NCBI RefSeq assembly: GCF_937863595.1
Contig: NZ_CALMGQ010000057.1
Location: 62,001-126,000 of the forward strand
Origin: an uncultured Cytophaga sp.
Lineage (GTDB): Bacteria; Bacteroidota; Bacteroidia; Cytophagales; Cytophagaceae
Direction of reading: 5' to 3'
Length of the DNA stretch: 64,000 nt
Below, piece by piece: positions 1 to 64,000 of this stretch (its first letter is position 1; each line of letters starts with the position of its first letter). Under the pieces are notes generated by a model that did no database searches, was not told the DNA's origin, and worked only from the letters and a program-made list of their open reading frames with translations. The position numbers and the translations under genes are program-made.

Positions 1-160
1 AGTCATTCATCCGATTCATGCAACGCAAAAACGTTGATTTACCGCAGCCTGATGGACCAATCAATGCAGTGACTGTATTCTTTTTTACAGAGAGCGATAC
101 CCCTTTCAACGTATGTTCTTGCCCGTAATACACATGTACATCTTGTGCTTCAATTTTCAT
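1..160 (-). CDS. pstB: Phosphate ABC transporter ATP-binding protein PstB (N-terminal part, cut by window edge)
   Basis: Reading the minus strand from an ATG at 160 gives 53 residues that start [13 protein letters not shown] and reach the window edge. Residues 35-43 (GPSGCGKST) are a Walker A ATP-binding loop, and the following [10 protein letters not shown] is typical of PstB. The gene is the last visible member of the minus-strand pst operon, 82 bp downstream of pstA. PstB is the ATPase that powers phosphate import through the PstA/PstC pore. The rest of the gene, including Walker B and the signature motif, lies outside the window. Confidence 0.93.
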
Positions 161-242
161 CTTTCAAAATTTTAGTTAAATACATGCATTGTCTTAAACC
201 TGCACGTTAACTTTATTTATATGTTTTAATTTCAACTACGTG

Positions 243-1139
243 TTACCACTTAACTTTTTTCTGCCAACGATAACGTAAATAAACTGCAACACCATTCATA
301 AGAAATGTTATTCCCAATAAAACGATAATAGCAGCAGCAGCGTTTACTTGAAAATCATGCTGTGGTTTTCCAATCCAATAAAATATTTGAATAGGCAAAA
401 CGGTAAAGGATTCATTAGGCCAAGTTGGTACTGATGTAATATAAGTAGCTGCACCAATAACAATAAGAGGAGCTGTTTCTCCAATAGCTCGCGATATGGC
501 CAAGATAGCCCCAGTTACAATACCAGGAAGAGACGCGGGCAATATTTGATGCCAAATTGTTTGCCATTTAGATGCCCCTAATGCGAACGAAGCTTCTCTC
601 AAATTATAGGGAACGGTTTTTAATGCTTCTCTAGTAGATACAATAATGATTGGTAAAATCAATAAAGCCAAGGTCAAGGCTCCTGTCAACGCAGTATCTC
701 CCATCATCAGTGTTCGGGAAAAGATTTCAAGTCCTAAAAGACCATATATGATAGAAGGAATACCAGCCAAGTTAGAAATATTGATTTCTAAAATACTTGA
801 AAGTCTACCTTTTTTATTATACTCCTCTAAATATATCCCCGCACCAATACCAATGGGGAATGCAATCAAAGTAGTAAGTAACATTATCCATAACGTACCC
901 CCAAGAGCTGCGTAGATCCCCGCATTTTTTGCTTTACGAGAAGATGAATCTAAGAAGAACTTCAAATCTATTCTGCCAAAGCCATCAAGCACCACATCAT
1001 ATAATAATATTCCTAAAATAATTACGCCGATACTGGTAGCAAACAATGCAATGTATTTGTAGGATTTGTCTTGGTATTCGTACCATTTGTTTTTGCGCAC
1101 TTGCTTTTGGCGCATTCTCTTTCCTAATTTCTTGGCCAT
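243..1139 (-). CDS. pstA: Phosphate ABC transporter permease PstA
   Basis: This 298-residue membrane protein has a basic N-terminus, a first membrane helix near residues 30-50, and a binding-protein-dependent permease domain over the C-terminal two thirds. The EAA loop that contacts the ATPase is visible as REASFALGASKWQTIWHQIL, followed by LAISRAIGETAPL, a PstA/PstC signature. Its start lies 5 bp from the end of pstC, so the two are probably co-translated. With PstC it forms the inner-membrane channel for high-affinity phosphate uptake. Assignment as PstA rather than PstC rests on gene order and the shorter periplasmic region. Confidence 0.94.
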   Translation of the reverse strand: MAKKLGKRMRQKQVRKNKWYEYQDKSYKYIALFATSIGVIILGILLYDVVLDGFGRIDLKFFLDSSSRKAKNAGIYAALGGTLWIMLLTTLIAFPIGIGAGIYLEEYNKKGRLSSILEINISNLAGIPSIIYGLLGLEIFSRTLMMGDTALTGALTLALLILPIIIVSTREALKTVPYNLREASFALGASKWQTIWHQILPASLPGIVTGAILAISRAIGETAPLIVIGAATYITSVPTWPNESFTVLPIQIFYWIGKPQHDFQVNAAAAIIVLLGITFLMNGVAVYLRYRWQKKVKW

Positions 1140-1144
1140 AACAA

Positions 1145-2032
1145 TTACTTATAAACTTGTTGGTAACGTTTCTTCAACCAGAAACTAATATTGTTCAATA
1201 ACAAAGTGATGATGAATAAACTCATCCCAACTGCATAGATAGTTTTATATTCGATAGAATCATTCGCCACATCTCCATTTACTGTTTGAACAATGTATGT
1301 TGTTGCCGTTTGTACTTGATTTAAGGGATTGAATGTTAATGTAGGTTTATTACCTGCTGCAATAGCAACGATCATTGTCTCTCCCACTGCTCTTGACAAT
1401 GCAAGTATGATTGATACGGCAATCCCTGATAATGCTGCTGGTATAACAACACGAAATGCAGTTTGAAACTTAGTTGCACCCATACCATAAGAACCTTCTC
1501 TTAACATACGTGGCACAGCGTGTAAAGCATCTTCACTTAATGAAGAAACCAAGGGTAAAATCATAATCCCCATAATAATGCCCGGAGCTAAGGCATTGAA
1601 ATTATTTAATTCTAAAGAAGGAAATGCTTGTTGGATGTATGGTGTTACAAATGCTAATGCAAAATAACCATACACGATGGTAGGTATTGACGCCAGAATT
1701 TCTAAAATTGGTTTAACAATATTCCGAACTCGATTGCTTGCGTACTCGCTTAAATAAACCGCTATGGTAATTCCTAAAGGAACCGCTACAGCCATGGCTA
1801 TAAAAGTTGTTAGAAATGTGCCTGCCAATAGAGGCATTATACCAAAGTGTTGTTGATCTTTAGAAAATGATGGTGACCATTCTGTATCTGTTAAGAAATT
1901 CCAGATGGGTACAACTTCAAAAAACCTAACTGTTTCAAACAATAAAACAGCAATAATGCCTACAGTTGTTAACACGGTTAACAAACTGCAGGCAAGTAGG
2001 AATGCTTCAATTATTTTTTCTGAGCGCTTCAT
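1145..2032 (-). CDS. pstC: Phosphate ABC transporter permease PstC
   Basis: A 295-residue polytopic membrane protein with an N-terminal helix (about residues 12-35), a periplasmic loop containing WSPSFSKDQQHFGIMPLLAGT, and a permease domain whose EAA loop reads LREGSYGMGATKFQTAFRVV, followed by ALSRAVGETM. The WSP...FGIMPLLAGT segment is characteristic of PstC. It sits between pstS and pstA on the same strand with gaps of about 21 and 5 bp, so it is read as part of one operon. It pairs with PstA to form the phosphate channel. Confidence 0.94.
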   Translation of the reverse strand: MKRSEKIIEAFLLACSLLTVLTTVGIIAVLLFETVRFFEVVPIWNFLTDTEWSPSFSKDQQHFGIMPLLAGTFLTTFIAMAVAVPLGITIAVYLSEYASNRVRNIVKPILEILASIPTIVYGYFALAFVTPYIQQAFPSLELNNFNALAPGIIMGIMILPLVSSLSEDALHAVPRMLREGSYGMGATKFQTAFRVVIPAALSGIAVSIILALSRAVGETMIVAIAAGNKPTLTFNPLNQVQTATTYIVQTVNGDVANDSIEYKTIYAVGMSLFIITLLLNNISFWLKKRYQQVYK

Positions 2033-2053
2033 TCAATAAGGCAACAATTTAAA

Positions 2054-3067
2054 TTATTGTTGTGTAGATTTTAATACTTCTTCTAATTTCACACCAACCG
2101 TAGTCTTCAAAGTTAAGAAAAGCGATCCAGTTGTGCCAGAAGTAAAACGTGCTTTTACTAATTTATATGCTTCTGGTGATAAAGCAACATATCCTGTTTC
2201 AGGAACCAACGTTGGTGCTTGATCAATGTAATAATTTACAAAATTAGCGACTTCTGGTCTTTTAGATGATTGTTTATTTATATAAATCAACAATGGACGA
2301 GATAAAGGTTGGTATGTTCCATTTACAATAGTTTCAGTAGTTGCTAAGATTGGGCCTTTACCATTGTCGTCTTTTTGATCATCAATTGCCACTAATTTCA
2401 ATTTGTCTTGATTTTCATAGAAATATGCGTATCCAAAATACCCCAACGAATGTTTATCTCCTGCTACGCCACTCACCAATCCATTATCATCCTCACTAGC
2501 AGTATAATCTGTTCTGCAAGATCTTGCTTCGCCTACAATCGCTTCTGTAAAGTAATCAAATGTTCCTGATTCTGTACCTGCACCGTATAAATTAATTTTT
2601 TCATGTGGCCAGCCTGCACGTATTTGGTCCCAATGTGTTACAGTTCCTTTAGCTGAAGGTTCCCATATTTTTTTCAATTCTGCAACCGTTAGAAAATCAA
2701 CCCACGTGTTTTCTTTACTAACAACCACCGCCAAACCATCGTATGCGATTGGAATTTCAAGATATTCGATTCCTTTTTCTTTACAGTCTTTGTCTTCTGA
2801 TTCTTTTATCGGTCTTGATGCTCCAGTTACATCAATTTCATTTCGAATGAATTTTTTGAATCCAGCACCCGTTCCAGATGCATTTGCTGTAATTTTAATA
2901 TCCTTATTTTCGTTTTCAAATTCTTCTGCAACAGCTTCAGAAATTGGAAAAACAGTAGAAGAGCCGTCTACTTTAATTGAAGAACTTTGTACTGACTCTG
3001 AATTTTCTTTATTTCCACAAGAAGAAATCATTACAGCGACAAAGCTAATTAAGAGAATTTTTTTCAT
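2054..3067 (-). CDS. pstS: Phosphate-binding lipoprotein PstS
   Basis: A 337-residue periplasmic phosphate-binding protein. Residues 1-17 form a lipoprotein signal peptide ending in the lipobox ISSC, so the mature protein is probably lipid-anchored at Cys17. The mature part begins with KVDGSSTVFPISEAVAEEF and contains ASGTGAGFKKF and GAGTESGTFDYF, the conserved phosphate-contact loops of PstS. It is the first gene of the operon. Upstream lies a long non-coding leader with a repeated Pho-box-like element at 3374-3413, suggesting control by phosphate starvation. No feature looks broken or foreign. Confidence 0.95.
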   Translation of the reverse strand: MKKILLISFVAVMISSCGNKENSESVQSSSIKVDGSSTVFPISEAVAEEFENENKDIKITANASGTGAGFKKFIRNEIDVTGASRPIKESEDKDCKEKGIEYLEIPIAYDGLAVVVSKENTWVDFLTVAELKKIWEPSAKGTVTHWDQIRAGWPHEKINLYGAGTESGTFDYFTEAIVGEARSCRTDYTASEDDNGLVSGVAGDKHSLGYFGYAYFYENQDKLKLVAIDDQKDDNGKGPILATTETIVNGTYQPLSRPLLIYINKQSSKRPEVANFVNYYIDQAPTLVPETGYVALSPEAYKLVKARFTSGTTGSLFLTLKTTVGVKLEEVLKSTQQ

Positions 3068-3523
3068 GTTGAATTTATTTGTTTCGAATGAATTTTGATA
3101 ATTTATTTTGCACTTAACATATAGCTTAGTTTAACTACTATATTTTATTGATTATTTCAATTTAACATATTCCTATAATATTGATTTGTTGTATAATGTA
3201 TGAAAATCAACGTTATACAAATTAGTACTATTGTTGTTAATATACTTTCATTACTACTTACAAAGACCTATTAACCATGCTTAGAGTAAGTTATAGATAA
3301 ATAAGACATTAAATACTCTTAATTAAATGTTATTCGTATTCGTCATACAAGTCCATACAAAGTAGCAATCTAAATGTTATCATACTATTACTCCAATGTT
3401 ACCAAAATGTTAAGAGTTGTAAATTAAAAATAAATCTCTTTTTATTCAGCAACACCAAGACTTAATTTTATAGTAACTATTTGATAATCTATGTATTGTA
3501 AGTTGCATTAAAATTCTTTCAAT
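3068..3523. other. Intergenic leader between pstS and the ORF at 3524
   Basis: A 456-bp AT-rich stretch. The only organised structure seen is the four-fold 11-bp repeat at 3374-3413. No convincing TAnnTTTG -7 element for pstS was found on the minus strand, and no RNA gene or terminator was recognised. If the repeat drives pstS, the mRNA would have a 5' leader of more than 250 nt. Confidence 0.5.
3374..3413 (-). promoter_or_regulatory. Putative Pho box: four heptamers with an 11-bp period
   Basis: Read on the minus strand, 3413 down to 3374 contains TTAACAT, GTAACAT, GTAATAG and ATAACAT, each starting exactly 11 bp after the last. Direct repeats of this kind at 11 bp are the hallmark of PhoB/PhoP sites in other bacteria (CTGTCAT in E. 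coli, TTAACA in B. subtilis). The element lies in the gap between pstS and the ORF at 3524, about 310 bp before the pstS start. The pattern is seen directly. Binding by a PhoB-type regulator is inference. Confidence 0.5.
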
Positions 3524-3766
3524 ATGGACAAAATCGATTCTTTGGGACATTACCTTGATTTGCAATTACACGCAGAACAATACCAACTTATAAATATCAA
3601 AATTTATAACATTATCGGCGAAAAAAAACTTTCTATTTGGGAAGAATTAAATGAAGGTGAAAACAATGTAGTTGTAGATATATCCACACTGATTAAGGGT
3701 ACTTATCGATTAACCATATCTTATTTAAACGACAGATTTGCAGAAGATAGATTCACTTTGTATTAA
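3524..3766 (+). CDS. Orphan T9SS type A sorting-domain-like small protein
   Basis: This 80-residue ORF resembles only the C-terminal sorting domain of type IX secretion cargo. It has an IKIYNIIGEKKLSIWEEL strand pair, then DISTLIKGTYRLTISYLND, matching the usual 'IYNxxGxxV...LxxGxYxLxI' pattern. It has no signal peptide and no cargo domain, and an in-frame stop lies five codons upstream of the ATG, so it is not the tail of a longer frame here. It may be the relic of a secreted protein or a small independent protein. It converges with, and directly abuts, the ORF ending at 3767. Confidence 0.55.
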   Translation: MDKIDSLGHYLDLQLHAEQYQLINIKIYNIIGEKKLSIWEELNEGENNVVVDISTLIKGTYRLTISYLNDRFAEDRFTLY

Positions 3767-4081
3767 TTAAAACATACTACTCAAATTGAGAATTGGTTTA
3801 CTTAAAAATAAATAATCAGAGTTTGTAATTTCAATTGTGTTGATTTCATCTAAATGAAAATAAGCAAAAATAGGTTTTCTATTTTCACGTAAATATGCAT
3901 ATTCCTCATGCATAGTCATTCCTTTTATTAAACATGTTGAAACATTGTATTCATATATTCGAAAAGATTTCAACATCAAATTTCCATTATATAATAACAC
4001 ATCAACAACCGTTTGTTGCTTTTTATGTTTTTGCTTTTTTAATATATCTTTTATTTCCCTTTTAAGAGTAGTTGTGTCCAT
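3767..4081 (-). CDS. Hypothetical protein (104 aa)
   Basis: Not recognised. The 104-residue product has a lysine-rich N-terminus (residues 8-24), then alternating short strands, and no signal peptide or membrane segment. The phrase VVDVLLYNGNLMLKSFRIYEY suggests a small beta-rich fold. It lies 27 bp downstream of the LpxH-like phosphoesterase on the same strand, so the two may share a transcript. It ends base-to-base with the convergent ORF at 3524-3766. Confidence 0.55.
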   Translation of the reverse strand: MDTTTLKREIKDILKKQKHKKQQTVVDVLLYNGNLMLKSFRIYEYNVSTCLIKGMTMHEEYAYLRENRKPIFAYFHLDEINTIEITNSDYLFLSKPILNLSSMF

Positions 4082-4108
4082 ATCATTCTAACGAATTAAG
4101 TTTGGATT

Positions 4109-4984
4109 TTATAAATTTAATAGACTCGAAATAGATGCTAGTCTTGGTTTATATATGGTTATATCTTTTGTAAATTTTGTCATGTTCTCAAAAACAAATA
4201 AAGAGTCATCTGCGTCTTCAATACTATCTATATCTGCATTAAAAGATTCGTTATAATAAATAAGTTTCCATTCACCATGTATTGTTTCTACAAGTGCCGA
4301 CATAGACTCAACCCAATCACCTGAATTTAAATATTCAATGCCATTATAATTTTTAATTGCTGGCTGATGAATATGGCCACATATAACCCCGTCGCACTTA
4401 CGAAAGCGAGCCAATTCTACTAATGCCATTTCATAATCAGAAATATATGAAACTGCAGATTTTACTTTTTGTTTAACAATTTGTGAAAGCGAATAATAAG
4501 GCAAGCCTTTTTTAACTCTATAATTATTATAATGTTTATTTATCCATAATAAAAAGGTGTAGCCTACATCTCCCAATTTTGCAATCCATTTTAAATTGGT
4601 TGTAATAGAATCAAAGATATCCCCATGAATGACCAAATAGGATTTCCCAGTTGCACCTTTATGAATATATTCTCTCTCAATGTGAATATTCCCAAAACTT
4701 AAAGGCAATATCGTATCCAAAAAATCATCGTGATTCCCTCTTAAGTAATATACTTTTGTTTTATATTGTTCAGTCATTTTTATGACTCTTTTAAAAAATC
4801 GTGTGTGTGACTTTTTCCATTTGCCATATTTTTGTAATTGCCAACCATCAATAATGTCACCATTTAAAAGCAAGGTGTCACAAGAATGGTTTTTTAAAAA
4901 ATTTGATACTTCTTTTGCTTTCGACCCAGAGGTTCCTAAGTGAATGTCAGAAAGCACTATCGTTCTGTAGTGTGTTTTTATCAT
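4109..4984 (-). CDS. LpxH-like metallophosphoesterase (UDP-2,3-diacylglucosamine pyrophosphatase family)
   Basis: A calcineurin-like phosphoesterase. The metal-binding motifs appear in order: LSDIHLG (D13, H15), NGDIIDGW, LRGNHDDFLD, IHGDIFD and CGHIHQP, followed by YLNSGDWVESM. That set matches the LpxH/UDP-2,3-diacylglucosamine hydrolase family, which acts in lipid A synthesis, but many Bacteroidota carry paralogues of unknown substrate. The ATG at 4984 was chosen over a TTG four codons upstream because it directly precedes the conserved strand. It is divergent from a glycosyltransferase at 5287, suggesting a shared role in envelope glycolipid metabolism. Confidence 0.8.
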   Translation of the reverse strand: MIKTHYRTIVLSDIHLGTSGSKAKEVSNFLKNHSCDTLLLNGDIIDGWQLQKYGKWKKSHTRFFKRVIKMTEQYKTKVYYLRGNHDDFLDTILPLSFGNIHIEREYIHKGATGKSYLVIHGDIFDSITTNLKWIAKLGDVGYTFLLWINKHYNNYRVKKGLPYYSLSQIVKQKVKSAVSYISDYEMALVELARFRKCDGVICGHIHQPAIKNYNGIEYLNSGDWVESMSALVETIHGEWKLIYYNESFNADIDSIEDADDSLFVFENMTKFTKDITIYKPRLASISSLLNL

Positions 4985-5286
4985 ATACCAAAACAAAAAT
5001 TCATGTTTGTCTTACAAAAGAACATAAATGTATTGATGTAATTTTTATAATGATATTATGTTATCATTATATATAGCATTCATAGGTAACAATACCATAA
5101 TATATCCTTAACCTCTACAGAATATAAGAACCATACTTTTATGAAAGGAAATATAGACACATTTATCATGAGACATGTACTTTCAAAAGTAGCAAAACGT
5201 ATTTTCAATATTCTTGAAAATTTCATTATTAGCAAATTAATTGCATTTAATTCACCTTTTAGAGTTCGTAATTCTTAATTCAATTC
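4985..5286. other. Divergent intergenic region
   Basis: About 300 bp separate the divergent LpxH-like and glycosyltransferase genes. It is strongly AT-rich and presumably carries both promoters. No clear TAnnTTTG element, operator palindrome or RNA gene was seen. Confidence 0.4.
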
Positions 5287-6333
5287 ATGAAAATATTATA
5301 TGCCATACAAGGCACTGGAAATGGCCATTTAAGCAGAGCTTTAGAAATAGTACCCTTATTGAAAAAGTACGGAGAAGTAGATGTCTTAGTAAGCGGTATA
5401 CAAGGAGATTTACAATTGCCTTTCCCAATAAAATATACTTTTAAAGGACTAAGTTTCATCTTTGGGAAAAAAGGCGGAGTAGATTTATACAATACGTTTT
5501 TGAAATTAAAATCAAAGCGAGTTTATAATGAAATCAAACAATTGCCGATAGATGAATACGATATTGTTATTAATGATTTTGAACCCATAAGTGCTTGGGC
5601 TTGCTATGCAGCCAATAAACAATGTATTTCTTTAAGTCATCAATCTGCTGTTCAATCTGCACATTCGCCTAAACCAATAAGTTATGATATTATTGGACAA
5701 GCTCTGTTACGCTACTATGCGCCCTCTACAAAACAATATGGCTTCCATTTTGAACGCTACGATAAAAATATTTTCACACCCGTAATACGGCAACAAATCA
5801 GAAAAGCAACAGTTGAGAATTTAGGACATTATACGGTCTATTTGCCAGCATACGACGACGATCGTATATTAAAACATCTCTTAGGATTTGAACATATTCA
5901 ATGGCGGGTTTTCTCAAAACACAATAAGAAGGGGCTAATAAAAAAGAACGTTGTCATTCTTCCAATTCAAAATGAATTGTTTGTAGAAAGTATTGCAAGT
6001 TCAGAAGGTGTGATCTGTGGCGCAGGTTTTGAAACACCAGCTGAGGCACTTTTCATGAAAAAGAAATTATTGGTAATTCCAATGAAAGGTCAGTATGAAC
6101 AACAATGCAATGCGACGGCATTAGAAGAAATGGGCGTGCCGGTTATGAAAAGTTTAAAAAAGAAACATTTACATATACTTGAAAAATGGCTTAGCTCAGA
6201 AGATCGAATTGAAGTAGATTATCCTGATATTACAGAACGGATTTTAGATCATATTTTTTCAAAATATACAAAATCTAAGAGTGAAGGCGATTTGGTTCGA
6301 AAATGGGAAAAAGAGCTTGATTTAGATGCATGA
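5287..6333 (+). CDS. Glycosyltransferase, MJ1255/VC2487-like family
   Basis: The 348-residue protein begins MKILYAIQGTGNGHLSRALE, the nucleotide-sugar glycosyltransferase opening of the MJ1255/VC2487-like (Glyco_trans_1_3) family, which has a GT-B fold. The C-terminal half has the matching donor-site motif SSEGVICGAGFETPAEALFMKKKLLVIP, followed by EQQCNATALEEMGVP. Two Rossmann-like halves and the normal length suggest an intact enzyme. Donor and acceptor are unknown. The stop overlaps the start of the GH1 gene by 4 bp (ATGA), so they are translationally coupled. Confidence 0.8.
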   Translation: MKILYAIQGTGNGHLSRALEIVPLLKKYGEVDVLVSGIQGDLQLPFPIKYTFKGLSFIFGKKGGVDLYNTFLKLKSKRVYNEIKQLPIDEYDIVINDFEPISAWACYAANKQCISLSHQSAVQSAHSPKPISYDIIGQALLRYYAPSTKQYGFHFERYDKNIFTPVIRQQIRKATVENLGHYTVYLPAYDDDRILKHLLGFEHIQWRVFSKHNKKGLIKKNVVILPIQNELFVESIASSEGVICGAGFETPAEALFMKKKLLVIPMKGQYEQQCNATALEEMGVPVMKSLKKKHLHILEKWLSSEDRIEVDYPDITERILDHIFSKYTKSKSEGDLVRKWEKELDLDA

Positions 6334-7718
6334 TACACTTTGAACCCAATCAATCCAATTTGTTTATTCCAGATACACTTTCAACTTATAAAAAAAACCT
6401 TGATACCACATTTATTTGGGGCGTTTCTACATCAGCATACCAAACTGAAGGTGGTTATAATGTAGATGGTAAAGGCCCTTCTATTTGGGATACATTTACA
6501 AATAAGGATACCCATAAAATACGAGATAAAAAGAATGGAAATATAGCCTGTGATTTTTATAGCCGCTATGAAGAAGATTTGAAATTAATGCATGCATTGG
6601 GAATCAATCATTTTAGATTTTCTATTTCATGGGCCCGGATTTTACCTTATGGAATTGGTGAAATCAACCCTGCAGGTGTTGCGTTTTATGATCGTTTAAT
6701 TGATGCATGTTTAAAATATAATATTACGCCTTGGATTACATTATACCATTGGGATTTACCGCAAGCGCTAGAAAATAAAGGTGGTTGGACGAACCGAGAA
6801 GTTGTCAATTGGTTCACCTCTTATGTTTCGATTTGTGTAAAATATTTTGGTGATCGGGTTTCCAACTGGATGGTAATGAATGAGCCCATGGTATTTGTTG
6901 GTGCTGGTTATTTTTTAGGTATTCATGCACCTGGTAGAAGAGGAATGAAAAATTTTTTACCTGCAATTCATCATGCCGTATTAAGTATGTGCGAAGGTGC
7001 GCGAGCAATAAAATCCATTCAACCTGGAGCCAACGTTGGCACAACGTTTTCGTGCTCTCATATAGAACCATATAGAAATATTGATAAAGATGTTTTAGCA
7101 GCACATAGGATGGATGCGCTTTTAAATAGACTATTTATTGAGCCAACTCTGGGAATGGGCTATCCAACAGATGTATTAAAACCATTGCAGCCCATTCATC
7201 AGTATATTTTACAAGGCGACGAATATAAAATGCAATTCAATTTTGACTTCATAGGTGTTCAGAATTATACACGAGAATTTGTTAAACATTCGTGGTTAAC
7301 CCCCTACTTAAAAGCTAGACTTGTTAGTGCTCCAGATAGAAATGTTCAACATACATTAATGAATTGGGAAGTATATCCACAGTCCATTTACCATATGATT
7401 AAAAAGTTTGATGCCTACCCCGGAATAAAAAAAATATTGATTACAGAAAACGGTGCAGCATTTGAAGATACCCATCACGAAAGAATTATTGCTGATCATT
7501 TAAGGACAATATTCTTGCAAGATCACATAGAACAAGTGTTAAAAGCAAAAAAGGAAGGAGCAAAAGTTGAGGGCTATTTTGTTTGGACATGGACCGATAA
7601 CTTTGAATGGGCAGAAGGATTTTATCCACGTTTTGGCCTGATTTACACAGACTTCAATACACAAAAACGCATTGTGAAAGAATCAGGAGCTTGGTATGGG
7701 AATTTTATACGTGGCTAA
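6330..7718 (+). CDS. Glycoside hydrolase family 1 (beta-glucosidase-like)
   Basis: A full-length GH1 enzyme of 462 residues. It begins FIWGVSTSAYQTEGGYNVDGKGPSIWDTF, contains the acid/base motif MNEP (Glu185) and the nucleophile motif ITENG (Glu373), and ends with WTWTDNFEWAEGFYPRFGL. These are diagnostic of retaining beta-glycosidases of the (beta/alpha)8 barrel type. No signal peptide is present, so it should act in the cytoplasm on short beta-linked saccharides. It is coupled to the upstream glycosyltransferase and precedes a debranching-type enzyme, forming a small carbohydrate locus. Confidence 0.93.
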   Translation: MIHFEPNQSNLFIPDTLSTYKKNLDTTFIWGVSTSAYQTEGGYNVDGKGPSIWDTFTNKDTHKIRDKKNGNIACDFYSRYEEDLKLMHALGINHFRFSISWARILPYGIGEINPAGVAFYDRLIDACLKYNITPWITLYHWDLPQALENKGGWTNREVVNWFTSYVSICVKYFGDRVSNWMVMNEPMVFVGAGYFLGIHAPGRRGMKNFLPAIHHAVLSMCEGARAIKSIQPGANVGTTFSCSHIEPYRNIDKDVLAAHRMDALLNRLFIEPTLGMGYPTDVLKPLQPIHQYILQGDEYKMQFNFDFIGVQNYTREFVKHSWLTPYLKARLVSAPDRNVQHTLMNWEVYPQSIYHMIKKFDAYPGIKKILITENGAAFEDTHHERIIADHLRTIFLQDHIEQVLKAKKEGAKVEGYFVWTWTDNFEWAEGFYPRFGLIYTDFNTQKRIVKESGAWYGNFIRG

Positions 7719-7902
7719 ACATCTATTTTCTATTTTAGTTCCCCTAAAATTTTCACTTAATTTATACGGGAGGCCACCTTTTTTAACGGCAATTATATGT
7801 GGATTAGTAAAATATAGATTACCTTAGTATATCAATTTGTTTACAACAATACCCCCTTAAGTGTAAGCAAACATTACTAAGATTATCATTCTACATACTG
7901 CT

Positions 7903-9888
7903 ATGTTACGATTAGACAAAACCGCCATTCAAACTGATGTTCACAAGTTATTCTATGGCTCTTCTGGTAAACTTTGGGAAGGCAACGAATGGATAGAAAC
8001 AAATGGCTTGGGTGGCTGGGCAAGTAGTTCTTTAAGTGGTTGCAATACGCGTAGGTACCATGGAATGCTAGTTGCAGCGACGAAGCCGCCAACTGAACGC
8101 ATGGTTTTAGTAAACAAATTGGATGAAATCATCGTTATAAATGATGAATTTATTCCATTGAATACAAATAAATTTCGTGAAGCAATTTCGCCTCAAGGTT
8201 ATTTATTACTAACTGAATTCAAAAAGGATTTTTTTCCAGAATTTATTTTTGAATCGCATGGTGTTGTAATTAAAAAAACAGTTGCGATGGTACAAGGTGA
8301 AAATACAACGGTTGTATTGTACAATGTATTGAAAGCGTCTTCCTCCTTTACGTTTAAATTACTTCCATTAATATCTGGAAGAGACTATCATTCGTTGCAT
8401 TCAGCAAATGAGGAGTTTAATAAAAAATGCACGTTTGAAAACGGAATATTCAAAACGAAACCCTATGCATCCACTCCTGAAATATTTATTTCTATTCCGA
8501 ATGCAGCGTTAAGGGAAGATCCGAATTGGTTTTATCAATTCGACTACGCTATAGAACGCTACAGAGGTGCTGATTGCGAAGAAGATTTATTTAATCATGG
8601 AACATTTTCATTGAAATTAAATGCGGGTGATTCTTTTGGTGTAATTCTTTCAACAGAAGACCCAACAGGTAGAGATCCCTTTCAACTTTTCGAAATTGAG
8701 CGTAAACGCAAAGCTCAATTGCTTGAAGGAAAGTCAAACAATTCCACTGTAGAACAATTAACATTGTCAGCAAATCAGTTTATTGTTACGCGTTCAGAAA
8801 ATTTAAAAACAGTTATTGCAGGATATCATTGGTTTACCGACTGGGGTAGAGATACAATGATTTCTTTGCCAGGTTTATGTTTAACAACTGGAAAGTTTGA
8901 TGACGCCAAGCGCATTCTGAAAGCCTTTGCTGAAAGTGTACAGAATGGCATGATCCCAAATCGTTTCAAAGATGGAAACGAAGCACCTGAATACAATAAT
9001 GTTGACGGGACACTTTGGTTTTTCGTAGCGGTATATAAATACCTTCAAACGACACAAGACAGAAATTTTGTACTCAATGAGATTCTTCCAATATTAAAAG
9101 ATATTGTTGACCATCATTTTAAAGGCACCTTGTTCAATATCAAAGTAGACGAGGATAACCTTTTACATGCAGGAGAAGTTGGGCAACAACTCACTTGGAT
9201 GGATGCAAAAGTTGGTGATTGGGTTGTTACGCCGCGCATGGGTAAGCCGGTTGAGATACAAGCATTGTGGTATAATAGTTTAAAAATATTTGCATCGTTA
9301 TTAGAGACTAATTCTCAATCACAAGATGCAGCGGCAATGGAAACGGCAGCTGAAAAAACAAAGGAATCATTCTTAGCTAAATTCTGGAATCAAAACGGGA
9401 ATTATTTATACGATTTAATAGGTGAAGACAATCAACCAAACGATTGCATTCGCCCGAATCAACTTTTTGCAATCAGTCTTCCGTTTCAATTATTAGAAGG
9501 CGAAAAAGCACAAGCTGTATTTAATTGTGTAGAAGAACATTTATATACACCAGTTGGTTTGCGGAGTTTAAGCCCTCATGATCAAAATTATTATGGCATC
9601 TACCAAGGAGATGGAAAAAGACGTGATGCGTCCTATCACCAAGGCACGGTATGGAGTTGGCTTCTTGGACCCTACCTGGACGTTATGATGCGCGTTGGTG
9701 GCGACCATGCACATCGATTAAGTAAAAAAGTTATTACTAATTTTACCTACCATTTAGAAGAAGCGGGTATCGGTAGCGTATCGGAAATATTTGATGGAGA
9801 TGCGCCGCATCACCCACGTGGTTGTATTGCACAAGCTTGGGGTGTTGCCGAAGTATTGCGCGTTATTGAAGAATACCAACTATCGTAA
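7903..9888 (+). CDS. Glycogen debranching-type enzyme (amylo-alpha-1,6-glucosidase, GH133-like)
   Basis: A 661-residue protein. The N-terminal domain contains TNGLGGWASSSLSGCNTRRYHG, typical of the bacterial/archaeal glycogen debranching enzyme N-domain. The C-terminal (alpha/alpha)6 barrel contains HWFTDWGRDTMISLPGL, RFKDGNEAPEYNNVDGTLWF and YHQGTVWSWLLGPY. These mark an alpha-1,6-glucosidase that trims glycogen branch stubs. It has no signal peptide and so is probably cytosolic. It is followed by a strong hairpin terminator, and a 184-bp gap separates it from the GH1 gene, so it probably has its own promoter. Confidence 0.9.
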   Translation: MLRLDKTAIQTDVHKLFYGSSGKLWEGNEWIETNGLGGWASSSLSGCNTRRYHGMLVAATKPPTERMVLVNKLDEIIVINDEFIPLNTNKFREAISPQGYLLLTEFKKDFFPEFIFESHGVVIKKTVAMVQGENTTVVLYNVLKASSSFTFKLLPLISGRDYHSLHSANEEFNKKCTFENGIFKTKPYASTPEIFISIPNAALREDPNWFYQFDYAIERYRGADCEEDLFNHGTFSLKLNAGDSFGVILSTEDPTGRDPFQLFEIERKRKAQLLEGKSNNSTVEQLTLSANQFIVTRSENLKTVIAGYHWFTDWGRDTMISLPGLCLTTGKFDDAKRILKAFAESVQNGMIPNRFKDGNEAPEYNNVDGTLWFFVAVYKYLQTTQDRNFVLNEILPILKDIVDHHFKGTLFNIKVDEDNLLHAGEVGQQLTWMDAKVGDWVVTPRMGKPVEIQALWYNSLKIFASLLETNSQSQDAAAMETAAEKTKESFLAKFWNQNGNYLYDLIGEDNQPNDCIRPNQLFAISLPFQLLEGEKAQAVFNCVEEHLYTPVGLRSLSPHDQNYYGIYQGDGKRRDASYHQGTVWSWLLGPYLDVMMRVGGDHAHRLSKKVITNFTYHLEEAGIGSVSEIFDGDAPHHPRGCIAQAWGVAEVLRVIEEYQLS

Positions 9889-9924
9889 GCAAATTCCAAA
9901 TCGCAAAAAACCAATTCCAAATAA

Positions 9925-9964
9925 AACTAAAAATCCCATAACATGAGTTATGGGATTTTTAGTT
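9925..9964. terminator. Hairpin terminator after the debranching enzyme gene
   Basis: A perfect 18-bp inverted repeat (9925-9942 and 9947-9964) encloses a 4-base loop. The outer stem is A-rich on the left and T-rich on the right, so it can act as an intrinsic terminator on either strand. It lies 37 bp after the stop of the debranching gene. Confidence 0.85.
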
Positions 9965-10019
9965 GGAAGAATAAATGGTAATTTTAATTCACCTTACAAT
10001 CCAAACAGGTTTCCTTTTG

Positions 10020-10907
10020 ATGAATCAACAAAACAAAAATGAAAAGCTACTATTCATAGGCATACTATTTAGTATGTTTATGTGGGGCTTGAGTTGGCCA
10101 TCTGGGAAGGTTGCTGCAGGCTATGGTGCCCCTATGACGGTTGTTCTCATTCGCTATGTAGTTGTATTGATTAGTTTCATTCCAATTTTCATGTTTATGA
10201 AGGCGCCGCTTTTGATAAACAAAAAGGGTGTGTTGCCCTTATTAATTGCTGGACTTCTATTGTCATTATATACCTATTTATTCTTTTTCGGATTGAAAAA
10301 CGGATTGGCAGGGGCTGGTGGTGTATTGGTTACTACCATGAATCCAATTATGGCTTATGGTTTGGGATTAATCATAAATAGAAAAAAACCTACGCGAAAT
10401 GAATCTATCGGTTTGCTATTGGGAATACTTGCAGGGGCTTCCTTACTAAAGCTATGGGGTAATCTAGATGAATTATTTGCTTCCGGAAATCTGTATTTTT
10501 TGTTAGCTGCTTTTGTATGGGCTGTTATGAGTAGAATCACATCGACTGCATCAAAGTACGGTTCTTCATTTAGTTTTAGTTTGTGGATGTATGTTGCGAC
10601 TATTGTTATCGTAATTCCTTTTGTTGACCTATCTGATTTTACATCTTTGATGCAACATGCAGATGGTTATTTTTGGTGGAATATTGTATTTAGTGCTTTA
10701 TTTGCAACATCTCTTGCCACAACATATTACTTCTATGCGACTACTGCCTTAGGGCCTGAAAAAGCCAGTAGTTTTATTTTTCTAGTACCCGTTTCCGCAG
10801 CGCTATCCGCTTGGTTATTTTTAGGAGAAGCATTGCTTCCACATACAATTATTGGCGGGATATTGGGTATTGCTGCGGTGTATATGATTAATAGAAAGAA
10901 GTCCTAG
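10020..10907 (+). CDS. DMT superfamily (EamA) exporter
   Basis: From the ATG at 10020 (MNQQNKNEKLLFIG) the protein has 295 residues and about ten hydrophobic helices in two repeats. The first repeat opens with MFMWGLSWPSGKVA, and each ends in a typical EamA tail (GAGGVLVTTMNPIMAYGLGL and ASSFIFLVPVSAALSAWLFLGE). These are marks of drug/metabolite transporters of the inner membrane. Substrate is unknown. The frame is open 15 codons further upstream, but that segment overlaps the region just after a terminator and does not look like the family N-terminus. Confidence 0.85.
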   Translation: MNQQNKNEKLLFIGILFSMFMWGLSWPSGKVAAGYGAPMTVVLIRYVVVLISFIPIFMFMKAPLLINKKGVLPLLIAGLLLSLYTYLFFFGLKNGLAGAGGVLVTTMNPIMAYGLGLIINRKKPTRNESIGLLLGILAGASLLKLWGNLDELFASGNLYFLLAAFVWAVMSRITSTASKYGSSFSFSLWMYVATIVIVIPFVDLSDFTSLMQHADGYFWWNIVFSALFATSLATTYYFYATTALGPEKASSFIFLVPVSAALSAWLFLGEALLPHTIIGGILGIAAVYMINRKKS

Positions 10908-11011
10908 GGCTGATGTTGTGCGTTTTGGGTTAAAAGAAAAATATCTAGCTGGCTACATGTTCCCTAATAAATAATAAAAATAGTTTAAATAAATTTCGTC
11001 TCTAGTAAATT

Positions 11012-12553
11012 TTAATTTGACATAAGCGCTATAAAATATTTCTTTCGCGCCATAAATGTTTGAGAAGAAATACGTTCAAATTCTTCAGGATATTCATCTA
11101 CATATTGATCGTTCCAAGAGCCCATTCCGCCAAACACATCCGATACTGTTAATGCAAATAATCCACAGATACTATTTCTGTTATACTTCATTTTATTCCA
11201 TTCTTCGATATAAAAGAAATTATTATTTACAATTTCTACAGAACCATTTGAAAAACCTTTTGAAATAATATCTTTTACGATTTCACTTAAATGATTTTCA
11301 TTGAAATCTCCATTAGGTACTTCATCCGACAAAAAATAATGTGAAAGTCGAAATGCTTCTTCCAACGGAGAATTAATTTTGTGCGCAAACAATTCAATAT
11401 CAGAAAGTGCTTTTAAAAAGGCTTGTTTAGATTGTTCAAAAACTTCTTTTGAATCCAATTGCATTGTTATGGCTACAGGTTCAAACAAGTAGAATTCCCA
11501 TGCTTTTTTGTTGCTCTGCAAGTACCACCGATTCGACATACCACGTTCAACCGCTTTATCGTATTCTTTATCACTAGGTGAAAATGCTTCTTTAATTTCA
11601 AAAGGAATAATAGGTCTTATACCTTGCTCCTTACTGAATTTTCGAATGGCGTTACATACACTAAATACAAGCCCCGAATCATATAACACTTCGTCCGTTA
11701 GACTATTTATAGTGTCTTCAAGTTCTGATGCCGCTGTTAATGGAAACAAGTCTAAGGGGTATTCTTCTAAATCTTCTTGAATCAGTTTCCAAATTATAGC
11801 ATCTGCTTTTTGAGCACAAATAAGTGTAATTAATTCTTTGCCCGTTACTTTTCTTTCTGGATATAAATAAACAACTGGATCTTCTTCTATGACATCCTCT
11901 TTAAATACATATTTAAAAAATAAATATTTCAGGTACTCTGGTATTTCCAATGCAATCTCCGTTACAATACATTCTATTTGTATTTCTTCTAATAGATTTG
12001 AAGCAAGCATTTCAAATACTTCTATCCCTTCTGCTGTATGTAAATAAGAATAGAGAGATTCTTTTGAAATACCCTTTCGTCCATTTAACTGATTTGAATC
12101 TGAAATAATTTCTGTAATCAATTGAAGCAACTCCTCTTTATTTTTTTGAGCTTTAACCCATTCAATAAACAAATCAACTGTCATTTCATATTGCGAGGAA
12201 TACGTTGACTTTATAATATAATATTGACTTTTATGCTCTGTAATGACTTCCACCAAATATTCTTGCGTGCCCGAAAATGCTGCAGCAATATGTTCAGGTA
12301 GCGCATCAATCTCATATGCAAGTGAACGCACTTTACATTTTACGTCCTGTTCGCTTCTAATGGATTTATACCACGTTGCAAAAGAAAGAACTGCTCCGTT
12401 GTCTAAGCCAACTCCAAGAGATACCGCTTCTGGTTTTCTAAGTTCTGTTATTTCAAAAATGCCTCCAAAATAATCCAGTAATTCGGATTCGATTTCTTCA
12501 GGTGCTTCTAACAAACCTTTTGTTAAAACAATAATATAATCTAACCTAGTCAT
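11012..12553 (-). CDS. Hypothetical protein (513 aa)
   Basis: Not recognised. It is a 513-residue, acidic, probably soluble protein rich in Glu and Leu, with no signal peptide, no membrane segment and no catalytic motif that I can name. The predicted structure is mainly helical, with many EEL/EEI segments. It follows the cbpM/cbpA pair on the same strand by only 9 bp and so is probably the last gene of that transcript. A protein-quality-control role is possible from context only. Confidence 0.7.
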   Translation of the reverse strand: MTRLDYIIVLTKGLLEAPEEIESELLDYFGGIFEITELRKPEAVSLGVGLDNGAVLSFATWYKSIRSEQDVKCKVRSLAYEIDALPEHIAAAFSGTQEYLVEVITEHKSQYYIIKSTYSSQYEMTVDLFIEWVKAQKNKEELLQLITEIISDSNQLNGRKGISKESLYSYLHTAEGIEVFEMLASNLLEEIQIECIVTEIALEIPEYLKYLFFKYVFKEDVIEEDPVVYLYPERKVTGKELITLICAQKADAIIWKLIQEDLEEYPLDLFPLTAASELEDTINSLTDEVLYDSGLVFSVCNAIRKFSKEQGIRPIIPFEIKEAFSPSDKEYDKAVERGMSNRWYLQSNKKAWEFYLFEPVAITMQLDSKEVFEQSKQAFLKALSDIELFAHKINSPLEEAFRLSHYFLSDEVPNGDFNENHLSEIVKDIISKGFSNGSVEIVNNNFFYIEEWNKMKYNRNSICGLFALTVSDVFGGMGSWNDQYVDEYPEEFERISSQTFMARKKYFIALMSN

Positions 12554-12562
12554 ATGATGACA

Positions 12563-12859
12563 TTATTCCCCTTCATATATCTTCAATCGACTCTTCGAAT
12601 TTTTTAACTCCTCTTGCAAAGCATCAATTTTTTCTAATAAATTAAATACGATATCAATGCCTTCTATATTTACATCGAGATCATTATGCATACGAATCAT
12701 CTTTTCAATTAAGCGAATTTGATTTTCATGGACATAATGCACCTCTTCAACCGTATCTATTTGAATAAGACCGATAGCTACAAGATTATTTATAAATGAA
12801 ACCTGCACATTGTAATGCGTACTAATTTCAACAACAGGAATAAGCCCTTCTACACTCAT
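12563..12859 (-). CDS. cbpM: CbpM-like modulator of the DnaJ homologue CbpA
   Basis: A 98-residue protein with an N-terminal MerR-like winged-helix region (LIPVVEISTHYNVQVSFINNL, then VHYVHENQIRLIEKMIRMH) and a C-terminal coiled coil (IVFNLLEKIDALQEELKNSK). This matches the CbpM family, which binds the J domain of CbpA and inhibits it. It overlaps the end of the upstream dnaJ-like gene by 4 bp, the standard cbpA-cbpM arrangement, and this supports the call strongly. Confidence 0.85.
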   Translation of the reverse strand: MSVEGLIPVVEISTHYNVQVSFINNLVAIGLIQIDTVEEVHYVHENQIRLIEKMIRMHNDLDVNIEGIDIVFNLLEKIDALQEELKNSKSRLKIYEGE

Positions 12860-13746
12860 GCGTTTCTAAGTTTAGATAACTCGGTAAATAATTCTTTTTC
12901 TTTCTCCGTTAAATTTGTAGGCAATGCAACGGTATATGTAATGTACATATCACCAAACTCGGTTTCTTTTTTATAAACAGGCAAGCCTTTGCCTTTTAAC
13001 TTTACTTTGGTGCCGGGTTGCGTTTCGGGTGCAACTTTTAATTTTACTTTACTATCGAAAGTGTCTACAATTAAGTCACCGCCTAAAAGTGCCTTGTATA
13101 AATCGATTTCTATGTTCTGATGCAAGTCGTTGTTGTCTATTTTAAAGTTTGTACTGTTGGTGACATTAATCTGAATTTGTAAATCACCCTTGGGACCACC
13201 ACTTAAGCCGTCTCCGCCGTACCCAGAAATTTTAATTACTTGTCCATCTTTAATACCTGCGGGGATTGTTATGCGAATATTTCGACCATTCACATTCAAT
13301 TCCCTTTTATGTGTGGTAAAAATTTCTTTCAAATCTAGATTCAATTCGGCAAATAAATCAGCACCTTTAAATTTTACGCCGCCTCTACCACCTCTAGACC
13401 CGCCACCGCCGCCACCAAACATGGAACTGAAAAAATCAGAGTAGTCCGATTCAAACGGATTGCCTCCACTTGACCTTGATCCGCCCGATTGTTGAGATCT
13501 TTGCTGCCCGGAATTTGCATAAGCATTTCCGTTTTTCCAATTATCCCCATATGCATCGTATTTCTTTCGATTCTCTGCATTGCTGAGCACTTCATTGGCC
13601 TCATTAATCTCTTTGAATTTTTGTTCGGCTGCTTTATCATTCGGATTTAAATCGGGATGATACTTTCGAGCCATTTTACGATAGGCCTTTTTAATGTCTG
13701 CTTCTGTGGCACTTTTAGAAATGCCAAGAATATTATAATAATCCAT
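12856..13746 (-). CDS. cbpA: DnaJ-class co-chaperone CbpA (curved DNA-binding protein type)
   Basis: A 296-residue DnaJ homologue of the type without a zinc finger. Residues 1-68 form a J domain (MDYYNILGISKSATEADIKKAY, with HPD in KYHPDLNPND). A Gly/Ser/Phe-rich linker covers about residues 75-125, followed by two beta-barrel substrate-binding domains containing ITIPAGIKDGQVIKISGYGG and KVKLKGKGLPVY. The missing CxxCxGxG repeats make it CbpA rather than DnaJ. It stimulates a DnaK/Hsp70 partner encoded elsewhere. The next gene encodes its likely inhibitor CbpM. Confidence 0.9.
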   Translation of the reverse strand: MDYYNILGISKSATEADIKKAYRKMARKYHPDLNPNDKAAEQKFKEINEANEVLSNAENRKKYDAYGDNWKNGNAYANSGQQRSQQSGGSRSSGGNPFESDYSDFFSSMFGGGGGGSRGGRGGVKFKGADLFAELNLDLKEIFTTHKRELNVNGRNIRITIPAGIKDGQVIKISGYGGDGLSGGPKGDLQIQINVTNSTNFKIDNNDLHQNIEIDLYKALLGGDLIVDTFDSKVKLKVAPETQPGTKVKLKGKGLPVYKKETEFGDMYITYTVALPTNLTEKEKELFTELSKLRNA

Positions 13747-13815
13747 ACAAGAATGCTACTTACTGTTACTTCCATTAAGTTGAACATTTTGTTTTATAAA
13801 ATCAAGTGATTGATT

Positions 13816-13874
13816 CGTATAAACTTAAAAAACCCTAACAAATGATATTTGTCAGGATTTTTTAAGTTTATACG
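13816..13874. terminator. Long hairpin terminator between the M6 protease and cbpA genes
   Basis: A 28-bp near-perfect inverted repeat (13816-13843 and 13847-13874) has a 3-base loop and A/T tracts in the stem. It sits between the end of the large protease gene at 13885 and the start of cbpA at 13746, so it should end transcription of the protease gene on the minus strand. Confidence 0.85.
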
Positions 13875-13884
13875 ATCCTTAAGC

Positions 13885-16800
13885 TTACCTCTTCAGTAAT
13901 CTAAAGGTTTTTGTAATGCCTTCATATTGTGCAGTTACCATATATACTCCAACGGGCAAACCAGACCCTAAATAAATTATTTGATTCGCATGCAATGTAT
14001 TAGAATCCCAAACAACAGTGCCATTGATATCGACCATAGTTACGTTCAAAGCAACATCTGTCGAATAAATCACGTGAATGGTTGTTTGATCTAAGAACGG
14101 ATTCGCACCCACTTTTATAGCATTCAAAAATTCAATATCTGTTGTTGCATTCGGACTTGCAGCCATTGCTTGTGCAGCATTTGCATTGCTACAAACATCG
14201 ATATTTTTCATGTATAAATTAACTGTATTGTTCGGCTGGCCTGCAAATGTAAATTTATATGCCAAGTAAATAACCCCTGTAGTTGTTGAACTAATCGTAA
14301 CTGTTTTGGTTGTGTACGATGTAGGTAAGCCAGCACTAACAGTTATTGCAGGCTGTGCTAACACAGCACCATTCCACATTTCGCCTGTTGCAAAACCAAG
14401 TTCCATTTCCGTAACAGGATTTTGTGCATCGTTTTTGAAATCGAAAGATACCGTATATGTTTGTCCGCTAACTACATTAATAGCCTTTCCTGTTTCGATA
14501 ACCCAAAGATCTGCGTTACCCCACTGGCGATGTTTAATGTTTATTGCATTAGTGGCAGTAACTACAGCGGAACCATTTCCTTGGTCTGCCCAATCATTTC
14601 GAACCACCCATTGATCTGCAACCGGGGCAGTTTGCATTATACAATTTTCTGTTGGCGTTGTTGGATTTATAACGGCAATTGAAATGCTGTTAGAAGTAAC
14701 AGTCCCACCAACATTATCTGTTGCTTTTGCATGAATCGTATACGTACCGGCAGTAACAGCAGTCCATGTGTAGGTATATGGTGCATTCGTGTCTGAACTC
14801 AACAAAACTGTTCCATTATAAAATTCCACTTTAGAAATTGTTCCGTCTGAATCAGTTGCATTGGCAGAAATCGTGACAGAAGCAGGTGCAGTGAAACTCG
14901 CATTATTTGTAGGACTAGTAATCGCAATCGTTGGCAATACATTTTCAGGTGCAGTAACTGTTACAACAAATGTTTGCGTACTTGTGCAGCCTCCATCATT
15001 TGTATACGTTGCTACATAATTCCCAGCTTGATTTAATTGAATATTAGTCACTGTCGTTTCACGCGTTGTCGCAGTAAAATTTTTCGGACCCGTCCAAGAC
15101 CATGAACCCGTAGTAACAGGTTGCGGACCAAATTTAACGGAACCACCAACAAGTAGTGTAGCCATTGTAGAATTTGACCATGCACCATTTATTTGAATAT
15201 ACGGGATAATAGCCGTTGGCGTGCAGGCCGGATTTACAATAAGTGTAATGGCTGCAGACGTTGTAATTGCGCCGTTATTATCGGTTGCTTTTGCTGTGAT
15301 GGTATATGTGCCTACTGCAACATTTGTCCAGCTATAATTATAGGGTGCTGAAACATCTTTATATAATAAAGTTGCACCAGTGTAGAATGCAACACTAGCA
15401 ATGGTCCCATCTGTATCTGATGCATTTGCTGATAATGTAATTGTTGCAGGCATAGTAAATGTTGCATTATTGGTCGGAGAAGTAATACTTACTATAGGCA
15501 ATGCATTTGCAACAGCTGTTCCGTAAAACTCTACTTCGTTCACGTTGCCATATCCATTTATTGGCGCCAAATAACGCACATATCTAATAGCAGTTGCATT
15601 CGTTAGGTTCACACAATTCCAGCCATAAGCAGGTGCTGTTGCAATCGTATATAAATCCACTACACCCGCTGAGAAATCTGCCGTACTTGATCCTTGAAAT
15701 TTTCCGCCAACCATACGATCTGAATAGTTTGCTCTTGGATAAAAACGAACCCCCGTAATTTTCTTGTTACTCACCAAATCCAAACCAGCCCATGAAGCAT
15801 CGCCACTGGCAGCATCAAAAAACGTATTGACATTGCCATCAAATACCTTATCCTTGTTATCGTTTGTTGTGCCACTGTACGAACCAGCTGTTCCTAAATA
15901 ATTCGTTGTATTTAATTTTGTGTTCGCAAGTGTGCAAATTGGTGCAAGTACGCTAACTGTTACGCCTGCTGTAACCGCTGTTGCACCTAAATTGTCCGTA
16001 GCCTTTGCAGTAATCGTATACGTTCCTGCTGCAACGTTTGTCCACGTATAGCTATAAGGTACCGAAGCATCCGAACTTAATAAAACTGTACCGCTATAAA
16101 AATCTACTCTAGAAATAGTGCCATCTGCATCGCTCGCATTTGCTGAAATTGTAATACTAGCGGGCCCATTATAGGTTGCATTTGTTACGGGTGCTGTCAA
16201 TGTAATTACAGGTGATTTGTTAGATGAACCACCTTTGTAATCAAAGCTAATAACTTCACCAACTACAGAAACATTCGTAATGCCTAAATTAGCTGCTAAG
16301 CCAGCCAAAGAACCATCTGCTAAAAATGCACTTGGATTCGTTGTGTTATCAAACTTTGTTCTGTTTTTATTTTGAGAAAAAGTAGCTTGATTTAAATTTC
16401 CATTTACTGCGTTGGTTCCACCAGGTCTATATATATAAAGTTCTTCTGGTCCGTTTGCTCCATTTCCATCAATAGTTGGATTGACTCTATATATTAACAA
16501 GCCTTCGTCACCACCAAGTTTTGATTCATAAAACCCTTCTTTTTTTCTATACTCCAGTACTAAATATTGATCTGTATTTGGGAGATTGATTCGGTATGCC
16601 GCAAATGAAGAGCGAGAAACAGGAGCTAAGCTATAGCGACCCGCATCTGTTAGTACAGGGATACTTGGACTCCATTTTGCATAATTTTGTTTTAAATATA
16701 CCGTCATGTGTCTTGGAGAATTCCAATCACCACTCGACATCAAATCCCAGTCTCCAGAAGGCTCATGCGGATAGTCCGTGTAGTGATATAAATCTGGCGC

Positions 16801-17793
16801 ACCAAAAGAATGAAATAACTCGTGACAAATAACTCCAATACCTAAGGCATCCGAAAACACAATGTTATAATCGTATGCTCTTTTGTTGTTAATTTTTACG
16901 GTTTGAGAATAAAGAGACCAACGGTGTGGCCAAAGCAATTCAGACCAGCCTTCATTTACACCATTAATTACAAATACAATGTTATCAATGTTACCATCGT
17001 TGTCGCCATCAATCATCAAATTAGCTGGCACTTGGTTTTGAACAGCCTTAACAGCGTTTGCTAATAGGGTATGTTCCCGTGTGGTTGAATTGGGAGTGGC
17101 ATTATCATATCCATCGGGAGCATCTTTTGTATAATAACTTCTTGGATGAGAATCATGGTACGATACAGGATACGTACCTGGTGATGTTGGATAAAAAGAA
17201 CTCACCAAATCCAATTGGCTATTTGAAGCTTCTTTATAAAAATCTCTCACAGAAGCAGAACCAACCGCATTAAATTTTGACGTAATCGTAGACATAGGGA
17301 GTGTTATCTCTCCTTGATCACTAAAGCTAATAAACACAACTAAGTTATTATAAACACCTGATGCTTGTCTTACTGATTGTGGAGCGGATGTCCTAAGATT
17401 AGATTGTGGAACAGCTTTTTGCGCTTTTAATTGCTGTGTTTTTGCAACAACCTCTGTATCGCTTAAATTTACACCTGGCTGAATACCTATCGAAGATGGG
17501 TCAACTTGTCCCGCGATAAAATTAGAAGGTATTAATTTTCCGTTTTCAATAATTGCATACACATAAAAACCGCTAGTCTGATTTTTAATGATGGTGTAAT
17601 TATTACTATCGTGCATCCAGTTATGAAATTCATTACCCGTTGCCAAACAATTTAAAATGGTGCCGTCAGGTTGTGTTACGCGCATAGGTACATTTTTCAT
17701 GTAAGATGCTTTCACAGAAACAACAAAAACAATACAGAAAATTAAGGAAAGGAACTTGGATCCGATATTTCCTCGTAGTAGATTTTTATTCAT
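13885..17793 (-). CDS. Secreted M6-family metalloprotease with Ig-like, discoidin and T9SS sorting domains
   Basis: From the ATG at 17793 the protein has 1302 residues and a signal peptide (residues 1-29: MNKNLLRG...CIVFVVSVKA). The peptidase region covers about 30-520 and has the zinc motif H324-E-L-F-H328 followed by GAPDLYHY, as in immune-inhibitor-A-like M6 proteases. Then come an Ig-like domain (about 526-618), an F5/8 discoidin-like domain (625-760), a second Ig-like domain, a PKD/Ig-like segment (854-945), a third Ig-like domain, a carbohydrate-binding-like beta domain (1055-1205) and a T9SS type A sorting domain (1225-1302). It is probably exported to the cell surface or medium. The frame opens 26 codons earlier at 17871, but a -7 element lies at 17858-17865, inside that extension. 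Confidence 0.92.
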   Translation of the reverse strand: MNKNLLRGNIGSKFLSLIFCIVFVVSVKASYMKNVPMRVTQPDGTILNCLATGNEFHNWMHDSNNYTIIKNQTSGFYVYAIIENGKLIPSNFIAGQVDPSSIGIQPGVNLSDTEVVAKTQQLKAQKAVPQSNLRTSAPQSVRQASGVYNNLVVFISFSDQGEITLPMSTITSKFNAVGSASVRDFYKEASNSQLDLVSSFYPTSPGTYPVSYHDSHPRSYYTKDAPDGYDNATPNSTTREHTLLANAVKAVQNQVPANLMIDGDNDGNIDNIVFVINGVNEGWSELLWPHRWSLYSQTVKINNKRAYDYNIVFSDALGIGVICHELFHSFGAPDLYHYTDYPHEPSGDWDLMSSGDWNSPRHMTVYLKQNYAKWSPSIPVLTDAGRYSLAPVSRSSFAAYRINLPNTDQYLVLEYRKKEGFYESKLGGDEGLLIYRVNPTIDGNGANGPEELYIYRPGGTNAVNGNLNQATFSQNKNRTKFDNTTNPSAFLADGSLAGLAANLGITNVSVVGEVISFDYKGGSSNKSPVITLTAPVTNATYNGPASITISANASDADGTISRVDFYSGTVLLSSDASVPYSYTWTNVAAGTYTITAKATDNLGATAVTAGVTVSVLAPICTLANTKLNTTNYLGTAGSYSGTTNDNKDKVFDGNVNTFFDAASGDASWAGLDLVSNKKITGVRFYPRANYSDRMVGGKFQGSSTADFSAGVVDLYTIATAPAYGWNCVNLTNATAIRYVRYLAPINGYGNVNEVEFYGTAVANALPIVSITSPTNNATFTMPATITLSANASDTDGTIASVAFYTGATLLYKDVSAPYNYSWTNVAVGTYTITAKATDNNGAITTSAAITLIVNPACTPTAIIPYIQINGAWSNSTMATLLVGGSVKFGPQPVTTGSWSWTGPKNFTATTRETTVTNIQLNQAGNYVATYTNDGGCTSTQTFVVTVTAPENVLPTIAITSPTNNASFTAPASVTISANATDSDGTISKVEFYNGTVLLSSDTNAPYTYTWTAVTAGTYTIHAKATDNVGGTVTSNSISIAVINPTTPTENCIMQTAPVADQWVVRNDWADQGNGSAVVTATNAINIKHRQWGNADLWVIETGKAINVVSGQTYTVSFDFKNDAQNPVTEMELGFATGEMWNGAVLAQPAITVSAGLPTSYTTKTVTISSTTTGVIYLAYKFTFAGQPNNTVNLYMKNIDVCSNANAAQAMAASPNATTDIEFLNAIKVGANPFLDQTTIHVIYSTDVALNVTMVDINGTVVWDSNTLHANQIIYLGSGLPVGVYMVTAQYEGITKTFRLLKR

Positions 17794-17857
17794 ACAGTTT
17801 TGGGTTAGGGTTAATTCTTTTTTTTGAATTCGGAAATAAATACTGATTGTATATAAA

Positions 17858-17865
17858 CAAATATA
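17858..17865 (-). promoter_or_regulatory. Putative -7 promoter element for the M6 protease gene
   Basis: The minus strand reads TATATTTG, a perfect TAnnTTTG -7 element of Bacteroidota promoters, 65 bp before the ATG at 17793. No good -33 TTTG was found at the expected distance. If real, transcription would begin near 17850 and exclude the alternative start at 17871. Confidence 0.4.
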
Positions 17866-18100
17866 TTTCATTATTGCCGTTGATCCTTACAATTTCAGTT
17901 CAAATACTTGAAAATTTGTGTCTTATGTTCGAATACGAGTTCCCTATTGTTTAAAAGCACTATTCAAATTTATGAATAAATACCCAATAAGGGCATTTTA
18001 TAGGATAATAGTAAAGACAAATTGAAGTTCAAAAAGTAAACATCTATTATTAAAAATTAAAACTAAAAATAATAAATCCCCTTAAAATAATAAAATCATA

Positions 18101-18706
18101 CTAATATTCGCCCATTGAACGAAATGTAAGATTTATCCGAGGAAGTTGCACCTTTTTTGTTTTTAGCAAAGCATGCTGCCAATATTTTTGGGTAGCTCCT
18201 TTCATAAGCAATAAACTCCCATTTGCTAAAAATTGCTTTACGACTAGTTTTGTGGTTTTATGTTTAAAGGAAAATGTGCGTTCGGCACCCAAACTAACCG
18301 AAGTGATACAGGCATTTTCTACGAGAGATTTTTCATCATCACTATGCCAAGACATTCCTTCTTCCCCTGAATGATATAAATTCAACAAGCAGGAATTAAA
18401 TGTTTCACCAGAAATTTTTTCAACCAAGGTTTTCAATTCCATTAATTCTTTTGTCCAAGGCAAAGCCTTTTTCTTTGTATTTGAATACGAATACTCAAAC
18501 GATTTGTCGCCATACCATGCAACCATGCGCTTAGTAACATAGTGTTTGCCATATATAAATGATTCGTCATGCTTCCATTCAATGGAATCAAGGAGTGCAT
18601 TAAAATACTCCTTCGCACGTGCAGTATCTATAATACTACCATGATATTCCACAACACCGTCGTAAGGCAAGAGATTTTTTGTTGGGTCTTGATTGAATAA
18701 ATCCAT
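18101..18706 (-). CDS. AlkB-like 2-oxoglutarate/Fe(II) DNA dealkylase
   Basis: The ATG at 18706 gives a 201-residue protein starting MDLFNQDPTKNLLPYDG. It has the AlkB-type core: TKRMVAWYGDKSFEYSYS, NLYHSGEEGMSWHSDDE (iron ligands His and Asp in HSDD), then the distal His in YWQHALLKT and the 2-oxoglutarate-binding Arg in RINLTFR. This layout matches the ALKBH2/3-like group that oxidatively removes methyl groups from DNA bases. Thirty further codons are open upstream but are encoded by a repeat and are unlike the family. It lies downstream of an MGMT-type repair gene on the same strand. Confidence 0.88.
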   Translation of the reverse strand: MDLFNQDPTKNLLPYDGVVEYHGSIIDTARAKEYFNALLDSIEWKHDESFIYGKHYVTKRMVAWYGDKSFEYSYSNTKKKALPWTKELMELKTLVEKISGETFNSCLLNLYHSGEEGMSWHSDDEKSLVENACITSVSLGAERTFSFKHKTTKLVVKQFLANGSLLLMKGATQKYWQHALLKTKKVQLPRINLTFRSMGEY

Positions 18707-18713
18707 GGGGAAA

Positions 18714-18895
18714 GAAAGTACTAAGTACGGAGTATTAAGCACAAAGTAAGTGAAAATAGTTTTACATGTTGCTCGATTCATTAAACTGAATAGCATCCAT
18801 TACGTTCCGTATATTATCATACCATTGGGGGAATATGTTGTCCATTTTAAAGCCGACTTTGTACTCCGTACTTAATACTCCGTACTTTTTTGTCC
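18714..18895. repeat. Inverted pair of about 30-bp repeats between the alkB-like and ada-like genes
   Basis: The sequence near 18717-18748 contains AGTACTAAGTACGGAGTATT. A related copy runs in the opposite orientation near 18857-18893, where the minus strand reads AGTACGGAGTATTAAGTACG. The right copy supplies the last codons and stop of the ada-like gene. The left copy encodes the unlikely N-terminal extension of the alkB-like frame. The origin of the element is unknown. Confidence 0.5.
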
Positions 18896-19732
18896 TCCTT
18901 CCCAGCCGATCATCGCTGTCTTTCGCAGTGGGCCCCACATATAGCCTCCAAACTGACCAGAGGATTGAATCACCCGATGACATGGAATCAGAAATGCAAT
19001 CGGATTGCTTCCAATGGCTGTACCCACGGCTCTTGAAGCGCTAGGCTTATCTATAGCTTTGGCTATTGTTCCGTAAGTTGTCAAATTGCCAAAGGGTATT
19101 TTCAATAAGGCTTGCCATACGTTTAATTGAAAATCGGTTCCTTTTAAATGCAATTTGATTTGAGACAGATTTGTCCAATCTGTTGAAAAAATAGCCAGAG
19201 CTTGTTTATGCATTTTTGTCTCTACCTTTTCAAACAATGCTTTCGGAAATTGCTTTTTAAAAGAATCAAAACTGCGTTCTTGATTTTCAATAAAAGTCAA
19301 ATGGCAAATTCCTTTTGATGTAGAAGCAACAAGTACTTCTCCAAAAAATGTTTGCGAAAAACTATATTGAATGGTTAACTGTGCTCCTTCGTTTTTATAT
19401 TCTGCAGGTGTCATTCCCTCAATCTTTATAAACAAATCGTGCAACCTACTTGTACTAGACAAGCCAATTTGATGTGTTACATCAAGCAAATTTACAGCAG
19501 AAGTTTGTATGATTTTTTTAGCATGTTGTATACTGATATATTGCAAAAATGCTTTGGGGCTTACTCCTGCCCATTCACTAAATATGCGTTGAAAGTGATC
19601 GGGGCTCAGATGCACTGCTGCCGCAATTTCTTCTAGGCTGGGTTGTTTCGCATAATGTGTCTGAATATATGCAATCGCTTCTTCAATGCGTTTATACTGT
19701 ATGGTAGCTTGCTCGTTCATGTTTTTATTCAA
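18872..19732 (-). CDS. AraC-type HTH / methylated-DNA-protein-cysteine methyltransferase fusion (Ada-like)
   Basis: A 286-residue fusion. Residues 10-105 are an AraC-family double helix-turn-helix (HYAKQPSLEEIAAAVHLSPDHFQRIF and GLSSTSRLHDLF). Residues 120-280 are an O6-alkylguanine methyltransferase with the active-site motif IPCHRV and the helix TTYGTIAKAI. The N-terminal zinc/Cys phosphotriester-sensing domain of full Ada is missing, so it should repair O6-methylguanine directly, but how it would sense damage for transcription is unclear. The last residues (KSTEY and stop) fall in a repeat element, so the C-terminus may have been altered by insertion. Confidence 0.9.
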   Translation of the reverse strand: MNKNMNEQATIQYKRIEEAIAYIQTHYAKQPSLEEIAAAVHLSPDHFQRIFSEWAGVSPKAFLQYISIQHAKKIIQTSAVNLLDVTHQIGLSSTSRLHDLFIKIEGMTPAEYKNEGAQLTIQYSFSQTFFGEVLVASTSKGICHLTFIENQERSFDSFKKQFPKALFEKVETKMHKQALAIFSTDWTNLSQIKLHLKGTDFQLNVWQALLKIPFGNLTTYGTIAKAIDKPSASRAVGTAIGSNPIAFLIPCHRVIQSSGQFGGYMWGPLRKTAMIGWEGGQKSTEY

Positions 19733-19749
19733 TTGAATCAGTGCAATTT

Positions 19750-19782
19750 AAACCTACAAGGTTTTTAAAACCTTGTAGGTTT
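19750..19782. terminator. Perfect 16-bp palindrome (possible terminator or dispersed repeat)
   Basis: The arms AAACCTACAAGGTTTT and AAAACCTTGTAGGTTT flank a single T. It lies between the ada-like start and the end of the flavoprotein gene at 19846. It could terminate the minus-strand biosynthetic cluster. Very similar palindromes are dispersed in other Bacteroidota genomes, so it may instead be a mobile repeat. Confidence 0.55.
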
Positions 19783-19845
19783 GTCCACTATAACAAAGAT
19801 ATGAAATAATTATACTGTAAAAATCCGAAACGTGCGATGTTTCAA

Positions 19846-20976
19846 TTAGAATGGATTGCCGTGCGTCTGTTGAATAATTTTTTTAGTAATGGAGGGAAAC
19901 TGATGGAGAACTTTCAAACTCATATCTGTCAGATTCTTTTTGCCAAATAATCCCTGTAAATAATATCCAATCATAATTCTCGTATCAAACTGCTGTTCCC
20001 AAGCATTTTGATACGTTCTAATGAACACCTCTTTTGAAATATTTCCTTTAGAAAAAGAAGCTAGTAACTGAGCAAATATATGTGAGGCACGTAATGCCAT
20101 ACTCATGCCATTTCCACATAAGGGTGTTACCGAGCCAGCCGCATCGCCCAATAAGAATATACCATTTCTATAGGTCGACTTTTTACGAAACGTTACATTA
20201 CTTATTACAAGCGGTTCTTTAAATAAAAATTCAGCCTGTGTAAAGTGTTTTTTTAAAAATGGATTCTTGAACAATACGTTCTCTTCCATTTTTTTGATGT
20301 CATTCTGTGCGTTATTCAATTGAATGGAATTGACTAAATAACACATACAATACGCATCCAAATCTACTTTAGAAATTCCGCAATAGCCTCCGCTAAAATT
20401 ATGAAGTTCTATCCTATCCGTTGGCAAATCGGTTTTAATGTGATATTTTACTCCGATGTAATTCTCTTTATTGTGTTGCTTCTGTTTTTTGGAATGTATG
20501 AATTGAGGTGTGTATTTTCCGTAGGTTCCACATACGATATTTGAAGTGTAATATCCTTGTGATGTTTCTATTCGGTAGGAATTTGAATCGAGTTGTATTA
20601 CATTCAATACGTTGCAATTCTCACGTATACATATACCCTTTTGTTTGGCTACTTCATACAGTTTAAAATCGAGTGTATGTCTGCTTATGCCAAAGCCACC
20701 TAAGGGCAAAGTTGCATTCAGCATAAATCCTTTTTCAGAACTAATTCCGACAGTATTTATTATGGGTACGTTTAGCTCCGCCAAAGGAATTCCTAGTGCG
20801 GTGATGAAATTCCAACTTTCCATAGAGATGTATTCGCCACATACTTTATGAAAAGGATACGTTTTTTTTTCAAATAAAATGACTTCGACCCCTGCATCGG
20901 CTAATTGTATCGCCAAGGATAAGCCAGCCAAACCTCCGCCAATAATAGCGCATGAATAATTGTTATTTGTTTCCAT
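19846..20976 (-). CDS. FAD-dependent oxidoreductase (geranylgeranyl reductase / monooxygenase-like)
   Basis: The ATG at 20976 gives a 376-residue flavoprotein. It has the N-terminal FAD Rossmann motif AIIGGGLAGLSLAIQLADAGVEVILFEK, the family motif KVCGEYIS, and the second FAD motif GIFLLGDAAGSVTPLCGNGMSMAL. This is the para-hydroxybenzoate-hydroxylase-like fold shared by geranylgeranyl reductases and aromatic hydroxylases. It overlaps the methyltransferase gene by 14 bp. In the context of a type III polyketide synthase it could hydroxylate a resorcinol ring, as SrsC does in the Streptomyces srsABC pathway, or reduce a prenyl tail. The substrate is not known. Confidence 0.85.
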   Translation of the reverse strand: METNNNYSCAIIGGGLAGLSLAIQLADAGVEVILFEKKTYPFHKVCGEYISMESWNFITALGIPLAELNVPIINTVGISSEKGFMLNATLPLGGFGISRHTLDFKLYEVAKQKGICIRENCNVLNVIQLDSNSYRIETSQGYYTSNIVCGTYGKYTPQFIHSKKQKQHNKENYIGVKYHIKTDLPTDRIELHNFSGGYCGISKVDLDAYCMCYLVNSIQLNNAQNDIKKMEENVLFKNPFLKKHFTQAEFLFKEPLVISNVTFRKKSTYRNGIFLLGDAAGSVTPLCGNGMSMALRASHIFAQLLASFSKGNISKEVFIRTYQNAWEQQFDTRIMIGYYLQGLFGKKNLTDMSLKVLHQFPSITKKIIQQTHGNPF

Positions 20977-21655
20977 ATACAATCACTTGATGTCGGAATG
21001 CCCACATATTTTTTATGGAATAAGCCGTTACTCCTGCTTTATCCATAATATCCTTCCATTCCTTTTTCTTAAAGCCTCTAGCAACAGATAAGGGCGCATC
21101 ATTTTTAACCAAGTACGATTTTGAAAAAAGTTTCGTCAAGCATAAAATTGCAGTATATGCAATCGTATTCCGTTCTAAATCATTAATCAATAAAATGGTT
21201 TTATGTTGTTTCGCAAATTGCATCAACTCTATCAATTGCTCTTCTGAAAGATGATGGCAAAACAAGCAGGCATGAATGATGTCAACATGTGGAATATAAT
21301 CGAACAATCGCCTATAATCGTCGCAAATAAAATGTATCGGATAATTCGCTGCATGTGCATTTGCGTAATCAATGCAGATAGGATTGAGATCAATACCGGT
21401 CAGTGAAACATATCTATTCTTCTTTTTAAACCAATAGTGAAGTACCTGCAATGTATCGCCACCTCCACAACCAATATCCACAAGACTTGATATCTTATTG
21501 TTCTTCAAAATTTTTTGTATGCCAGACAAACTAATACGATAACCACCTAGCCACGTATTGATAAAATTTAACTCTTTCAGATTTAAAAATAAATCTTTCT
21601 TCGGTATATCCGTAGCATCTAATAACTCCTTCTCGTGGCTTCTATATTTAAGCAT
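20963..21655 (-). CDS. SAM-dependent methyltransferase in the type III PKS cluster
   Basis: A 230-residue class I methyltransferase. The SAM-binding motif I is SLVDIGCGGGDTLQVL, motif II includes LTGIDLNPICIDYA, and the post-motif VDIIHACLFCHHLSEEQL is typical of small-molecule methyltransferases. It overlaps both neighbours (8 bp with the PKS, 14 bp with the flavoprotein), so it is certainly co-expressed with them. By analogy with SrsB it may methylate a phenolic product, but the target is inferred from the neighbourhood only. Confidence 0.88.
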   Translation of the reverse strand: MLKYRSHEKELLDATDIPKKDLFLNLKELNFINTWLGGYRISLSGIQKILKNNKISSLVDIGCGGGDTLQVLHYWFKKKNRYVSLTGIDLNPICIDYANAHAANYPIHFICDDYRRLFDYIPHVDIIHACLFCHHLSEEQLIELMQFAKQHKTILLINDLERNTIAYTAILCLTKLFSKSYLVKNDAPLSVARGFKKKEWKDIMDKAGVTAYSIKNMWAFRHQVIVYGNK

Positions 21656-22736
21656 ACATCAATTTCAATGTTTCGATACTTAAACCTGGACCAAACGCTG
21701 CTACAAAAATAGATTGTCCAATAGTTGGATGTGTATTTTTTTCTAATAAATTTTTCAATACAAATAATACCGTAGGTGATGACATATTTCCATAGTCACG
21801 CAACACCTCATACGATGATTTTAATTTTTCTGCATTTAGATTTAATGCATCGCAAAACCCATCAATAATTTTTTTACCCCCCGGGTGTACGGCCCACAGA
21901 TCAATATTTTCTGATTGAACATTGATGCTCTCTAACATGGATTTTATGTTGCCGTTAATTAAATCCGATACATAGGAAGTTAAATTCATTTTAAATCCCG
22001 TCTCCGATAATTGCCACGCCATATCGTTTGCGCCTTCATGCAACAATAAGGAATGAAAGCCATTTAGCTTAATTAAATCTTTATCTTGATATTTATTAGG
22101 TGTAGCTTCGACCAAAACAACTGCGCAGCCATCACCAAACAATTGATTTGAAATGATGTAATCGTCTGAATAATTCTTTTGAAAGTGAATGGAACATAAT
22201 TCCGTACATACAACCAACACGCGTGCATTGTTATTACTCTTACAAATTGCATCTGCTTGCTTTAAGGCTAATATGGCGGCATTGCAACCCATAAAATTAA
22301 TGCTACACCTGTCTATCGTAGGATTTAATTGCAATGCTTGAGCCAACTGAATATCTAAACCAGGCGCAATCAACCCCGTACATGTAACGGTAATAATATG
22401 GGTAATAGATGATTTAATGGATTCGAAATTTTTTATTTTAAGTACAGTTCCTATAGACAATTTAAGTGCTTCATGGTTATATATGTCCATACGCTTTGTT
22501 AAACTTGGCTCTGGTAAAAGACTTTCACATTTAGGAAAAAATTTAAACTCAGATGTAGACACACTAAAATCTTTTAATACCGAATGACGCGTTTCGATAC
22601 CCGTTTTAGTTCCAATGATTTTTATCTTCCGCTGTATTTCAGTGTCGTCCGTTGAACGAGCATAAAACTCAGAAAACACTTTTTGATTGTGTTTGTAAGC
22701 TGGCACGCCAGTCTCTATGGCTGAAATATATGTCAC
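21648..22736 (-). CDS. Type III polyketide synthase (chalcone/stilbene synthase family)
   Basis: The protein shows the full catalytic triad of type III PKSs: Cys119 in TVTCTGLIAPGLD, His in LWAVHPGGKKIID and Asn in YGNMSSPTVLFVL, with the C-terminal AFGPGLSIE loop. It should condense malonyl-CoA onto an acyl starter. I chose the GTG at 22736 because it overlaps the stop of the UbiA gene by 4 bp (GTGA) and gives a family-like N-terminus (VTYISAIETGVPAYKH, 362 aa). An ATG at 22784 would add 16 residues and a 52-bp overlap. The product is probably an alkylresorcinol or alkylpyrone. Confidence 0.93.
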   Translation of the reverse strand: MTYISAIETGVPAYKHNQKVFSEFYARSTDDTEIQRKIKIIGTKTGIETRHSVLKDFSVSTSEFKFFPKCESLLPEPSLTKRMDIYNHEALKLSIGTVLKIKNFESIKSSITHIITVTCTGLIAPGLDIQLAQALQLNPTIDRCSINFMGCNAAILALKQADAICKSNNNARVLVVCTELCSIHFQKNYSDDYIISNQLFGDGCAVVLVEATPNKYQDKDLIKLNGFHSLLLHEGANDMAWQLSETGFKMNLTSYVSDLINGNIKSMLESINVQSENIDLWAVHPGGKKIIDGFCDALNLNAEKLKSSYEVLRDYGNMSSPTVLFVLKNLLEKNTHPTIGQSIFVAAFGPGLSIETLKLMYA

Positions 22737-23617
22737 GCGAAAGTATTCATAATGTATAATATTAGAAAACAAGTATTCATGCATATAGCTGCAAGCAGAT
22801 TCATACGCATGGTATGTTTAAAATTTGCTGCAGTTCTATCTTTAATAACTGTACTGAACCAATACACATAATACCCAACAATTGGAAGGAAGAACAGTTG
22901 CAAAATATAAAACGAGCTCAAAGATTCCGTTGCATTAAAGTAAAGGAAATAAAATAGGTTTGTACCTAGAAACATGATACCTGTAAACAAGAATGTTCCA
23001 ATATACCCCAGTTTATAACTAATGGTAATAACGCCATCTTTATAATCTTGTTGATGCTGATAAATCTGTGTCAATGGATAAGCGCCTGCAATTTGTAGAG
23101 AGCAGGCTATAAGTAAATAAATTATCGGCTGATTCAGTTCCAATAACTGGCCAGTAATACCTAACACACACATATAATACGTGAAAGCACCTTGAAAAAA
23201 TACCACTGTAAGAAATCCGATGTAGGGATATTTTTTTAGTCGAATGGTTTTAGAGCTATAGGCTCTTGAAGCTAGGATGTATAAAAAAATACAAATTGCA
23301 AACTTCCAATGAATACAGACAACAGATAGAATCAATGCAAGTATGTCCAAAAAAACTGTTACATAAAATAATTGTATGGTTGGCAATGGTGGATTTTCTA
23401 TACCGCCAATGCTGCCTTCGTCTTGATCGACATAACTGTTGTAGCCATTACTTGCTGGATATACCAGTAGATGTATTATGAGAAAACTCACAATTACATT
23501 AAAGTTTAAAATATTCACTCCTGATTGACTTAATGCCAATAGGAATAAAGGCATCAATAAAAATGAAAAAGGTATGCGCAATAAGGTGACCGTGTTTTTA
23601 TCTATCAAGTTTGCCAT
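22733..23617 (-). CDS. UbiA-family prenyltransferase in the PKS cluster
   Basis: A 294-residue polytopic membrane protein with about eight or nine helices. The first Asp-rich motif appears as NGYNSYVDQDEGSIGG, and the second as YQHQQDYKDGVITISYKLG. Both are used by UbiA enzymes to bind Mg2+ and a prenyl diphosphate. It is the first gene of the four-gene minus-strand operon and overlaps the PKS by 4 bp if the GTG start is used. It probably attaches an isoprenoid chain to the aromatic polyketide, giving a membrane-bound meroterpenoid. Confidence 0.85.
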   Translation of the reverse strand: MANLIDKNTVTLLRIPFSFLLMPLFLLALSQSGVNILNFNVIVSFLIIHLLVYPASNGYNSYVDQDEGSIGGIENPPLPTIQLFYVTVFLDILALILSVVCIHWKFAICIFLYILASRAYSSKTIRLKKYPYIGFLTVVFFQGAFTYYMCVLGITGQLLELNQPIIYLLIACSLQIAGAYPLTQIYQHQQDYKDGVITISYKLGYIGTFLFTGIMFLGTNLFYFLYFNATESLSSFYILQLFFLPIVGYYVYWFSTVIKDRTAANFKHTMRMNLLAAICMNTCFLILYIMNTFA

Positions 23618-23800
23618 TCCTAAGGTATCTATTCAAAACTGAATTTGAATAGATAAGTTACACCCTTTAAAAGGAAATTCCTTATATCAAAGCTGGGATT
23701 TATTGCAAAATTATTCTGCATTAGAAAATATACGTTCCGTTTATACTCTTAATTCTTTAGAAATGAGTTTTTTATACGAGCTACGTTTATAGGCCTTGAA

Positions 23801-24331
23801 TTAGCGCTCAAGTATCACTTTTAAATTTACCATATTTTGTGTCTGTGCATCCTTGATAATGGATTTACCTACAAAAGATAGCGCATTCCAAGGATAGGAA
23901 TCATGGCCATAAAATTCGCTTATTACTTTGGTTTTATTTTCACCAATGTCTTTAACTATCGTTGCCGCCTTTTGTTCTCCCTCAAAAGGTCTTTCAAATC
24001 GTATATCAACTTCAACTCGCTCTCCGTCTACTTTTGTGATTTTCTGCTCTCCCTCTCCTACTTGGTCGTTACTGCTACTCCAGTGTGCAACAAATCCAAG
24101 TGTTCCGTCTACACCTGTATACGTCATTACAAGATTTGAATCTTTCATTACCCAAACGCTATAGTATTCTTGATTCTTTAATGACTTCACAAAATCGTAC
24201 ACTTCTTTTTGCGGCTTATTTATAACAGTAGAAACCGAAACCGTATAGGTACTTGGCATAATGGCGGCTACAAGCAAAAATAGCGCAACAAATACGCCAA
24301 CAATAACTGTTATTACTTTAAGTATTTTCAT
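23801..24331 (-). CDS. SRPBCC-family protein with N-terminal membrane anchor
   Basis: A 176-residue protein. Residues 4-26 (LKVITVIVGVFVALFLLVAAIMP) form one membrane helix or uncleaved signal. The remainder is an SRPBCC (polyketide cyclase/dehydrase/START-like) domain opening with VSTVINKPQKEVYDFVKSLKNQEYYSVWV. These domains bind hydrophobic ligands. It is separated from the PKS operon by 183 bp, so a link to that pathway is only a possibility. A 21-bp gap to the next SRPBCC gene suggests one transcript. Confidence 0.78.
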   Translation of the reverse strand: MKILKVITVIVGVFVALFLLVAAIMPSTYTVSVSTVINKPQKEVYDFVKSLKNQEYYSVWVMKDSNLVMTYTGVDGTLGFVAHWSSSNDQVGEGEQKITKVDGERVEVDIRFERPFEGEQKAATIVKDIGENKTKVISEFYGHDSYPWNALSFVGKSIIKDAQTQNMVNLKVILER

Positions 24332-24352
24332 TTTATAACTGAATGTATTGTA

Positions 24353-24778
24353 CTAATTATTTTCTGTATATGATTTAAAACTATTCAAAATCGCTTGCCA
24401 ACCCGCTTGTTGCAATTTGATTGAATTCTCCGATTCAGGCTCAAAACGCTGTACTATTTTTATTTTTTCTTCAACGATAGAAAACGCAATCGTTGCTTTT
24501 CTTCCATCACCCATGGTATAGGCAATCCATTCCGTAGGTTTAACTTCGTCGTAGATTCCCCAAAAATCAAAACGCATACTGCCGTCTTTCGCAGCCATCG
24601 TCGTTGTAAATTTTCCACCCACACGCAAATCATTTTCCGCTTTCGGAGCATGCCAATCTGGAGATGCATGATTCCATTGCGTAATATGTTCGGGTGCATT
24701 CCAATAACTCCACACTTTATCGATTGGCGCATGAACGATTGTTTCAATAGTAATGGGATTTTTCATATTTTTAAACAC
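24353..24778 (-). CDS. SRPBCC/AHSA1-family protein
   Basis: A 141-residue START-like protein: ITIETIVHAPIDKVWSYWNAPEHITQWNHASPDWHAP, then GGKFTTTMAAKDGSMRFDFWGIYDEVKP and the closing helix GWQAILNSFKSYTE. This is the typical activator-of-Hsp90 homologue 1 (AHSA1)-like layout, common in Bacteroidota with unknown ligands. An internal Met at residue 5 is an equally good start. It lies directly upstream of another SRPBCC gene on the same strand. Confidence 0.82.
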   Translation of the reverse strand: MFKNMKNPITIETIVHAPIDKVWSYWNAPEHITQWNHASPDWHAPKAENDLRVGGKFTTTMAAKDGSMRFDFWGIYDEVKPTEWIAYTMGDGRKATIAFSIVEEKIKIVQRFEPESENSIKLQQAGWQAILNSFKSYTENN

Positions 24779-24934
24779 GTTGAGTTATTATTTCGTATCG
24801 CTTTAGAAATAAGAACGCTATTCCTTCATTTTTAACATTCGATACATGGAATAACTAAATTAAGGATATTTTTACGATTTTGAAATTCGATTGGCGACAG
24901 TATGTGCTAAGGAATTGATTTCAATGACTTCTTT

Positions 24935-24980
24935 CTTGGGGCGATGCCCCAAGTTTTGATATGTAAGGCTTTCAGCCTTT
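24935..24980. repeat. REP-like double hairpin, copy 1
   Basis: Two adjacent palindromes, CTTGGGG-CGATG-CCCCAAG and AAGGCTTTCAGCCTT, joined by TTTTGATATG. The same two-hairpin layout recurs at 26275, 27452, 52322 and in each spacer of the immunity array. Confidence 0.75.
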
Positions 24981-25077
24981 CCGCTCTATCAAATGGAATC
25001 TGCAAACCAGTTCTGAAATTTTCGTCGTGACCTATGTTTTACAGACCACCGGGAGAATTTAATGGATAGCTAAACGT

Positions 25078-25100
25078 GTCTGAACGATGATTCGTGTGAT
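25078..25100 (+). repeat. Fragment of the TTGTCTGAAC palindromic element
   Basis: The sequence GTCTGAACGATGATTCGTGT matches the left end of the larger palindromic elements in the 29-40 kb island. Only this end is present. Confidence 0.55.
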
Positions 25101-25190
25101 TTAACTCATGGACCTAATTGTTATAGCATCCAATACAGTCAAAACTTCTACGTATTTGGGCAAAATTCAAATCACCCTTCTGCCAACGTT

Positions 25191-25541
25191 TTATCCGATT
25201 CTTAATCCGTTTTCTACCTCTTTATCCAAACCTAGTAGCGTAATTGCTTTATCATTTCCCAATGCACCAAGTATCAAACATTCGCTTTGTATGTTTGCAA
25301 TTTGCTTTGGTGGAAAATTAACGACAGCCACAACTTGCTTGCCAATCAATTCTTCTGTGGAATACAAAACGGTGATTTGAGCAGAGGTTTTTTTAATTCC
25401 CAAGGCTCCAAAGTCAATGTGTAATTTATACGCAGGATTTTTTGCTTCTGCGAATACTTCTGCCTGAATAATGGTGCCAACACGTATATCTACACGTTCG
25501 AATTCGGCCCAAGAAAGATTGTTGTCTGAATTTGATTTCAT
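25191..25541 (-). CDS. csaA: CsaA-like tRNA-binding-domain protein
   Basis: A 116-residue protein made of one OB-fold tRNA-binding domain: FERVDIRVGTIIQAEVFAEAKNPAYKLHIDFG, then ITVLYSTEELIGKQVVAVVNFPPKQIANIQSECLILGA. This length and the ending LDKEVENGLRIG match CsaA, a homodimer reported to bind tRNA and to have chaperone or secretion-related activity. It has no close operon partner. The family call is firm; the cellular role is not settled. Confidence 0.88.
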   Translation of the reverse strand: MKSNSDNNLSWAEFERVDIRVGTIIQAEVFAEAKNPAYKLHIDFGALGIKKTSAQITVLYSTEELIGKQVVAVVNFPPKQIANIQSECLILGALGNDKAITLLGLDKEVENGLRIG

Positions 25542-25762
25542 TTTTTTGTCTGAATTGGGATTTGTGGGATTATGGGATTTATTGGATTGGAAAATATTGA
25601 TTGCATATTTTAAAAACCTTGATCTCTGTTTACCATAGTTACTCCAACCGTGTTCAATGGCTCACATAGCACCACATTTGTTGTGTGGTGAAACGGTCTG
25701 TGTATGACAGTACATGGTGCTTATCAATATTTTCACATGTATCCGTCAAATCTTAATGCTGA

Positions 25763-26215
25763 TTACGCTTCTACCAATGCTTTAATCTGCACTAATATTG
25801 GGTTCCATCCTTCGCCTTTATTATATACGTCGTCATATCGTTTCTCACCTTCTGCGGCACATTCAAACCCGTCTTGTATCACGGTTAATTTTGTGTCTTC
25901 TCCGTAGCTTTCTAGCTTATAGGTAACATTTAAATAATTCTCAGGAATATCTGGGTACGACGCAAAAGGATCAATCACCGTATATAAAAGTTCTTCATGG
26001 GGATGAATGGCTAAAATTTTGCCTTTTACAAAAACCATTTCTTTTCCCTCATACTGGCCGCGCCATAACAATTCGCTTCCAACCTTCCAGTCCGAAACGG
26101 TTTCGCAGCCGAACATATATACTTTTGTTTTAGCAGGATTTACTAATGCATCCCAAACATCTGCTGCAGATGCCTGTATGACGATTGTGTTTGAGACGTT
26201 TTTTTGTGGTTTCAT
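25763..26215 (-). CDS. SRPBCC/AHSA1-family protein
   Basis: A 150-residue START-like protein beginning NVSNTIVIQASAADVWDALVNPAKTKVYMFG, then WKVGSELLWRGQYEGKEMVFVKGKILAIHP and GGY-type end replaced by GEGWNPILVQIKALVE. It is the third SRPBCC-fold protein within 2.5 kb, with unknown ligand. No neighbour suggests a pathway. It ends close to a REP-like repeat upstream at 26275. Confidence 0.82.
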   Translation of the reverse strand: MKPQKNVSNTIVIQASAADVWDALVNPAKTKVYMFGCETVSDWKVGSELLWRGQYEGKEMVFVKGKILAIHPHEELLYTVIDPFASYPDIPENYLNVTYKLESYGEDTKLTVIQDGFECAAEGEKRYDDVYNKGEGWNPILVQIKALVEA

Positions 26216-26274
26216 GGTAGGTTAATTATCTTTCAGATTGATTTTTCTATATTCAGCTATATCATCTATTCTTC

Positions 26275-26320
26275 CTAGGGGAGACGCCCCTAGTTTTGAT
26301 ATGAAAGGCTTTCAGCCTTT
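26275..26320. repeat. REP-like double hairpin, copy 2
   Basis: CTAGGGG-AGAC-GCCCCTAG followed by TTTTGATATG and AAAGGCTTTCAGCCTTT. It lies between the SRPBCC gene start and the end of the RhuM gene. Confidence 0.75.
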
Positions 26321-26345
26321 ATCGTACGAAATAGAATTTATCCTT

Positions 26346-27374
26346 TCATTTTTTATTTTGTATGCGCTGAATTTCTTTATCGAAATCAGAATTTATTTTT
26401 TGTGTTTTATTAAACACATCATATTCTTCTTCCGCCTTTTTGTCGGCTTGTACTTTAGCAATTGTCTCTACATTCCCTAACACCTTATACTCATTAAACG
26501 AAAGGAATTTATTTACACTTTCCGCCAGCTGTTCCATCGTAAACGCATTTCCTCTTTCGATCAAATTTTCGATGTAATCAAAATAACTTGTTACGGTCCG
26601 TTCCAGCTGTTTAATTTCATTTTCATTCAGATAGTTTTTTGCAATAGTCGTATCCGATTTTAAGATTCTCCCGCCTGGTGAATTTTTCCAGGTAGTTAAA
26701 CCCATGTGTTCTTTTTTACTATCTGCCTGCCCATAAATAATTTCAGCAGCTGTCTTTCCTGTGATAGCGAAATGAAATTTATTTTGAACGCTTGCAAAAA
26801 AGTGTTTTTTTACTTCCGAATGCACATCATAATCGATACTACATTCTTGAAAAATATCTGTAATCTGTTGATATATTCTGCGCTCACTTGCACGGATGGA
26901 ACGAACACGTTCTAGTAATTCTTTAAAATAATCTTTGCCAAAAAACTGTCCATTTTTCAACCGATCATCATCCATTACAAAGCCTTTAATGATATATTCC
27001 CTCAGCGTCTTTGTTGCCCAAATTCTAAATTGGGTGGCTTTGCTGCTATTAACTCTGTAACCAACTGAAAGTATAACATCTAAATTATAATATTCAATAT
27101 TTCTAGTGACCGTTCTTTCACCTTCTAGTTGAACTTGTGCAATTTTTGCACAAGTTGTATCCTTTTCCAGTTCCCCTTCAAAAATATTCTTCAAGTGCTT
27201 AGTAATTACAGATCTATCTACTCCAAACAAGTCTGCGATTTTTTGCTGTGTTAGCCACACCGATTCGTTTTGAAAATAGATTTCAATCTTTACTGCTCCA
27301 TCTGGTGCTGTATACAGCAAAAAATCCGACAGCTCGTCGCTTGGTTTTAGTGTGTGTTTATTTTCGCTAGCCAT
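26346..27374 (-). CDS. RhuM-family protein
   Basis: A 342-residue protein of the RhuM (virulence-protein) family. It begins with SDFLLYTAPDGAVKIEIYFQNESVWLTQQKIADLFGVDRSVITKHLKNIF, which contains a helix-turn-helix-like segment, followed by NIEYYNLDVILSVGYRVNSSKATQFRIWATKTLREYIIKGF, the family hallmark. The function is unknown. RhuM proteins are common on genomic islands next to restriction and toxin-antitoxin genes, as here. It is flanked on both sides by REP-like repeats (26275 and 27452). Confidence 0.9.
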   Translation of the reverse strand: MASENKHTLKPSDELSDFLLYTAPDGAVKIEIYFQNESVWLTQQKIADLFGVDRSVITKHLKNIFEGELEKDTTCAKIAQVQLEGERTVTRNIEYYNLDVILSVGYRVNSSKATQFRIWATKTLREYIIKGFVMDDDRLKNGQFFGKDYFKELLERVRSIRASERRIYQQITDIFQECSIDYDVHSEVKKHFFASVQNKFHFAITGKTAAEIIYGQADSKKEHMGLTTWKNSPGGRILKSDTTIAKNYLNENEIKQLERTVTSYFDYIENLIERGNAFTMEQLAESVNKFLSFNEYKVLGNVETIAKVQADKKAEEEYDVFNKTQKINSDFDKEIQRIQNKK

Positions 27375-27451
27375 GTTGATTTGTTGGTGTTACAAGTTAA
27401 ACAATTTCATAGTACTTTTTAATGCAAAAAAATAGCTCCATTTACTTCTTC

Positions 27452-27494
27452 CTTGGGGCGATGCCCCAAGTTTTAATATTTCAGGCTTTCAGTC
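27452..27494. repeat. REP-like double hairpin, copy 3 (degraded second hairpin)
   Basis: CTTGGGG-CGATG-CCCCAAG is intact. The second hairpin (CAGGCTTTCAGTCTG) is changed but still pairs. It lies between the hipA end and the RhuM start. Confidence 0.65.
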
Positions 27495-27553
27495 TGTATG
27501 CTCTCTATCATGAGCATTTATTAAATATTTCATATATCAATCTCCGAAAAAAT

Positions 27554-28846
27554 TTACATGTTCAATAAATGCGTCTTCCCCAAAGCTGTTATTTGATTCT
27601 TCGGAACACCTGCCTCTTGTGCATACATAGACCAATCACGTATTACAGCAATTACTTTCTCAATAATTTCTTTCGGCTTTTTAATATTCATTTGTTTTGC
27701 TAGCGACAATAAATCTTCGCGCGTTATATCTTCTCTTTTCCCATTTACAGATAGTTGGTGTTTGCCAATCCATTTGTTTGCGGGGTTGTACGCATAGGTA
27801 ACATCATAGGCGGGCGATAAGCTCCACATACCAGACGTATCCATCAGAAACGAAATATTTTTTGTATGATCATCTTGATTGCGGGCGATCACATTAAAAA
27901 CCATGCGTAGATACAATTGCTCTGCATCTGTATATGGCAATCGCAATTGGCGCATTGCTTGAAACGCTTGTTCGTACGAATATGCATTTGGATTATTATA
28001 ATCAAAATGACACATTCCACAAAGTGTTTGCATGTGTAGTTTTTCATCATTGGCAATGCGATCAAAACGTTTGGTCATAAAATGTGCCCTACCGTTTTCT
28101 TCCAATAATTTACTCGGCATCATTACAATTCCACACGCAACAGCCATTTTATAATAGGCATACTCAATGCGTCCATACCCTTTGGGATCGCCCAAGGCTT
28201 CGTTGGTTACACCATCAAATTTTATGAGCCAATGTTCAAATCCTTTCTGAGATTTTATTTGTCCAGAACGTACTTCCCCTGTTTTTTCATTATATGCAAC
28301 CACAGCTTTTGCACGTGCACCACCAGCAGAGGTACCTACACGAATAATATCTGAAAATGTTTCTGCATCATCATTCGAAAAATGACTATCTAAGGTTTCT
28401 TTAATCGACAAAGCCTTTTTAGAAAGTTCTACCAAGTCACCAATCTCCAAGCCTTTCGACGGTTCTTTTTCATTGCGCTCTGTCGGTTCAAATTCTAAGG
28501 CGCCCATACCGCGTGAACCCAAATAACACAATCGTTCAACCGGACTCATACTGTCTTTGTCGCGCCCTTTTGACGCCAGCCATAAATCAATCAACTGATT
28601 CCCGAACCGATCGGGCAAGGCATCCGATAACAAGCCTGGCAAACCATGAAACGTTTCTTTAGGAAGATTTGCAAACTGAAAAATTTCTCCGCTACGTGCA
28701 TTTTCTAATGGCATCATAATCGGCGCAACATCCAAACCCGATTTTAAAAAACCTGCTTCAAATTCAAAAGTGGCATAGTCTTTTTCGTAGTTCCACAAGA
28801 CAGCGCCTACTCGTTGCCCCCACAACATCACGTTTGCTACTACCAT
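27554..28846 (-). CDS. hipA: HipA-family serine/threonine kinase toxin
   Basis: A 430-residue full-length HipA. The N-terminal subdomain has LPDRFGNQLIDLWLASKGRD. The kinase body has GGARAKAVVAYN (P-loop-like), HWLIKFDGV, and the active-site segment NVIARNQDDHTKNISFLMD with the catalytic Asp and metal ligands. HipA phosphorylates glutamyl-tRNA synthetase in E. coli, which triggers growth arrest. The target here is unknown. The gene overlaps the hipB-like gene by 7 bp on its upstream side, the usual antitoxin-first order, so both are co-translated. Confidence 0.92.
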   Translation of the reverse strand: MVVANVMLWGQRVGAVLWNYEKDYATFEFEAGFLKSGLDVAPIMMPLENARSGEIFQFANLPKETFHGLPGLLSDALPDRFGNQLIDLWLASKGRDKDSMSPVERLCYLGSRGMGALEFEPTERNEKEPSKGLEIGDLVELSKKALSIKETLDSHFSNDDAETFSDIIRVGTSAGGARAKAVVAYNEKTGEVRSGQIKSQKGFEHWLIKFDGVTNEALGDPKGYGRIEYAYYKMAVACGIVMMPSKLLEENGRAHFMTKRFDRIANDEKLHMQTLCGMCHFDYNNPNAYSYEQAFQAMRQLRLPYTDAEQLYLRMVFNVIARNQDDHTKNISFLMDTSGMWSLSPAYDVTYAYNPANKWIGKHQLSVNGKREDITREDLLSLAKQMNIKKPKEIIEKVIAVIRDWSMYAQEAGVPKNQITALGKTHLLNM

Positions 28847-29208
28847 TCGCTTTCAGGTTTGTCTTTTTTGCTTTTGTTTGAAGCACGCTTGCGCATGTTG
28901 GCTTGCTGCTCTGCAACCATCAGCGGACTGATTTCTTCTTTTATAACAAAGGCATCAAGCAAATCTAAATTATTGAGCCCACGCAGCAATTGCACAAAAC
29001 TTAACAAACTACCCACACGACCATTCTCTATTTCACTGATGGTACTGCGAAACAAACCACAACGATCGGCAAGCGCTTGTTGCGTAAGATTGTTTTTTAG
29101 ACGCATGCGCTTTAGTTGCTTGCCCAACTCTTCAATGATTGCGGGATCACTAAGTGCATACCAGTTTATATTGTTGCTTAAGTACGACATAATACATGTA
29201 ATAAGCAT
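28840..29208 (-). CDS. hipB: HipB-like XRE antitoxin
   Basis: A 122-residue protein with an XRE helix-turn-helix at about residues 31-85 (LGKQLKRMRLKNNLTQQALADRCGLFRSTISEIENGRVGS) and a basic C-terminal tail. It lies directly upstream of and overlaps hipA, so it should be the cognate antitoxin and autoregulator. A TATATTTG -7 element and TGTTGC-containing repeats upstream (29209-29314) are candidate promoter and operator. ATG at residue 7 is a possible alternative start. Confidence 0.9.
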   Translation of the reverse strand: MLITCIMSYLSNNINWYALSDPAIIEELGKQLKRMRLKNNLTQQALADRCGLFRSTISEIENGRVGSLLSFVQLLRGLNNLDLLDAFVIKEEISPLMVAEQQANMRKRASNKSKKDKPESEW

Positions 29209-29314
29209 TTAATGTTGCTATTACACAACTAATATACGAAAAATTAGAAATAAATCAAATATAATATGTTGTTTATAGGCAACAATACCTAATAAAATAG
29301 GGTTAATGTTGCCT
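29209..29314 (-). promoter_or_regulatory. Putative hipBA promoter and operator repeats
   Basis: The minus strand carries TATATTTG (29263-29256), a perfect -7 element 48 bp before the hipB start. Around it are three TGTTGC half-sites: two direct (29213-29218 and 29307-29312, each within TTAATGTTGC) and one inverted (29279-29284). AGGCAAC at 29277 and GTTGCCT at 29308 form a 7-bp inverted pair. The layout suits autoregulation by HipB, but binding is inferred. Confidence 0.4.
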
Positions 29315-29385
29315 TAAGGAGACAAAAAAATTAAAATTAGTTCCATTTGGTTTAATACAGGCTTAAAGTGTAGATTATTTAAAAA

Positions 29386-29493
29386 TTGTCTGAACTATGA
29401 TTGATTTTATTAAGCCGAAAGGAAGGTGATTAAAATAAAATCAATATCATAAAAATCATAATCTCTGTCGCTTTGGAAGAGGAACTCAGACAA
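29386..29493 (+). repeat. TTGTCTGAAC palindromic element, copy b (degraded)
   Basis: Begins TTGTCTGAACTATGATT and ends AACTCAGACAA. The inside is diverged but keeps the GAAAG and GATTAAA segments of other copies. It lies between the hipB promoter and the end of the BRO gene. Confidence 0.65.
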
Positions 29494-29514
29494 AAGCAGT
29501 AACAAAAGTGCAAA

Positions 29515-30366
29515 TTATTTCTTCTTGATCTGTTTTGCTTTGTCTGCTAATAGTTTTTTTGCTGAACGTGTGCTCACAACTTTTTTACCCGTCTTCTCTT
29601 CAATTTCTTTTCGGGTATTACCAGCAATGGTGCCGCCTTGGTTGGCTATAATTTTATTCTCGTCAAATGTTTTTGGCTTCTTTTCTTTGCTAATTTCAGA
29701 AGTAGTAGCTTCTGCAAGCATATTCAATACCAATTCAAGATTGGTCATATTGTCTCTTAAATTTTCTTTCTTCAGATCCTTGTGATTTTTATATTCCTTC
29801 ACCGTTAAGCCGCTCCAGGCCTTCGTAATCTCATCGGTTAGTATTGCATATTCTTGACCTTTTTTTACGCCTCTTGTATCCCATTCATCAGTCAACTCTT
29901 TACGTACTTCAATACTTTTTAAACGCTGATTAATCCATTCTTTGCTGTATCCTTTTTTGAGATAGGTTTCCATCAATCGATCAATGCCAATTTCAGGGTC
30001 TTCTATTTCATCGATACGCTCACGGGCAACTTTTGCGATCCATAATTTAAAGGGTTCTGCCTTAGGTGAAGGTACAGATTGGATTAAACGGAATAATTGT
30101 TCCGTATCAGCAACGTCTGTAAGTCTCATTTTACCATCTTCTGCTATTAATTTCAAACGGTTACAATTTGTAACCGTTTCATTCCCTTCCTTTAAAAGCC
30201 TACTTTTCAATACTTTCCAATAATTTCGCGCTCCTTGATGATCAATTTGATCGCTGAGTACCGAAATTACGTCCACTACAGAAAAATACCATTTTTCTTG
30301 TTCGGCATCCCAGATACTGCGAACCTGTTTTTGTTCAAATAATTTTATAGCTGTTTCCTGATTCAT
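29515..30366 (-). CDS. BRO-N-domain (phage antirepressor-like) protein
   Basis: A 283-residue protein. Residues 1-110 form a BRO N-terminal DNA-binding domain (KLFEQKQVRSIWDAEQEKWYFSVVDVISVL, then ADTEQLFRLIQSVPSPKAEPFKLWIAKV). The C-terminal part has a helical region (SKEWINQRLKSIEVRKELTDEW) and a lysine-rich tail. BRO proteins occur in phages and islands as antirepressors or regulators of unknown target. Palindromic elements lie directly on both sides (29386-29493 and 30485-30615), and a decayed second copy of its N-terminus occurs at 38931. Confidence 0.88.
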   Translation of the reverse strand: MNQETAIKLFEQKQVRSIWDAEQEKWYFSVVDVISVLSDQIDHQGARNYWKVLKSRLLKEGNETVTNCNRLKLIAEDGKMRLTDVADTEQLFRLIQSVPSPKAEPFKLWIAKVARERIDEIEDPEIGIDRLMETYLKKGYSKEWINQRLKSIEVRKELTDEWDTRGVKKGQEYAILTDEITKAWSGLTVKEYKNHKDLKKENLRDNMTNLELVLNMLAEATTSEISKEKKPKTFDENKIIANQGGTIAGNTRKEIEEKTGKKVVSTRSAKKLLADKAKQIKKK

Positions 30367-30484
30367 AAAAATTGAATTGTTAGATTAAACAAGTTACGAT
30401 TAAAATTTAAATTGCGTACAGATGTTGAAAATGGAGAGAAGGTTGGTGATATTTACAATTGTCTCAACTGTGATTTGTTTGATA

Positions 30485-30615
30485 TTGTCTGAACTATGAT
30501 TCGTTTGATTAATTTGAAAGAAAATTGATTAAATAAAAAAAATATCATAATCATATCAATCATTCAAATAACAAGAATCATAACCTGCCCCAATTTTGAG
30601 CGGGAGTTCAGACAA
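30485..30615 (+). repeat. TTGTCTGAAC palindromic element, copy c
   Basis: Left end TTGTCTGAACTATGATTCG, right end CGGGAGTTCAGACAA. This copy is of the subtype with an AACCTGCCCC...GCGGGAGTTC insert near the right end. A further partial left end (GTCTCAACTGTGATT) lies just before it. Confidence 0.75.
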
Positions 30616-30621
30616 TCTTTT

Positions 30622-31017
30622 TCAAACATCTTTAAATTTTTTATTTGTCAAGCGCTTAAATTTCAAACTCATTTCCCCAAAGTTAATGAGTAAACCAATC
30701 TCCAAGTTATATGCTTCCAAATAATTAATTGCTTGTGCAAAATGTACTTCCTCAATGTGTGAGATAGCTTTTAATTCAACTGAAATAATACCCTCTACTA
30801 AAAAATCTACTCGCCTCGTTCCAATTTGCTGTTCTTTATAAAAAATAGGCATTTCAAATTCTCTGTTAAAAGAAATATTCATTAGGCACATTTCAATCTC
30901 GAGTGCACGTTGATAAATTACTTCCTGAAAACCGTTTCCTAATTTCTTGTGAACTTCAATAGCACAACCAATAATCTTAGCTGTTAATTCTGAATGTTTG
31001 TATTGTTCGTTAATCAT
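30622..31017 (-). CDS. GxxExxY-family protein
   Basis: A 131-residue protein with the defining motif in HKKLGNGFQEVIYQRALEIEM (G-F-Q-E-V-I-Y), then a PD-(D/E)xK-like strand set: IGTRRVDFLVEGIISVELKAISHI. The fold resembles Holliday junction resolvase/nuclease-like proteins, but the family has no settled function. It starts at 31017 and ends 6 bp from palindromic element c, and element d begins 27 bp upstream of its start, so the gene is bracketed by repeats. Confidence 0.88.
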   Translation of the reverse strand: MINEQYKHSELTAKIIGCAIEVHKKLGNGFQEVIYQRALEIEMCLMNISFNREFEMPIFYKEQQIGTRRVDFLVEGIISVELKAISHIEEVHFAQAINYLEAYNLEIGLLINFGEMSLKFKRLTNKKFKDV

Positions 31018-31366
31018 GTGTAGCTGGTATTTTAAAATTGAAGATTGTCTGAACTATGATTCGTGTGATGTTGTCTGAACTATGATTCATTTGATTAATG
31101 TGAAAGAAAAATGATTAAAGAAAAATTCTTAATCATAACAATCATTCAAATCAGAACCTGTCCCGCTTTTGGGAGAAAGTTCAGATAACCTTGCAAATAT
31201 CAATATAAAAATTAAAAAAGGACGTTTACAAAAGATAAGAAATTTTGCCTGAACTATGATTCGCTTGATGTTGTCTGAACTATGATTCTTCTGATTAAAG
31301 TGAAAGAAAACTGATTAAAGAAAAATTCTTAATCATAACAATCATTCAAATCACAAGAATCATAGT
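31018..31366. other. Repeat-filled gap between the GxxExxY gene and hsdS
   Basis: This 349-bp gap holds two palindromic elements of the same family (31045-31188 and 31247-31374), the second of which runs into the hsdS stop codon. No gene was seen. Confidence 0.7.
31045..31188 (+). repeat. TTGTCTGAAC palindromic element, copy d (with extra nested left end)
   Basis: Two left ends in series (31045 and 31070), then the common core ending CTGTCCCGCTTTTGGGAG and AGTTCAGATAA. The nested ends suggest that one element was inserted into, or recombined with, another. Confidence 0.75.
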
Positions 31367-31374
31367 TCAGACAA
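31247..31374 (+). repeat. TTGTCTGAAC palindromic element, copy e, supplying the hsdS stop
   Basis: Also has two left ends in series. The right end is the clean form, AATCATAGTTCAGACAA. On the minus strand GTCTGA at the right tip provides the TGA stop codon of hsdS (VKVV-stop). Confidence 0.8.
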
Positions 31375-32659
31375 CTTTCACCTGCCCATTCATCAACATC
31401 GGCAACAGCCAATCGCGAAGCTGGGCGAGTTTTTGATTTTCTAATAAATTAGTTTGTTTTTTTGAATGAATAGAAACAATAGTTTTATAAAACTTTTCAA
31501 TTATATCTTCTGTGGGAAGTACAGTTAAATGTGTGCTTACAAAACTTTCGAACAATAAATTTTTTATGCCACTTGTTTTGCCCTCATATCCAAATAAAAC
31601 ACCCGCATCATAAATACTATTCCAATGATAAACAAAATTAAATAACAACTTTTTATCTTTTAACGTAACTGCTTTACAAAAATTTGAACAAATAAGTGGA
31701 GCATCAAAACGATTCAATGTTTCATCAGTAACAAATGCTAATCGCCCAGTAGATTGTGTTGGGCTACCGCCTGATATTTCAACAATTAAATCAGCAGGCT
31801 CTAGAATTTTATGAATGTTTTTTTCCAAAATATAACGTTCTGGTGTGTTCAACGAACCATTACCATTCAAACCATTTATATCTGCACCTCTAACACAATA
31901 TACTTTTTGATTGTAGTTTCCTTCCGGCGCTTCTTTACCCCAATCACCGCTTTTGTCGTTATTAATCCATTCATTCAAGAAAGTCACCTCCCAGCCCGCC
32001 GGCACCTCCCTTTTCAACGCATCATTCCAAACCATTTTACCGCCGCTGCTTTTATACGGCTTACCTTTTTCATTCGGAAAATCAAACTGCACAAACCAAT
32101 AATCGTAAAGTGTTTTAGCCATTGCCTCTAACTCAGCATTGATACGATTATTAAGCTCAATTTTAGAATCGAGAGCGGAAAGAATTTCAGCTCTTCGTTT
32201 TTGATTATCATGAAATATAATTTCTAACTTTTCTAAAGCAACCTTAGTTAAAGCATTTCTTGTTCCTCCGACACCACATATTTTAAGAAGATATGGTTTT
32301 AAATTCAGTAAATAATAATAAACATATTTATAATAAACAGTTTCATCACATCTAATTATTGCTACATGCTGGTTAACTCGTGCTGGTAAAATTTCTTTAG
32401 GAACAAGACAAACCCGTGCAATCGAATCACCTGTAATGTTTAAAAGAATATCGTTTTCCTCGATCGTAACAACATTTAGTTCTTTCGCCTGTTGTTCGTT
32501 AATAAACGCTAAACCATTTGTCGAGAATCTAAAGTCAAGCACATTTTGACTTCTAATAAATGAAACGCCTTCTTCATAATAGGAATTTTGCCCACCCGGG
32601 GGAGTTGCGCCACTTCCAATTTTTAAAGTAATATCTTTTAATGTTTCAACCTTACTCAT
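31367..32659 (-). CDS. hsdS: Type I restriction-modification specificity subunit HsdS
   Basis: A 430-residue HsdS with two target-recognition domains. The first covers about residues 1-145 (LKDITLKIGSGATPPGGQNSYY). The central conserved helix is NQKRRAEILSALDSKIELNNRINAELEAMAKTLYDYWF. The second domain begins REVPAGWEV, and the C-terminal helix ends LRDWLLPMLMNGQVKVV. Its start overlaps hsdM by 8 bp. Its stop codon is provided by a palindromic repeat, so the repeat has landed at or recombined at the exact 3' end. The recognised DNA sequence cannot be predicted. Confidence 0.93.
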   Translation of the reverse strand: MSKVETLKDITLKIGSGATPPGGQNSYYEEGVSFIRSQNVLDFRFSTNGLAFINEQQAKELNVVTIEENDILLNITGDSIARVCLVPKEILPARVNQHVAIIRCDETVYYKYVYYYLLNLKPYLLKICGVGGTRNALTKVALEKLEIIFHDNQKRRAEILSALDSKIELNNRINAELEAMAKTLYDYWFVQFDFPNEKGKPYKSSGGKMVWNDALKREVPAGWEVTFLNEWINNDKSGDWGKEAPEGNYNQKVYCVRGADINGLNGNGSLNTPERYILEKNIHKILEPADLIVEISGGSPTQSTGRLAFVTDETLNRFDAPLICSNFCKAVTLKDKKLLFNFVYHWNSIYDAGVLFGYEGKTSGIKNLLFESFVSTHLTVLPTEDIIEKFYKTIVSIHSKKQTNLLENQKLAQLRDWLLPMLMNGQVKVV

Positions 32660-34277
32660 ACTTCAATCCTCCCAGCTGCTTTTGAATCTCCTTTTCTAAC
32701 TTTTTAGACTCTGAAAATAGCGTGTCTAAATTTGTTTTAAAGTCGTCCATCTTTTTTGCAAATTCCTTTGGTGTAATATCCGTGTATTCAATTTTCACAT
32801 CAAAATATTGTCCGGCGCTAAAGCTGTAATTTTTCTCTGCTATTTGTTCGTACGATACTACAACCGTAAAATTTTCAACAGCTTCGTGTTTGTTAAAGGT
32901 TTTGATAATCAATTGTTCTTCTTCGTGCGAGAGTAAGGTCTTTTGATTTTTACCATCCTTCACCGTAGTCCCCAACTTTGAGGCGTCCATCAACACGATG
33001 TCGCCTTTTTTATTGGCATTGTCTATAAACAAAATACTCACGTTAGTCCCTGTCGTTGCAAAGATGTTACTCGGCATACTAATTACCCCACGCAGCATTT
33101 TTTGTTCAACCAAACGCTCACGTATTTTACGTTCAATGCCACTTTGTGCAGTTATAAACCCCGTAGGTACAACAACCGCAGCTTTGCCTTTTTTAGAAAG
33201 CGAGTACATAATGTGTTGTATAAACAGCGGGTATATCGCCATGCTTTCTTTTTTTGCATTGGGTATATTGGGTAGGCCTGCAAAAAAACGTTCGTTATTG
33301 GCTTTCGTATCTAAGTCTTTTACGTAATCGCTAAAATCTAATTTGAAGGGTGGATTCGAAACAATAAAATCAAACTGCTTCAATCGCCCATTGACTTCTT
33401 TGTGGTAGGGCTCTAAGATGGTATTGCCTTTTACAATATTAGGAATGGAATGCACCAAGTCATTCAAAATTAAATTCAAGCGCAAGAGGTTGGAAGATTT
33501 CTGAGAAATATCCTGCGAATAAATCGTACACTTATCTTCACCAATGGCATGTGCAATATTCATCAACAAGGTGCCCGACCCCGCAGATGGATCATAACAG
33601 GTTACATTGCTTTGTTTCTCCGTAATCAAACAAGCAGCCATAATTTTTGCTACGGCGTGTGGCGTAAAGTATTCGGCATACTTACCTCCGCTATTGGTAT
33701 TGTAATCTTTAATTAAGTATTCAAAGATGGTAGCATAAAAATCAAATTTCTCATGAAAGATGGTTTCAAAACTAAAGCCAACCAATTTATTGATAATGGC
33801 TTTGCAAAATTCGTCACGCTTATCGGTTACGTATTTGCTGATGTTTTCAAACAACACAATTTTTTCGCCACCATCGGTAATCACAGAAAATATTTCACTA
33901 TTCTCTTTTGCAATATCAAGTAAGGTATTGTCAAAGATATCTGAAAACTTTGCTTCGTTTTGTCGTTCAAACAAAGAAGGTATCAACTGTGCAGGTGTTA
34001 ATGCAGCCGTACTTTCGCTGAGCTGCATGGTAAGCATTTCGTATTCGCCCTTTTTGTATTTGCGCAGGTCCTTTGCTACATCGTCTGACTTTGCTAATTT
34101 CTTATCGAGTTGTTTTATTTCAAACGTAAACTTATCATTCAAGAATTTATATAAAAATACCTGCGTAATGATTTTAAATTCATTGCCGTCATTTCCCAAA
34201 CCATAATTGGCACACACACTTTTTAAATCGTCTATAAGTGCTTTGGTTTGTTTTTCAAATTGTATTGTGGTAGTCAT
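32652..34277 (-). CDS. hsdM: Type I restriction-modification methyltransferase HsdM
   Basis: A 541-residue N6-adenine methyltransferase. The N-terminal helical domain (LKSVCANYGLGNDGNEFKIITQVFLYKFLNDKF) is followed by the catalytic domain with AEYFTPHAVAKIMA, the SAM motif YDPSAGSGTLLMNIA and the catalytic NPPF in DFIVSNPPFKLDF. It modifies adenine in the site chosen by HsdS and forms the M2S complex. It overlaps hsdS downstream by 8 bp and is separated from hsdR by a 220-bp palindromic repeat region. Confidence 0.95.
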   Translation of the reverse strand: MTTTIQFEKQTKALIDDLKSVCANYGLGNDGNEFKIITQVFLYKFLNDKFTFEIKQLDKKLAKSDDVAKDLRKYKKGEYEMLTMQLSESTAALTPAQLIPSLFERQNEAKFSDIFDNTLLDIAKENSEIFSVITDGGEKIVLFENISKYVTDKRDEFCKAIINKLVGFSFETIFHEKFDFYATIFEYLIKDYNTNSGGKYAEYFTPHAVAKIMAACLITEKQSNVTCYDPSAGSGTLLMNIAHAIGEDKCTIYSQDISQKSSNLLRLNLILNDLVHSIPNIVKGNTILEPYHKEVNGRLKQFDFIVSNPPFKLDFSDYVKDLDTKANNERFFAGLPNIPNAKKESMAIYPLFIQHIMYSLSKKGKAAVVVPTGFITAQSGIERKIRERLVEQKMLRGVISMPSNIFATTGTNVSILFIDNANKKGDIVLMDASKLGTTVKDGKNQKTLLSHEEEQLIIKTFNKHEAVENFTVVVSYEQIAEKNYSFSAGQYFDVKIEYTDITPKEFAKKMDDFKTNLDTLFSESKKLEKEIQKQLGGLKYE

Positions 34278-34316
34278 TTTTATATTTTAATTCGAATGCG
34301 TGTTAATATTTTGATG

Positions 34317-34493
34317 ATTGTCTGCACTGTGATTCTTTCTCTTGTCTGAACTATGATTCTTTTGATTTGAATGATTGTTATGATTAAAATTTTCGCCGTA
34401 GTTGCTGTGATTAGCATTTTTCTTTAATCATTTTCCTTTCACTTTAATCAAAAGAATCATAGTTCAGACATCTTCTAATCATAGTTCAGACAA
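34317..34493 (-). repeat. TTGTCTGAAC palindromic element, copy f (inverted orientation, nested)
   Basis: Unlike the other copies, this one runs in the opposite orientation: the GATTTGAATGATTGTTATGA arm comes first. Extra partial ends on both sides (34317 and 34475) make it nested. It fills the gap between hsdR and hsdM and may affect read-through between them. Confidence 0.75.
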
Positions 34494-34499
34494 CCTTAT

Positions 34500-37400
34500 T
34501 TAATACCCAACCCTACCATGAAATTCATTTAAGTACTCCTTTACCATCATCGTTTTAATAGTATTGGCTTGATCCGCGTTTATATCAATGTTGTGCTTAT
34601 TCTTAAATTGATTAATTACTAAACGCGCCATCATTTTATCTATAAAAGCTTCGTTCTCCAACATTTTTGAGTTTTGCAAAATGTGTGCATCTACTTCTTG
34701 CTTCAGACTGTGTAATACGTCAAACAACTTGCGTTCGCTATTGGTTAAGGGATCTTTCTCCATCAAGCGTTTGTGCATGCGTGCATATTTTGCATCGTTG
34801 TCGTACTTCGCCTTTAGCAATTGATTTTTGCGTTCTACTTCTTTTGATTGTGAATAGATAATTTCTAAGGCTTTAATGTTGTCTTCCATTTCACCTTTTG
34901 TAACTTCATTGAGATTTTTTTTCTTGAACAACCTTTCTAATTCTTCTTTTAAAGAAATAAACACCGGATCTTTCTGATCAAAATTTGCACCGAGCGATTC
35001 GCGTGTGCGTTGCAAAATATCTTTCAGCTGATCGGCCAATACCATCTCTTCTTCCTTCACCTTTACAAAAGCAAAGAGTACATCTTCCAAGGCAATGTTT
35101 AATAGATTACTGGTATCTACATTGTTTTCCAAGGCCTCTTTTGTATTGATAAGCGACAAACGATTGTTGGCTTCGCGCGAGAGTTGTGTGAGCTTATTAA
35201 AATCAAGCTTCTCTAATAATTCATAATTCCCCGACAAACGAATGAGATTGTACAAACTACGTGCATTGTTTAATGCTTTTACAATTTCCAACAACTGTTT
35301 GCGGTCATTGATTTGATTTATCTGCTTCGAAAAATTTTCTCCATTGAGGGTGTCAAAAGCAAATAGTACATCTTTAATCTCTTCAATTTCTAAATTGATC
35401 TCTTCCGTAGATTTAAAAATATTGGTGTAATGCTCCATTTCATCCCCATACTCTGATTTCAATTCATCAAAGTACGCGCGATTGGTTTTATCAAACTCCG
35501 ATTGTATGTCTGCAAAATCAACTACATAACCATATTTTAATTCTTTATAGGTTCTGTTCACACGCGTCAATGTTTGCAACAAGTTGTGTGATTTAATAAC
35601 CCTACCAATGTATAGTTTCTTTAAGCGTGGTGCATCAAAACCAGTGAGCAACATATTGTATACAAATAGCAAATCAATCTTGCCCTCTTTAAACGCTTCT
35701 ACTTGTTTTTTGCGTTCTTCTTTAGTTCCTATATCATGCAGTATAACAGCCGCAGATTTTACTTTGTTGTTTTGTTTTTGTTGAATGCCATAACTTGGTC
35801 GGTCGTCTTCGGCAGCCATCAAAAAATCTGATTCTGCTTTTACAGCATATTTAGATTCAAAAATCTCCATCATCATTTTCGCCTGTTCAGACGAATCGCA
35901 AACCACCATACCACCAATGGTAGCATCATTCATAGTTATGCGCGCTTGTTCAAAATTCTGCACCACATAATCCAACATGGGCTCTACAAATTTTGGATGC
36001 GCATAGATGACTTTTTTGTCGGCGTTGCCTTTTAATAATTTTATATTCTCTAGGGCTTCTTTTAAGGTCAGTTTGTATTTGGTCTCAATTTCTTCACGTA
36101 TTAAACGCAAGGTATATCCATCTGCAATGGATGCGTTGTAATAATATTTATGAATGTAATCACCAAACAATGCTTTGGAGTTGTAATCCTCGCCCAATAA
36201 AGGTGTGCCCGTTAAGCCGATCTTAATCGCATTTGCATCTGATTGTTGCAAGTTTGCTAAGAAGCTACCTTTAGGGTTATAACTCCGATGTACTTCATCT
36301 AAAAAATAAATGCGCTGTATATTCAAATTGTAATCGTTGTTCTTAATTACATCTGGGTCGTCTTGAAATTTCTGAATATTAACAACCGTAATTTCTGCTT
36401 TACCCGAATTGTTATGAATAACACTCGTAGATTTTATATCTTTCGAAAAGGCCTCACGAGAATTAATTTCATGAACCCCCAAATCTCTGCTCTTAAATTC
36501 TTTGGCAGACTGAATCAATAAATCGATTCGGTCTACGATAAAATAAAATTTCGGTATTACATTTTTCGACTGAAAATAATCAGTCAAAAATTTCACGCTA
36601 TAAAATGCCAGCGCTGTTTTGCCACTTCCTTGCGTATGCCAAATGATGCCTTTCTTAACGCCTGCTTCTAATTTCGTTTCTATCGCTTTGGTTGCAAACA
36701 ACTGCGGATAACGCATGATGTGCTTTTGCAATTCTCCCTCTTCTGCTTTCACATACGCCAAACCATATTGCAATAAAAAAGACAAACGATTGCGCTGAAA
36801 CAAAGACGTGCAAATTTTATTTGTTGGTGTTTCAGGATTTTTATTCGTCGTAAATTCTGCCGATTGCTTTATACTTAATAGATTGGTATCTTTTAAAACA
36901 GCTGTTTCAATTTCATCGGATACATCTGTAAGGATGCGTTCAAGGTCAAACGTTTCTCCCTCCCTGAAATAATTAAAACTCGGTTTGTGATACGAAGCTG
37001 TTGCATAAAAAGCACCTTCAATGGGTTGCGATGCATGTGGGTCATACTCCATGTTATTGGAGAATACCATCAATTGCGTAGCGTTAACAAACTTTCTGAA
37101 TTTTTTATTTTCAAACCGTGTTTGTATGCGTTTATGCTCCGCTAAAATTCCATCTGGATTGTTTGGCTTCTTCACTTCAATAAACACGAGTGGAATGCCG
37201 TTGATTAAAAGTGTAATGTCTGGACGAAATTCTTCATCGTCTTTTTTATAGCTAAGTTCCGTTACAACATGAAAGCTATTATTATCAAAGTTTTCAAAAT
37301 CAATCAATCTTATGCCTGATTTTGAAACAAGCTTTTCGTAAAATGCTTTTCCGATATCTTCATTTTCCAGACACAGAGAAACTTCATCGTAAAATCTAGT

Positions 37401-37577
37401 AATATCACTTTCGCTTAACTCTTGATTTATTTTTCCAATGCTCTTTTTAAAAATATCTGTAAAAATATTGGTCGACTCATCCCAGTTATTCTTCGATAAC
37501 GAAAGGTACTTATACCCTAAGCGAATAAGATGCAGAATGGTTGGTATTTTAACTCTTGAGTCTTCGTTGAATATCAT
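34500..37577 (-). CDS. hsdR: Type I restriction endonuclease subunit HsdR
   Basis: A 1025-residue HsdR. The N-terminal nuclease domain has a PD-(D/E)xK motif (FRPDITLLINGIPLVFIEVKKPN). The motor domain has Walker A (IWHTQGSGKTALAFY), Walker B/DEAH-like (IYFLDEVHRSY), motif III (GLTGTPLL) and motif VI (LLQTLTRVNRTYKEL). The C-terminal 250 residues are helical and coiled. It translocates DNA and cleaves unmodified DNA in the R2M2S complex. It is the first gene of the R-M operon. A -7 element within the operator repeats at 37724-37731 is a candidate promoter. Confidence 0.95.
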   Translation of the reverse strand: MIFNEDSRVKIPTILHLIRLGYKYLSLSKNNWDESTNIFTDIFKKSIGKINQELSESDITRFYDEVSLCLENEDIGKAFYEKLVSKSGIRLIDFENFDNNSFHVVTELSYKKDDEEFRPDITLLINGIPLVFIEVKKPNNPDGILAEHKRIQTRFENKKFRKFVNATQLMVFSNNMEYDPHASQPIEGAFYATASYHKPSFNYFREGETFDLERILTDVSDEIETAVLKDTNLLSIKQSAEFTTNKNPETPTNKICTSLFQRNRLSFLLQYGLAYVKAEEGELQKHIMRYPQLFATKAIETKLEAGVKKGIIWHTQGSGKTALAFYSVKFLTDYFQSKNVIPKFYFIVDRIDLLIQSAKEFKSRDLGVHEINSREAFSKDIKSTSVIHNNSGKAEITVVNIQKFQDDPDVIKNNDYNLNIQRIYFLDEVHRSYNPKGSFLANLQQSDANAIKIGLTGTPLLGEDYNSKALFGDYIHKYYYNASIADGYTLRLIREEIETKYKLTLKEALENIKLLKGNADKKVIYAHPKFVEPMLDYVVQNFEQARITMNDATIGGMVVCDSSEQAKMMMEIFESKYAVKAESDFLMAAEDDRPSYGIQQKQNNKVKSAAVILHDIGTKEERKKQVEAFKEGKIDLLFVYNMLLTGFDAPRLKKLYIGRVIKSHNLLQTLTRVNRTYKELKYGYVVDFADIQSEFDKTNRAYFDELKSEYGDEMEHYTNIFKSTEEINLEIEEIKDVLFAFDTLNGENFSKQINQINDRKQLLEIVKALNNARSLYNLIRLSGNYELLEKLDFNKLTQLSREANNRLSLINTKEALENNVDTSNLLNIALEDVLFAFVKVKEEEMVLADQLKDILQRTRESLGANFDQKDPVFISLKEELERLFKKKNLNEVTKGEMEDNIKALEIIYSQSKEVERKNQLLKAKYDNDAKYARMHKRLMEKDPLTNSERKLFDVLHSLKQEVDAHILQNSKMLENEAFIDKMMARLVINQFKNKHNIDINADQANTIKTMMVKEYLNEFHGRVGY

Positions 37578-37691
37578 GTTCGGTTTAGCTCGGCTTTAAT
37601 CAAGAGTATCTTTACCTTTTGATGTGATTTCGATTGGCGCAGTTATATCCATTCAAAATCATTTTGCAGTTCACAAAATGTCTTGAAAGGT

Positions 37692-37745
37692 TATATTTGA
37701 CCATTAAATATACTATAAAGATACAAATATATACTATAATGACAC
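37692..37745. promoter_or_regulatory. Divergent promoters and 21-bp-period operator between hsdR and the XRE regulator
   Basis: A plus-strand TATATTTG (37692-37699) is a perfect -7 element for the XRE gene. Directly downstream, ATATACTATAAAGATAC (37708-37724) and ATATACTATAATGACAC (37729-37745) form a direct repeat of 15/17 identity with a period of exactly 21 bp (two helical turns). Between the repeats the minus strand reads TATATTTG (37731-37724), a -7 element pointing at hsdR. The arrangement suits a controller protein that represses both directions. Binding is inferred. Confidence 0.55.
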
Positions 37746-37798
37746 TTAATTGCAGCTAAACGAAACGTTAGAAATATCTACTTGAATAAATTCGTTCT

Positions 37799-38158
37799 GT
37801 GAAAACCTCATTAGGACAAAAAATCAGAAGAATACGAGTAAGCAAGGAGCTTACTCAAGACAACCTTGCTTATGAGTTAGGTATTACTAAAAGCGCATAT
37901 TCCAAAATAGAGCGTGATGAAACAAACGTGTCAATAGCCCGCCTAACTGAAATAGCGAAAACTCTTGAAGTAAACATTGTTGATTTTTTTAATGATTCTG
38001 AAAACACTGCTGAAGACTCTAAAAGCAATTATGGCTTCGCCACAAAAAGAGACATCGAAGAAATGGCAAAAATGATTGAGGCTTTATCGAAAGATGTTAG
38101 TTTATTAAAAGCTTCGCTTCCATCAAAAAGTAAAGGAACGAAAAGTAAGGGCAAATAA
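37799..38158 (+). CDS. XRE-family transcriptional regulator (likely R-M controller)
   Basis: A 119-residue protein that starts at a GTG. Residues 4-62 are an XRE helix-turn-helix (LGQKIRRIRVSKELTQDNLAYELGITKSAYSKIERDETNVSIARL). A linker follows, then a helical segment (RDIEEMAKMIEALSKDVSLLKASL) that looks like a dimerising coil, and a basic tail. It is divergent from hsdR across a region with a 21-bp direct repeat, so autorepression and control of the R-M operon are likely. No cognate toxin is adjacent. Confidence 0.85.
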   Translation: MKTSLGQKIRRIRVSKELTQDNLAYELGITKSAYSKIERDETNVSIARLTEIAKTLEVNIVDFFNDSENTAEDSKSNYGFATKRDIEEMAKMIEALSKDVSLLKASLPSKSKGTKSKGK

Positions 38159-38171
38159 ATAACCGCCTCGC

Positions 38172-38249
38172 TTCGATAGAAAGTCTTATCTGTGGAAAGG
38201 CAAATACATTGATTTGTTGGAGGAGTATAATAAGTTGCTGAAGAAGTAG
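38172..38249 (+). pseudogene. Possible C-terminal remnant of a second XRE regulator
   Basis: In a frame different from the preceding XRE gene, the plus strand encodes FDRKSYLWKGKYIDLLEEYN followed by KLLKK and a stop. This tail (W-K-x-K-Y-x-x-LLE-x-Y-x-x-LL) is the usual C-terminus of longer Bacteroidota XRE regulators. No matching N-terminus is present. It could be the end of a decayed duplicate or a frameshifted tail of the upstream gene. Confidence 0.3.
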
Positions 38250-38317
38250 ATTGTATTAAGATAGATACGTGCTCCTTGGTTTATTGCCCTCCTAGATGTA
38301 TTTGTATCTCAACGGCA

Positions 38318-38617
38318 TTACTTTGTTAGTGTATTGCTGATTAATCGAGCGCAATTATGAACCGTTAAAATGTGTATCGCATCATCATTGATTAACTGAT
38401 ATACAATTCTATAATTTCCTTTTATTATTTGTCTAAATTTTCCACTTTGAAATTCCTGCACAATAGTGCCAAAATTAGTATATTTTTGAAGTATATCTAC
38501 GGATTCGAAAAGTTGTAAAACTGTTAACTCGGCATAACGAAGCGAGTCTTTTGAAATGTATTCACCAATATCATTCAAATCTTGAATAGCATTGTCTGTC
38601 CAAATTACTTTAACCAT
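38318..38617 (-). CDS. RelE/ParE-family toxin, copy 1
   Basis: A 99-residue RelE/ParE toxin: VKVIWTDNAIQDLNDIGEYISKDSLRYAE, then FRQIIKGNYRIVYQLINDDAIHILTVHNCARLI. It overlaps its antitoxin gene by 13 bp. The family either cleaves mRNA on the ribosome (RelE) or poisons gyrase (ParE); sequence alone does not decide. A close paralogue with the same gene order is at 42531-42827. Confidence 0.88.
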   Translation of the reverse strand: MVKVIWTDNAIQDLNDIGEYISKDSLRYAELTVLQLFESVDILQKYTNFGTIVQEFQSGKFRQIIKGNYRIVYQLINDDAIHILTVHNCARLISNTLTK

Positions 38618-38787
38618 TTAGACAATTTAATCTTTGCTTCCTCTTTAGTATTAAGCTTCCCATTTTCAGAGTCGCTCAAGCCTTTCTGAACTTTTTCAAC
38701 AAAAATAATATGCTCAATCACCTCATCAACAGTTAAGTTTTCGGGTAACTGATCAAGTGTATTTATAAGTTGTGTTTTGGTTATCAT
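38605..38787 (-). CDS. Antitoxin of the RelE/ParE module, copy 1
   Basis: A 60-residue protein (MITKTQLINTLDQLPENLTVDEVIEHIIFVEKVQKGL, then a charged tail ending SKWLK). It precedes and overlaps the toxin, as expected for an antitoxin. The N-terminal part has a short helical DNA-binding-like segment. It shares most residues with the antitoxin at 42815-42997. Confidence 0.8.
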   Translation of the reverse strand: MITKTQLINTLDQLPENLTVDEVIEHIIFVEKVQKGLSDSENGKLNTKEEAKIKLSKWLK

Positions 38788-38930
38788 ACTCCTGATGTTT
38801 ACTTAAATATACAAAAATCTGTTAATAAAATTCAGTGTCATTATAGATTTATACGTAATCAATTGATTTGGAGTTTCTATGCCGAATCCATTACAGAGTC
38901 GTTTTGGTTTATTCGAACAAGCATCTTATC

Positions 38931-38995
38931 CTAATACCACTTTTCTTTTTCGACATCCCAAATGCTTCGAACCTGTTGTTGTTTAAATAATTTAA
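38931..38995 (-). pseudogene. Remnant of a BRO-N gene (22 codons)
   Basis: The minus strand from 38995 reads LKLFKQQQVRSIWDVEKEKW, then Y and a stop. This matches residues 8-28 of the intact BRO protein at 29515-30366 (IKLFEQKQVRSIWDAEQEKW) in 15 or more of 20 positions. No start codon or downstream domain remains, and a palindromic element starts at the next base. It is a deletion remnant of a paralogue. Confidence 0.7.
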
Positions 38996-39088
38996 GTGAA
39001 AAAATGATTAAGGAAAAAATCATACTCCACCAATCAGTAAAATCACAAGAATCATAACCTGTCCCGCTTTTGCGCGGGAGTTCAGACA
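38996..39088 (+). repeat. TTGTCTGAAC palindromic element, copy g (left end missing)
   Basis: Carries the GTGAAA...GATTAAGGAAAAA core and the CTGTCCCGCTTTTGCGCGGG right-end subtype ending AGTTCAGACAA. The left 25 bp are replaced by the BRO remnant, so a recombination or deletion junction lies at 38995/38996. Confidence 0.7.
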
Positions 39089-39237
39089 AAAAACAATCTA
39101 CCTCATTCTTCGTTCCCCACCTAAGATGTGGTATAGAGGTGATAATTTTACCCCAAAAGAGTATTAAAAGATCTACTATCCTTAATAAATGCTTATGAAT
39201 TTATTAATTTTATACTTCACAGTAACAGGTGTATCTC

Positions 39238-40398
39238 ATGACGAATTCTTCTGCCAATAAATCCACAAATCAATTATCTATTCAGGACAAAGATAAATCA
39301 AAAACACAGTCCAAAGAACAGAAACGATTTGACTCACTTACCAAACGAATTGAAGCCTTAGAAATAAATTTAGAAAAAGAGCAGCAAAAATTAGATGCTG
39401 CCGTGCAAGAGTATAACAATAAATTATATCCGCTTGAGATGAACATCGTTGAAAAGAAATTGAAATTTGTTTTCAAACTGGATGAAGAATCACAAAAACA
39501 TAAACTTTCGAAAAAGCAAAAGGAGATTGTTGCTGAAGTTATAAAATCGGAAATGGATGATGTATTTGAACAGCAAGAACCCACAAAAATTCAAGAGGAA
39601 TTGTATGATAAATGGTCGAAAATTTCCTACAAAGAAGAAGTTGAACAGCAAGAATTTTTTGAACGAGGAATGTTTGAAGCCTCTATTAAATTTGCTTTTA
39701 ATGGCGAAATAGATACCTCTGATTTTGAAGATACACCTGAGGGTCGCAAGCGTATGCAAGAACGAATTGAGGCGTTTTATGAAGAAAAAACAAAAGAGTT
39801 TAAGGCAAGCCAACAAAATAAAAAACCTACAAAAAGAGAACAGCTTCAAGCGCAGGCGGAAGAATTAAAATCGAAAAATATACGAAGCATATACATTTCA
39901 TTAGTAAAAGTATTACACCCAGATAGCGAGCAAGACGAGGTACTTAAAATTCAAAAAAATGAGTTGATGAAAAAAGTAACTGCTGCCTACGAAAATAAAG
40001 ATATCGCTACCTTATTACGATTGGAAGCGGAGTGGATTAGCCAAACAACTGACAGGCTAGATAACTTAACCAATGATACGTTAAAGCTATACAACGAAAC
40101 CCTCTACCAACGTGTTCGAGAATTGGAACATAAAAAATTTATGCTGCGTAGAAATCCTGCGTATGAAAAAATTCAGCACTTTTTACATTTGAATCAAAAA
40201 AGAATAACATCAGAAATAGATAAAATAGTAACAAGCACGCATCTCAATATTATTGAAATAGACGAATCCATTGAGCTGGTAGGCGATTCAGATACTAAAG
40301 CTAAATTTGTAGAATTTGTGAGCGATTACCTTGAGTTTACACTTGGTGGAGGCGATAATGACGATGAACTGGACTTTTACAATGCATTTTTCAGGTGA
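39238..40398 (+). CDS. Coiled-coil protein with a J-domain-like HPD motif
   Basis: The ATG at 39238 (three codons after a GTG) gives 386 residues. Residues 25-75 are a coiled coil (SLTKRIEALEINLEKEQQKLDAAVQEYN). The middle has a second helical region rich in Lys and Glu. About 205-265 resembles a J domain: IRSIYISLVKVLHPDSEQDE carries H227-P228-D229, followed by a helix MKKVTAAYENKDIATLLRLEAEW as in degenerate J domains. It has no signal peptide. It is bracketed by palindromic elements g and h. A cochaperone-like accessory protein is likely; the partner is unknown. Confidence 0.75.
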   Translation: MTNSSANKSTNQLSIQDKDKSKTQSKEQKRFDSLTKRIEALEINLEKEQQKLDAAVQEYNNKLYPLEMNIVEKKLKFVFKLDEESQKHKLSKKQKEIVAEVIKSEMDDVFEQQEPTKIQEELYDKWSKISYKEEVEQQEFFERGMFEASIKFAFNGEIDTSDFEDTPEGRKRMQERIEAFYEEKTKEFKASQQNKKPTKREQLQAQAEELKSKNIRSIYISLVKVLHPDSEQDEVLKIQKNELMKKVTAAYENKDIATLLRLEAEWISQTTDRLDNLTNDTLKLYNETLYQRVRELEHKKFMLRRNPAYEKIQHFLHLNQKRITSEIDKIVTSTHLNIIEIDESIELVGDSDTKAKFVEFVSDYLEFTLGGGDNDDELDFYNAFFR

Positions 40399-40418
40399 AA
40401 TATTCCGTCAAAATTAGT

Positions 40419-40524
40419 TTGTCTGAACGATGATTCGTTTGATTAAAGTGAAAGAAAATTGATTAAAAAGAAAAATTCTTAATCATATCAATCATTCAAA
40501 TCACACGAATCATGGTTCAGACAA
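40419..40524 (+). repeat. TTGTCTGAAC palindromic element, copy h (most complete simple form)
   Basis: A 106-bp element. Left end TTGTCTGAACGATGATTCG, core TTAAAGTGAAAGAAAATTG, right end CGAATCATGGTTCAGACAA. The ends are inverted repeats of about 25 bp. It begins 20 bp after the stop of the coiled-coil gene. Confidence 0.85.
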
Positions 40525-40635
40525 AAGGCAACGCAATTGCATACTTCTGAATGTTACTCTTCAATATACATTCAAACGTTTTTAAATATTAACATTCTAT
40601 TTTTAGAAAGAACAGTAAATCAATCAGATATTTCT

Positions 40636-40653
40636 GTTAACATAAGATAATAA
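40636..40653 (+). promoter_or_regulatory. Shared 18-bp motif upstream of the broken effector gene
   Basis: GTTAACATAAGATAATAA lies 94 bp before the ATG at 40747. The same 18 bases with one mismatch occur at 49751-49768, upstream of the DUF4280 effector gene, in the same orientation. It may be a common regulatory site. Confidence 0.4.
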
Positions 40654-40746
40654 AATACCAAACCTTTCTAACACGTGCATCACACATTGATTATTTTTCT
40701 TTATTATTACAATCTTTCATGAAATTGATCTTTTCTATTATTCTAA

Positions 40747-41454
40747 ATGAACCCAGCACCACATACACAATTAGCTCTTAAAGCAGCTCTGCTTGCCGAT
40801 TATACATTACTTCTTGATACCTAAAAAGCATGGAACAAGAAAACAATAAAATTTATTTTCACAACAAATCCCAATCTTGCTCATAAAATAGCAAAGCCAT
40901 CCTATTTCCCAGATGACAAATTGAAATTTATGGATTATTGGCAGAATAAACTTATCTAGGAGAAGCGGGAAATTTTATGTTTTCTGGCTGGGAAATCTGA
41001 TTTCAGTATTGGTGCGCACTCCTATCAGGCAATTAAAGATGCATTTCACAAATGGCCTTCAAATTATTACGGTTTAGTTTATGGACATGATCATGCATGG
41101 ACCTGTAATTTATTTGTAGGCGAAGCTATATATCTTATGGGAAGAAATATAATAAACGCAAATGGTAATTATTACTCTGCAAACCAAATATATAACGGTG
41201 CAGGGCCGTTTGAAATTATAGAAAAAAGAGATGCGAATAAAAAAGTACTTATTTCTGTTGGAGACATAGCTTGTATGCTGGGAGGAATACATGTTGAGAT
41301 CGTTACGCAAGTAAATATCTATTCTTTTTATGACGACGATTTTTGTTCTAGAGGGAGCGGAAGAGGTGATGATGATGGAAAAGAAAGATGTGAAGAAGTT
41401 AAAACAAGCAGAGAAATAGACAATTCATCCATCCGTTTTGCAAGATTAAAATAA
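40747..41454 (+). pseudogene. Broken NlpC/P60-like peptidoglycan hydrolase effector gene
   Basis: One reading frame from the ATG at 40747 to the stop at 41454 is interrupted only by TAA at 40822-40824 and TAG at 40957-40959; the length is otherwise preserved (about 235 codons). The product carries a Cys motif HAWTCNLFVGEAIYLMGRN and a His motif GDIACMLGGIHVEIVTQVN, the two active-site segments of NlpC/P60-like cysteine peptidases and of amidase toxins. The intact 3' part alone forms a 105-codon ORF from 41137. It is followed within 10 bp by two paralogous membrane-protein genes that could encode immunity. Two different stops argue for decay rather than recoding. Confidence 0.65.
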
Positions 41455-41462
41455 TTAGAAAT

Positions 41463-41942
41463 ATGAAAAAAAAACACATAATTATTCTAAGTGTTGCTGT
41501 AGTATTAACTATTTCATACTTGTTTGTTTTCACCGGAACAAAAAAATTGCCTCCTTCTAAGTTCCTTGAAAACTACGACCCATATTTTAATATGTTACAC
41601 ATGCCTTTAACTAAATATAAAAAAGGATTTTTTTCACATACTTTCTACAGCCAAACAACCATTGGAAATCAAAAATGTGATTTGCGTTTTAAAATTGATT
41701 ATATAAACAATACTGTAACATTTGAAAATATCGAAAAACTTAACGAACGAATCAAATTGATAAATAAAAAAATTGCAAAGCCATTAATAGATAAAAATTA
41801 TAGCTACTTAATGATTAATTCAGAGAGCTACTTTGATGATATAGAAAATAAGACAATTAATTTAAGGCTTATTGGAAGAAATGATAAATACTATCAATTA
41901 ATCATTACTATAAGTGACCAAGATTTAAAACTCACGTTATAA
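41463..41942 (+). CDS. Putative membrane-anchored immunity protein, copy 1
   Basis: A 159-residue protein with a short basic N-terminus and one hydrophobic segment (residues 6-24: IIILSVAVVLTISYLFVFTG), then a periplasmic domain (YDPYFNMLHMPLTKYKKGFFSHTFYS, CDLRFKIDY, SESYFDDIENKTINLRL). It has no known family that I recognise. It follows the broken peptidoglycan-hydrolase-like gene by 8 bp. A periplasmic anchor is what an immunity protein against a wall-degrading toxin needs. The next gene is a close paralogue. Confidence 0.75.
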   Translation: MKKKHIIILSVAVVLTISYLFVFTGTKKLPPSKFLENYDPYFNMLHMPLTKYKKGFFSHTFYSQTTIGNQKCDLRFKIDYINNTVTFENIEKLNERIKLINKKIAKPLIDKNYSYLMINSESYFDDIENKTINLRLIGRNDKYYQLIITISDQDLKLTL

Positions 41943-41967
41943 GCTCTACAATATTAAAGGATCATTT

Positions 41968-42447
41968 ATGAAAAAGAAATACATTATTATTCTAAGCATT
42001 GGCATAGTATTAATGATTTCTTACCTGATCATTTTCACTGGAACCAATGAGCTTCCTCCCTCTAAAGTGGTTGAAAAATATGATCCGTTTTTTAATATGC
42101 TTGTGATGCCAATCACCAAATATGAGAAAGGTTTTTTTACGCATACATTTTACGCGCAAACAAAAGTAAAAGGTAAAGTTTGTGACTTACGATTTAAAAT
42201 TAATTATTTAGACCATGGTGTTACAATTGAGGATGTAGATAAATTAAATGAACGGATTAAAGAAACCAACAGTAAGATTGCTAGGCCCGTCATTGGCAAA
42301 TATGATTATGTACAACTCAATGAAGAAAGTTATTTTGATGACATAGAAAATTTAACAATTAATTTAAGACTTAAAGAAAAAATACGGGAAACGGATCGTC
42401 AGATTATAATTACAGTTAGCGAGCAGTGTTTAAAATTTACATTGTAA
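41968..42447 (+). CDS. Putative membrane-anchored immunity protein, copy 2
   Basis: Also 159 residues, and closely similar to the upstream protein throughout: IIILSIGIVLMISYLIIFTG anchor, then YDPFFNMLVMPITKYEKGFF, CDLRFKINYLDH and EESYFDDIENLTINLRL. The pair arose by tandem duplication and has since diverged. Both remain open although the effector upstream is broken, which suggests that protection against siblings still matters. The family is not recognised. Confidence 0.75.
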   Translation: MKKKYIIILSIGIVLMISYLIIFTGTNELPPSKVVEKYDPFFNMLVMPITKYEKGFFTHTFYAQTKVKGKVCDLRFKINYLDHGVTIEDVDKLNERIKETNSKIARPVIGKYDYVQLNEESYFDDIENLTINLRLKEKIRETDRQIIITVSEQCLKFTL

Positions 42448-42530
42448 CTATTTAGAATACTTTTGAATGAATAATTAGTTATACTTATTTTGAATGGTTA
42501 AGGACTAAATTTATATTTTCATTGTCATTA

Positions 42531-42827
42531 TTACTCAAACGTATTGCGAATTAATCGAGCACAATTATGTACCGTTAAAATATGAATTACGTTTTCATTG
42601 ACTAATTGATACACAATTCTATAATTGCCTTTTATTATTTGTCTAAATTTTTCATTTTGAAATTCCTGCACGATAGTGCCAAAATTAGGATATTTTTCAA
42701 GTATGTCTACGGATTCAAAAAGTTCTTGGACAGTTAATTCAGCATAACGAATCGAGTCTTTGGAAATGTATTCTGCAATATCATTCAAATCTTGAACGGC
42801 ATTGTCTGTCCATGTTACTTCAACCAT
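42531..42827 (-). CDS. RelE/ParE-family toxin, copy 2
   Basis: A 98-residue paralogue of the toxin at 38318: VEVTWTDNAVQDLNDIAEYISKDSIRYAE and FRQIIKGNYRIVYQLVNENVIHILTVHNCARLI. It overlaps its antitoxin by 13 bp, the same as in copy 1. Both modules are on the minus strand and bracket the coiled-coil and effector genes. Differences are mostly conservative, so both are probably active. Confidence 0.88.
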   Translation of the reverse strand: MVEVTWTDNAVQDLNDIAEYISKDSIRYAELTVQELFESVDILEKYPNFGTIVQEFQNEKFRQIIKGNYRIVYQLVNENVIHILTVHNCARLIRNTFE

Positions 42828-42997
42828 TTTGACAATTTAGCCTTTGCTTGTTCTTTGGTGTTTAACTTTCCTGCTTCTGAATCAGCCAAACCTTTTTGCA
42901 TTTTCCCTACAAAAATAATGTGTTCAATTACTTCTTCAACTGTTAGGTTTTCTGGTAACTGATCTAGGGTACTAATGAGTTGCGTTTTTGTTATCAT
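42815..42997 (-). CDS. Antitoxin of the RelE/ParE module, copy 2
   Basis: From the ATG at 42997 the product has 60 residues (MITKTQLISTLDQLPENLTVEEVIEHIIFVGKMQKGLADSEAGKL), matching copy 1 in length and start. Nine extra in-frame codons upstream are not shared by copy 1, so this start is preferred. It overlaps the toxin gene. Confidence 0.8.
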   Translation of the reverse strand: MITKTQLISTLDQLPENLTVEEVIEHIIFVGKMQKGLADSEAGKLNTKEQAKAKLSKWLK

Positions 42998-43210
42998 AGT
43001 GCTGATATTTAGTACAATATACAACTATCTATTTATATATTCAATACGCTACTTCTCTGAGTATACGCAATTTTATTGATTGTAGTTTAATCTCAAAATG
43101 ATATCGTTTCTTTTGCATTAAAAATAGCGATTATATTCTTCCTTTTAATTTCTAAAGATTCATATTAATCAAACCTAATGTCAATCGATAATCTAACACC
43201 CCAAACAAAA

Positions 43211-43238
43211 AAACGTCACGCAAAATTGCGTGACGTTT
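43211..43238. terminator. Hairpin terminator after gltD
   Basis: A perfect 13-bp inverted repeat (43211-43223 and 43226-43238, AAACGTCACGCAA) with a 2-base spacer and flanking A tracts lies 23 bp downstream of the gltD stop. Confidence 0.85.
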
Positions 43239-43260
43239 CCTATTTAAAATTATATTAAGC

Positions 43261-44766
43261 TTATTTAATATAAACCGTATCCAATGTGCCGTGGTCTTTT
43301 GCTTCTAAACTAGTTGTGCCCATTAAGAACAAATCAACACTACGAGCAGCCTCACGACCTTCAGAGATCGCCCAAACAACCAAAGATTGGCCTCTGCGCA
43401 TATCACCTGCAACAAATACTTTATCTACACTTGTTTGATACGTTGCGCTTGCTTTAACATTACCGCGCTCATCGTATTCAACTCCTAATTCGTTCAACAT
43501 GCCGCCATGTTGCGGATGCAAGAAGCCCATTGCAAATAAAGTCAATTCACACGGAAGAATTCTTTCAGTACCAGGCATTTCTTGGTACTTTGGAAGTTTG
43601 CTGTCTGCTGGTGTAACCCAACCCATTTCAGCAATTTTCAATCCTGTTAAATTCCCGTCTGCATCTCCAATAAATTCTTTGGTTACAATAGACCATTGAC
43701 GATCGCATCCTTCTTCATGCGAAGTAGAAGTACGTAAAATCATAGGCCAGTTTGGCCAAGGTGTTTGTGGGTTATTGTCCACTGGCGGTTGTGGCATTAA
43801 TTCAAACTGCAAAATACTTTTCGCCCCTTGACGGTTTGATGTACCTACGCAATCCGAACCTGTATCTCCACCACCAATAACAATTACATTTTTACCAGTA
43901 GCTAATAAGTCGCCGTTCTTATACGGTTCACCTGTATGGTCAATCTCTACGTTGATGTTTGCATTACGCTTATTTTGCTGACTCAAAAATTCCATCGCAA
44001 AATGCACGCCCTTAAATTGTCTTCCTGGGATTGGCAAGTCGCGACCAACAGTTGAACCACCTGTCAATACAACAGCATCAAATTGTTTTACAATTTCTTT
44101 CGCTTTGATGGTAACGCCAACGTTTACATTTGTTTTAAATATAACGCCTTCTTCTTCCATCACCTTTGTACGACGGTCAATTACCCACTTCTCTAATTTG
44201 AAATCTGGAATACCGTAACGCACTAAGCCGCCAATTTGATCTGCACGTTCAAACACCGTTACTAGGTGACCAGCGCTGTTCAATTGCGCTGCAGCAGCCA
44301 ATCCAGCAGGACCAGATCCAACAACAGCTACAGTCTTACCCGTACGTTTCTTTGGAATCTTTGCCTTTACATAGCCTTTTTCAAATGCTGTTTCAGCAAT
44401 GGTTTTTTCGATATTTTCGATTGTTACAGGTGGCTTGTTGATACCAAGCACGCAAGATGCTTCACATGGCGCCGGACAAATTCTTCCTGTAAACTCTGGG
44501 AAGTTATTTGTAGAGAATAAAATCTCTGCAGCTTCTTCCCAATCGTTTCTATACACCGCATCATTAAATTCAGGTATGATGTTACCCAGCGGACAACCGC
44601 TATGGCAAAAGGGCACACCGCAGTTCATACAACGAGCTGCTTGATTTTTAATTTGCGTTGCAGAGAAATCTAAATAGAGTTCTCTATAATCTTTAATCCG
44701 AGTTTTCGGATCTCTTTTTCCTGGCAGTTCTCTGCCGAATTCCATGAATCCAGTTGGTTTACCCAT
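43261..44766 (-). CDS. gltD: Glutamate synthase small subunit GltD
   Basis: A 501-residue NADPH-glutamate synthase beta chain. The N-terminal Cys clusters for 4Fe-4S centres are [19 protein letters not shown] and [12 protein letters not shown]. The FAD site is [17 protein letters not shown] and the NADPH site is [15 protein letters not shown]. It feeds electrons to GltB for making glutamate from glutamine and 2-oxoglutarate. Its ATG overlaps the gltB stop by 8 bp, so translation is coupled. A terminator follows. Confidence 0.96.
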
Positions 44767-47700
44767 TGATTACGGCCTCCTTATTTCCTTGATTTTTTCT
44801 TTTTAACAATACAGCTTTATAATCTGAAGGCATTACTTTTACGAAATCCTTCACGGCAGCATCCCAATTGCTTAGGATAGCTTTTGCAACATCACTATCT
44901 GTATACTTTAAATGATTTTCAATCATTGTTTTCAATTCCTTGTTGTCGTCTGCATCGAGTACATCAAACTCAATCATTTCCATGTTGCAACGTGCAGGGA
45001 AATTCTTTGCTTTGTCATACACATACGCGACACCACCACTCATACCTGCAGCAAAGTTACGTCCTGTTTCTCCTAAGATTACAGCCAAACCACCTGTCAT
45101 GTATTCGCACCCGTGATCGCCTACACCTTCAACAACTGCTCTTGCGCCTGAGTTCCGTACGCAGAAACGTTCACCTGCTTGTCCACGGATATACGATTCA
45201 CCGCTTGTTGCTCCGTAGAATGCTACGTTCCCAACAATGATATTTTCGCTTGGTACAAACTTCGCTCTTTTTGAAGGGTACAAAATGATGCGACCGCCGG
45301 ATAAACCTTTGCCCCAATAATCATTTGCTTCGCCTTCTAATTCAAACTGAATGCCTGGCGCTAAGAAACCACCAAAACTTTGTCCTGCAGAACCGTTGAA
45401 CTTATAGTTGATTGTTCCTTCTGGCAAACCTTGTCCTTTATGTCTAGTAGACACTTCATACGACAATAACACGCCAGTTGAACGATCTGTATTTTGTATG
45501 TTGAATTCGCCTGTAACTGGAGTTTTATTTTCCAATGCTTCTTTAGCAGCTTTCACCAATTTCAAATCAAGGATGTCGTCCATACCATGATCCTGTTCTT
45601 CTGTTTTATACAAACCTACTTCCGGACCAGCTTCTTCTTTGTATAAGATTTTGCTTAAGTCTAGCGCTTTGTATTTCCAATGTTTTAAGTCAGGACGTTT
45701 TTCCAAATGTTGAACTTGACCTACCATTTCGTTTACTGTTCTATATCCAAGCTCAGCCATGATTTCTCTCATTTCTTCTGCTAGGAATTTAAACATGTTC
45801 ACTACGTGTTCTGGCTCACCTGTGAATAGCGCACGCAATTCTTTATTTTGTGTTGCAACACCTACTGGGCACGTATTTAAATGACACTTACGCATCATAA
45901 TACAACCTACAGAAACCAATGCTGCTGTTGCAACACCAAATTCTTCCGCACCTAATAAGGCAGCAACAACTAAATCTTTACCTGTACGAATTTGTCCATC
46001 GGACTGTACCGTAATACGACTTCTTAATTTATTTTTTACTAATGTCTGATGCGCTTCAGCCAAACCAAGTTCCCAAGGCAAACCTGCATGACGAATAGAA
46101 CTGATTGGAGAAGCTCCTGTTCCACCATCGTAACCAGCAATCAATACTAAGTCTGCGTGTGCTTTACTTACACCTGCTGCAATCGTACCAACACCTGCTT
46201 CAGAAACCAACTTAACACTTACACGTGCTTTAGGATTTGAGTTTTTCAAATCGAAAATTAATTGTGCTAAATCTTCAATCGAATAAATATCGTGATGTGG
46301 TGGTGGCGATATTAAGCCTACACCTGGCGTAGAGTGACGTACACGTCCAATCCATTCATCTACTTTATAACCCGGCAATTGTCCACCTTCGCCTGGCTTA
46401 GCGCCTTGTGCCATTTTAATTTGCAGCTCTTCTGCATTGGCCAAGTAATAACTTGTAACACCAAAACGACCCGAAGCTACTTGCTTAATAGCAGAACGCT
46501 CCCAATCGCCATTTGCCTTACGATCAAACCGAATTTCATCTTCACCCCCTTCACCTGAATTTGATTTTCCGCCAATACGGTTCATCGCAATTGCAAGCGT
46601 CGAGTGTGCTTCGTGAGAAATAGAACCAAACGACATCGCACCTGTAGCAAAACGCTTGAAGATGTTTTCTGCAGGTTCAACTTCGTCTATAGAAATCGAA
46701 TTTTGTGTTTGTTTGAATTGTAACAAGCCTCGAAGCGTAACCGCTTTCTCGATTTGATTGTCAATTAAATTAGAGTATTTTTTGAATACTTGATAATCTC
46801 CTTTACGACACGCTTGTTGTAACAAGTGTATCGTTTGTGGATTGAACAAGTGAAATTCACCACGACGTTTCCATTGGTAAAATCCACCCACTTCCAATTT
46901 GGAGCGAGGTACAGGTACTTTAGGATATGCTTGCTGATGCTTAATTAAAGCCTCTGTTGCAATGCCATCTAAGGTTAGACCACCAATTCTTGAAACAGTG
47001 TTTGTAAAATATTGATCAACTACTTCAGGACTAATACCCAATGCTTCAAAAATTTGAGCACCTTGATAGGACTGAAGTGTAGAGATACCCATTTTAGAGA
47101 ATACTTTCAACAACCCATTATCAATTGCTTTGATGTAGTTGTATGTTAATTTCTCTTCTGGTAATTCTGTTTGCAATTCACCGCTGCGCTTCATACCAAT
47201 GATGGTTTCGAACGCCAAGTACGGGTTAATAGCTGAAGCACCATAACCAATTAAAGTTGCGAAATGATGTACTTCCCATGCATCACCACATTCTACAACT
47301 ATACCAACTTTACCACGTTGGCCTTCACGTATTAAGTGATGGTGAACTGCAGCTGTTGCTAATAAGGAAGGAATAGGTGTGTGGCCGCTATCAACTTTAC
47401 GGTCTGATAATAATATAATAGAGTAGCCATCATTAACTGCATCTGAAGCATATTTACAGATACGGTTCAATGCTTTTTCTAAACTACCCGGTTGCCCGTC
47501 TGCTTTGAAAGTTGTTTCCAACGCTTTTGTTTGGAAATGCTTATCATCTATCTGACGTAATTTTTCTAAATCGTGATTTGTTAATACCGGTTGGTGTAAC
47601 TCAACCATACGACAATGGTAAGGAGACTCATCCAACAAGTTTAACGAACCACCTACATACGACACCAACGACATAACCATACGTTCCCGTATTGGATCGA

Positions 47701-49297
47701 TAGGTGGATTGGTTACCTGTGCAAATAATTGTTTGAAATAACCAGATAAGTGCATTGCCTGATCCGACAAAATTGCCAATGGAGTATCAATACCCATAGA
47801 GCCTAATGGCTCATAACCCGACACAGCAATTTCACCTATAATTACACGTAGATCTTCCGATGAATATCCAAACACTTGCTGCTTTTTCAACAAAGTAGTT
47901 ACATCGGGTTGGTTGTATATAATAGAAGGTTCAGGTTGTTCGCTTAATTTGATTTTGTTTTTCAACCAATCGCCGTAGGGCTGGCTTGTACAAATATCAT
48001 TTTTAAGCTCTTCATCACTGATGATGCGACCTTGCTCTAAATCGGCAACAAACATCTTACCCGGTTGCAAACGACCTTTGGTAATAACACGGGCTGGATC
48101 TACATCTATAACCCCAACTTCAGATGCCATGATAACAGTATCGTCATCTAATAAACACCAACGAGAAGGTCTAAGTCCATTACGATCTAAGGTAGCACCA
48201 ACAATTTTACCATTTGTGAAAGAGATAGAAGCTGGACCATCCCAAGGCTCCATCATTGCAGCATGGTATTCGTAGAATGCGTGTTTTACCTCAGACATAG
48301 AATCGTTGCCGTCCCAAGCTTCGGGAACAAGCATCATCATCACATGTGGTAAAGAACGGCCACTTAATACTAATAATTCAATTACGTTATCTAAGTGTGC
48401 AGAATCTGAGTTGCCTGGATCACAAATAGGCAATAACATTTCTATTTCTTCTTTGGTAAATACCGTAGAAGTTAATAATGCTTCTTGTGCGCGAATCCAG
48501 TTTACGTTTCCTTTTACCGTATTAATCTCGCCATTGTGCGCGATGTAACGGAACGGCTGCGCCAACTTAAAGGAAGGAAATGTATTTGTTGAGAAACGAG
48601 AGTGGACAACTGCTAATGCAGATACCATTTCTGTTCTTTGTAAATCAAGATAGAATTGTGGAACCTGCGCAGTCATTAACTGCCCTTTGTATATAATCGT
48701 TCTAGATGAAAATGAAGCGAAGTAAAAACGTTCATTTACAATTTGATTGTTTAATGTTTCCTTAATAATACGGACAGAATAGTTTCTAAGTACGTATAAC
48801 TTTCTTTCAAAAGTTTCAACATCTTTCACACTATCCGGACGCTTTACAAAGAATTGTTCAACCGTAGGCTCTACTGCTTTTGCGCTATCACCAATCATTG
48901 AATTGTCTGTAGGAACAACACGGTAACCCAATACGGCTAGGCCCAACTTTTCAGCTTGACGGCTCAATATCTTCCTACATTCTTCCTTCAACTTTTCATC
49001 TTTCGGGAAGAATACCATACCAACACCATACTCACCAAAAGCAGGTAACTTTATGCCACTCTTGACACATTCATCCACGAAAAATTCATGGGGAAGCTGA
49101 AGTAGGATACCTGCACCATCGCCGGTATTCGTCTCGCAGCCGCATGCACCACGGTGTTCCATACGCTCAAGCATATGAAGGGCATTAGCGACTGTTTCGT
49201 GAGATTTTCTACCTTTCAGGTTGGCTACAAAACCAATTCCGCATGAATCATGCTCGAAACTAGAATCATACAGACCGGGTTGATTGTTCTCTCTCAT
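44759..49297 (-). CDS. gltB: Glutamate synthase large subunit GltB
   Basis: A 1512-residue protein. A short propeptide precedes the glutaminase nucleophile in DSCGIGFVAN (about Cys19). The class II amidotransferase domain contains HSRFSTNTFPSF and LDRNGLRPSRW. The FMN barrel contains SGEGGEDEIRF and AGYDGGTGASP, with the 3Fe-4S cluster motif CIMMRKCHLNTCPVG. The C-terminal beta-helix domain begins near GQSFGGFLAPG. It is the first gene of the gltBD operon. The length is standard for bacterial GltB, so it appears intact. Confidence 0.97.
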   Translation of the reverse strand: MRENNQPGLYDSSFEHDSCGIGFVANLKGRKSHETVANALHMLERMEHRGACGCETNTGDGAGILLQLPHEFFVDECVKSGIKLPAFGEYGVGMVFFPKDEKLKEECRKILSRQAEKLGLAVLGYRVVPTDNSMIGDSAKAVEPTVEQFFVKRPDSVKDVETFERKLYVLRNYSVRIIKETLNNQIVNERFYFASFSSRTIIYKGQLMTAQVPQFYLDLQRTEMVSALAVVHSRFSTNTFPSFKLAQPFRYIAHNGEINTVKGNVNWIRAQEALLTSTVFTKEEIEMLLPICDPGNSDSAHLDNVIELLVLSGRSLPHVMMMLVPEAWDGNDSMSEVKHAFYEYHAAMMEPWDGPASISFTNGKIVGATLDRNGLRPSRWCLLDDDTVIMASEVGVIDVDPARVITKGRLQPGKMFVADLEQGRIISDEELKNDICTSQPYGDWLKNKIKLSEQPEPSIIYNQPDVTTLLKKQQVFGYSSEDLRVIIGEIAVSGYEPLGSMGIDTPLAILSDQAMHLSGYFKQLFAQVTNPPIDPIRERMVMSLVSYVGGSLNLLDESPYHCRMVELHQPVLTNHDLEKLRQIDDKHFQTKALETTFKADGQPGSLEKALNRICKYASDAVNDGYSIILLSDRKVDSGHTPIPSLLATAAVHHHLIREGQRGKVGIVVECGDAWEVHHFATLIGYGASAINPYLAFETIIGMKRSGELQTELPEEKLTYNYIKAIDNGLLKVFSKMGISTLQSYQGAQIFEALGISPEVVDQYFTNTVSRIGGLTLDGIATEALIKHQQAYPKVPVPRSKLEVGGFYQWKRRGEFHLFNPQTIHLLQQACRKGDYQVFKKYSNLIDNQIEKAVTLRGLLQFKQTQNSISIDEVEPAENIFKRFATGAMSFGSISHEAHSTLAIAMNRIGGKSNSGEGGEDEIRFDRKANGDWERSAIKQVASGRFGVTSYYLANAEELQIKMAQGAKPGEGGQLPGYKVDEWIGRVRHSTPGVGLISPPPHHDIYSIEDLAQLIFDLKNSNPKARVSVKLVSEAGVGTIAAGVSKAHADLVLIAGYDGGTGASPISSIRHAGLPWELGLAEAHQTLVKNKLRSRITVQSDGQIRTGKDLVVAALLGAEEFGVATAALVSVGCIMMRKCHLNTCPVGVATQNKELRALFTGEPEHVVNMFKFLAEEMREIMAELGYRTVNEMVGQVQHLEKRPDLKHWKYKALDLSKILYKEEAGPEVGLYKTEEQDHGMDDILDLKLVKAAKEALENKTPVTGEFNIQNTDRSTGVLLSYEVSTRHKGQGLPEGTINYKFNGSAGQSFGGFLAPGIQFELEGEANDYWGKGLSGGRIILYPSKRAKFVPSENIIVGNVAFYGATSGESYIRGQAGERFCVRNSGARAVVEGVGDHGCEYMTGGLAVILGETGRNFAAGMSGGVAYVYDKAKNFPARCNMEMIEFDVLDADDNKELKTMIENHLKYTDSDVAKAILSNWDAAVKDFVKVMPSDYKAVLLKRKNQGNKEAVING

Positions 49298-49918
49298 CTA
49301 CAATTATTTTTTTTTATTTCTAAAACGAGTATTGGGGAAATATGCTTTATGTTACGTTAACACATTAATCTTTAAATCTGTTCAGCAAATAGTTGTAATC
49401 CAATTTCGCAGTATTACAAAATATTCGTTTTTGATTCAAAAACCGATTTTTTAATAATATTCAAGAGGATAAATCTTAGAATAGTACCAGAATTAATTGT
49501 TTTAGTAGGTTTAAAGCAGAAATCGACTTTAAATTTACATATTATTTACGAAAAAAATAAACATCTAAAGAGAAAAATGGTTTATAAGCCTGTTCCATGT
49601 AATGTATTGTTAAATTTCATGCATTTTATTACACAAAAATTTTGTTTTATAACTTCTAAGCCTTCCCCCTATCATTTATTTGTGGTGATTCTTTTTTCTT
49701 CAAATTAAATCTCAAATAATGTGCTGCCATTAGATCACGAACTTCTTTATGTTAACATAAGTTAATAACAATTAATCTATTACAATTTATTGATCGAAAT
49801 ACAATATATTGCATATTAGTGCCTTTATATACCAACTTATTTGCAAAATTAATTATTCATTATAATATCAGCCGCTATATGTCAAACCCATACTTTTTAA
49901 TTATACGCCCATACTGAT
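49298..49918. other. 621-bp AT-rich divergent region between gltB and the effector gene
   Basis: Presumably holds promoters of gltB (minus) and of the effector gene (plus). The only notable element is the palindrome TTATGTTAACATAA (49747-49760) and the overlapping 18-bp motif at 49751-49768 that is shared with the effector locus at 40636. No RNA gene or ORF was recognised. Confidence 0.5.
49751..49768 (+). promoter_or_regulatory. Shared 18-bp motif upstream of the DUF4280 effector gene
   Basis: GTTAACATAAGTTAATAA lies 150 bp before the ATG at 49919. It differs by one base from 40636-40653, upstream of the broken effector gene, and has the same orientation relative to its gene. Confidence 0.4.
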
Positions 49919-51553
49919 ATGTCGCATCCAAAAGAATACGTCATAACAGGTGCCTTAATGCAGTGTAGCGAAGGTACAGTACCCATGCTTTTTACAGCAA
50001 GCCCACGTACTACAAAAATTGCAGGTTTACTAGCAGGCAATGAACTAGATACTAAACCTATCACAAATATTCCTTCTTTTGTTATTTGCAGAAAATTGAC
50101 GCAAATGGCTAATGGTGTACCTGCACCATGCGTGCCCAAACCTACTGTTTGGCAAGATACCTACAAAGCAAAAGTTGGTGGCGGAAAAGCCTTGATTAAG
50201 AAATCATGCATACAATGTAGTACAGGCCAAGGCAAGATTGAGTTCTTAACTTCTGGGCAAGGTCCTCTCCCACCCGAAGCTGTAATACAGATGCAGGAAG
50301 GGAAAGCAGCTGGCGATAAAATTTTAGAACAAACAGCTTTAGAAGAAAACTCTGTTAGCGAAGCAGGCTTAGCAGAAGGTTTAATCCCCATTTGGGGAAG
50401 CGGTAGAGATCTCATTCATGCCGCACAAACAGGCGATGGTTGGGGCATCGCATTGAATGTAGTGTTTCTTGCCTTTGATATTTTTAGTGTTGTGGCAGGT
50501 GCGCTAAGTTTTGGAACCGCCACGGTAGCCATGATGGCTGGCAAAGCGGGCATCCGCACGGCATTAAAAGCAGCCGGAAAAGTAACAGCCAATGCAGCAA
50601 AAAAGCAAGGAGCAAAACTGCTTGCCAAAACAGCGGGTATAGGCAAATCGATCTCAAAACTTTGCAGCGAATTTATTACAAAAATTCCGACGGTTTGTTT
50701 TACAACCGCTTGTTTCCCAGCTGGTACACCTATTGCTGTGCAAGGTGGGTTTAAAAATATTGAAGACATACAGGTTGGCGACCAAGTTTGGTCTTGGGAT
50801 GAGCAAACGGATACATTGGGTTTGAAGCCGGTTTTGGCAACGGCAGAAAAAGAATCGGATGCGCTGATTGAGTTGGGCTTTGGCAAAGAACGATTTAAAA
50901 CAACACCCGAGCACCCCTTCTGGATTAACAACAGCTGGAAAGCAGCCGGAGAAATACAACGTGGCGATGAAGCCTATTTGCTGGACAAGCGCAAGGTGCA
51001 ATTGCTTGAACCCGTACATGAGACTCTGGAAGACGTGCCCGTAAAAGTATATAATTTTGAAGTAGCCGATTGGCACACCTATTTTGTAGGCTGGTGGATG
51101 GTACTTGTGCACAACGCATCTGTCTGTTTAAAACTATTGGCAGAAGCAGGTGTTCAATATGCTAAGAATATCTTAAACGGACAGTTGTTTGACAAGGCTA
51201 TGCAAAAAGCCTACGATTATACGCAGATAAAAATGATCAATGAGAAAGTATTGGATGCGATGACTGAATCGGAAATAATTTCTCATAAATTTACCCAACT
51301 AAAAAATATAAAATTTGATACCGCCAAAGGTTATATTGACGAGCTGGTAAAAAAGTATGGCGAAACTACTACTAAAAGTAAAAAATTAAAAATACAGAGA
51401 GATACAAAAGAAATGAAAAAAGTGCTTGAAGTGCCGCCTCAAAAGGGACCTATACCTCAGGAAATATTCGACTATGCACGTAGGAACGGTGTTAAAATCC
51501 GAGAAATTTCTGGTAAAGCATTAGAAGCATTTAACAATACTAAATTTTGGTAA
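49919..51553 (+). CDS. Polymorphic toxin: DUF4280 (PAAR-like) - Hint - C-terminal toxin
   Basis: A 544-residue modular effector. Residues 1-115 are a DUF4280 PAAR-like tip domain (EYVITGALMQCSEGTVPMLF, SFVICRKLTQMANGVPAPC, KKSCIQCSTGQGKIEFLTSGQ). About 140-245 is an Ala/Gly-rich helical, partly hydrophobic region. Residues 265-399 are a pretoxin Hint domain: it opens CFPAGTPIAVQGGFKNIEDI, contains TPEHPFWI, and ends YFVGWWMVLVHN. Self-cleavage after Asn399 would release a 145-residue C-terminal toxin whose fold I do not recognise (Lys/Glu-rich, ending IPQEIFDYARRNGVKIREIS). Such tips load T6SS or related contractile systems, but none of their structural genes are here. Confidence 0.85.
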   Translation: MSHPKEYVITGALMQCSEGTVPMLFTASPRTTKIAGLLAGNELDTKPITNIPSFVICRKLTQMANGVPAPCVPKPTVWQDTYKAKVGGGKALIKKSCIQCSTGQGKIEFLTSGQGPLPPEAVIQMQEGKAAGDKILEQTALEENSVSEAGLAEGLIPIWGSGRDLIHAAQTGDGWGIALNVVFLAFDIFSVVAGALSFGTATVAMMAGKAGIRTALKAAGKVTANAAKKQGAKLLAKTAGIGKSISKLCSEFITKIPTVCFTTACFPAGTPIAVQGGFKNIEDIQVGDQVWSWDEQTDTLGLKPVLATAEKESDALIELGFGKERFKTTPEHPFWINNSWKAAGEIQRGDEAYLLDKRKVQLLEPVHETLEDVPVKVYNFEVADWHTYFVGWWMVLVHNASVCLKLLAEAGVQYAKNILNGQLFDKAMQKAYDYTQIKMINEKVLDAMTESEIISHKFTQLKNIKFDTAKGYIDELVKKYGETTTKSKKLKIQRDTKEMKKVLEVPPQKGPIPQEIFDYARRNGVKIREISGKALEAFNNTKFW

Positions 51554-51558
51554 AAATT

Positions 51559-52197
51559 ATGGAACATCACTACGTATATCAAAACTGGCTAAGAGCATAT
51601 AGAGAAATGCATAACGAAGAAGATACTTTGTGGTATTATAGAAATCTTCCTTATCCGGACTCACTAAAAGAAAAAGGTAAACTAGGCAAAAAGGTTGCAA
51701 AAACCTGTAGCACTTCTGAAGACTGGGCACGTTATGCTTATGAAAACAAATTTCCGTTTAATGTATGCAAAATCATAAATGAAGACGTAGATAGTTACTT
51801 ATCTCATGACTTAATCAACGATATAGTTATTTGTTTTTTAGACGAGCACTTGAGATTGTATATGTATTATGTGTTTGAAGAACAAAAAAATGGCATGTTG
51901 TTTTGTGCTGCAATTAAATTTTTTGAATACATAAAAGGATTAGAAGATGATGAGGATTATAGTAAATCTTGGTTATACACGTTTGATATAGATGGAAATG
52001 TAGAAGTGACTGAGCGAGAAAAAGGTGCGAAAGAGGAATGTATCTGGACCAGCAAACGCCCGCTAAATGTAGCTAGCAACTGGGAGCCAAAACCAGAATT
52101 TGGTAATTGGGACAGTATTTTTAGAATGAAACGTTGGGGCGATGGCGAACTAGACGAAGTCTTTAAAGGCTTGCCCGATAATATGGGGATGAGGTAA
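51559..52197 (+). CDS. Putative immunity protein 1 of the DUF4280-Hint toxin
   Basis: The ATG at 51559 gives 212 residues starting MEHHYVYQNWLRAYREMHNE, the same start as its paralogues. It lies 5 bp after the toxin stop, the expected place for the cognate immunity gene. It is soluble and acidic, without signal peptide: segments TCSTSEDWARYAYENKFPFN, FLDEHLRLYMYYVFEEQ, and a C-terminal third (CIWTSKRPLNVASNWEPKPE...RMKRWGDGELDEVF) shared almost unchanged by all five copies. A cytosolic immunity protein implies a toxin with an intracellular target. The family is not recognised. Confidence 0.75.
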   Translation: MEHHYVYQNWLRAYREMHNEEDTLWYYRNLPYPDSLKEKGKLGKKVAKTCSTSEDWARYAYENKFPFNVCKIINEDVDSYLSHDLINDIVICFLDEHLRLYMYYVFEEQKNGMLFCAAIKFFEYIKGLEDDEDYSKSWLYTFDIDGNVEVTEREKGAKEECIWTSKRPLNVASNWEPKPEFGNWDSIFRMKRWGDGELDEVFKGLPDNMGMR

Positions 52198-52321
52198 GTT
52201 AGAGTTGCTAGGATCTAGTTGCCAGATGCTAGACAACAGAATTATAATTTGATATACTATTTATGCATTACATTTTATTTGGGTTGAATCTGAAAGTTTC
52301 GCAGATGTTTATTAAAACCGC

Positions 52322-52367
52322 AAAGGCTGAAAGCCTTTCATATCAAAGCTAGGGGCAACGCCCCTAG
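52322..52367. repeat. REP-like double hairpin, copy 4
   Basis: AAAGGCTGAAAGCCTTT then CTAGGGG-CAAC-GCCCCTAG, 32 bp upstream of immunity gene 2. Orientation is inverted relative to copies 1-3. Confidence 0.8.
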
Positions 52368-52398
52368 AACAATACAACATTCTGGCAAATCATTAATT

Positions 52399-53037
52399 AT
52401 GGAACATCATTACGTATATCAAAACTGGTTTAGAGGAAAAAGAAAAATACAGACGGAAGAAGATACTTTATGGTATTATAGAAATCTTCCTTATCCCGAC
52501 ACACTAAAAGAAAAAGGTAAACTAGGTAAAAAGTTTGCTAAAACCTGTAGCACTTCTGAAGATTGGGCGCGTTATGCCTATGAAAACAAATTCCCGTTTA
52601 ATGTTTGCAAAATCATCAATGAAGAAGTAGATAGTTATTTATCACAAGACTTAATCAACGATATAGTTATTTGTTTTTTAGACGAACATTTGAGATTGTA
52701 TATGTATTACGTTTTCAGAGAACAAGAAAATGGTATGTTGTTTTGTGTTGGCATGAAATTTTTTGAACACATAAAAGGATTGGAGGGTACGAATGATTAC
52801 ACAAAATCATGGACGTATATTTTTGAAACCAATGGAAATGTAAAAGTAATTGAACGCGAAAAAGATGCGAAAGAAGAATGCATATGGACCAGCAAACGCC
52901 CGCTAAATGTAGCTAGCAACTGGGAGCCAAAACCAGAATTTGGTAATTGGGACAGTATTTTTAGAATGAAACGCTGGGGCGATGGCGAACTAGACGAAGT
53001 GTTTAAAGGCGTACCCGATAATATGGGGATGAGGTAA
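52399..53037 (+). CDS. Putative immunity protein 2
   Basis: A 212-residue paralogue of immunity protein 1 (MEHHYVYQNWFRGKRKIQTE). It differs mainly in the first 30 residues and around 105-165 (FREQENGMLFCVGMKFFEHI). The last 48 residues are nearly identical to copy 1. A 201-bp spacer with a REP-like hairpin separates them, so it may be transcribed from the upstream promoter only weakly. Divergence in the variable regions could give immunity to related toxins. Confidence 0.75.
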   Translation: MEHHYVYQNWFRGKRKIQTEEDTLWYYRNLPYPDTLKEKGKLGKKFAKTCSTSEDWARYAYENKFPFNVCKIINEEVDSYLSQDLINDIVICFLDEHLRLYMYYVFREQENGMLFCVGMKFFEHIKGLEGTNDYTKSWTYIFETNGNVKVIEREKDAKEECIWTSKRPLNVASNWEPKPEFGNWDSIFRMKRWGDGELDEVFKGVPDNMGMR

Positions 53038-53091
53038 GTTAGAGTTGCTACTTTCTAGATGTCAATTTTTGAAAAGTCAATATACAAATAA

Positions 53092-53127
53092 AGTCGTCGG
53101 ACCAACTGAAAAAGTGGCCTGACGACT
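53092..53127. terminator. Imperfect stem-loop in the immunity-gene spacer (first of four)
   Basis: AGTCGTC pairs with GACGACT around an internal CCAACTGAAAAAGTGG hairpin. It lacks a clear U-tract but could slow or end transcription between immunity genes. Identical copies recur every 910 bp (54002, 54912, 55822). Confidence 0.4.
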
Positions 53128-53235
53128 GCATAAATAGATATATTGGTTAACGAAACAACATTGATGTTCTATTGTATTGCTTACATGTTAGCGTGGTTGA
53201 AACATAACGTTTCGTAACTGTTCATTAAAACCGCA

Positions 53236-53280
53236 AAGGCTGAAAGCCTTACATGTCAAAGCTAGGGGCAACGCCCCTAG
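53236..53280. repeat. REP-like double hairpin, copy 5 (repeated at 54146, 55056, 55966)
   Basis: AAGGCTGAAAGCCTT, then ACATGTCAAAG and CTAGGGG-CAAC-GCCCCTAG. It lies 32 bp upstream of immunity gene 3. The copies at 54146-54190, 55056-55100 and 55966-56010 are part of the 910-bp repeat. Confidence 0.8.
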
Positions 53281-53311
53281 TAAAATACAACGTTTTTCTA
53301 AATCATTAATT

Positions 53312-53947
53312 ATGGATCATCACTACGTATATCAGAATTGGCTCAGAGGGTACAGAGAAATGCACACAGAAGAAAAAACATTAAATTATTATGCAAAACA
53401 TGAGGTATATCAAGATGAATCAAAAGGTAAAGTCGCAAAAAAGTTTTTAAAAACCTGTACCAGTACCGAGGATTGGGCCCGTTATGCCTATGAGAATAAA
53501 TACGCATTTAATGTATGTAAAATCATAAATGAAGAAGTAGATAGTTATTTATCATACGACTTATTGGGTGACTTTACAATAAGTTTTTTAGATGAATATC
53601 TCCGTAAATACATGTTTTATGTGTTTACGGAACAGGAAAACGGCATGTTGTTTTGTACTGGCATGATGTTTTGGGAACATATCAAAGGCATGGATGATGA
53701 TATGGATTACACAAAAGCATGGACCTATATTTTTGAAACAAACGGAAATGTAAAAGTAATAGAAAAAGAAAAAGATGCCAAAGAAGAATGCATCTGGACA
53801 AGCAAACGCCCGCTTAATGTAGCTAGCAATTGGGAGCCCAAACCTGTATTTGGTGATTGGGACAGCATTTTCAGAATGAAACGCTGGGGCGATGGCGAAT
53901 TAGATGAAGTATTTAAAGGTGTGCCCGACAATATGGGTATGCGGTAA
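53312..53947 (+). CDS. Putative immunity protein 3 (first of three identical copies)
   Basis: A 211-residue paralogue starting MDHHYVYQNWLRGYREMHTE, then KTLNYYAKHEVYQDESKGKV, which differs clearly from copies 1 and 2 in residues 24-45. The core (TCTSTEDWARYAYENKYAFN, FLDEYLRKYMFYVFTEQENG) and the near-constant C-terminus (CIWTSKRPLNVASNWEPKPV...MKRWGDGELDEVFKGVPDN) are kept. No known family was recognised. It is the founder or first member of the exact tandem triplication. Confidence 0.78.
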   Translation: MDHHYVYQNWLRGYREMHTEEKTLNYYAKHEVYQDESKGKVAKKFLKTCTSTEDWARYAYENKYAFNVCKIINEEVDSYLSYDLLGDFTISFLDEYLRKYMFYVFTEQENGMLFCTGMMFWEHIKGMDDDMDYTKAWTYIFETNGNVKVIEKEKDAKEECIWTSKRPLNVASNWEPKPVFGDWDSIFRMKRWGDGELDEVFKGVPDNMGMR

Positions 53948-54221
53948 GTTATAGTTGCTACTTTCTAGATGTCAATTTTTGAAAAGTCAATATACAAATA
54001 AAGTCGTCGGACCAACTGAAAAAGTGGCCTGACGACTGCATAAATAGATATATTGGTTAACGAAACAACATTGATGTTCTATTGTATTGCTTACATGTTA
54101 GCGTGGTTGAAACATAACGTTTCGTAACTGTTCATTAAAACCGCAAAGGCTGAAAGCCTTACATGTCAAAGCTAGGGGCAACGCCCCTAGTAAAATACAA
54201 CGTTTTTCTAAATCATTAATT

Positions 54222-54857
54222 ATGGATCATCACTACGTATATCAGAATTGGCTCAGAGGGTACAGAGAAATGCACACAGAAGAAAAAACATTAAATTATT
54301 ATGCAAAACATGAGGTATATCAAGATGAATCAAAAGGTAAAGTCGCAAAAAAGTTTTTAAAAACCTGTACCAGTACCGAGGATTGGGCCCGTTATGCCTA
54401 TGAGAATAAATACGCATTTAATGTATGTAAAATCATAAATGAAGAAGTAGATAGTTATTTATCATACGACTTATTGGGTGACTTTACAATAAGTTTTTTA
54501 GATGAATATCTCCGTAAATACATGTTTTATGTGTTTACGGAACAGGAAAACGGCATGTTGTTTTGTACTGGCATGATGTTTTGGGAACATATCAAAGGCA
54601 TGGATGATGATATGGATTACACAAAAGCATGGACCTATATTTTTGAAACAAACGGAAATGTAAAAGTAATAGAAAAAGAAAAAGATGCCAAAGAAGAATG
54701 CATCTGGACAAGCAAACGCCCGCTTAATGTAGCTAGCAATTGGGAGCCCAAACCTGTATTTGGTGATTGGGACAGCATTTTCAGAATGAAACGCTGGGGC
54801 GATGGCGAATTAGATGAAGTATTTAAAGGTGTGCCCGACAATATGGGTATGCGGTAA
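54222..54857 (+). CDS. Putative immunity protein 4 (identical to 3)
   Basis: Protein identical to immunity protein 3 over all 211 residues, and the DNA is the same as far as can be read. It lies exactly 910 bp downstream. The identity of coding and spacer DNA, including silent sites, means very recent duplication or ongoing conversion. It raises immunity gene dosage unless it is an assembly artefact. Confidence 0.78.
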   Translation: MDHHYVYQNWLRGYREMHTEEKTLNYYAKHEVYQDESKGKVAKKFLKTCTSTEDWARYAYENKYAFNVCKIINEEVDSYLSYDLLGDFTISFLDEYLRKYMFYVFTEQENGMLFCTGMMFWEHIKGMDDDMDYTKAWTYIFETNGNVKVIEKEKDAKEECIWTSKRPLNVASNWEPKPVFGDWDSIFRMKRWGDGELDEVFKGVPDNMGMR

Positions 54858-55131
54858 GTTATAGTTGCTACTTTCTAGATGTCAATTTTTGAAAAGTCAA
54901 TATACAAATAAAGTCGTCGGACCAACTGAAAAAGTGGCCTGACGACTGCATAAATAGATATATTGGTTAACGAAACAACATTGATGTTCTATTGTATTGC
55001 TTACATGTTAGCGTGGTTGAAACATAACGTTTCGTAACTGTTCATTAAAACCGCAAAGGCTGAAAGCCTTACATGTCAAAGCTAGGGGCAACGCCCCTAG
55101 TAAAATACAACGTTTTTCTAAATCATTAATT

Positions 55132-55767
55132 ATGGATCATCACTACGTATATCAGAATTGGCTCAGAGGGTACAGAGAAATGCACACAGAAGAAAAAACA
55201 TTAAATTATTATGCAAAACATGAGGTATATCAAGATGAATCAAAAGGTAAAGTCGCAAAAAAGTTTTTAAAAACCTGTACCAGTACCGAGGATTGGGCCC
55301 GTTATGCCTATGAGAATAAATACGCATTTAATGTATGTAAAATCATAAATGAAGAAGTAGATAGTTATTTATCATACGACTTATTGGGTGACTTTACAAT
55401 AAGTTTTTTAGATGAATATCTCCGTAAATACATGTTTTATGTGTTTACGGAACAGGAAAACGGCATGTTGTTTTGTACTGGCATGATGTTTTGGGAACAT
55501 ATCAAAGGCATGGATGATGATATGGATTACACAAAAGCATGGACCTATATTTTTGAAACAAACGGAAATGTAAAAGTAATAGAAAAAGAAAAAGATGCCA
55601 AAGAAGAATGCATCTGGACAAGCAAACGCCCGCTTAATGTAGCTAGCAATTGGGAGCCCAAACCTGTATTTGGTGATTGGGACAGCATTTTCAGAATGAA
55701 ACGCTGGGGCGATGGCGAATTAGATGAAGTATTTAAAGGTGTGCCCGACAATATGGGTATGCGGTAA
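55132..55767 (+). CDS. Putative immunity protein 5 (identical to 3 and 4)
   Basis: Third exact copy, 211 residues, 910 bp after copy 4. It is followed by one more full spacer that ends at about 56013, where the array stops and unrelated sequence begins. No toxin gene lies between copies, so these are not separate toxin/immunity pairs. Confidence 0.78.
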   Translation: MDHHYVYQNWLRGYREMHTEEKTLNYYAKHEVYQDESKGKVAKKFLKTCTSTEDWARYAYENKYAFNVCKIINEEVDSYLSYDLLGDFTISFLDEYLRKYMFYVFTEQENGMLFCTGMMFWEHIKGMDDDMDYTKAWTYIFETNGNVKVIEKEKDAKEECIWTSKRPLNVASNWEPKPVFGDWDSIFRMKRWGDGELDEVFKGVPDNMGMR

Positions 55768-56087
55768 GTTATAGTTGCTACTTTCTAGATGTCAATTTTT
55801 GAAAAGTCAATATACAAATAAAGTCGTCGGACCAACTGAAAAAGTGGCCTGACGACTGCATAAATAGATATATTGGTTAACGAAACAACATTGATGTTCT
55901 ATTGTATTGCTTACATGTTAGCGTGGTTGAAACATAACGTTTCGTAACTGTTCATTAAAACCGCAAAGGCTGAAAGCCTTACATGTCAAAGCTAGGGGCA
56001 ACGCCCCTAGTAAAAATGAGACCAATCCTTTCTTCCCTTAATATCCTACCTTCTACATTTTGAGAGATCATTCAAACAAAAATTCAC

Positions 56088-56984
56088 TTAATAAAAAATA
56101 TCCTGTCCTTCTTCTAATTCTTTATTGATTTTCTTTAAAACAACATCAATCTCCTTAGCTTGTTCGTCAATTTTTAAAAACAAAAACGGATAGTCGACCT
56201 TCTCTTCTAATTTCGCCAATTGTAGCAATCCTAAAATCCTAGCCAATGGACCTCTTACATAATGTGCATTTGCAAATGAATATTTTACTAAATATTCATT
56301 TTTTTGTTTCACATTATTTGTTCGCTCCAGAATAACCAATTCCAAATTTTGGTTCAGTTTATTAAGTTCATTCCTACTTTCTATAACTTCATTTTTTTGA
56401 TGCGTCATCAAAACAGTTTGCTCTAATAACTTTATGTTTTTTTCTTTCAATTCAAGATTCATACGGTCGTACGTTTCTTTCAATATGCTAACGGAATAGG
56501 TGATAATAAAATATGCACAAAAATATGCAGCAAACGTAGTGATAACTTGGTCTGAAGTAAAATACCTATAAAAGATATAATTATTTAAATGAAAAATAAA
56601 TACAACAATCATTCCAATGAAAATGAAAATATGAGCAATTATCTTTATGTTTTTAGTCAATAAAATTGAAGCTGAAAAACCCACCACAACCAATGAAATC
56701 ATTGCTGTGGAAGCACTATTGACATGTACGATACTAATGCTAAGCAAGGCAATCGATGCAATTGAAATAGGCAAAATTACGGCGGATTGATAATAGTTAT
56801 ATTTATGCAATACCAATGCAATAGAAATTCCTATTAGTATAGCTATATCAACTAGACCGCCAAATCCCGTAAAGTTTTTCTTTTCCATAAAAAGCACATC
56901 CATGATTACAATAAACAAGGTTGCAATAAATGAAATACTTAGAATTGTTCTCAGAAAGAAATCTTCTATGCGCTGTTCTATCAT
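56088..56984 (-). CDS. Membrane protein with coiled coil and HisKA-like segment, lacking a kinase ATPase domain
   Basis: A 298-residue protein with six or so membrane helices (residues 10-180), a long coiled coil (about 180-240: EKNIKLLEQTVLMTHQKNEVIESRNELNKL) and a C-terminal segment YSFANAHYVRGPLARILGLLQLAKLEE. That segment closely resembles the H-box of Bacteroidota histidine kinases, with His in NAHYVRGPLARI. The protein then ends, without the HATPase_c domain and its N, G1 and G2 boxes. It may be a truncated kinase, or a receptor that dimerises with, or is phosphorylated by, another kinase. No response regulator is adjacent. Confidence 0.72.
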   Translation of the reverse strand: MIEQRIEDFFLRTILSISFIATLFIVIMDVLFMEKKNFTGFGGLVDIAILIGISIALVLHKYNYYQSAVILPISIASIALLSISIVHVNSASTAMISLVVVGFSASILLTKNIKIIAHIFIFIGMIVVFIFHLNNYIFYRYFTSDQVITTFAAYFCAYFIITYSVSILKETYDRMNLELKEKNIKLLEQTVLMTHQKNEVIESRNELNKLNQNLELVILERTNNVKQKNEYLVKYSFANAHYVRGPLARILGLLQLAKLEEKVDYPFLFLKIDEQAKEIDVVLKKINKELEEGQDIFY

Positions 56985-57291
56985 ATTAATTTAAAAATTA
57001 CTTCATGCAGGAGTAATTTAAATAAAATTTACATTATTTAATCAAACCTGTCAATTACTTCTCAATAGATAATAACTTAAATAGGATCATTCATTTAGGC
57101 AATTCACGCAACAAAAACCTTTTTAGGTAAAATGCTATTTCTAGGTTTCAAAGCGTATTAATCAATTTAACATTGCTTACAAAAACTGTTCGTTTCATGT
57201 ATTTATTCTGATGAAATTTAGCCCAGCCGATTGCAATTAGGTATTAACATGCCAACTCTTCTAGTTAATTGCTTCGACAAAAATAAAAGTA
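56985..57291. other. 307-bp non-coding gap
   Basis: AT-rich sequence upstream of the kinase-like gene. No clear promoter, hairpin, repeat or RNA gene was recognised. Confidence 0.4.
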
Positions 57292-57960
57292 TTAAATCAG
57301 CCAATTTGCACTTGCTTGAATTGTCATTTTTTCATTGGTACTAGGATGCACAAACTCCAATTGGTAAGCATGTAGTGCAATTGCATTGGGAGCATAATTA
57401 GATGTAGATCCATACAATGCATCACCAATAATAGAACAACCCACAAAACCTAGCTGTGCACGAATTTGATGATATTTGCCTGTATGTAAATCAATATCCC
57501 ACAAAGAAAATTGTTTGTAATCTTCAGTTATGTAGGCCAGCTTTACATTATCTGCCTCTGGATGTGGCTCCTTATAAATGACAGCCTTTTTATTTTTTTT
57601 ATCCTTGTAAAGCCAATTGTCTAGGCTTCCTTTCCCTAACAAAGGTTGTTTTTCTGTTAAGGCTTTATACTTTTTTTTAACGGTACGTTGGGCGAACTGC
57701 TCACTTAAATTTTTCAAAACAGATTTCTTTTTTGCAAAAAGTACAATGCCGCTAACAGGCCTATCTAAGCGATGTATGTGCTGAACATATACCTCTTTAT
57801 TAGGATGCACACTCTGTTTAATGTATTTTTGAACCTGTTGCAATAAATTGGGATGTCCATTACGATCTGGCTCAACCATTACGCTGCATGGCTTATTAAT
57901 TACAAGAATATCGTTATCTTCAAAAAGTATGTGGTCGGCAACTTGAATAATAATTGACAT
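57292..57960 (-). CDS. RluA-family pseudouridine synthase
   Basis: A 222-residue pseudouridine synthase with no S4 domain. The catalytic motif is HIHRLDRPVSGIVLFAKK (Asp66), preceded by DILVINKPCSVMVEPDR and followed by WDIDLHTGKYHQIRAQLGFVGCSIIGDALYG, the typical RluA C-terminal signature. It isomerises uridine in rRNA or tRNA; the exact target position cannot be told. It ends the strand pair with the DJ-1-like gene, 10 bp upstream. Confidence 0.9.
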   Translation of the reverse strand: MSIIIQVADHILFEDNDILVINKPCSVMVEPDRNGHPNLLQQVQKYIKQSVHPNKEVYVQHIHRLDRPVSGIVLFAKKKSVLKNLSEQFAQRTVKKKYKALTEKQPLLGKGSLDNWLYKDKKNKKAVIYKEPHPEADNVKLAYITEDYKQFSLWDIDLHTGKYHQIRAQLGFVGCSIIGDALYGSTSNYAPNAIALHAYQLEFVHPSTNEKMTIQASANWLI

Positions 57961-57970
57961 GAACAGATTT

Positions 57971-58489
57971 TTATTTTGTTAACAATTCAATAAACGCAAG
58001 AGCGCATGCTTCTGAAGCTTCAGGTCCATTTGCGGTCAGAATATTCCCATCTACAACCACTTTTTCATGTGGCATACCTATTGCCTTATATTCCTTAGCG
58101 AGTTGCGAAAAAACTCCATCCGCATCAAAACCTGTACATTTTTTATTTTCCAAATACCCCCATTTTAATAAATTTCTTGGCGCAGCACATATAGCAGCGA
58201 CAGGTTTATTTAACCTTAAAAACGAGCCGAAAAGATTTTTTGCAATCGTATTGTCAGCATACTCCACAGATCCACCACCACCCACAAAGAATATCCCATC
58301 ATAGTTTTCTGCTTCTACCTCTTCCAACAAAATGTCAATATGTACGGCATAGCCAAACCTACCCCTTACAATGTGATTCGTTGAACTCGTTGATACTTCG
58401 AAATTAGCTTGATCAAAGAAAGCCCTTGGAACCAAATATTCACAATCTCTAAATCGTTCGGGAGCGAGCAACATTAAAACTTTAATCAT
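57971..58489 (-). CDS. DJ-1/PfpI-family protein
   Basis: From the ATG at 58489 the protein has 172 residues: MIKVLMLLAPERFRDCEYLV, then IFFVGGGGSVEYAD and PVAAICAAPRNLLKWGYL with the nucleophile-elbow Cys101. This is the DJ-1/PfpI fold, which includes glyoxalases, proteases and chaperones. The catalytic His is not obvious from the sequence alone. A TTG 11 codons earlier would extend it but adds a poor N-terminus. It is co-directional with the pseudouridine synthase and may share a transcript. Confidence 0.85.
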   Translation of the reverse strand: MIKVLMLLAPERFRDCEYLVPRAFFDQANFEVSTSSTNHIVRGRFGYAVHIDILLEEVEAENYDGIFFVGGGGSVEYADNTIAKNLFGSFLRLNKPVAAICAAPRNLLKWGYLENKKCTGFDADGVFSQLAKEYKAIGMPHEKVVVDGNILTANGPEASEACALAFIELLTK

Positions 58490-58740
58490 TTTTCTTTTAT
58501 TCAAGCCGTGTTTAAACAACAAAGATATTGAGTTTGTTATAGATAAATATAATATAATTGAAAATTTGGCAAGATTTTAGTGATATGGATCATTATTGAA
58601 CTAATTCGTTTACGATTAGAACTATAATCACCCCTTCTAACGTTATATTGAATATTAATACATACTTCGTTATTATACATTGACGCATTTATCGTAAATT
58701 GCGTCGCTAAATAGGTAGTTTTATAACTAACATTTTCATC

Positions 58741-59832
58741 ATGTCAACAACAACTCGTTTAAAATTTATTGACACAAAGAACTCTCAGTTTTTTTCAACT
58801 GTGAAACGCAATGTGGATCAATATTTCAAAGAAAATAACATTTCAAAAAATGCCAATGCATTGATGATATTTAAAAGTATCTTCTTTTTTGGGGGCGTGT
58901 GGGTATTATATGGTTTAATATTATCCAATCATTATTCATTAGCCGTAATGTTATTAATGGCAATTGCTTTAGGGGTTTTTAAGGCAGCTTCTGCATTCAA
59001 TATTTCGCATGATGCCATGCATGGTTCCTATTCTTCTAAAGAATGGGTGAACAATTTGTTAGCATATACATTCAATATCTTAGGAGCAAATATTTCTGTA
59101 TGGACGGTTAGCCACAACATTGTTCATCATACCTTTACAAACATCGAAGATCATGACGAAGATTTAATTGTTGCACCAGGCCTTATTCGTTTAACGGATG
59201 GTGATAAGAAATCTAAGATACAGCGTTTTCAGCACCTATATGGCTTCTTTTTATATGGTTTTGCAAGTTTATCTTGGGTTTTCCGTAAAGACTATATGAA
59301 AATGTTCCAAGATAAAATCGGACAACATGTAACAAATCATTATACAACACGTGATTATGTGGAGTTATTTGTATACAAAGCCATCAATTACATTATCTTT
59401 ATTGTTATCCCTCTTGTTGTATTAGATATTGCTTGGTGGCAAGTTCTAATAGGCTTTGTAGCAATGCATTTCGCAATGGGTTTCACCTTGGGACTTGTAT
59501 TCCAATTAGCCCATGTAGTGGAAGAAACCTCTTTCCCAGCTCCAAACGAATCGGGGAACATTGAAGAAGCATGGGCGGTACATCAAATGTGTACGACGGC
59601 CAACTTCGGCATGGATTCTTTTTTAACAAGCTTCATTTGTGGAGGATTAAACTTTCAAGTTGAACATCATTTGTTTCCAAAAGTGTGTCATATACATTAT
59701 CCAGCGATTTCAAAAATTGTAAAACAAACAGCAGAGTCTATGGGTGTGCCTTATCTATATAACGAGACCTTTTTAACTGCAATACAATCGCATTATAAAG
59801 TATTAAAAAAATATAGCTTAGAAGCTGCATAA
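58741..59832 (+). CDS. Membrane fatty acid desaturase, copy 1
   Basis: A 363-residue integral-membrane desaturase without cytochrome b5. The three His boxes are HDAMH (90-94), HNIVHH (125-130) and QVEHHLFPKVCH (third box with Gln replacing the first His, as in front-end/linoleoyl-CoA desaturases). The helices around 42-85 and 205-250 are hydrophobic. It would insert a double bond into membrane acyl chains and so adjust fluidity. A terminator follows. A paralogue lies at 60953. Confidence 0.9.
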   Translation: MSTTTRLKFIDTKNSQFFSTVKRNVDQYFKENNISKNANALMIFKSIFFFGGVWVLYGLILSNHYSLAVMLLMAIALGVFKAASAFNISHDAMHGSYSSKEWVNNLLAYTFNILGANISVWTVSHNIVHHTFTNIEDHDEDLIVAPGLIRLTDGDKKSKIQRFQHLYGFFLYGFASLSWVFRKDYMKMFQDKIGQHVTNHYTTRDYVELFVYKAINYIIFIVIPLVVLDIAWWQVLIGFVAMHFAMGFTLGLVFQLAHVVEETSFPAPNESGNIEEAWAVHQMCTTANFGMDSFLTSFICGGLNFQVEHHLFPKVCHIHYPAISKIVKQTAESMGVPYLYNETFLTAIQSHYKVLKKYSLEAA

Positions 59833-59851
59833 GTACTTCAGGACGTTGTAC

Positions 59852-59892
59852 AAAAAACTCCCAGTTTGATTTACTCAGACTGGGAGTTTTTT
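59852..59892. terminator. Hairpin terminator after desaturase 1
   Basis: A 14-bp perfect stem (AAAAAACTCCCAGT at 59852-59865 and ACTGGGAGTTTTTT at 59879-59892) with a 13-base loop and a T-tract lies 20 bp after the stop. Confidence 0.9.
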
Positions 59893-60260
59893 TATTGATT
59901 TAACCGAACGTTTTAAACAATTTTGATTCTACAAGGTATAAAGCAATGCATATTCTTAGTTTAACCCTATTTTTGTGCAATAATTGGAAGACAGTACAAT
60001 TAGCACACTATTTTATATTCATTTTTTTAATTTAATTACATTTTAAGATCAGTATTATAATTAAATTATATACTTGATAAATAGCTAAATGAAAATAATA
60101 CATATATAAATAGATGTTAAAACATCAATTTATTTAATAAAAATTACATTAAAAGTATTGAACTACTTATATAATATATTATATTTATTCTTTCAACATT
60201 TATAATAGCTCATGAAATCACTTCTTCTGAGCTATTCCAGCTTTTTAACATTAAATACTT
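59893..60260. other. 368-bp AT-rich gap upstream of the Crp-type regulator
   Basis: Very AT-rich, with long runs of A/T. It presumably holds the regulator's promoter. No Crp/Fnr palindrome or TAnnTTTG element was clearly seen. Confidence 0.4.
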
Positions 60261-60860
60261 ATGGTAAGACAGAAAACAGGTTTTTTATCCGAATTAAACA
60301 TCAATTGGAAAAAGTATTCCCAATTTTTCACCAAAATCGAAGTTGAAAATAAAGAAAAACTGTTACTCATTGGTGACACATCTGACAGATTGTACATTCT
60401 AGAAAAAGGTATTATCCGTATGGGCTTTGAAAAAGAAAACAAAGATATTACTGTTCAGTTTTTCTTTGAAAATGAATTAGCTACCTCTTTTGAAAGTTTC
60501 TATGGAATGAAACCCAGTAAGTACTTTCTTGAAGCAATGGAGCCATGCACTGTTTATTGTTTAACAAAAAAGGATTTAGATCATTTGCATATGACTGAAC
60601 CAGAAATTGCAGAAATGTCTCATTCGATTATTTTATCGAGACTTACTTCTTATGCAAATCAATTAATAGAGCATATTTCTCAAAGCCCTGAAGAGCGCTT
60701 TAATAATCTTATTGAGAAAAACCCCAATATCTTTATGCGCGTGCCCCAACGTCATATTGCTACCTATCTAGGGATTACGAACGTATCTCTAAGCAGAATA
60801 AAAGCTCGCAAAGTGGGTGCAATCATAAAGCCGAATAAAAGCGATTTATGTTTGGGTTGA
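60261..60860 (+). CDS. Crp/Fnr-family transcriptional regulator
   Basis: A 199-residue protein with an N-terminal cNMP-binding-like beta barrel (LLLIGDTSDRLYILEKGIIRM) and a C-terminal winged helix (FMRVPQRHIATYLGITNVSLSRIKARK). Fnr-type Cys ligands are absent, and the usual Arg of cAMP binding is not evident, so the signal is unknown. It sits between two desaturase genes, which makes it a plausible controller of membrane lipid composition. A strong bidirectional terminator follows. Confidence 0.88.
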   Translation: MVRQKTGFLSELNINWKKYSQFFTKIEVENKEKLLLIGDTSDRLYILEKGIIRMGFEKENKDITVQFFFENELATSFESFYGMKPSKYFLEAMEPCTVYCLTKKDLDHLHMTEPEIAEMSHSIILSRLTSYANQLIEHISQSPEERFNNLIEKNPNIFMRVPQRHIATYLGITNVSLSRIKARKVGAIIKPNKSDLCLG

Positions 60861-60870
60861 TCTCAATGTT

Positions 60871-60929
60871 GTTATATAAAAAAAGCAGGTGCGTATTTAA
60901 TAAATACGCACCTGCTTTTTTTATATAAC
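60871..60929. terminator. 29-bp perfect inverted repeat, bidirectional terminator
   Basis: Arms 60871-60899 and 60901-60929 are perfect inverted copies around one A, with the GCAGGTGCGTATTTA stem and flanking A/T tracts. It ends both the Crp-type gene (plus) and the convergent desaturase 2 (minus). Confidence 0.92.
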
Positions 60930-60952
60930 ACTTCTAAGAAGTAATTTTACCT

Positions 60953-62026
60953 TCAACTTATTCGACCCATTTGTTTTAAATGTCCAATGTGAGAATGAAC
61001 AGCTAGTCGCACTTTTGAATATTCATTGTATTTAATTTCATATTCTTCACACACCTGTTTTACGATTTTACTTATTTCAGGATAATGTATATGTGAAATG
61101 TGTGGAAACAAATGATGTTCAATTTGAAAATTCAATCCTCCTGTTAACCAAGAAACGATTTTGTTTTTAGTAGCAAAATTAGATGTAGTTTTTAACTGGT
61201 GCAATGCCCATTCATCTTCTAACATACCTGTTTCTAGATTCACCATAGGAAAATGAGAATCTTCAACAGTATGCGCCAGTTGAAACACAATACTCATTAC
61301 AAAGCCTGTACAAAAGGTGTACGTTAAAAAACCTATTAACCAAGGCAGGAAGCCTACAAAGTAGATTGGTAAGGCAACAAAGAAGAACCCATGTATTAGT
61401 TTAAATCCCCAAAAGGAAATGTGATCTGAAAGATCCATTTTCTTAAATGGCAATTCGCCCACTTTTCCTGTAAAATATTTTTTATAATCTGTATAGAAAA
61501 TCCAGTATATATATAAAAGCGCATACACCGCCCAAAAATAAAGGTGTTGAAATCGGTGAATTTGATATTTCTTTTGATTGTCGCACAAACGAAGAAATGG
61601 TTTTGCGTCTATATCATCATCTAAACCTTCAATATTGGTAAATGTGTGATGAATAACATTGTGTTTTGACTTCCACAGATACACATTTGCCCCTAGCATA
61701 TTTATAGACATCCCAGCAAGGTCATTTACCCATTTGCTTTTACTAAAACTCCCATGGGCGCCATCGTGCATAATATTAAACCCTATTGCTGCAGTAGCAA
61801 GGCCTAATAAAATACATTCAAGTAAATTGACAATTAAATAAGGAGAAGTAAAGAAAATTACATGCAAATAGGTTGCAACAAAAGCGACTGTAATAATTGC
61901 TGCTTTAATATATAATTGCAAACCACCTGTTGGTTTTATGTCAATTTCTTTAAAGTGCGCATTTATTCGTTTTCTCAATTCGGAGAAAAACGGAGTCGTA
62001 GGCATTTGGAATTTGGCTGCTTTCAT
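60953..62026 (-). CDS. Membrane fatty acid desaturase, copy 2
   Basis: A 357-residue paralogue of desaturase 1. His boxes: HDGAH (87-91), HNVIHH (122-127) and QIEHHLFPHISHIHY. It has the same membrane layout and the same mid-protein motif FQLAHTVEDSHFP. Two related enzymes of this type in one place suggest different regio-specificities or temperature-dependent use. A possible -7 element (TATTTTTG) lies at 62071-62064 on the minus strand. It converges with the Crp-type gene. Confidence 0.9.
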   Translation of the reverse strand: MKAAKFQMPTTPFFSELRKRINAHFKEIDIKPTGGLQLYIKAAIITVAFVATYLHVIFFTSPYLIVNLLECILLGLATAAIGFNIMHDGAHGSFSKSKWVNDLAGMSINMLGANVYLWKSKHNVIHHTFTNIEGLDDDIDAKPFLRLCDNQKKYQIHRFQHLYFWAVYALLYIYWIFYTDYKKYFTGKVGELPFKKMDLSDHISFWGFKLIHGFFFVALPIYFVGFLPWLIGFLTYTFCTGFVMSIVFQLAHTVEDSHFPMVNLETGMLEDEWALHQLKTTSNFATKNKIVSWLTGGLNFQIEHHLFPHISHIHYPEISKIVKQVCEEYEIKYNEYSKVRLAVHSHIGHLKQMGRIS

Positions 62027-62234
62027 TTTGAGAGATTTTTGAATAACGGATATTCTCGCAAGTCAAAAATATAGGGTTTATAGTTTTATAAAGATACGGA
62101 TACAATCTGACAAAAGAAGTAATTGCCCTTTGCTCGTGTTATTTTGATAACAAATAACATGCCTCAAGTTTACTTATTGAATTAACTAACTGAATTTTAA
62201 CTCTATAAATATTTCTTTACAAGTGCAGATAAAC

Positions 62235-63179
62235 TTACCTCCAATCTACAATACTGCCTCTATCGGCTGTTAATAAAGCTTTGGGGATTGATTTTTTAAT
62301 CTCTTCTTCTAATTTACTCAACAATCGCTTCTTAGAATAGTTCCGGGTATATACCAAACTCACTTCACGTAAAGGTGTCTTTTCAAATTGTTTTATTTTG
62401 GCTGCCCCATCTTTACGAATGTCATAGCTTGCTAGTTCGGGCAAAAGTGTAAATCCTCCTTCTTTTTCAACAAACCTTTTTAAGGTTTCAAGTGATCCAC
62501 TTTCATATGTAAACGGAAGTTGGCTTTTAACAGCATGTTGATAGGAACACAAATTTAGCACCTGCGAACGGAAACAATGCCCCTTACTCAAAAGCCATAA
62601 ATCAGGTGTAGCGATATCAGCTGCATGTAGAATTTTCTTTTTAGATAAAGGATGCTCCTTATGAACGTATAAAACCATTTTTTCATAAAATAACGGTTGC
62701 TCTATTATACCTGGCTCATGCAACGGAGTAACCAATATGCCCACATCTAGTATGTCTTTTTTTAATTGATCCATTATTTCTTCCGACACCAACTCCACAA
62801 TGTTTACTTTAACCAAGGGGTATAATTTTGAAAAGGTTCCCATAAAAAGGGGTAATAAATAAGGGGCCAAAGATGGAATGATACCTATAAATAACTCACC
62901 AGAAACATCGAGGGCGTTTTCTTTAACTACCTCTTCCAACTTATTACCTTCAGCAACTATGATGCGGGCCTGAGCAATTATTTTCTTTCCAATATCCGTT
63001 GGTACGATCGGCTGCTTACTGCGATCAAAAACAATTTCACCCAATGTGTCTTCTAATTTTTTTATTTGCATACTCAAGGTTGGCTGCGTTACAAAACAAG
63101 CATCTGCAGCTGTAACAAAATGTCTATATGTATCAACAGCTATTATATATTCTAATTGAGTTAGTGTAATATCGATCAT
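62235..63179 (-). CDS. oxyR: OxyR-type LysR regulator of peroxide stress
   Basis: A 314-residue LysR-family protein. The N-terminal helix-turn-helix is LEYIIAVDTYRHFVTAADACFVTQPTLSMQIKKLE. The ligand domain carries LLSKGHCFRSQVLNLCSYQ, in which Cys202 and Cys211 have the spacing of the redox pair Cys199/Cys208 of E. coli OxyR. It is divergent from ahpC with 107 bp between start codons. A box at 63188-63202 matches the OxyR half-site. It should sense H2O2 by disulfide formation and activate ahpC. Confidence 0.92.
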   Translation of the reverse strand: MIDITLTQLEYIIAVDTYRHFVTAADACFVTQPTLSMQIKKLEDTLGEIVFDRSKQPIVPTDIGKKIIAQARIIVAEGNKLEEVVKENALDVSGELFIGIIPSLAPYLLPLFMGTFSKLYPLVKVNIVELVSEEIMDQLKKDILDVGILVTPLHEPGIIEQPLFYEKMVLYVHKEHPLSKKKILHAADIATPDLWLLSKGHCFRSQVLNLCSYQHAVKSQLPFTYESGSLETLKRFVEKEGGFTLLPELASYDIRKDGAAKIKQFEKTPLREVSLVYTRNYSKKRLLSKLEEEIKKSIPKALLTADRGSIVDWR

Positions 63180-63187
63180 AGTACAAT

Positions 63188-63202
63188 ATAGTTAAAATCT
63201 AT
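63188..63202. promoter_or_regulatory. OxyR-type half-site
   Basis: ATAGTTAAAATCTAT matches the E. coli OxyR half-site consensus ATAGntnnnanCTAT at every defined base. It lies 8 bp upstream of the oxyR start codon and upstream of the ahpC promoter. The second half-site 7 bp away is poorly matched. The match is seen; binding is inferred. Confidence 0.6.
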
Positions 63203-63222
63203 ATTATTATAAAAACAATCAA

Positions 63223-63254
63223 TTTGAACTATGTATTTAAATCCTGCACATTTG
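63223..63254 (+). promoter_or_regulatory. Putative ahpC promoter (-33 TTTG, -7 CACATTTG)
   Basis: TTTG (63223-63226), then 20 bases, then CACATTTG (63247-63254), which differs from TAnnTTTG by one base. It lies 32 bp before the ahpC ATG and 20 bp after the OxyR-like box. Confidence 0.45.
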
Positions 63255-63286
63255 TATCAATCAATCACACAAAAACAATTAAGATC

Positions 63287-63844
63287 ATGCAAAATAGAGT
63301 ATTAAGCGTAGGAAGTACCTTTCCTACATTCAAAAAAACAGCCGTAGTATCTATAGAAAAAGGCAAAGAATTTGCGGATATCACTTCAGAGAATATCGTA
63401 AATGAAGACAACCAATGGACAGTTATGTTTTGGTGGCCAAAAGATTTCACCTTTGTTTGTCCGACTGAAATAGCGGAATTCAACAACGCTTTTGGGGATT
63501 TCAGGGATAGGGATACAACACTCATTGGTGCATCAACCGATTCTGAGTTTGTGCATGCTGCATGGAGAAGAGATCACGAAGATTTACGCGGATTGAAATT
63601 TCCGATGTTGGCGGATACGTCCAAATCTTTAGCAGAAGAATTGGGCATTTTAGAGCCAAACGAGAAAGTAGCCTTACGTGCAACATTCATCGTTGACCCA
63701 ACAGGAATCATTCGTTGGGTAAGTGTAAACGACTTGAATGTCGGCAGAAATGTTAAAGAGGTAATTCGTGTATTAGACGCCTTGCAAACAGATGAATTAT
63801 GCCCATGCAATTGGGAAAAAGGTCAAGAAACTATTCAAGCATAA
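63287..63844 (+). CDS. ahpC: Peroxiredoxin AhpC
   Basis: From the ATG at 63287 the protein has 185 residues. The peroxidatic Cys58 lies in PKDFTFVCPTEIAEF. The C-terminal LCPCNWEKGQETIQA carries two Cys (172 and 174), as in AhpC proteins that are reduced by an AhpD-type partner instead of AhpF. An in-frame upstream ATG (63224) is unlikely because the likely promoter lies inside that segment. It is divergent from oxyR and should detoxify peroxides in the cytoplasm. Confidence 0.94.
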   Translation: MQNRVLSVGSTFPTFKKTAVVSIEKGKEFADITSENIVNEDNQWTVMFWWPKDFTFVCPTEIAEFNNAFGDFRDRDTTLIGASTDSEFVHAAWRRDHEDLRGLKFPMLADTSKSLAEELGILEPNEKVALRATFIVDPTGIIRWVSVNDLNVGRNVKEVIRVLDALQTDELCPCNWEKGQETIQA

Positions 63845-63850
63845 TAAACC

Positions 63851-63883
63851 GTTGCTCATTCAAATAGTATTTGAATGAGCAAC
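63851..63883. terminator. 16-bp perfect hairpin after ahpC
   Basis: Arms 63851-63866 and 63868-63883 (GTTGCTCATTCAAATA) around one G. It starts 7 bp after the ahpC stop. It may act as terminator or as partial attenuator before the next gene. Confidence 0.75.
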
Positions 63884-63898
63884 ACAACTAAAAAAGAC

Positions 63899-64000
63899 AT
63901 GATACAACTTTCAGAAACTAGCGCAGAATTGGTTCAACTCATTCGAATCGAAGATGCTCCTTTACCAATACTGCAATTACTAGACAGTACAGATTCGCGT
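63899..64000 (+). CDS. Partial gene downstream of ahpC, product not recognised
   Basis: An open frame from ATG at 63899 (MIQLSETSAELVQLIRIEDA, then PLPILQLLDSTDSR) runs off the window. An in-frame ATG at 63875 lies inside the right arm of the hairpin, so the later one is preferred. The 34 visible residues do not identify a family. The position after an AhpC with a double-Cys tail makes an AhpD/carboxymuconolactone-decarboxylase-like partner possible, but this is context only. Confidence 0.5.
   Translation, partial: MIQLSETSAELVQLIRIEDAPLPILQLLDSTDSR

Follow-up and report, generated by a model that had tools for sequence, protein, structure and literature searches.

Organization of the four-gene locus

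The window (the whole stretch of DNA that was analysed, 64,000 nucleotides of contig NZ_CALMGQ010000057.1 from an uncultured Cytophaga sp.) carries on its minus strand, from 23617 down to 19846, four genes that overlap head to tail in the open reading frame list. They encode a UbiA-family membrane protein, a type III polyketide synthase (PKS), a class I SAM methyltransferase (MT) and an FAD flavoprotein (Table 1). The initial annotation had described these overlapping genes as a single unit; with the overlaps obtained after start corrections and with the conservation described below, they are one functional unit. The PKS frame as listed, from 22784, is too long, the match to its relatives beginning only at residue 16-18, and this observation together with the GTGA overlap with the UbiA stop codon places the PKS start at the GTG. 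For the flavoprotein, the ATG is more likely to be the start than the TTG. No open reading frame of at least 100 amino acids lies between the UbiA gene and the upstream gene for an SRPBCC 'polyketide cyclase-like' protein (23801-24331), and we therefore placed the likely operon promoter in this gap. The SRPBCC gene itself and the downstream Ada/AlkB genes were considered as operon members and rejected, both being kept next to the unit only within the genus.

The catalytic residues of the PKS, Cys151, His284 and Asn317, are conserved in 53/53, 53/53 and 52/53 relatives, respectively, and no sequence feature fixing the starter or the ring type was found among its active-site residues. Homologues of the PRK06202-like methyltransferase adjoin type III PKSs on plasmids of Proteobacteria and Deinococcus.

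Table 1. Features of the locus, with positions in the window
Feature	Position	Strand	Basis
UbiA-family membrane prenyltransferase, first gene, 294 aa	22733..23617	-	PF01040, 54 bits (cut-off 34; Pfam profile search)
Type III PKS, 362 aa, GTG start 22736	21648..22736	-	PF00195, 110 bits, and PF02797, 86 bits (cut-off 27 each; Pfam); homologue alignment and DNA; catalytic triad
Class I SAM methyltransferase, 230 aa, PRK06202-like	20963..21655	-	PF13649, 38 bits (Pfam); NF004851, 119 bits, below its cut-off of 243
FAD flavoprotein, 376 aa, ATG 20976 (alternative TTG 20982)	19846..20976	-	PF01494, 49 bits (cut-off 22); model
UbiA-PKS stop/start overlap (GTGA), 4 bp	22733..22736	-	Sequence
PKS-methyltransferase overlap, 8 bp	21648..21655	-	Sequence
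Methyltransferase-flavoprotein overlap, 14 bp	20963..20976	-	Sequence
Gap upstream of UbiA, 183 bp, likely promoter site	23618..23800	-	Position of the gap

Conservation and co-inheritance of the unit

At least 569 UbiA relatives of the same kind were confirmed among bacterial genomes. In the best 80 of them, which come from a named genome collection, the UbiA gene is adjoined by a type III PKS gene in every case, and most of these 80 loci keep the complete order UbiA-PKS-MT-FAD. The conservation of this order, on which the initial annotation had made its reading depend, is thus observed, and the four-gene set is common across Bacteroidota. Since the unit is repeated in most of the 80 loci and the PKS triad is conserved, the arrangement is not due to chance. 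A survey of the neighbourhoods of the relatives' loci revealed no further gene family widely recurrent beside the four genes, and a plasmid search with UbiA gave zero matches.

We then compared 59 genomes of the order, the PKS being scored as present at 150 bits or more. UbiA was found in 42 genomes and the PKS in exactly the same 42, both being missing from the other 17; in families f1, f9, f11 and f18 the two are either jointly present or jointly absent. The flavoprotein and the methyltransferase accompany them in 40/42 and 39/42 genomes, respectively. In 16 of the 42 genomes, one of these with the genes at contig ends, UbiA and PKS are not adjacent. Co-inheritance that persists even where the pair is separated, along with the conserved neighbourhood, indicates that the genes form one unit and that UbiA is a true partner in the pathway, as had been suggested initially.

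In 11 Dyadobacter loci, a single frame of 652-656 amino acids contains both the UbiA and the PKS domains. We considered this fusion as a proof of channelling and rejected it: the old PKS start codon, TTG, is retained in 11/11 of these joint frames, and the C-terminus of UbiA is predicted from its charge pattern to lie outside, which would place the CoA-dependent PKS outside as well.

Fold and motifs of the UbiA protein

The UbiA model (pLDDT 96) aligns over 275 residues with AfUbiA (4tq4) with a VIA Z of 23.8, as against 14.5 at most for soluble prenyl synthases, and the nine-helix UbiA fold is clear in this predicted structure. Its two metal-binding motifs differ from the canonical ones. Motif 1 reads N60-S-Y-V-D64-Q-D66 (NSYVDQDEG) instead of NDxxDxxxD; the second D and the last D are lost, the third Asp of the motif being gone in all members, while the metal ligands N and D are present and invariant. 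Motif 2 is Q187-H-Q-Q-D191, that is, a QxxxD in which Gln replaces the first Asp of the canonical DxxxD in every member. Among 31 other UbiA loci used as a control, DxxxD was found in 12 (MenA-like and DGGGP/BchG-like), and the 19 others, a third group, did not match the search pattern.

In AfUbiA, residues R22, N68, D72, Y139, S140 and D202 matter for GPP binding or catalysis (PMC4106721). By motif position, they correspond to R14, N60, D64, Y120, S121 and D191 of the protein studied here, all invariant in 59 UbiA relatives, with R126 or K128 close to the position of AfUbiA K146. Judged from this correspondence, most of the diphosphate-binding residues are retained. However, GPP affinity drops 45-fold in the D198A mutant of AfUbiA, and function is lost in the corresponding mutant of EcMenA (PMC4106721). 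The QxxxD motif and the lost third Asp of motif 1 weaken the case for prenyl transfer.

Precedents and proposed product

Two other known systems contain a UbiA-family enzyme. Plant cannabinoid-type pathways pair a type III PKS with a UbiA prenyltransferase but, apart from occurring in plants, they use another PKS starter and unrelated tailoring genes. UbiA-297/EboC, an aromatic prenyltransferase of the UbiA family which also occurs in Bacteroidota, lies in an eboA-F neighbourhood without a PKS and has a DxxDxxxD motif (PMC9235831); as both neighbours and motif differ, the identification of our protein as EboC was rejected.

The initial annotation had drawn a parallel with srsABC of Streptomyces griseus, in which, as in the PkQ operons of Mycobacterium and Streptomyces, a type III PKS, a methyltransferase and a flavoprotein hydroxylase lead to quinones. 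The parallel stands at the level of gene content: the three gene classes share one operon here too, whereas the operons described for srsABC and PkQ have no prenyltransferase. The same classes make up hidABC of cyanobacteria and a planctomycete methyltransferase-oxidoreductase-type III PKS operon, but in the order MT-FAD-PKS, without UbiA and with an alkylresorcinol as product (PMC10896814); the order at our locus is UbiA-PKS-MT-FAD. The window proteins have homologues in a planctomycete triad carried by a Paludisphaera plasmid (32% identity for the PKS, 25% for the methyltransferase, 21% for the flavoprotein).

A closer precedent than srsABC, on the analogy of gene content, is agqABCD, which the initial annotation had missed. 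In this cluster, agqB-D account for a methyltransferase, a flavoprotein and a membrane prenyltransferase. As described in later papers, the agq products of Actinoplanes missouriensis are alkyl-O-dihydrogeranyl-methoxyhydroquinones, that is, prenylated methoxyhydroquinones derived from a type III PKS alkylresorcinol; their alkyl chains are long and their prenyl chain is short, and the membrane prenyltransferase O-prenylates a small polyketide in vitro (Awakawa 2011, in PMC7692728, PMC3569393, PMC10896814 and PMC4044012). According to these literature descriptions, which served for the comparison in place of sequences, agq unites the same four enzyme classes; it differs in coming from another phylum, and the Bacteroidota UbiA has QxxxD and its gene overlaps that of the PKS. 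We sought agq sequences in actinobacterial plasmid records, and in the one record searched the UbiA genes lie far from its PKS. A pathway type combining PKS, MT, FAD and a membrane prenyltransferase is already known from Actinoplanes and the Bacteroidota version is a variant with a QxxxD UbiA, which makes the claim to novelty weaker. In a search of mostly open-access literature, we found no paper on the UbiA-PKS gene pair in Bacteroidota and no description there of a product of the four-gene unit.

The four enzymes very probably build one membrane lipid made of a small polyketide ring and an isoprenoid tail. The four chemical steps and their order, as well as starter, prenyl length and biological role, are inferred. 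The type III PKS would condense an acyl starter with malonyl-CoA into a resorcinol-type ring, the methyltransferase is predicted to add a methyl group to a ring C or O, and the flavoprotein to hydroxylate the ring, giving a hydroquinone that would interconvert with its quinone form. The membrane-bound UbiA enzyme is predicted to attach a prenyl chain to a ring C or O; this chain would confer lipid character and hold the product in the membrane. We consider it reasonably probable that the unit makes such a polyketide phenol bearing prenyl, methyl and hydroxyl groups, a quinol/quinone-type lipid, as a counterpart in logic of agqABCD. This reading is supported by the PKS neighbours of all 80 UbiA loci, the matching sets of 42 genomes, the UbiA fold and the invariant GPP-site residues and, by analogy, by the agq products and agq O-prenylation, the srs and PkQ quinones and the hid-type triads; the product type already proposed in the initial annotation, here a methylated, oxidised and prenylated phenolic lipid, has a direct precedent in agq.

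Other readings of the UbiA protein and of the product were weighed. UbiA might no longer prenylate and might bind the PKS product or anchor the PKS, methyltransferase and flavoprotein, which are soluble, to the membrane, the end product being an unprenylated alkylresorcinol or alkylquinone as for srs, PkQ or hid. The altered motifs of all members, the joint frames of Dyadobacter and the PKS-MT-FAD triads without UbiA that are common elsewhere agree with this proposal, which we regard as unlikely: the six invariant residues would be needless in a mere anchor, UbiA lies far from the PKS in 16 genomes, and agq provides a precedent for real prenyl transfer. Just slightly less doubtful is that UbiA provides the isoprenoid tail for a quinone of respiratory type, with a polyketide ring and a short PKS starter, as a second redox carrier of the membrane besides menaquinone. 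Prenylation, methylation and FAD hydroxylation are also the reaction classes of ubiquinone synthesis, polyketide quinones are electron carriers in Mycobacterium and Streptomyces, and the module is retained through much of the order. However, starter length has no direct sign, the 17 relatives without both genes mean that the module is not essential in the order, and the chain lengths of the agq products, long for alkyl and short for prenyl, speak against it. With the same low confidence, the obligate pair of type III PKS and QxxxD UbiA could mark a large unrecognised Bacteroidota family of polyketide-ring isoprenoid lipids that would carry electrons in the membrane as a second redox carrier in addition to menaquinone.

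The flavoprotein might also act otherwise than proposed. Its best curated profile is TIGR02032 (geranylgeranyl reductase, GGR), with 89.2 bits under a cut-off of 158.8; by profile it falls in the geranylgeranyl-reductase/halogenase-like branch and not in the UbiH branch, and its FAD-motif region, GDAAGxxxPxxGxGM, is of the GGR type. It may therefore reduce and not hydroxylate, namely by saturating double bonds of the prenyl chain, as geranylgeranyl reductases do and as the dihydrogeranyl group of the agq products implies, leaving the ring without hydroxylation. We hold this to be improbable, and it is the least favoured of the readings considered. In the model (pLDDT 91), the fold is that of a Group A FAD aromatic hydroxylase/halogenase: the nearest structures are halogenases and p-hydroxybenzoate hydroxylase (PltA, ChlB4, FasV and PHBH, Z 33-36; VIA Z of 36.5 to ChlB4/FasV and 33.6 to PHBH), ahead of the GGR-like 3oz2 (31.9). 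Furthermore, flavoproteins of the same subfamily occur with type III PKSs in Flavobacteriia clusters lacking UbiA.

Under the favoured reading of a prenylated polyketide phenol, the analysis names a prenyltransferase subfamily with an altered metal-binding motif, QxxxD, and ties the Bacteroidota unit to the sole worked-out actinobacterial pathway of like logic, agq. With at least 569 UbiA relatives, the best 80 of which all lie beside a PKS, the unit probably points to a whole undescribed class of membrane lipids, made by Bacteroidota that are common in soil and water.

Conservation of the four-gene unit

The genes for a UbiA-family enzyme, a type III polyketide synthase (PKS), a methyltransferase (MT) and an FAD flavoprotein (FAD) overlap one another on the minus strand over 23617-19846. 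The PKS start at 22784 given in the ORF list was rejected as too early, since relatives align only from residue 16-18 of that frame and the DNA sequence shows a GTG that shares a classical GTGA with the stop codon of UbiA. The window PKS retains its Cys-His-Asn triad.

Coordinates of the four genes and of nearby genes in the window
Feature	Position	Strand	Remark
UbiA	23617-22733	minus	first of four overlapping genes
Type III PKS	22736-21648	minus	second of four overlapping genes
Methyltransferase	21655-20963	minus	third of four overlapping genes
Flavoprotein	20976-19846	minus	fourth of four overlapping genes
SRPBCC gene	23801-24331	minus	polyketide cyclase-like/AHSA1-like
SRPBCC gene	24353-24778	minus	polyketide cyclase-like/AHSA1-like
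Ada-like and AlkB-like genes	18101-19732		directly downstream; Ada-like AraC/O6-alkylguanine methyltransferase
HipA-like kinase and XRE-type regulator genes	27554-29208		overlapping

To follow the unit in other bacteria, we scanned the UbiA alignment against one genome per species, which confirmed at least 569 relatives. A type III PKS adjoins UbiA in all of the 80 best, mostly in the order UbiA-PKS-MT-FAD, so that the gene-neighbourhood survey suggested with the initial annotation upheld its view of the four genes as one unit. The hosts of these 80 are all Bacteroidota or unnamed bacteria, and include Dyadobacter, Chitinophagaceae, Saprospiraceae, Solitalea, Mucilaginibacter, Niastella and many MAGs. 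Across 59 genomes from the same taxonomic order, 42 encode the UbiA subfamily and precisely these encode the PKS, taken at a score of at least 150 bits (Fisher p ~4e-15, uncorrected for kinship); FAD and MT occur in 40 and 39 of the 42, respectively. This co-occurrence is more than linkage, since the UbiA and PKS genes lie apart in 16 of the 42 (one of these cases at contig ends). They are also jointly present or jointly absent in families f1, f9, f11 and f18, and in a phylum sample of 296 genomes all 21 with a strong UbiA match have a PKS match above the Pfam cut-off. Neighbour-gene clustering revealed wide recurrence for these four families only; the two SRPBCC genes, immediately upstream, adjoin the operon in the genus only, and the Ada-like/AlkB-like alkylation-repair pair adjoins it within the genus. 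From translation only, the HipA-like and XRE-type genes are a probable hipBA toxin-antitoxin pair.

At 11 Dyadobacter loci (L079, L081-L083, L087-L089, L091, L094, L095 and L098), UbiA and PKS form one uninterrupted frame of 652-656 aa (about 6995-8960). Because the old PKS start codon TTG, now internal, is retained in all 11 and the UbiA C-terminus is predicted outside, where a fused PKS would thus also sit, the PKS may still be made as a separate protein.

Predicted activities of the encoded enzymes

The AlphaFold model of UbiA is confident (nine helices, pLDDT 96.4) and closest to AfUbiA and ApUbiA (Z 21-24), with soluble prenyl synthases reaching Z 14.5. AfUbiA binds GPP-Mg through R22, N68, D72, K146, D198 and D202, and has Y139/S140 at its reaction centre (PMC4106721). 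By motif position, the window counterparts are R14, N60, D64, R126 or K128, Q187, D191, Y120 and S121, all invariant among 59 relatives; the D76 equivalent is absent. As Q187 replaces D198, the second motif reads QxxxD instead of DxxxD. The search pattern was also applied to 31 other UbiA loci, drawn from the same genomes and from related ones: the 12 that matched carry DxxxD, and 19 of a third group gave no hit. Judged by its residues, the window UbiA is more probably an active prenyltransferase whose motif varies than an inactive enzyme. A more distant UbiA group (family f42) also has Gln in motif 2 and no adjoining PKS; its members at L179-L182 carry the motif NSxWDKDEGPIGG and neighbour a thioredoxin-like protein and a conserved 300-aa protein (AHEHRV...PVMDFLFEYY.FRPS) with zero Pfam or NCBIfam matches.

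The methyltransferase belongs to class I and resembles PRK06202 (119 bits, below cut-off); plasmid-borne homologues adjoin type III PKS and FAD genes in Proteobacteria, Deinococcus and a planctomycete. The top profile of the flavoprotein is geranylgeranyl reductase, with a score below cut-off; its model (pLDDT 91) is nearest to the PltA/ChlB4/FasV halogenases and p-hydroxybenzoate hydroxylase, and ring hydroxylation is the likelier role.

PKS settings and known systems

The type III PKS tree, whose deep forks are weak, contains three Bacteroidota settings: UbiA-associated, ICMT-associated and a Flavobacteriia-type clade. In the second, the PKS adjoins an ICMT-family membrane methyltransferase (L188, L189, L193, L199 and L203; Pfam match tested in L188), an arrangement resembling bpsAB of Bacillus. 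Flavobacteriia-type clusters (L184-L187) are ordered FAD-MT-PKS-FabA/Z-like dehydratase-FabF-like ketosynthase-carrier protein-phosphopantetheinyl transferase (PPTase); they share the FAD subfamily (350-419 bits) and the methyltransferase with the UbiA-type operon, and have a PKS from another clade and no UbiA. One reading is an apparent tail-module swap, the lipid tail being isoprenoid in one lineage and, in the other, supplied by a dedicated acyl-ACP module. A plasmid of the gammaproteobacterium Psychrobacter urativorans (L159, 4989-7812) carries PKS, MT and FAD without UbiA; its PKS falls inside the UbiA-associated clade, and horizontal transfer of all three genes is likely.

The parallel initially drawn with srsABC of Streptomyces is borne out for gene content, which resembles the window PKS, MT and flavoprotein. 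Hid-type triads of cyanobacteria and planctomycetes produce alkylresorcinols (PMC10896814). Among known systems, the agq genes of Actinoplanes missouriensis come closest: there, as described in PMC7692728, PMC3569393, PMC10896814 and PMC4044012, a type III PKS product is O-prenylated as a small polyketide by a membrane prenyltransferase and hydroxylated, leading to 6-alkyl-4-O-dihydrogeranyl-2-methoxyhydroquinones. With this precedent, UbiA prenylation of a type III polyketide has one known bacterial case; the losA type III PKS locus of Micromonospora likewise has a UbiA gene nearby. The very wide, obligate Bacteroidota form with the QxxxD motif appears to have no description in the literature searched. 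UbiA-PKS-MT-FAD is a real and conserved set of genes belonging to one pathway, whose putative product is probably a prenylated phenolic polyketide lipid.
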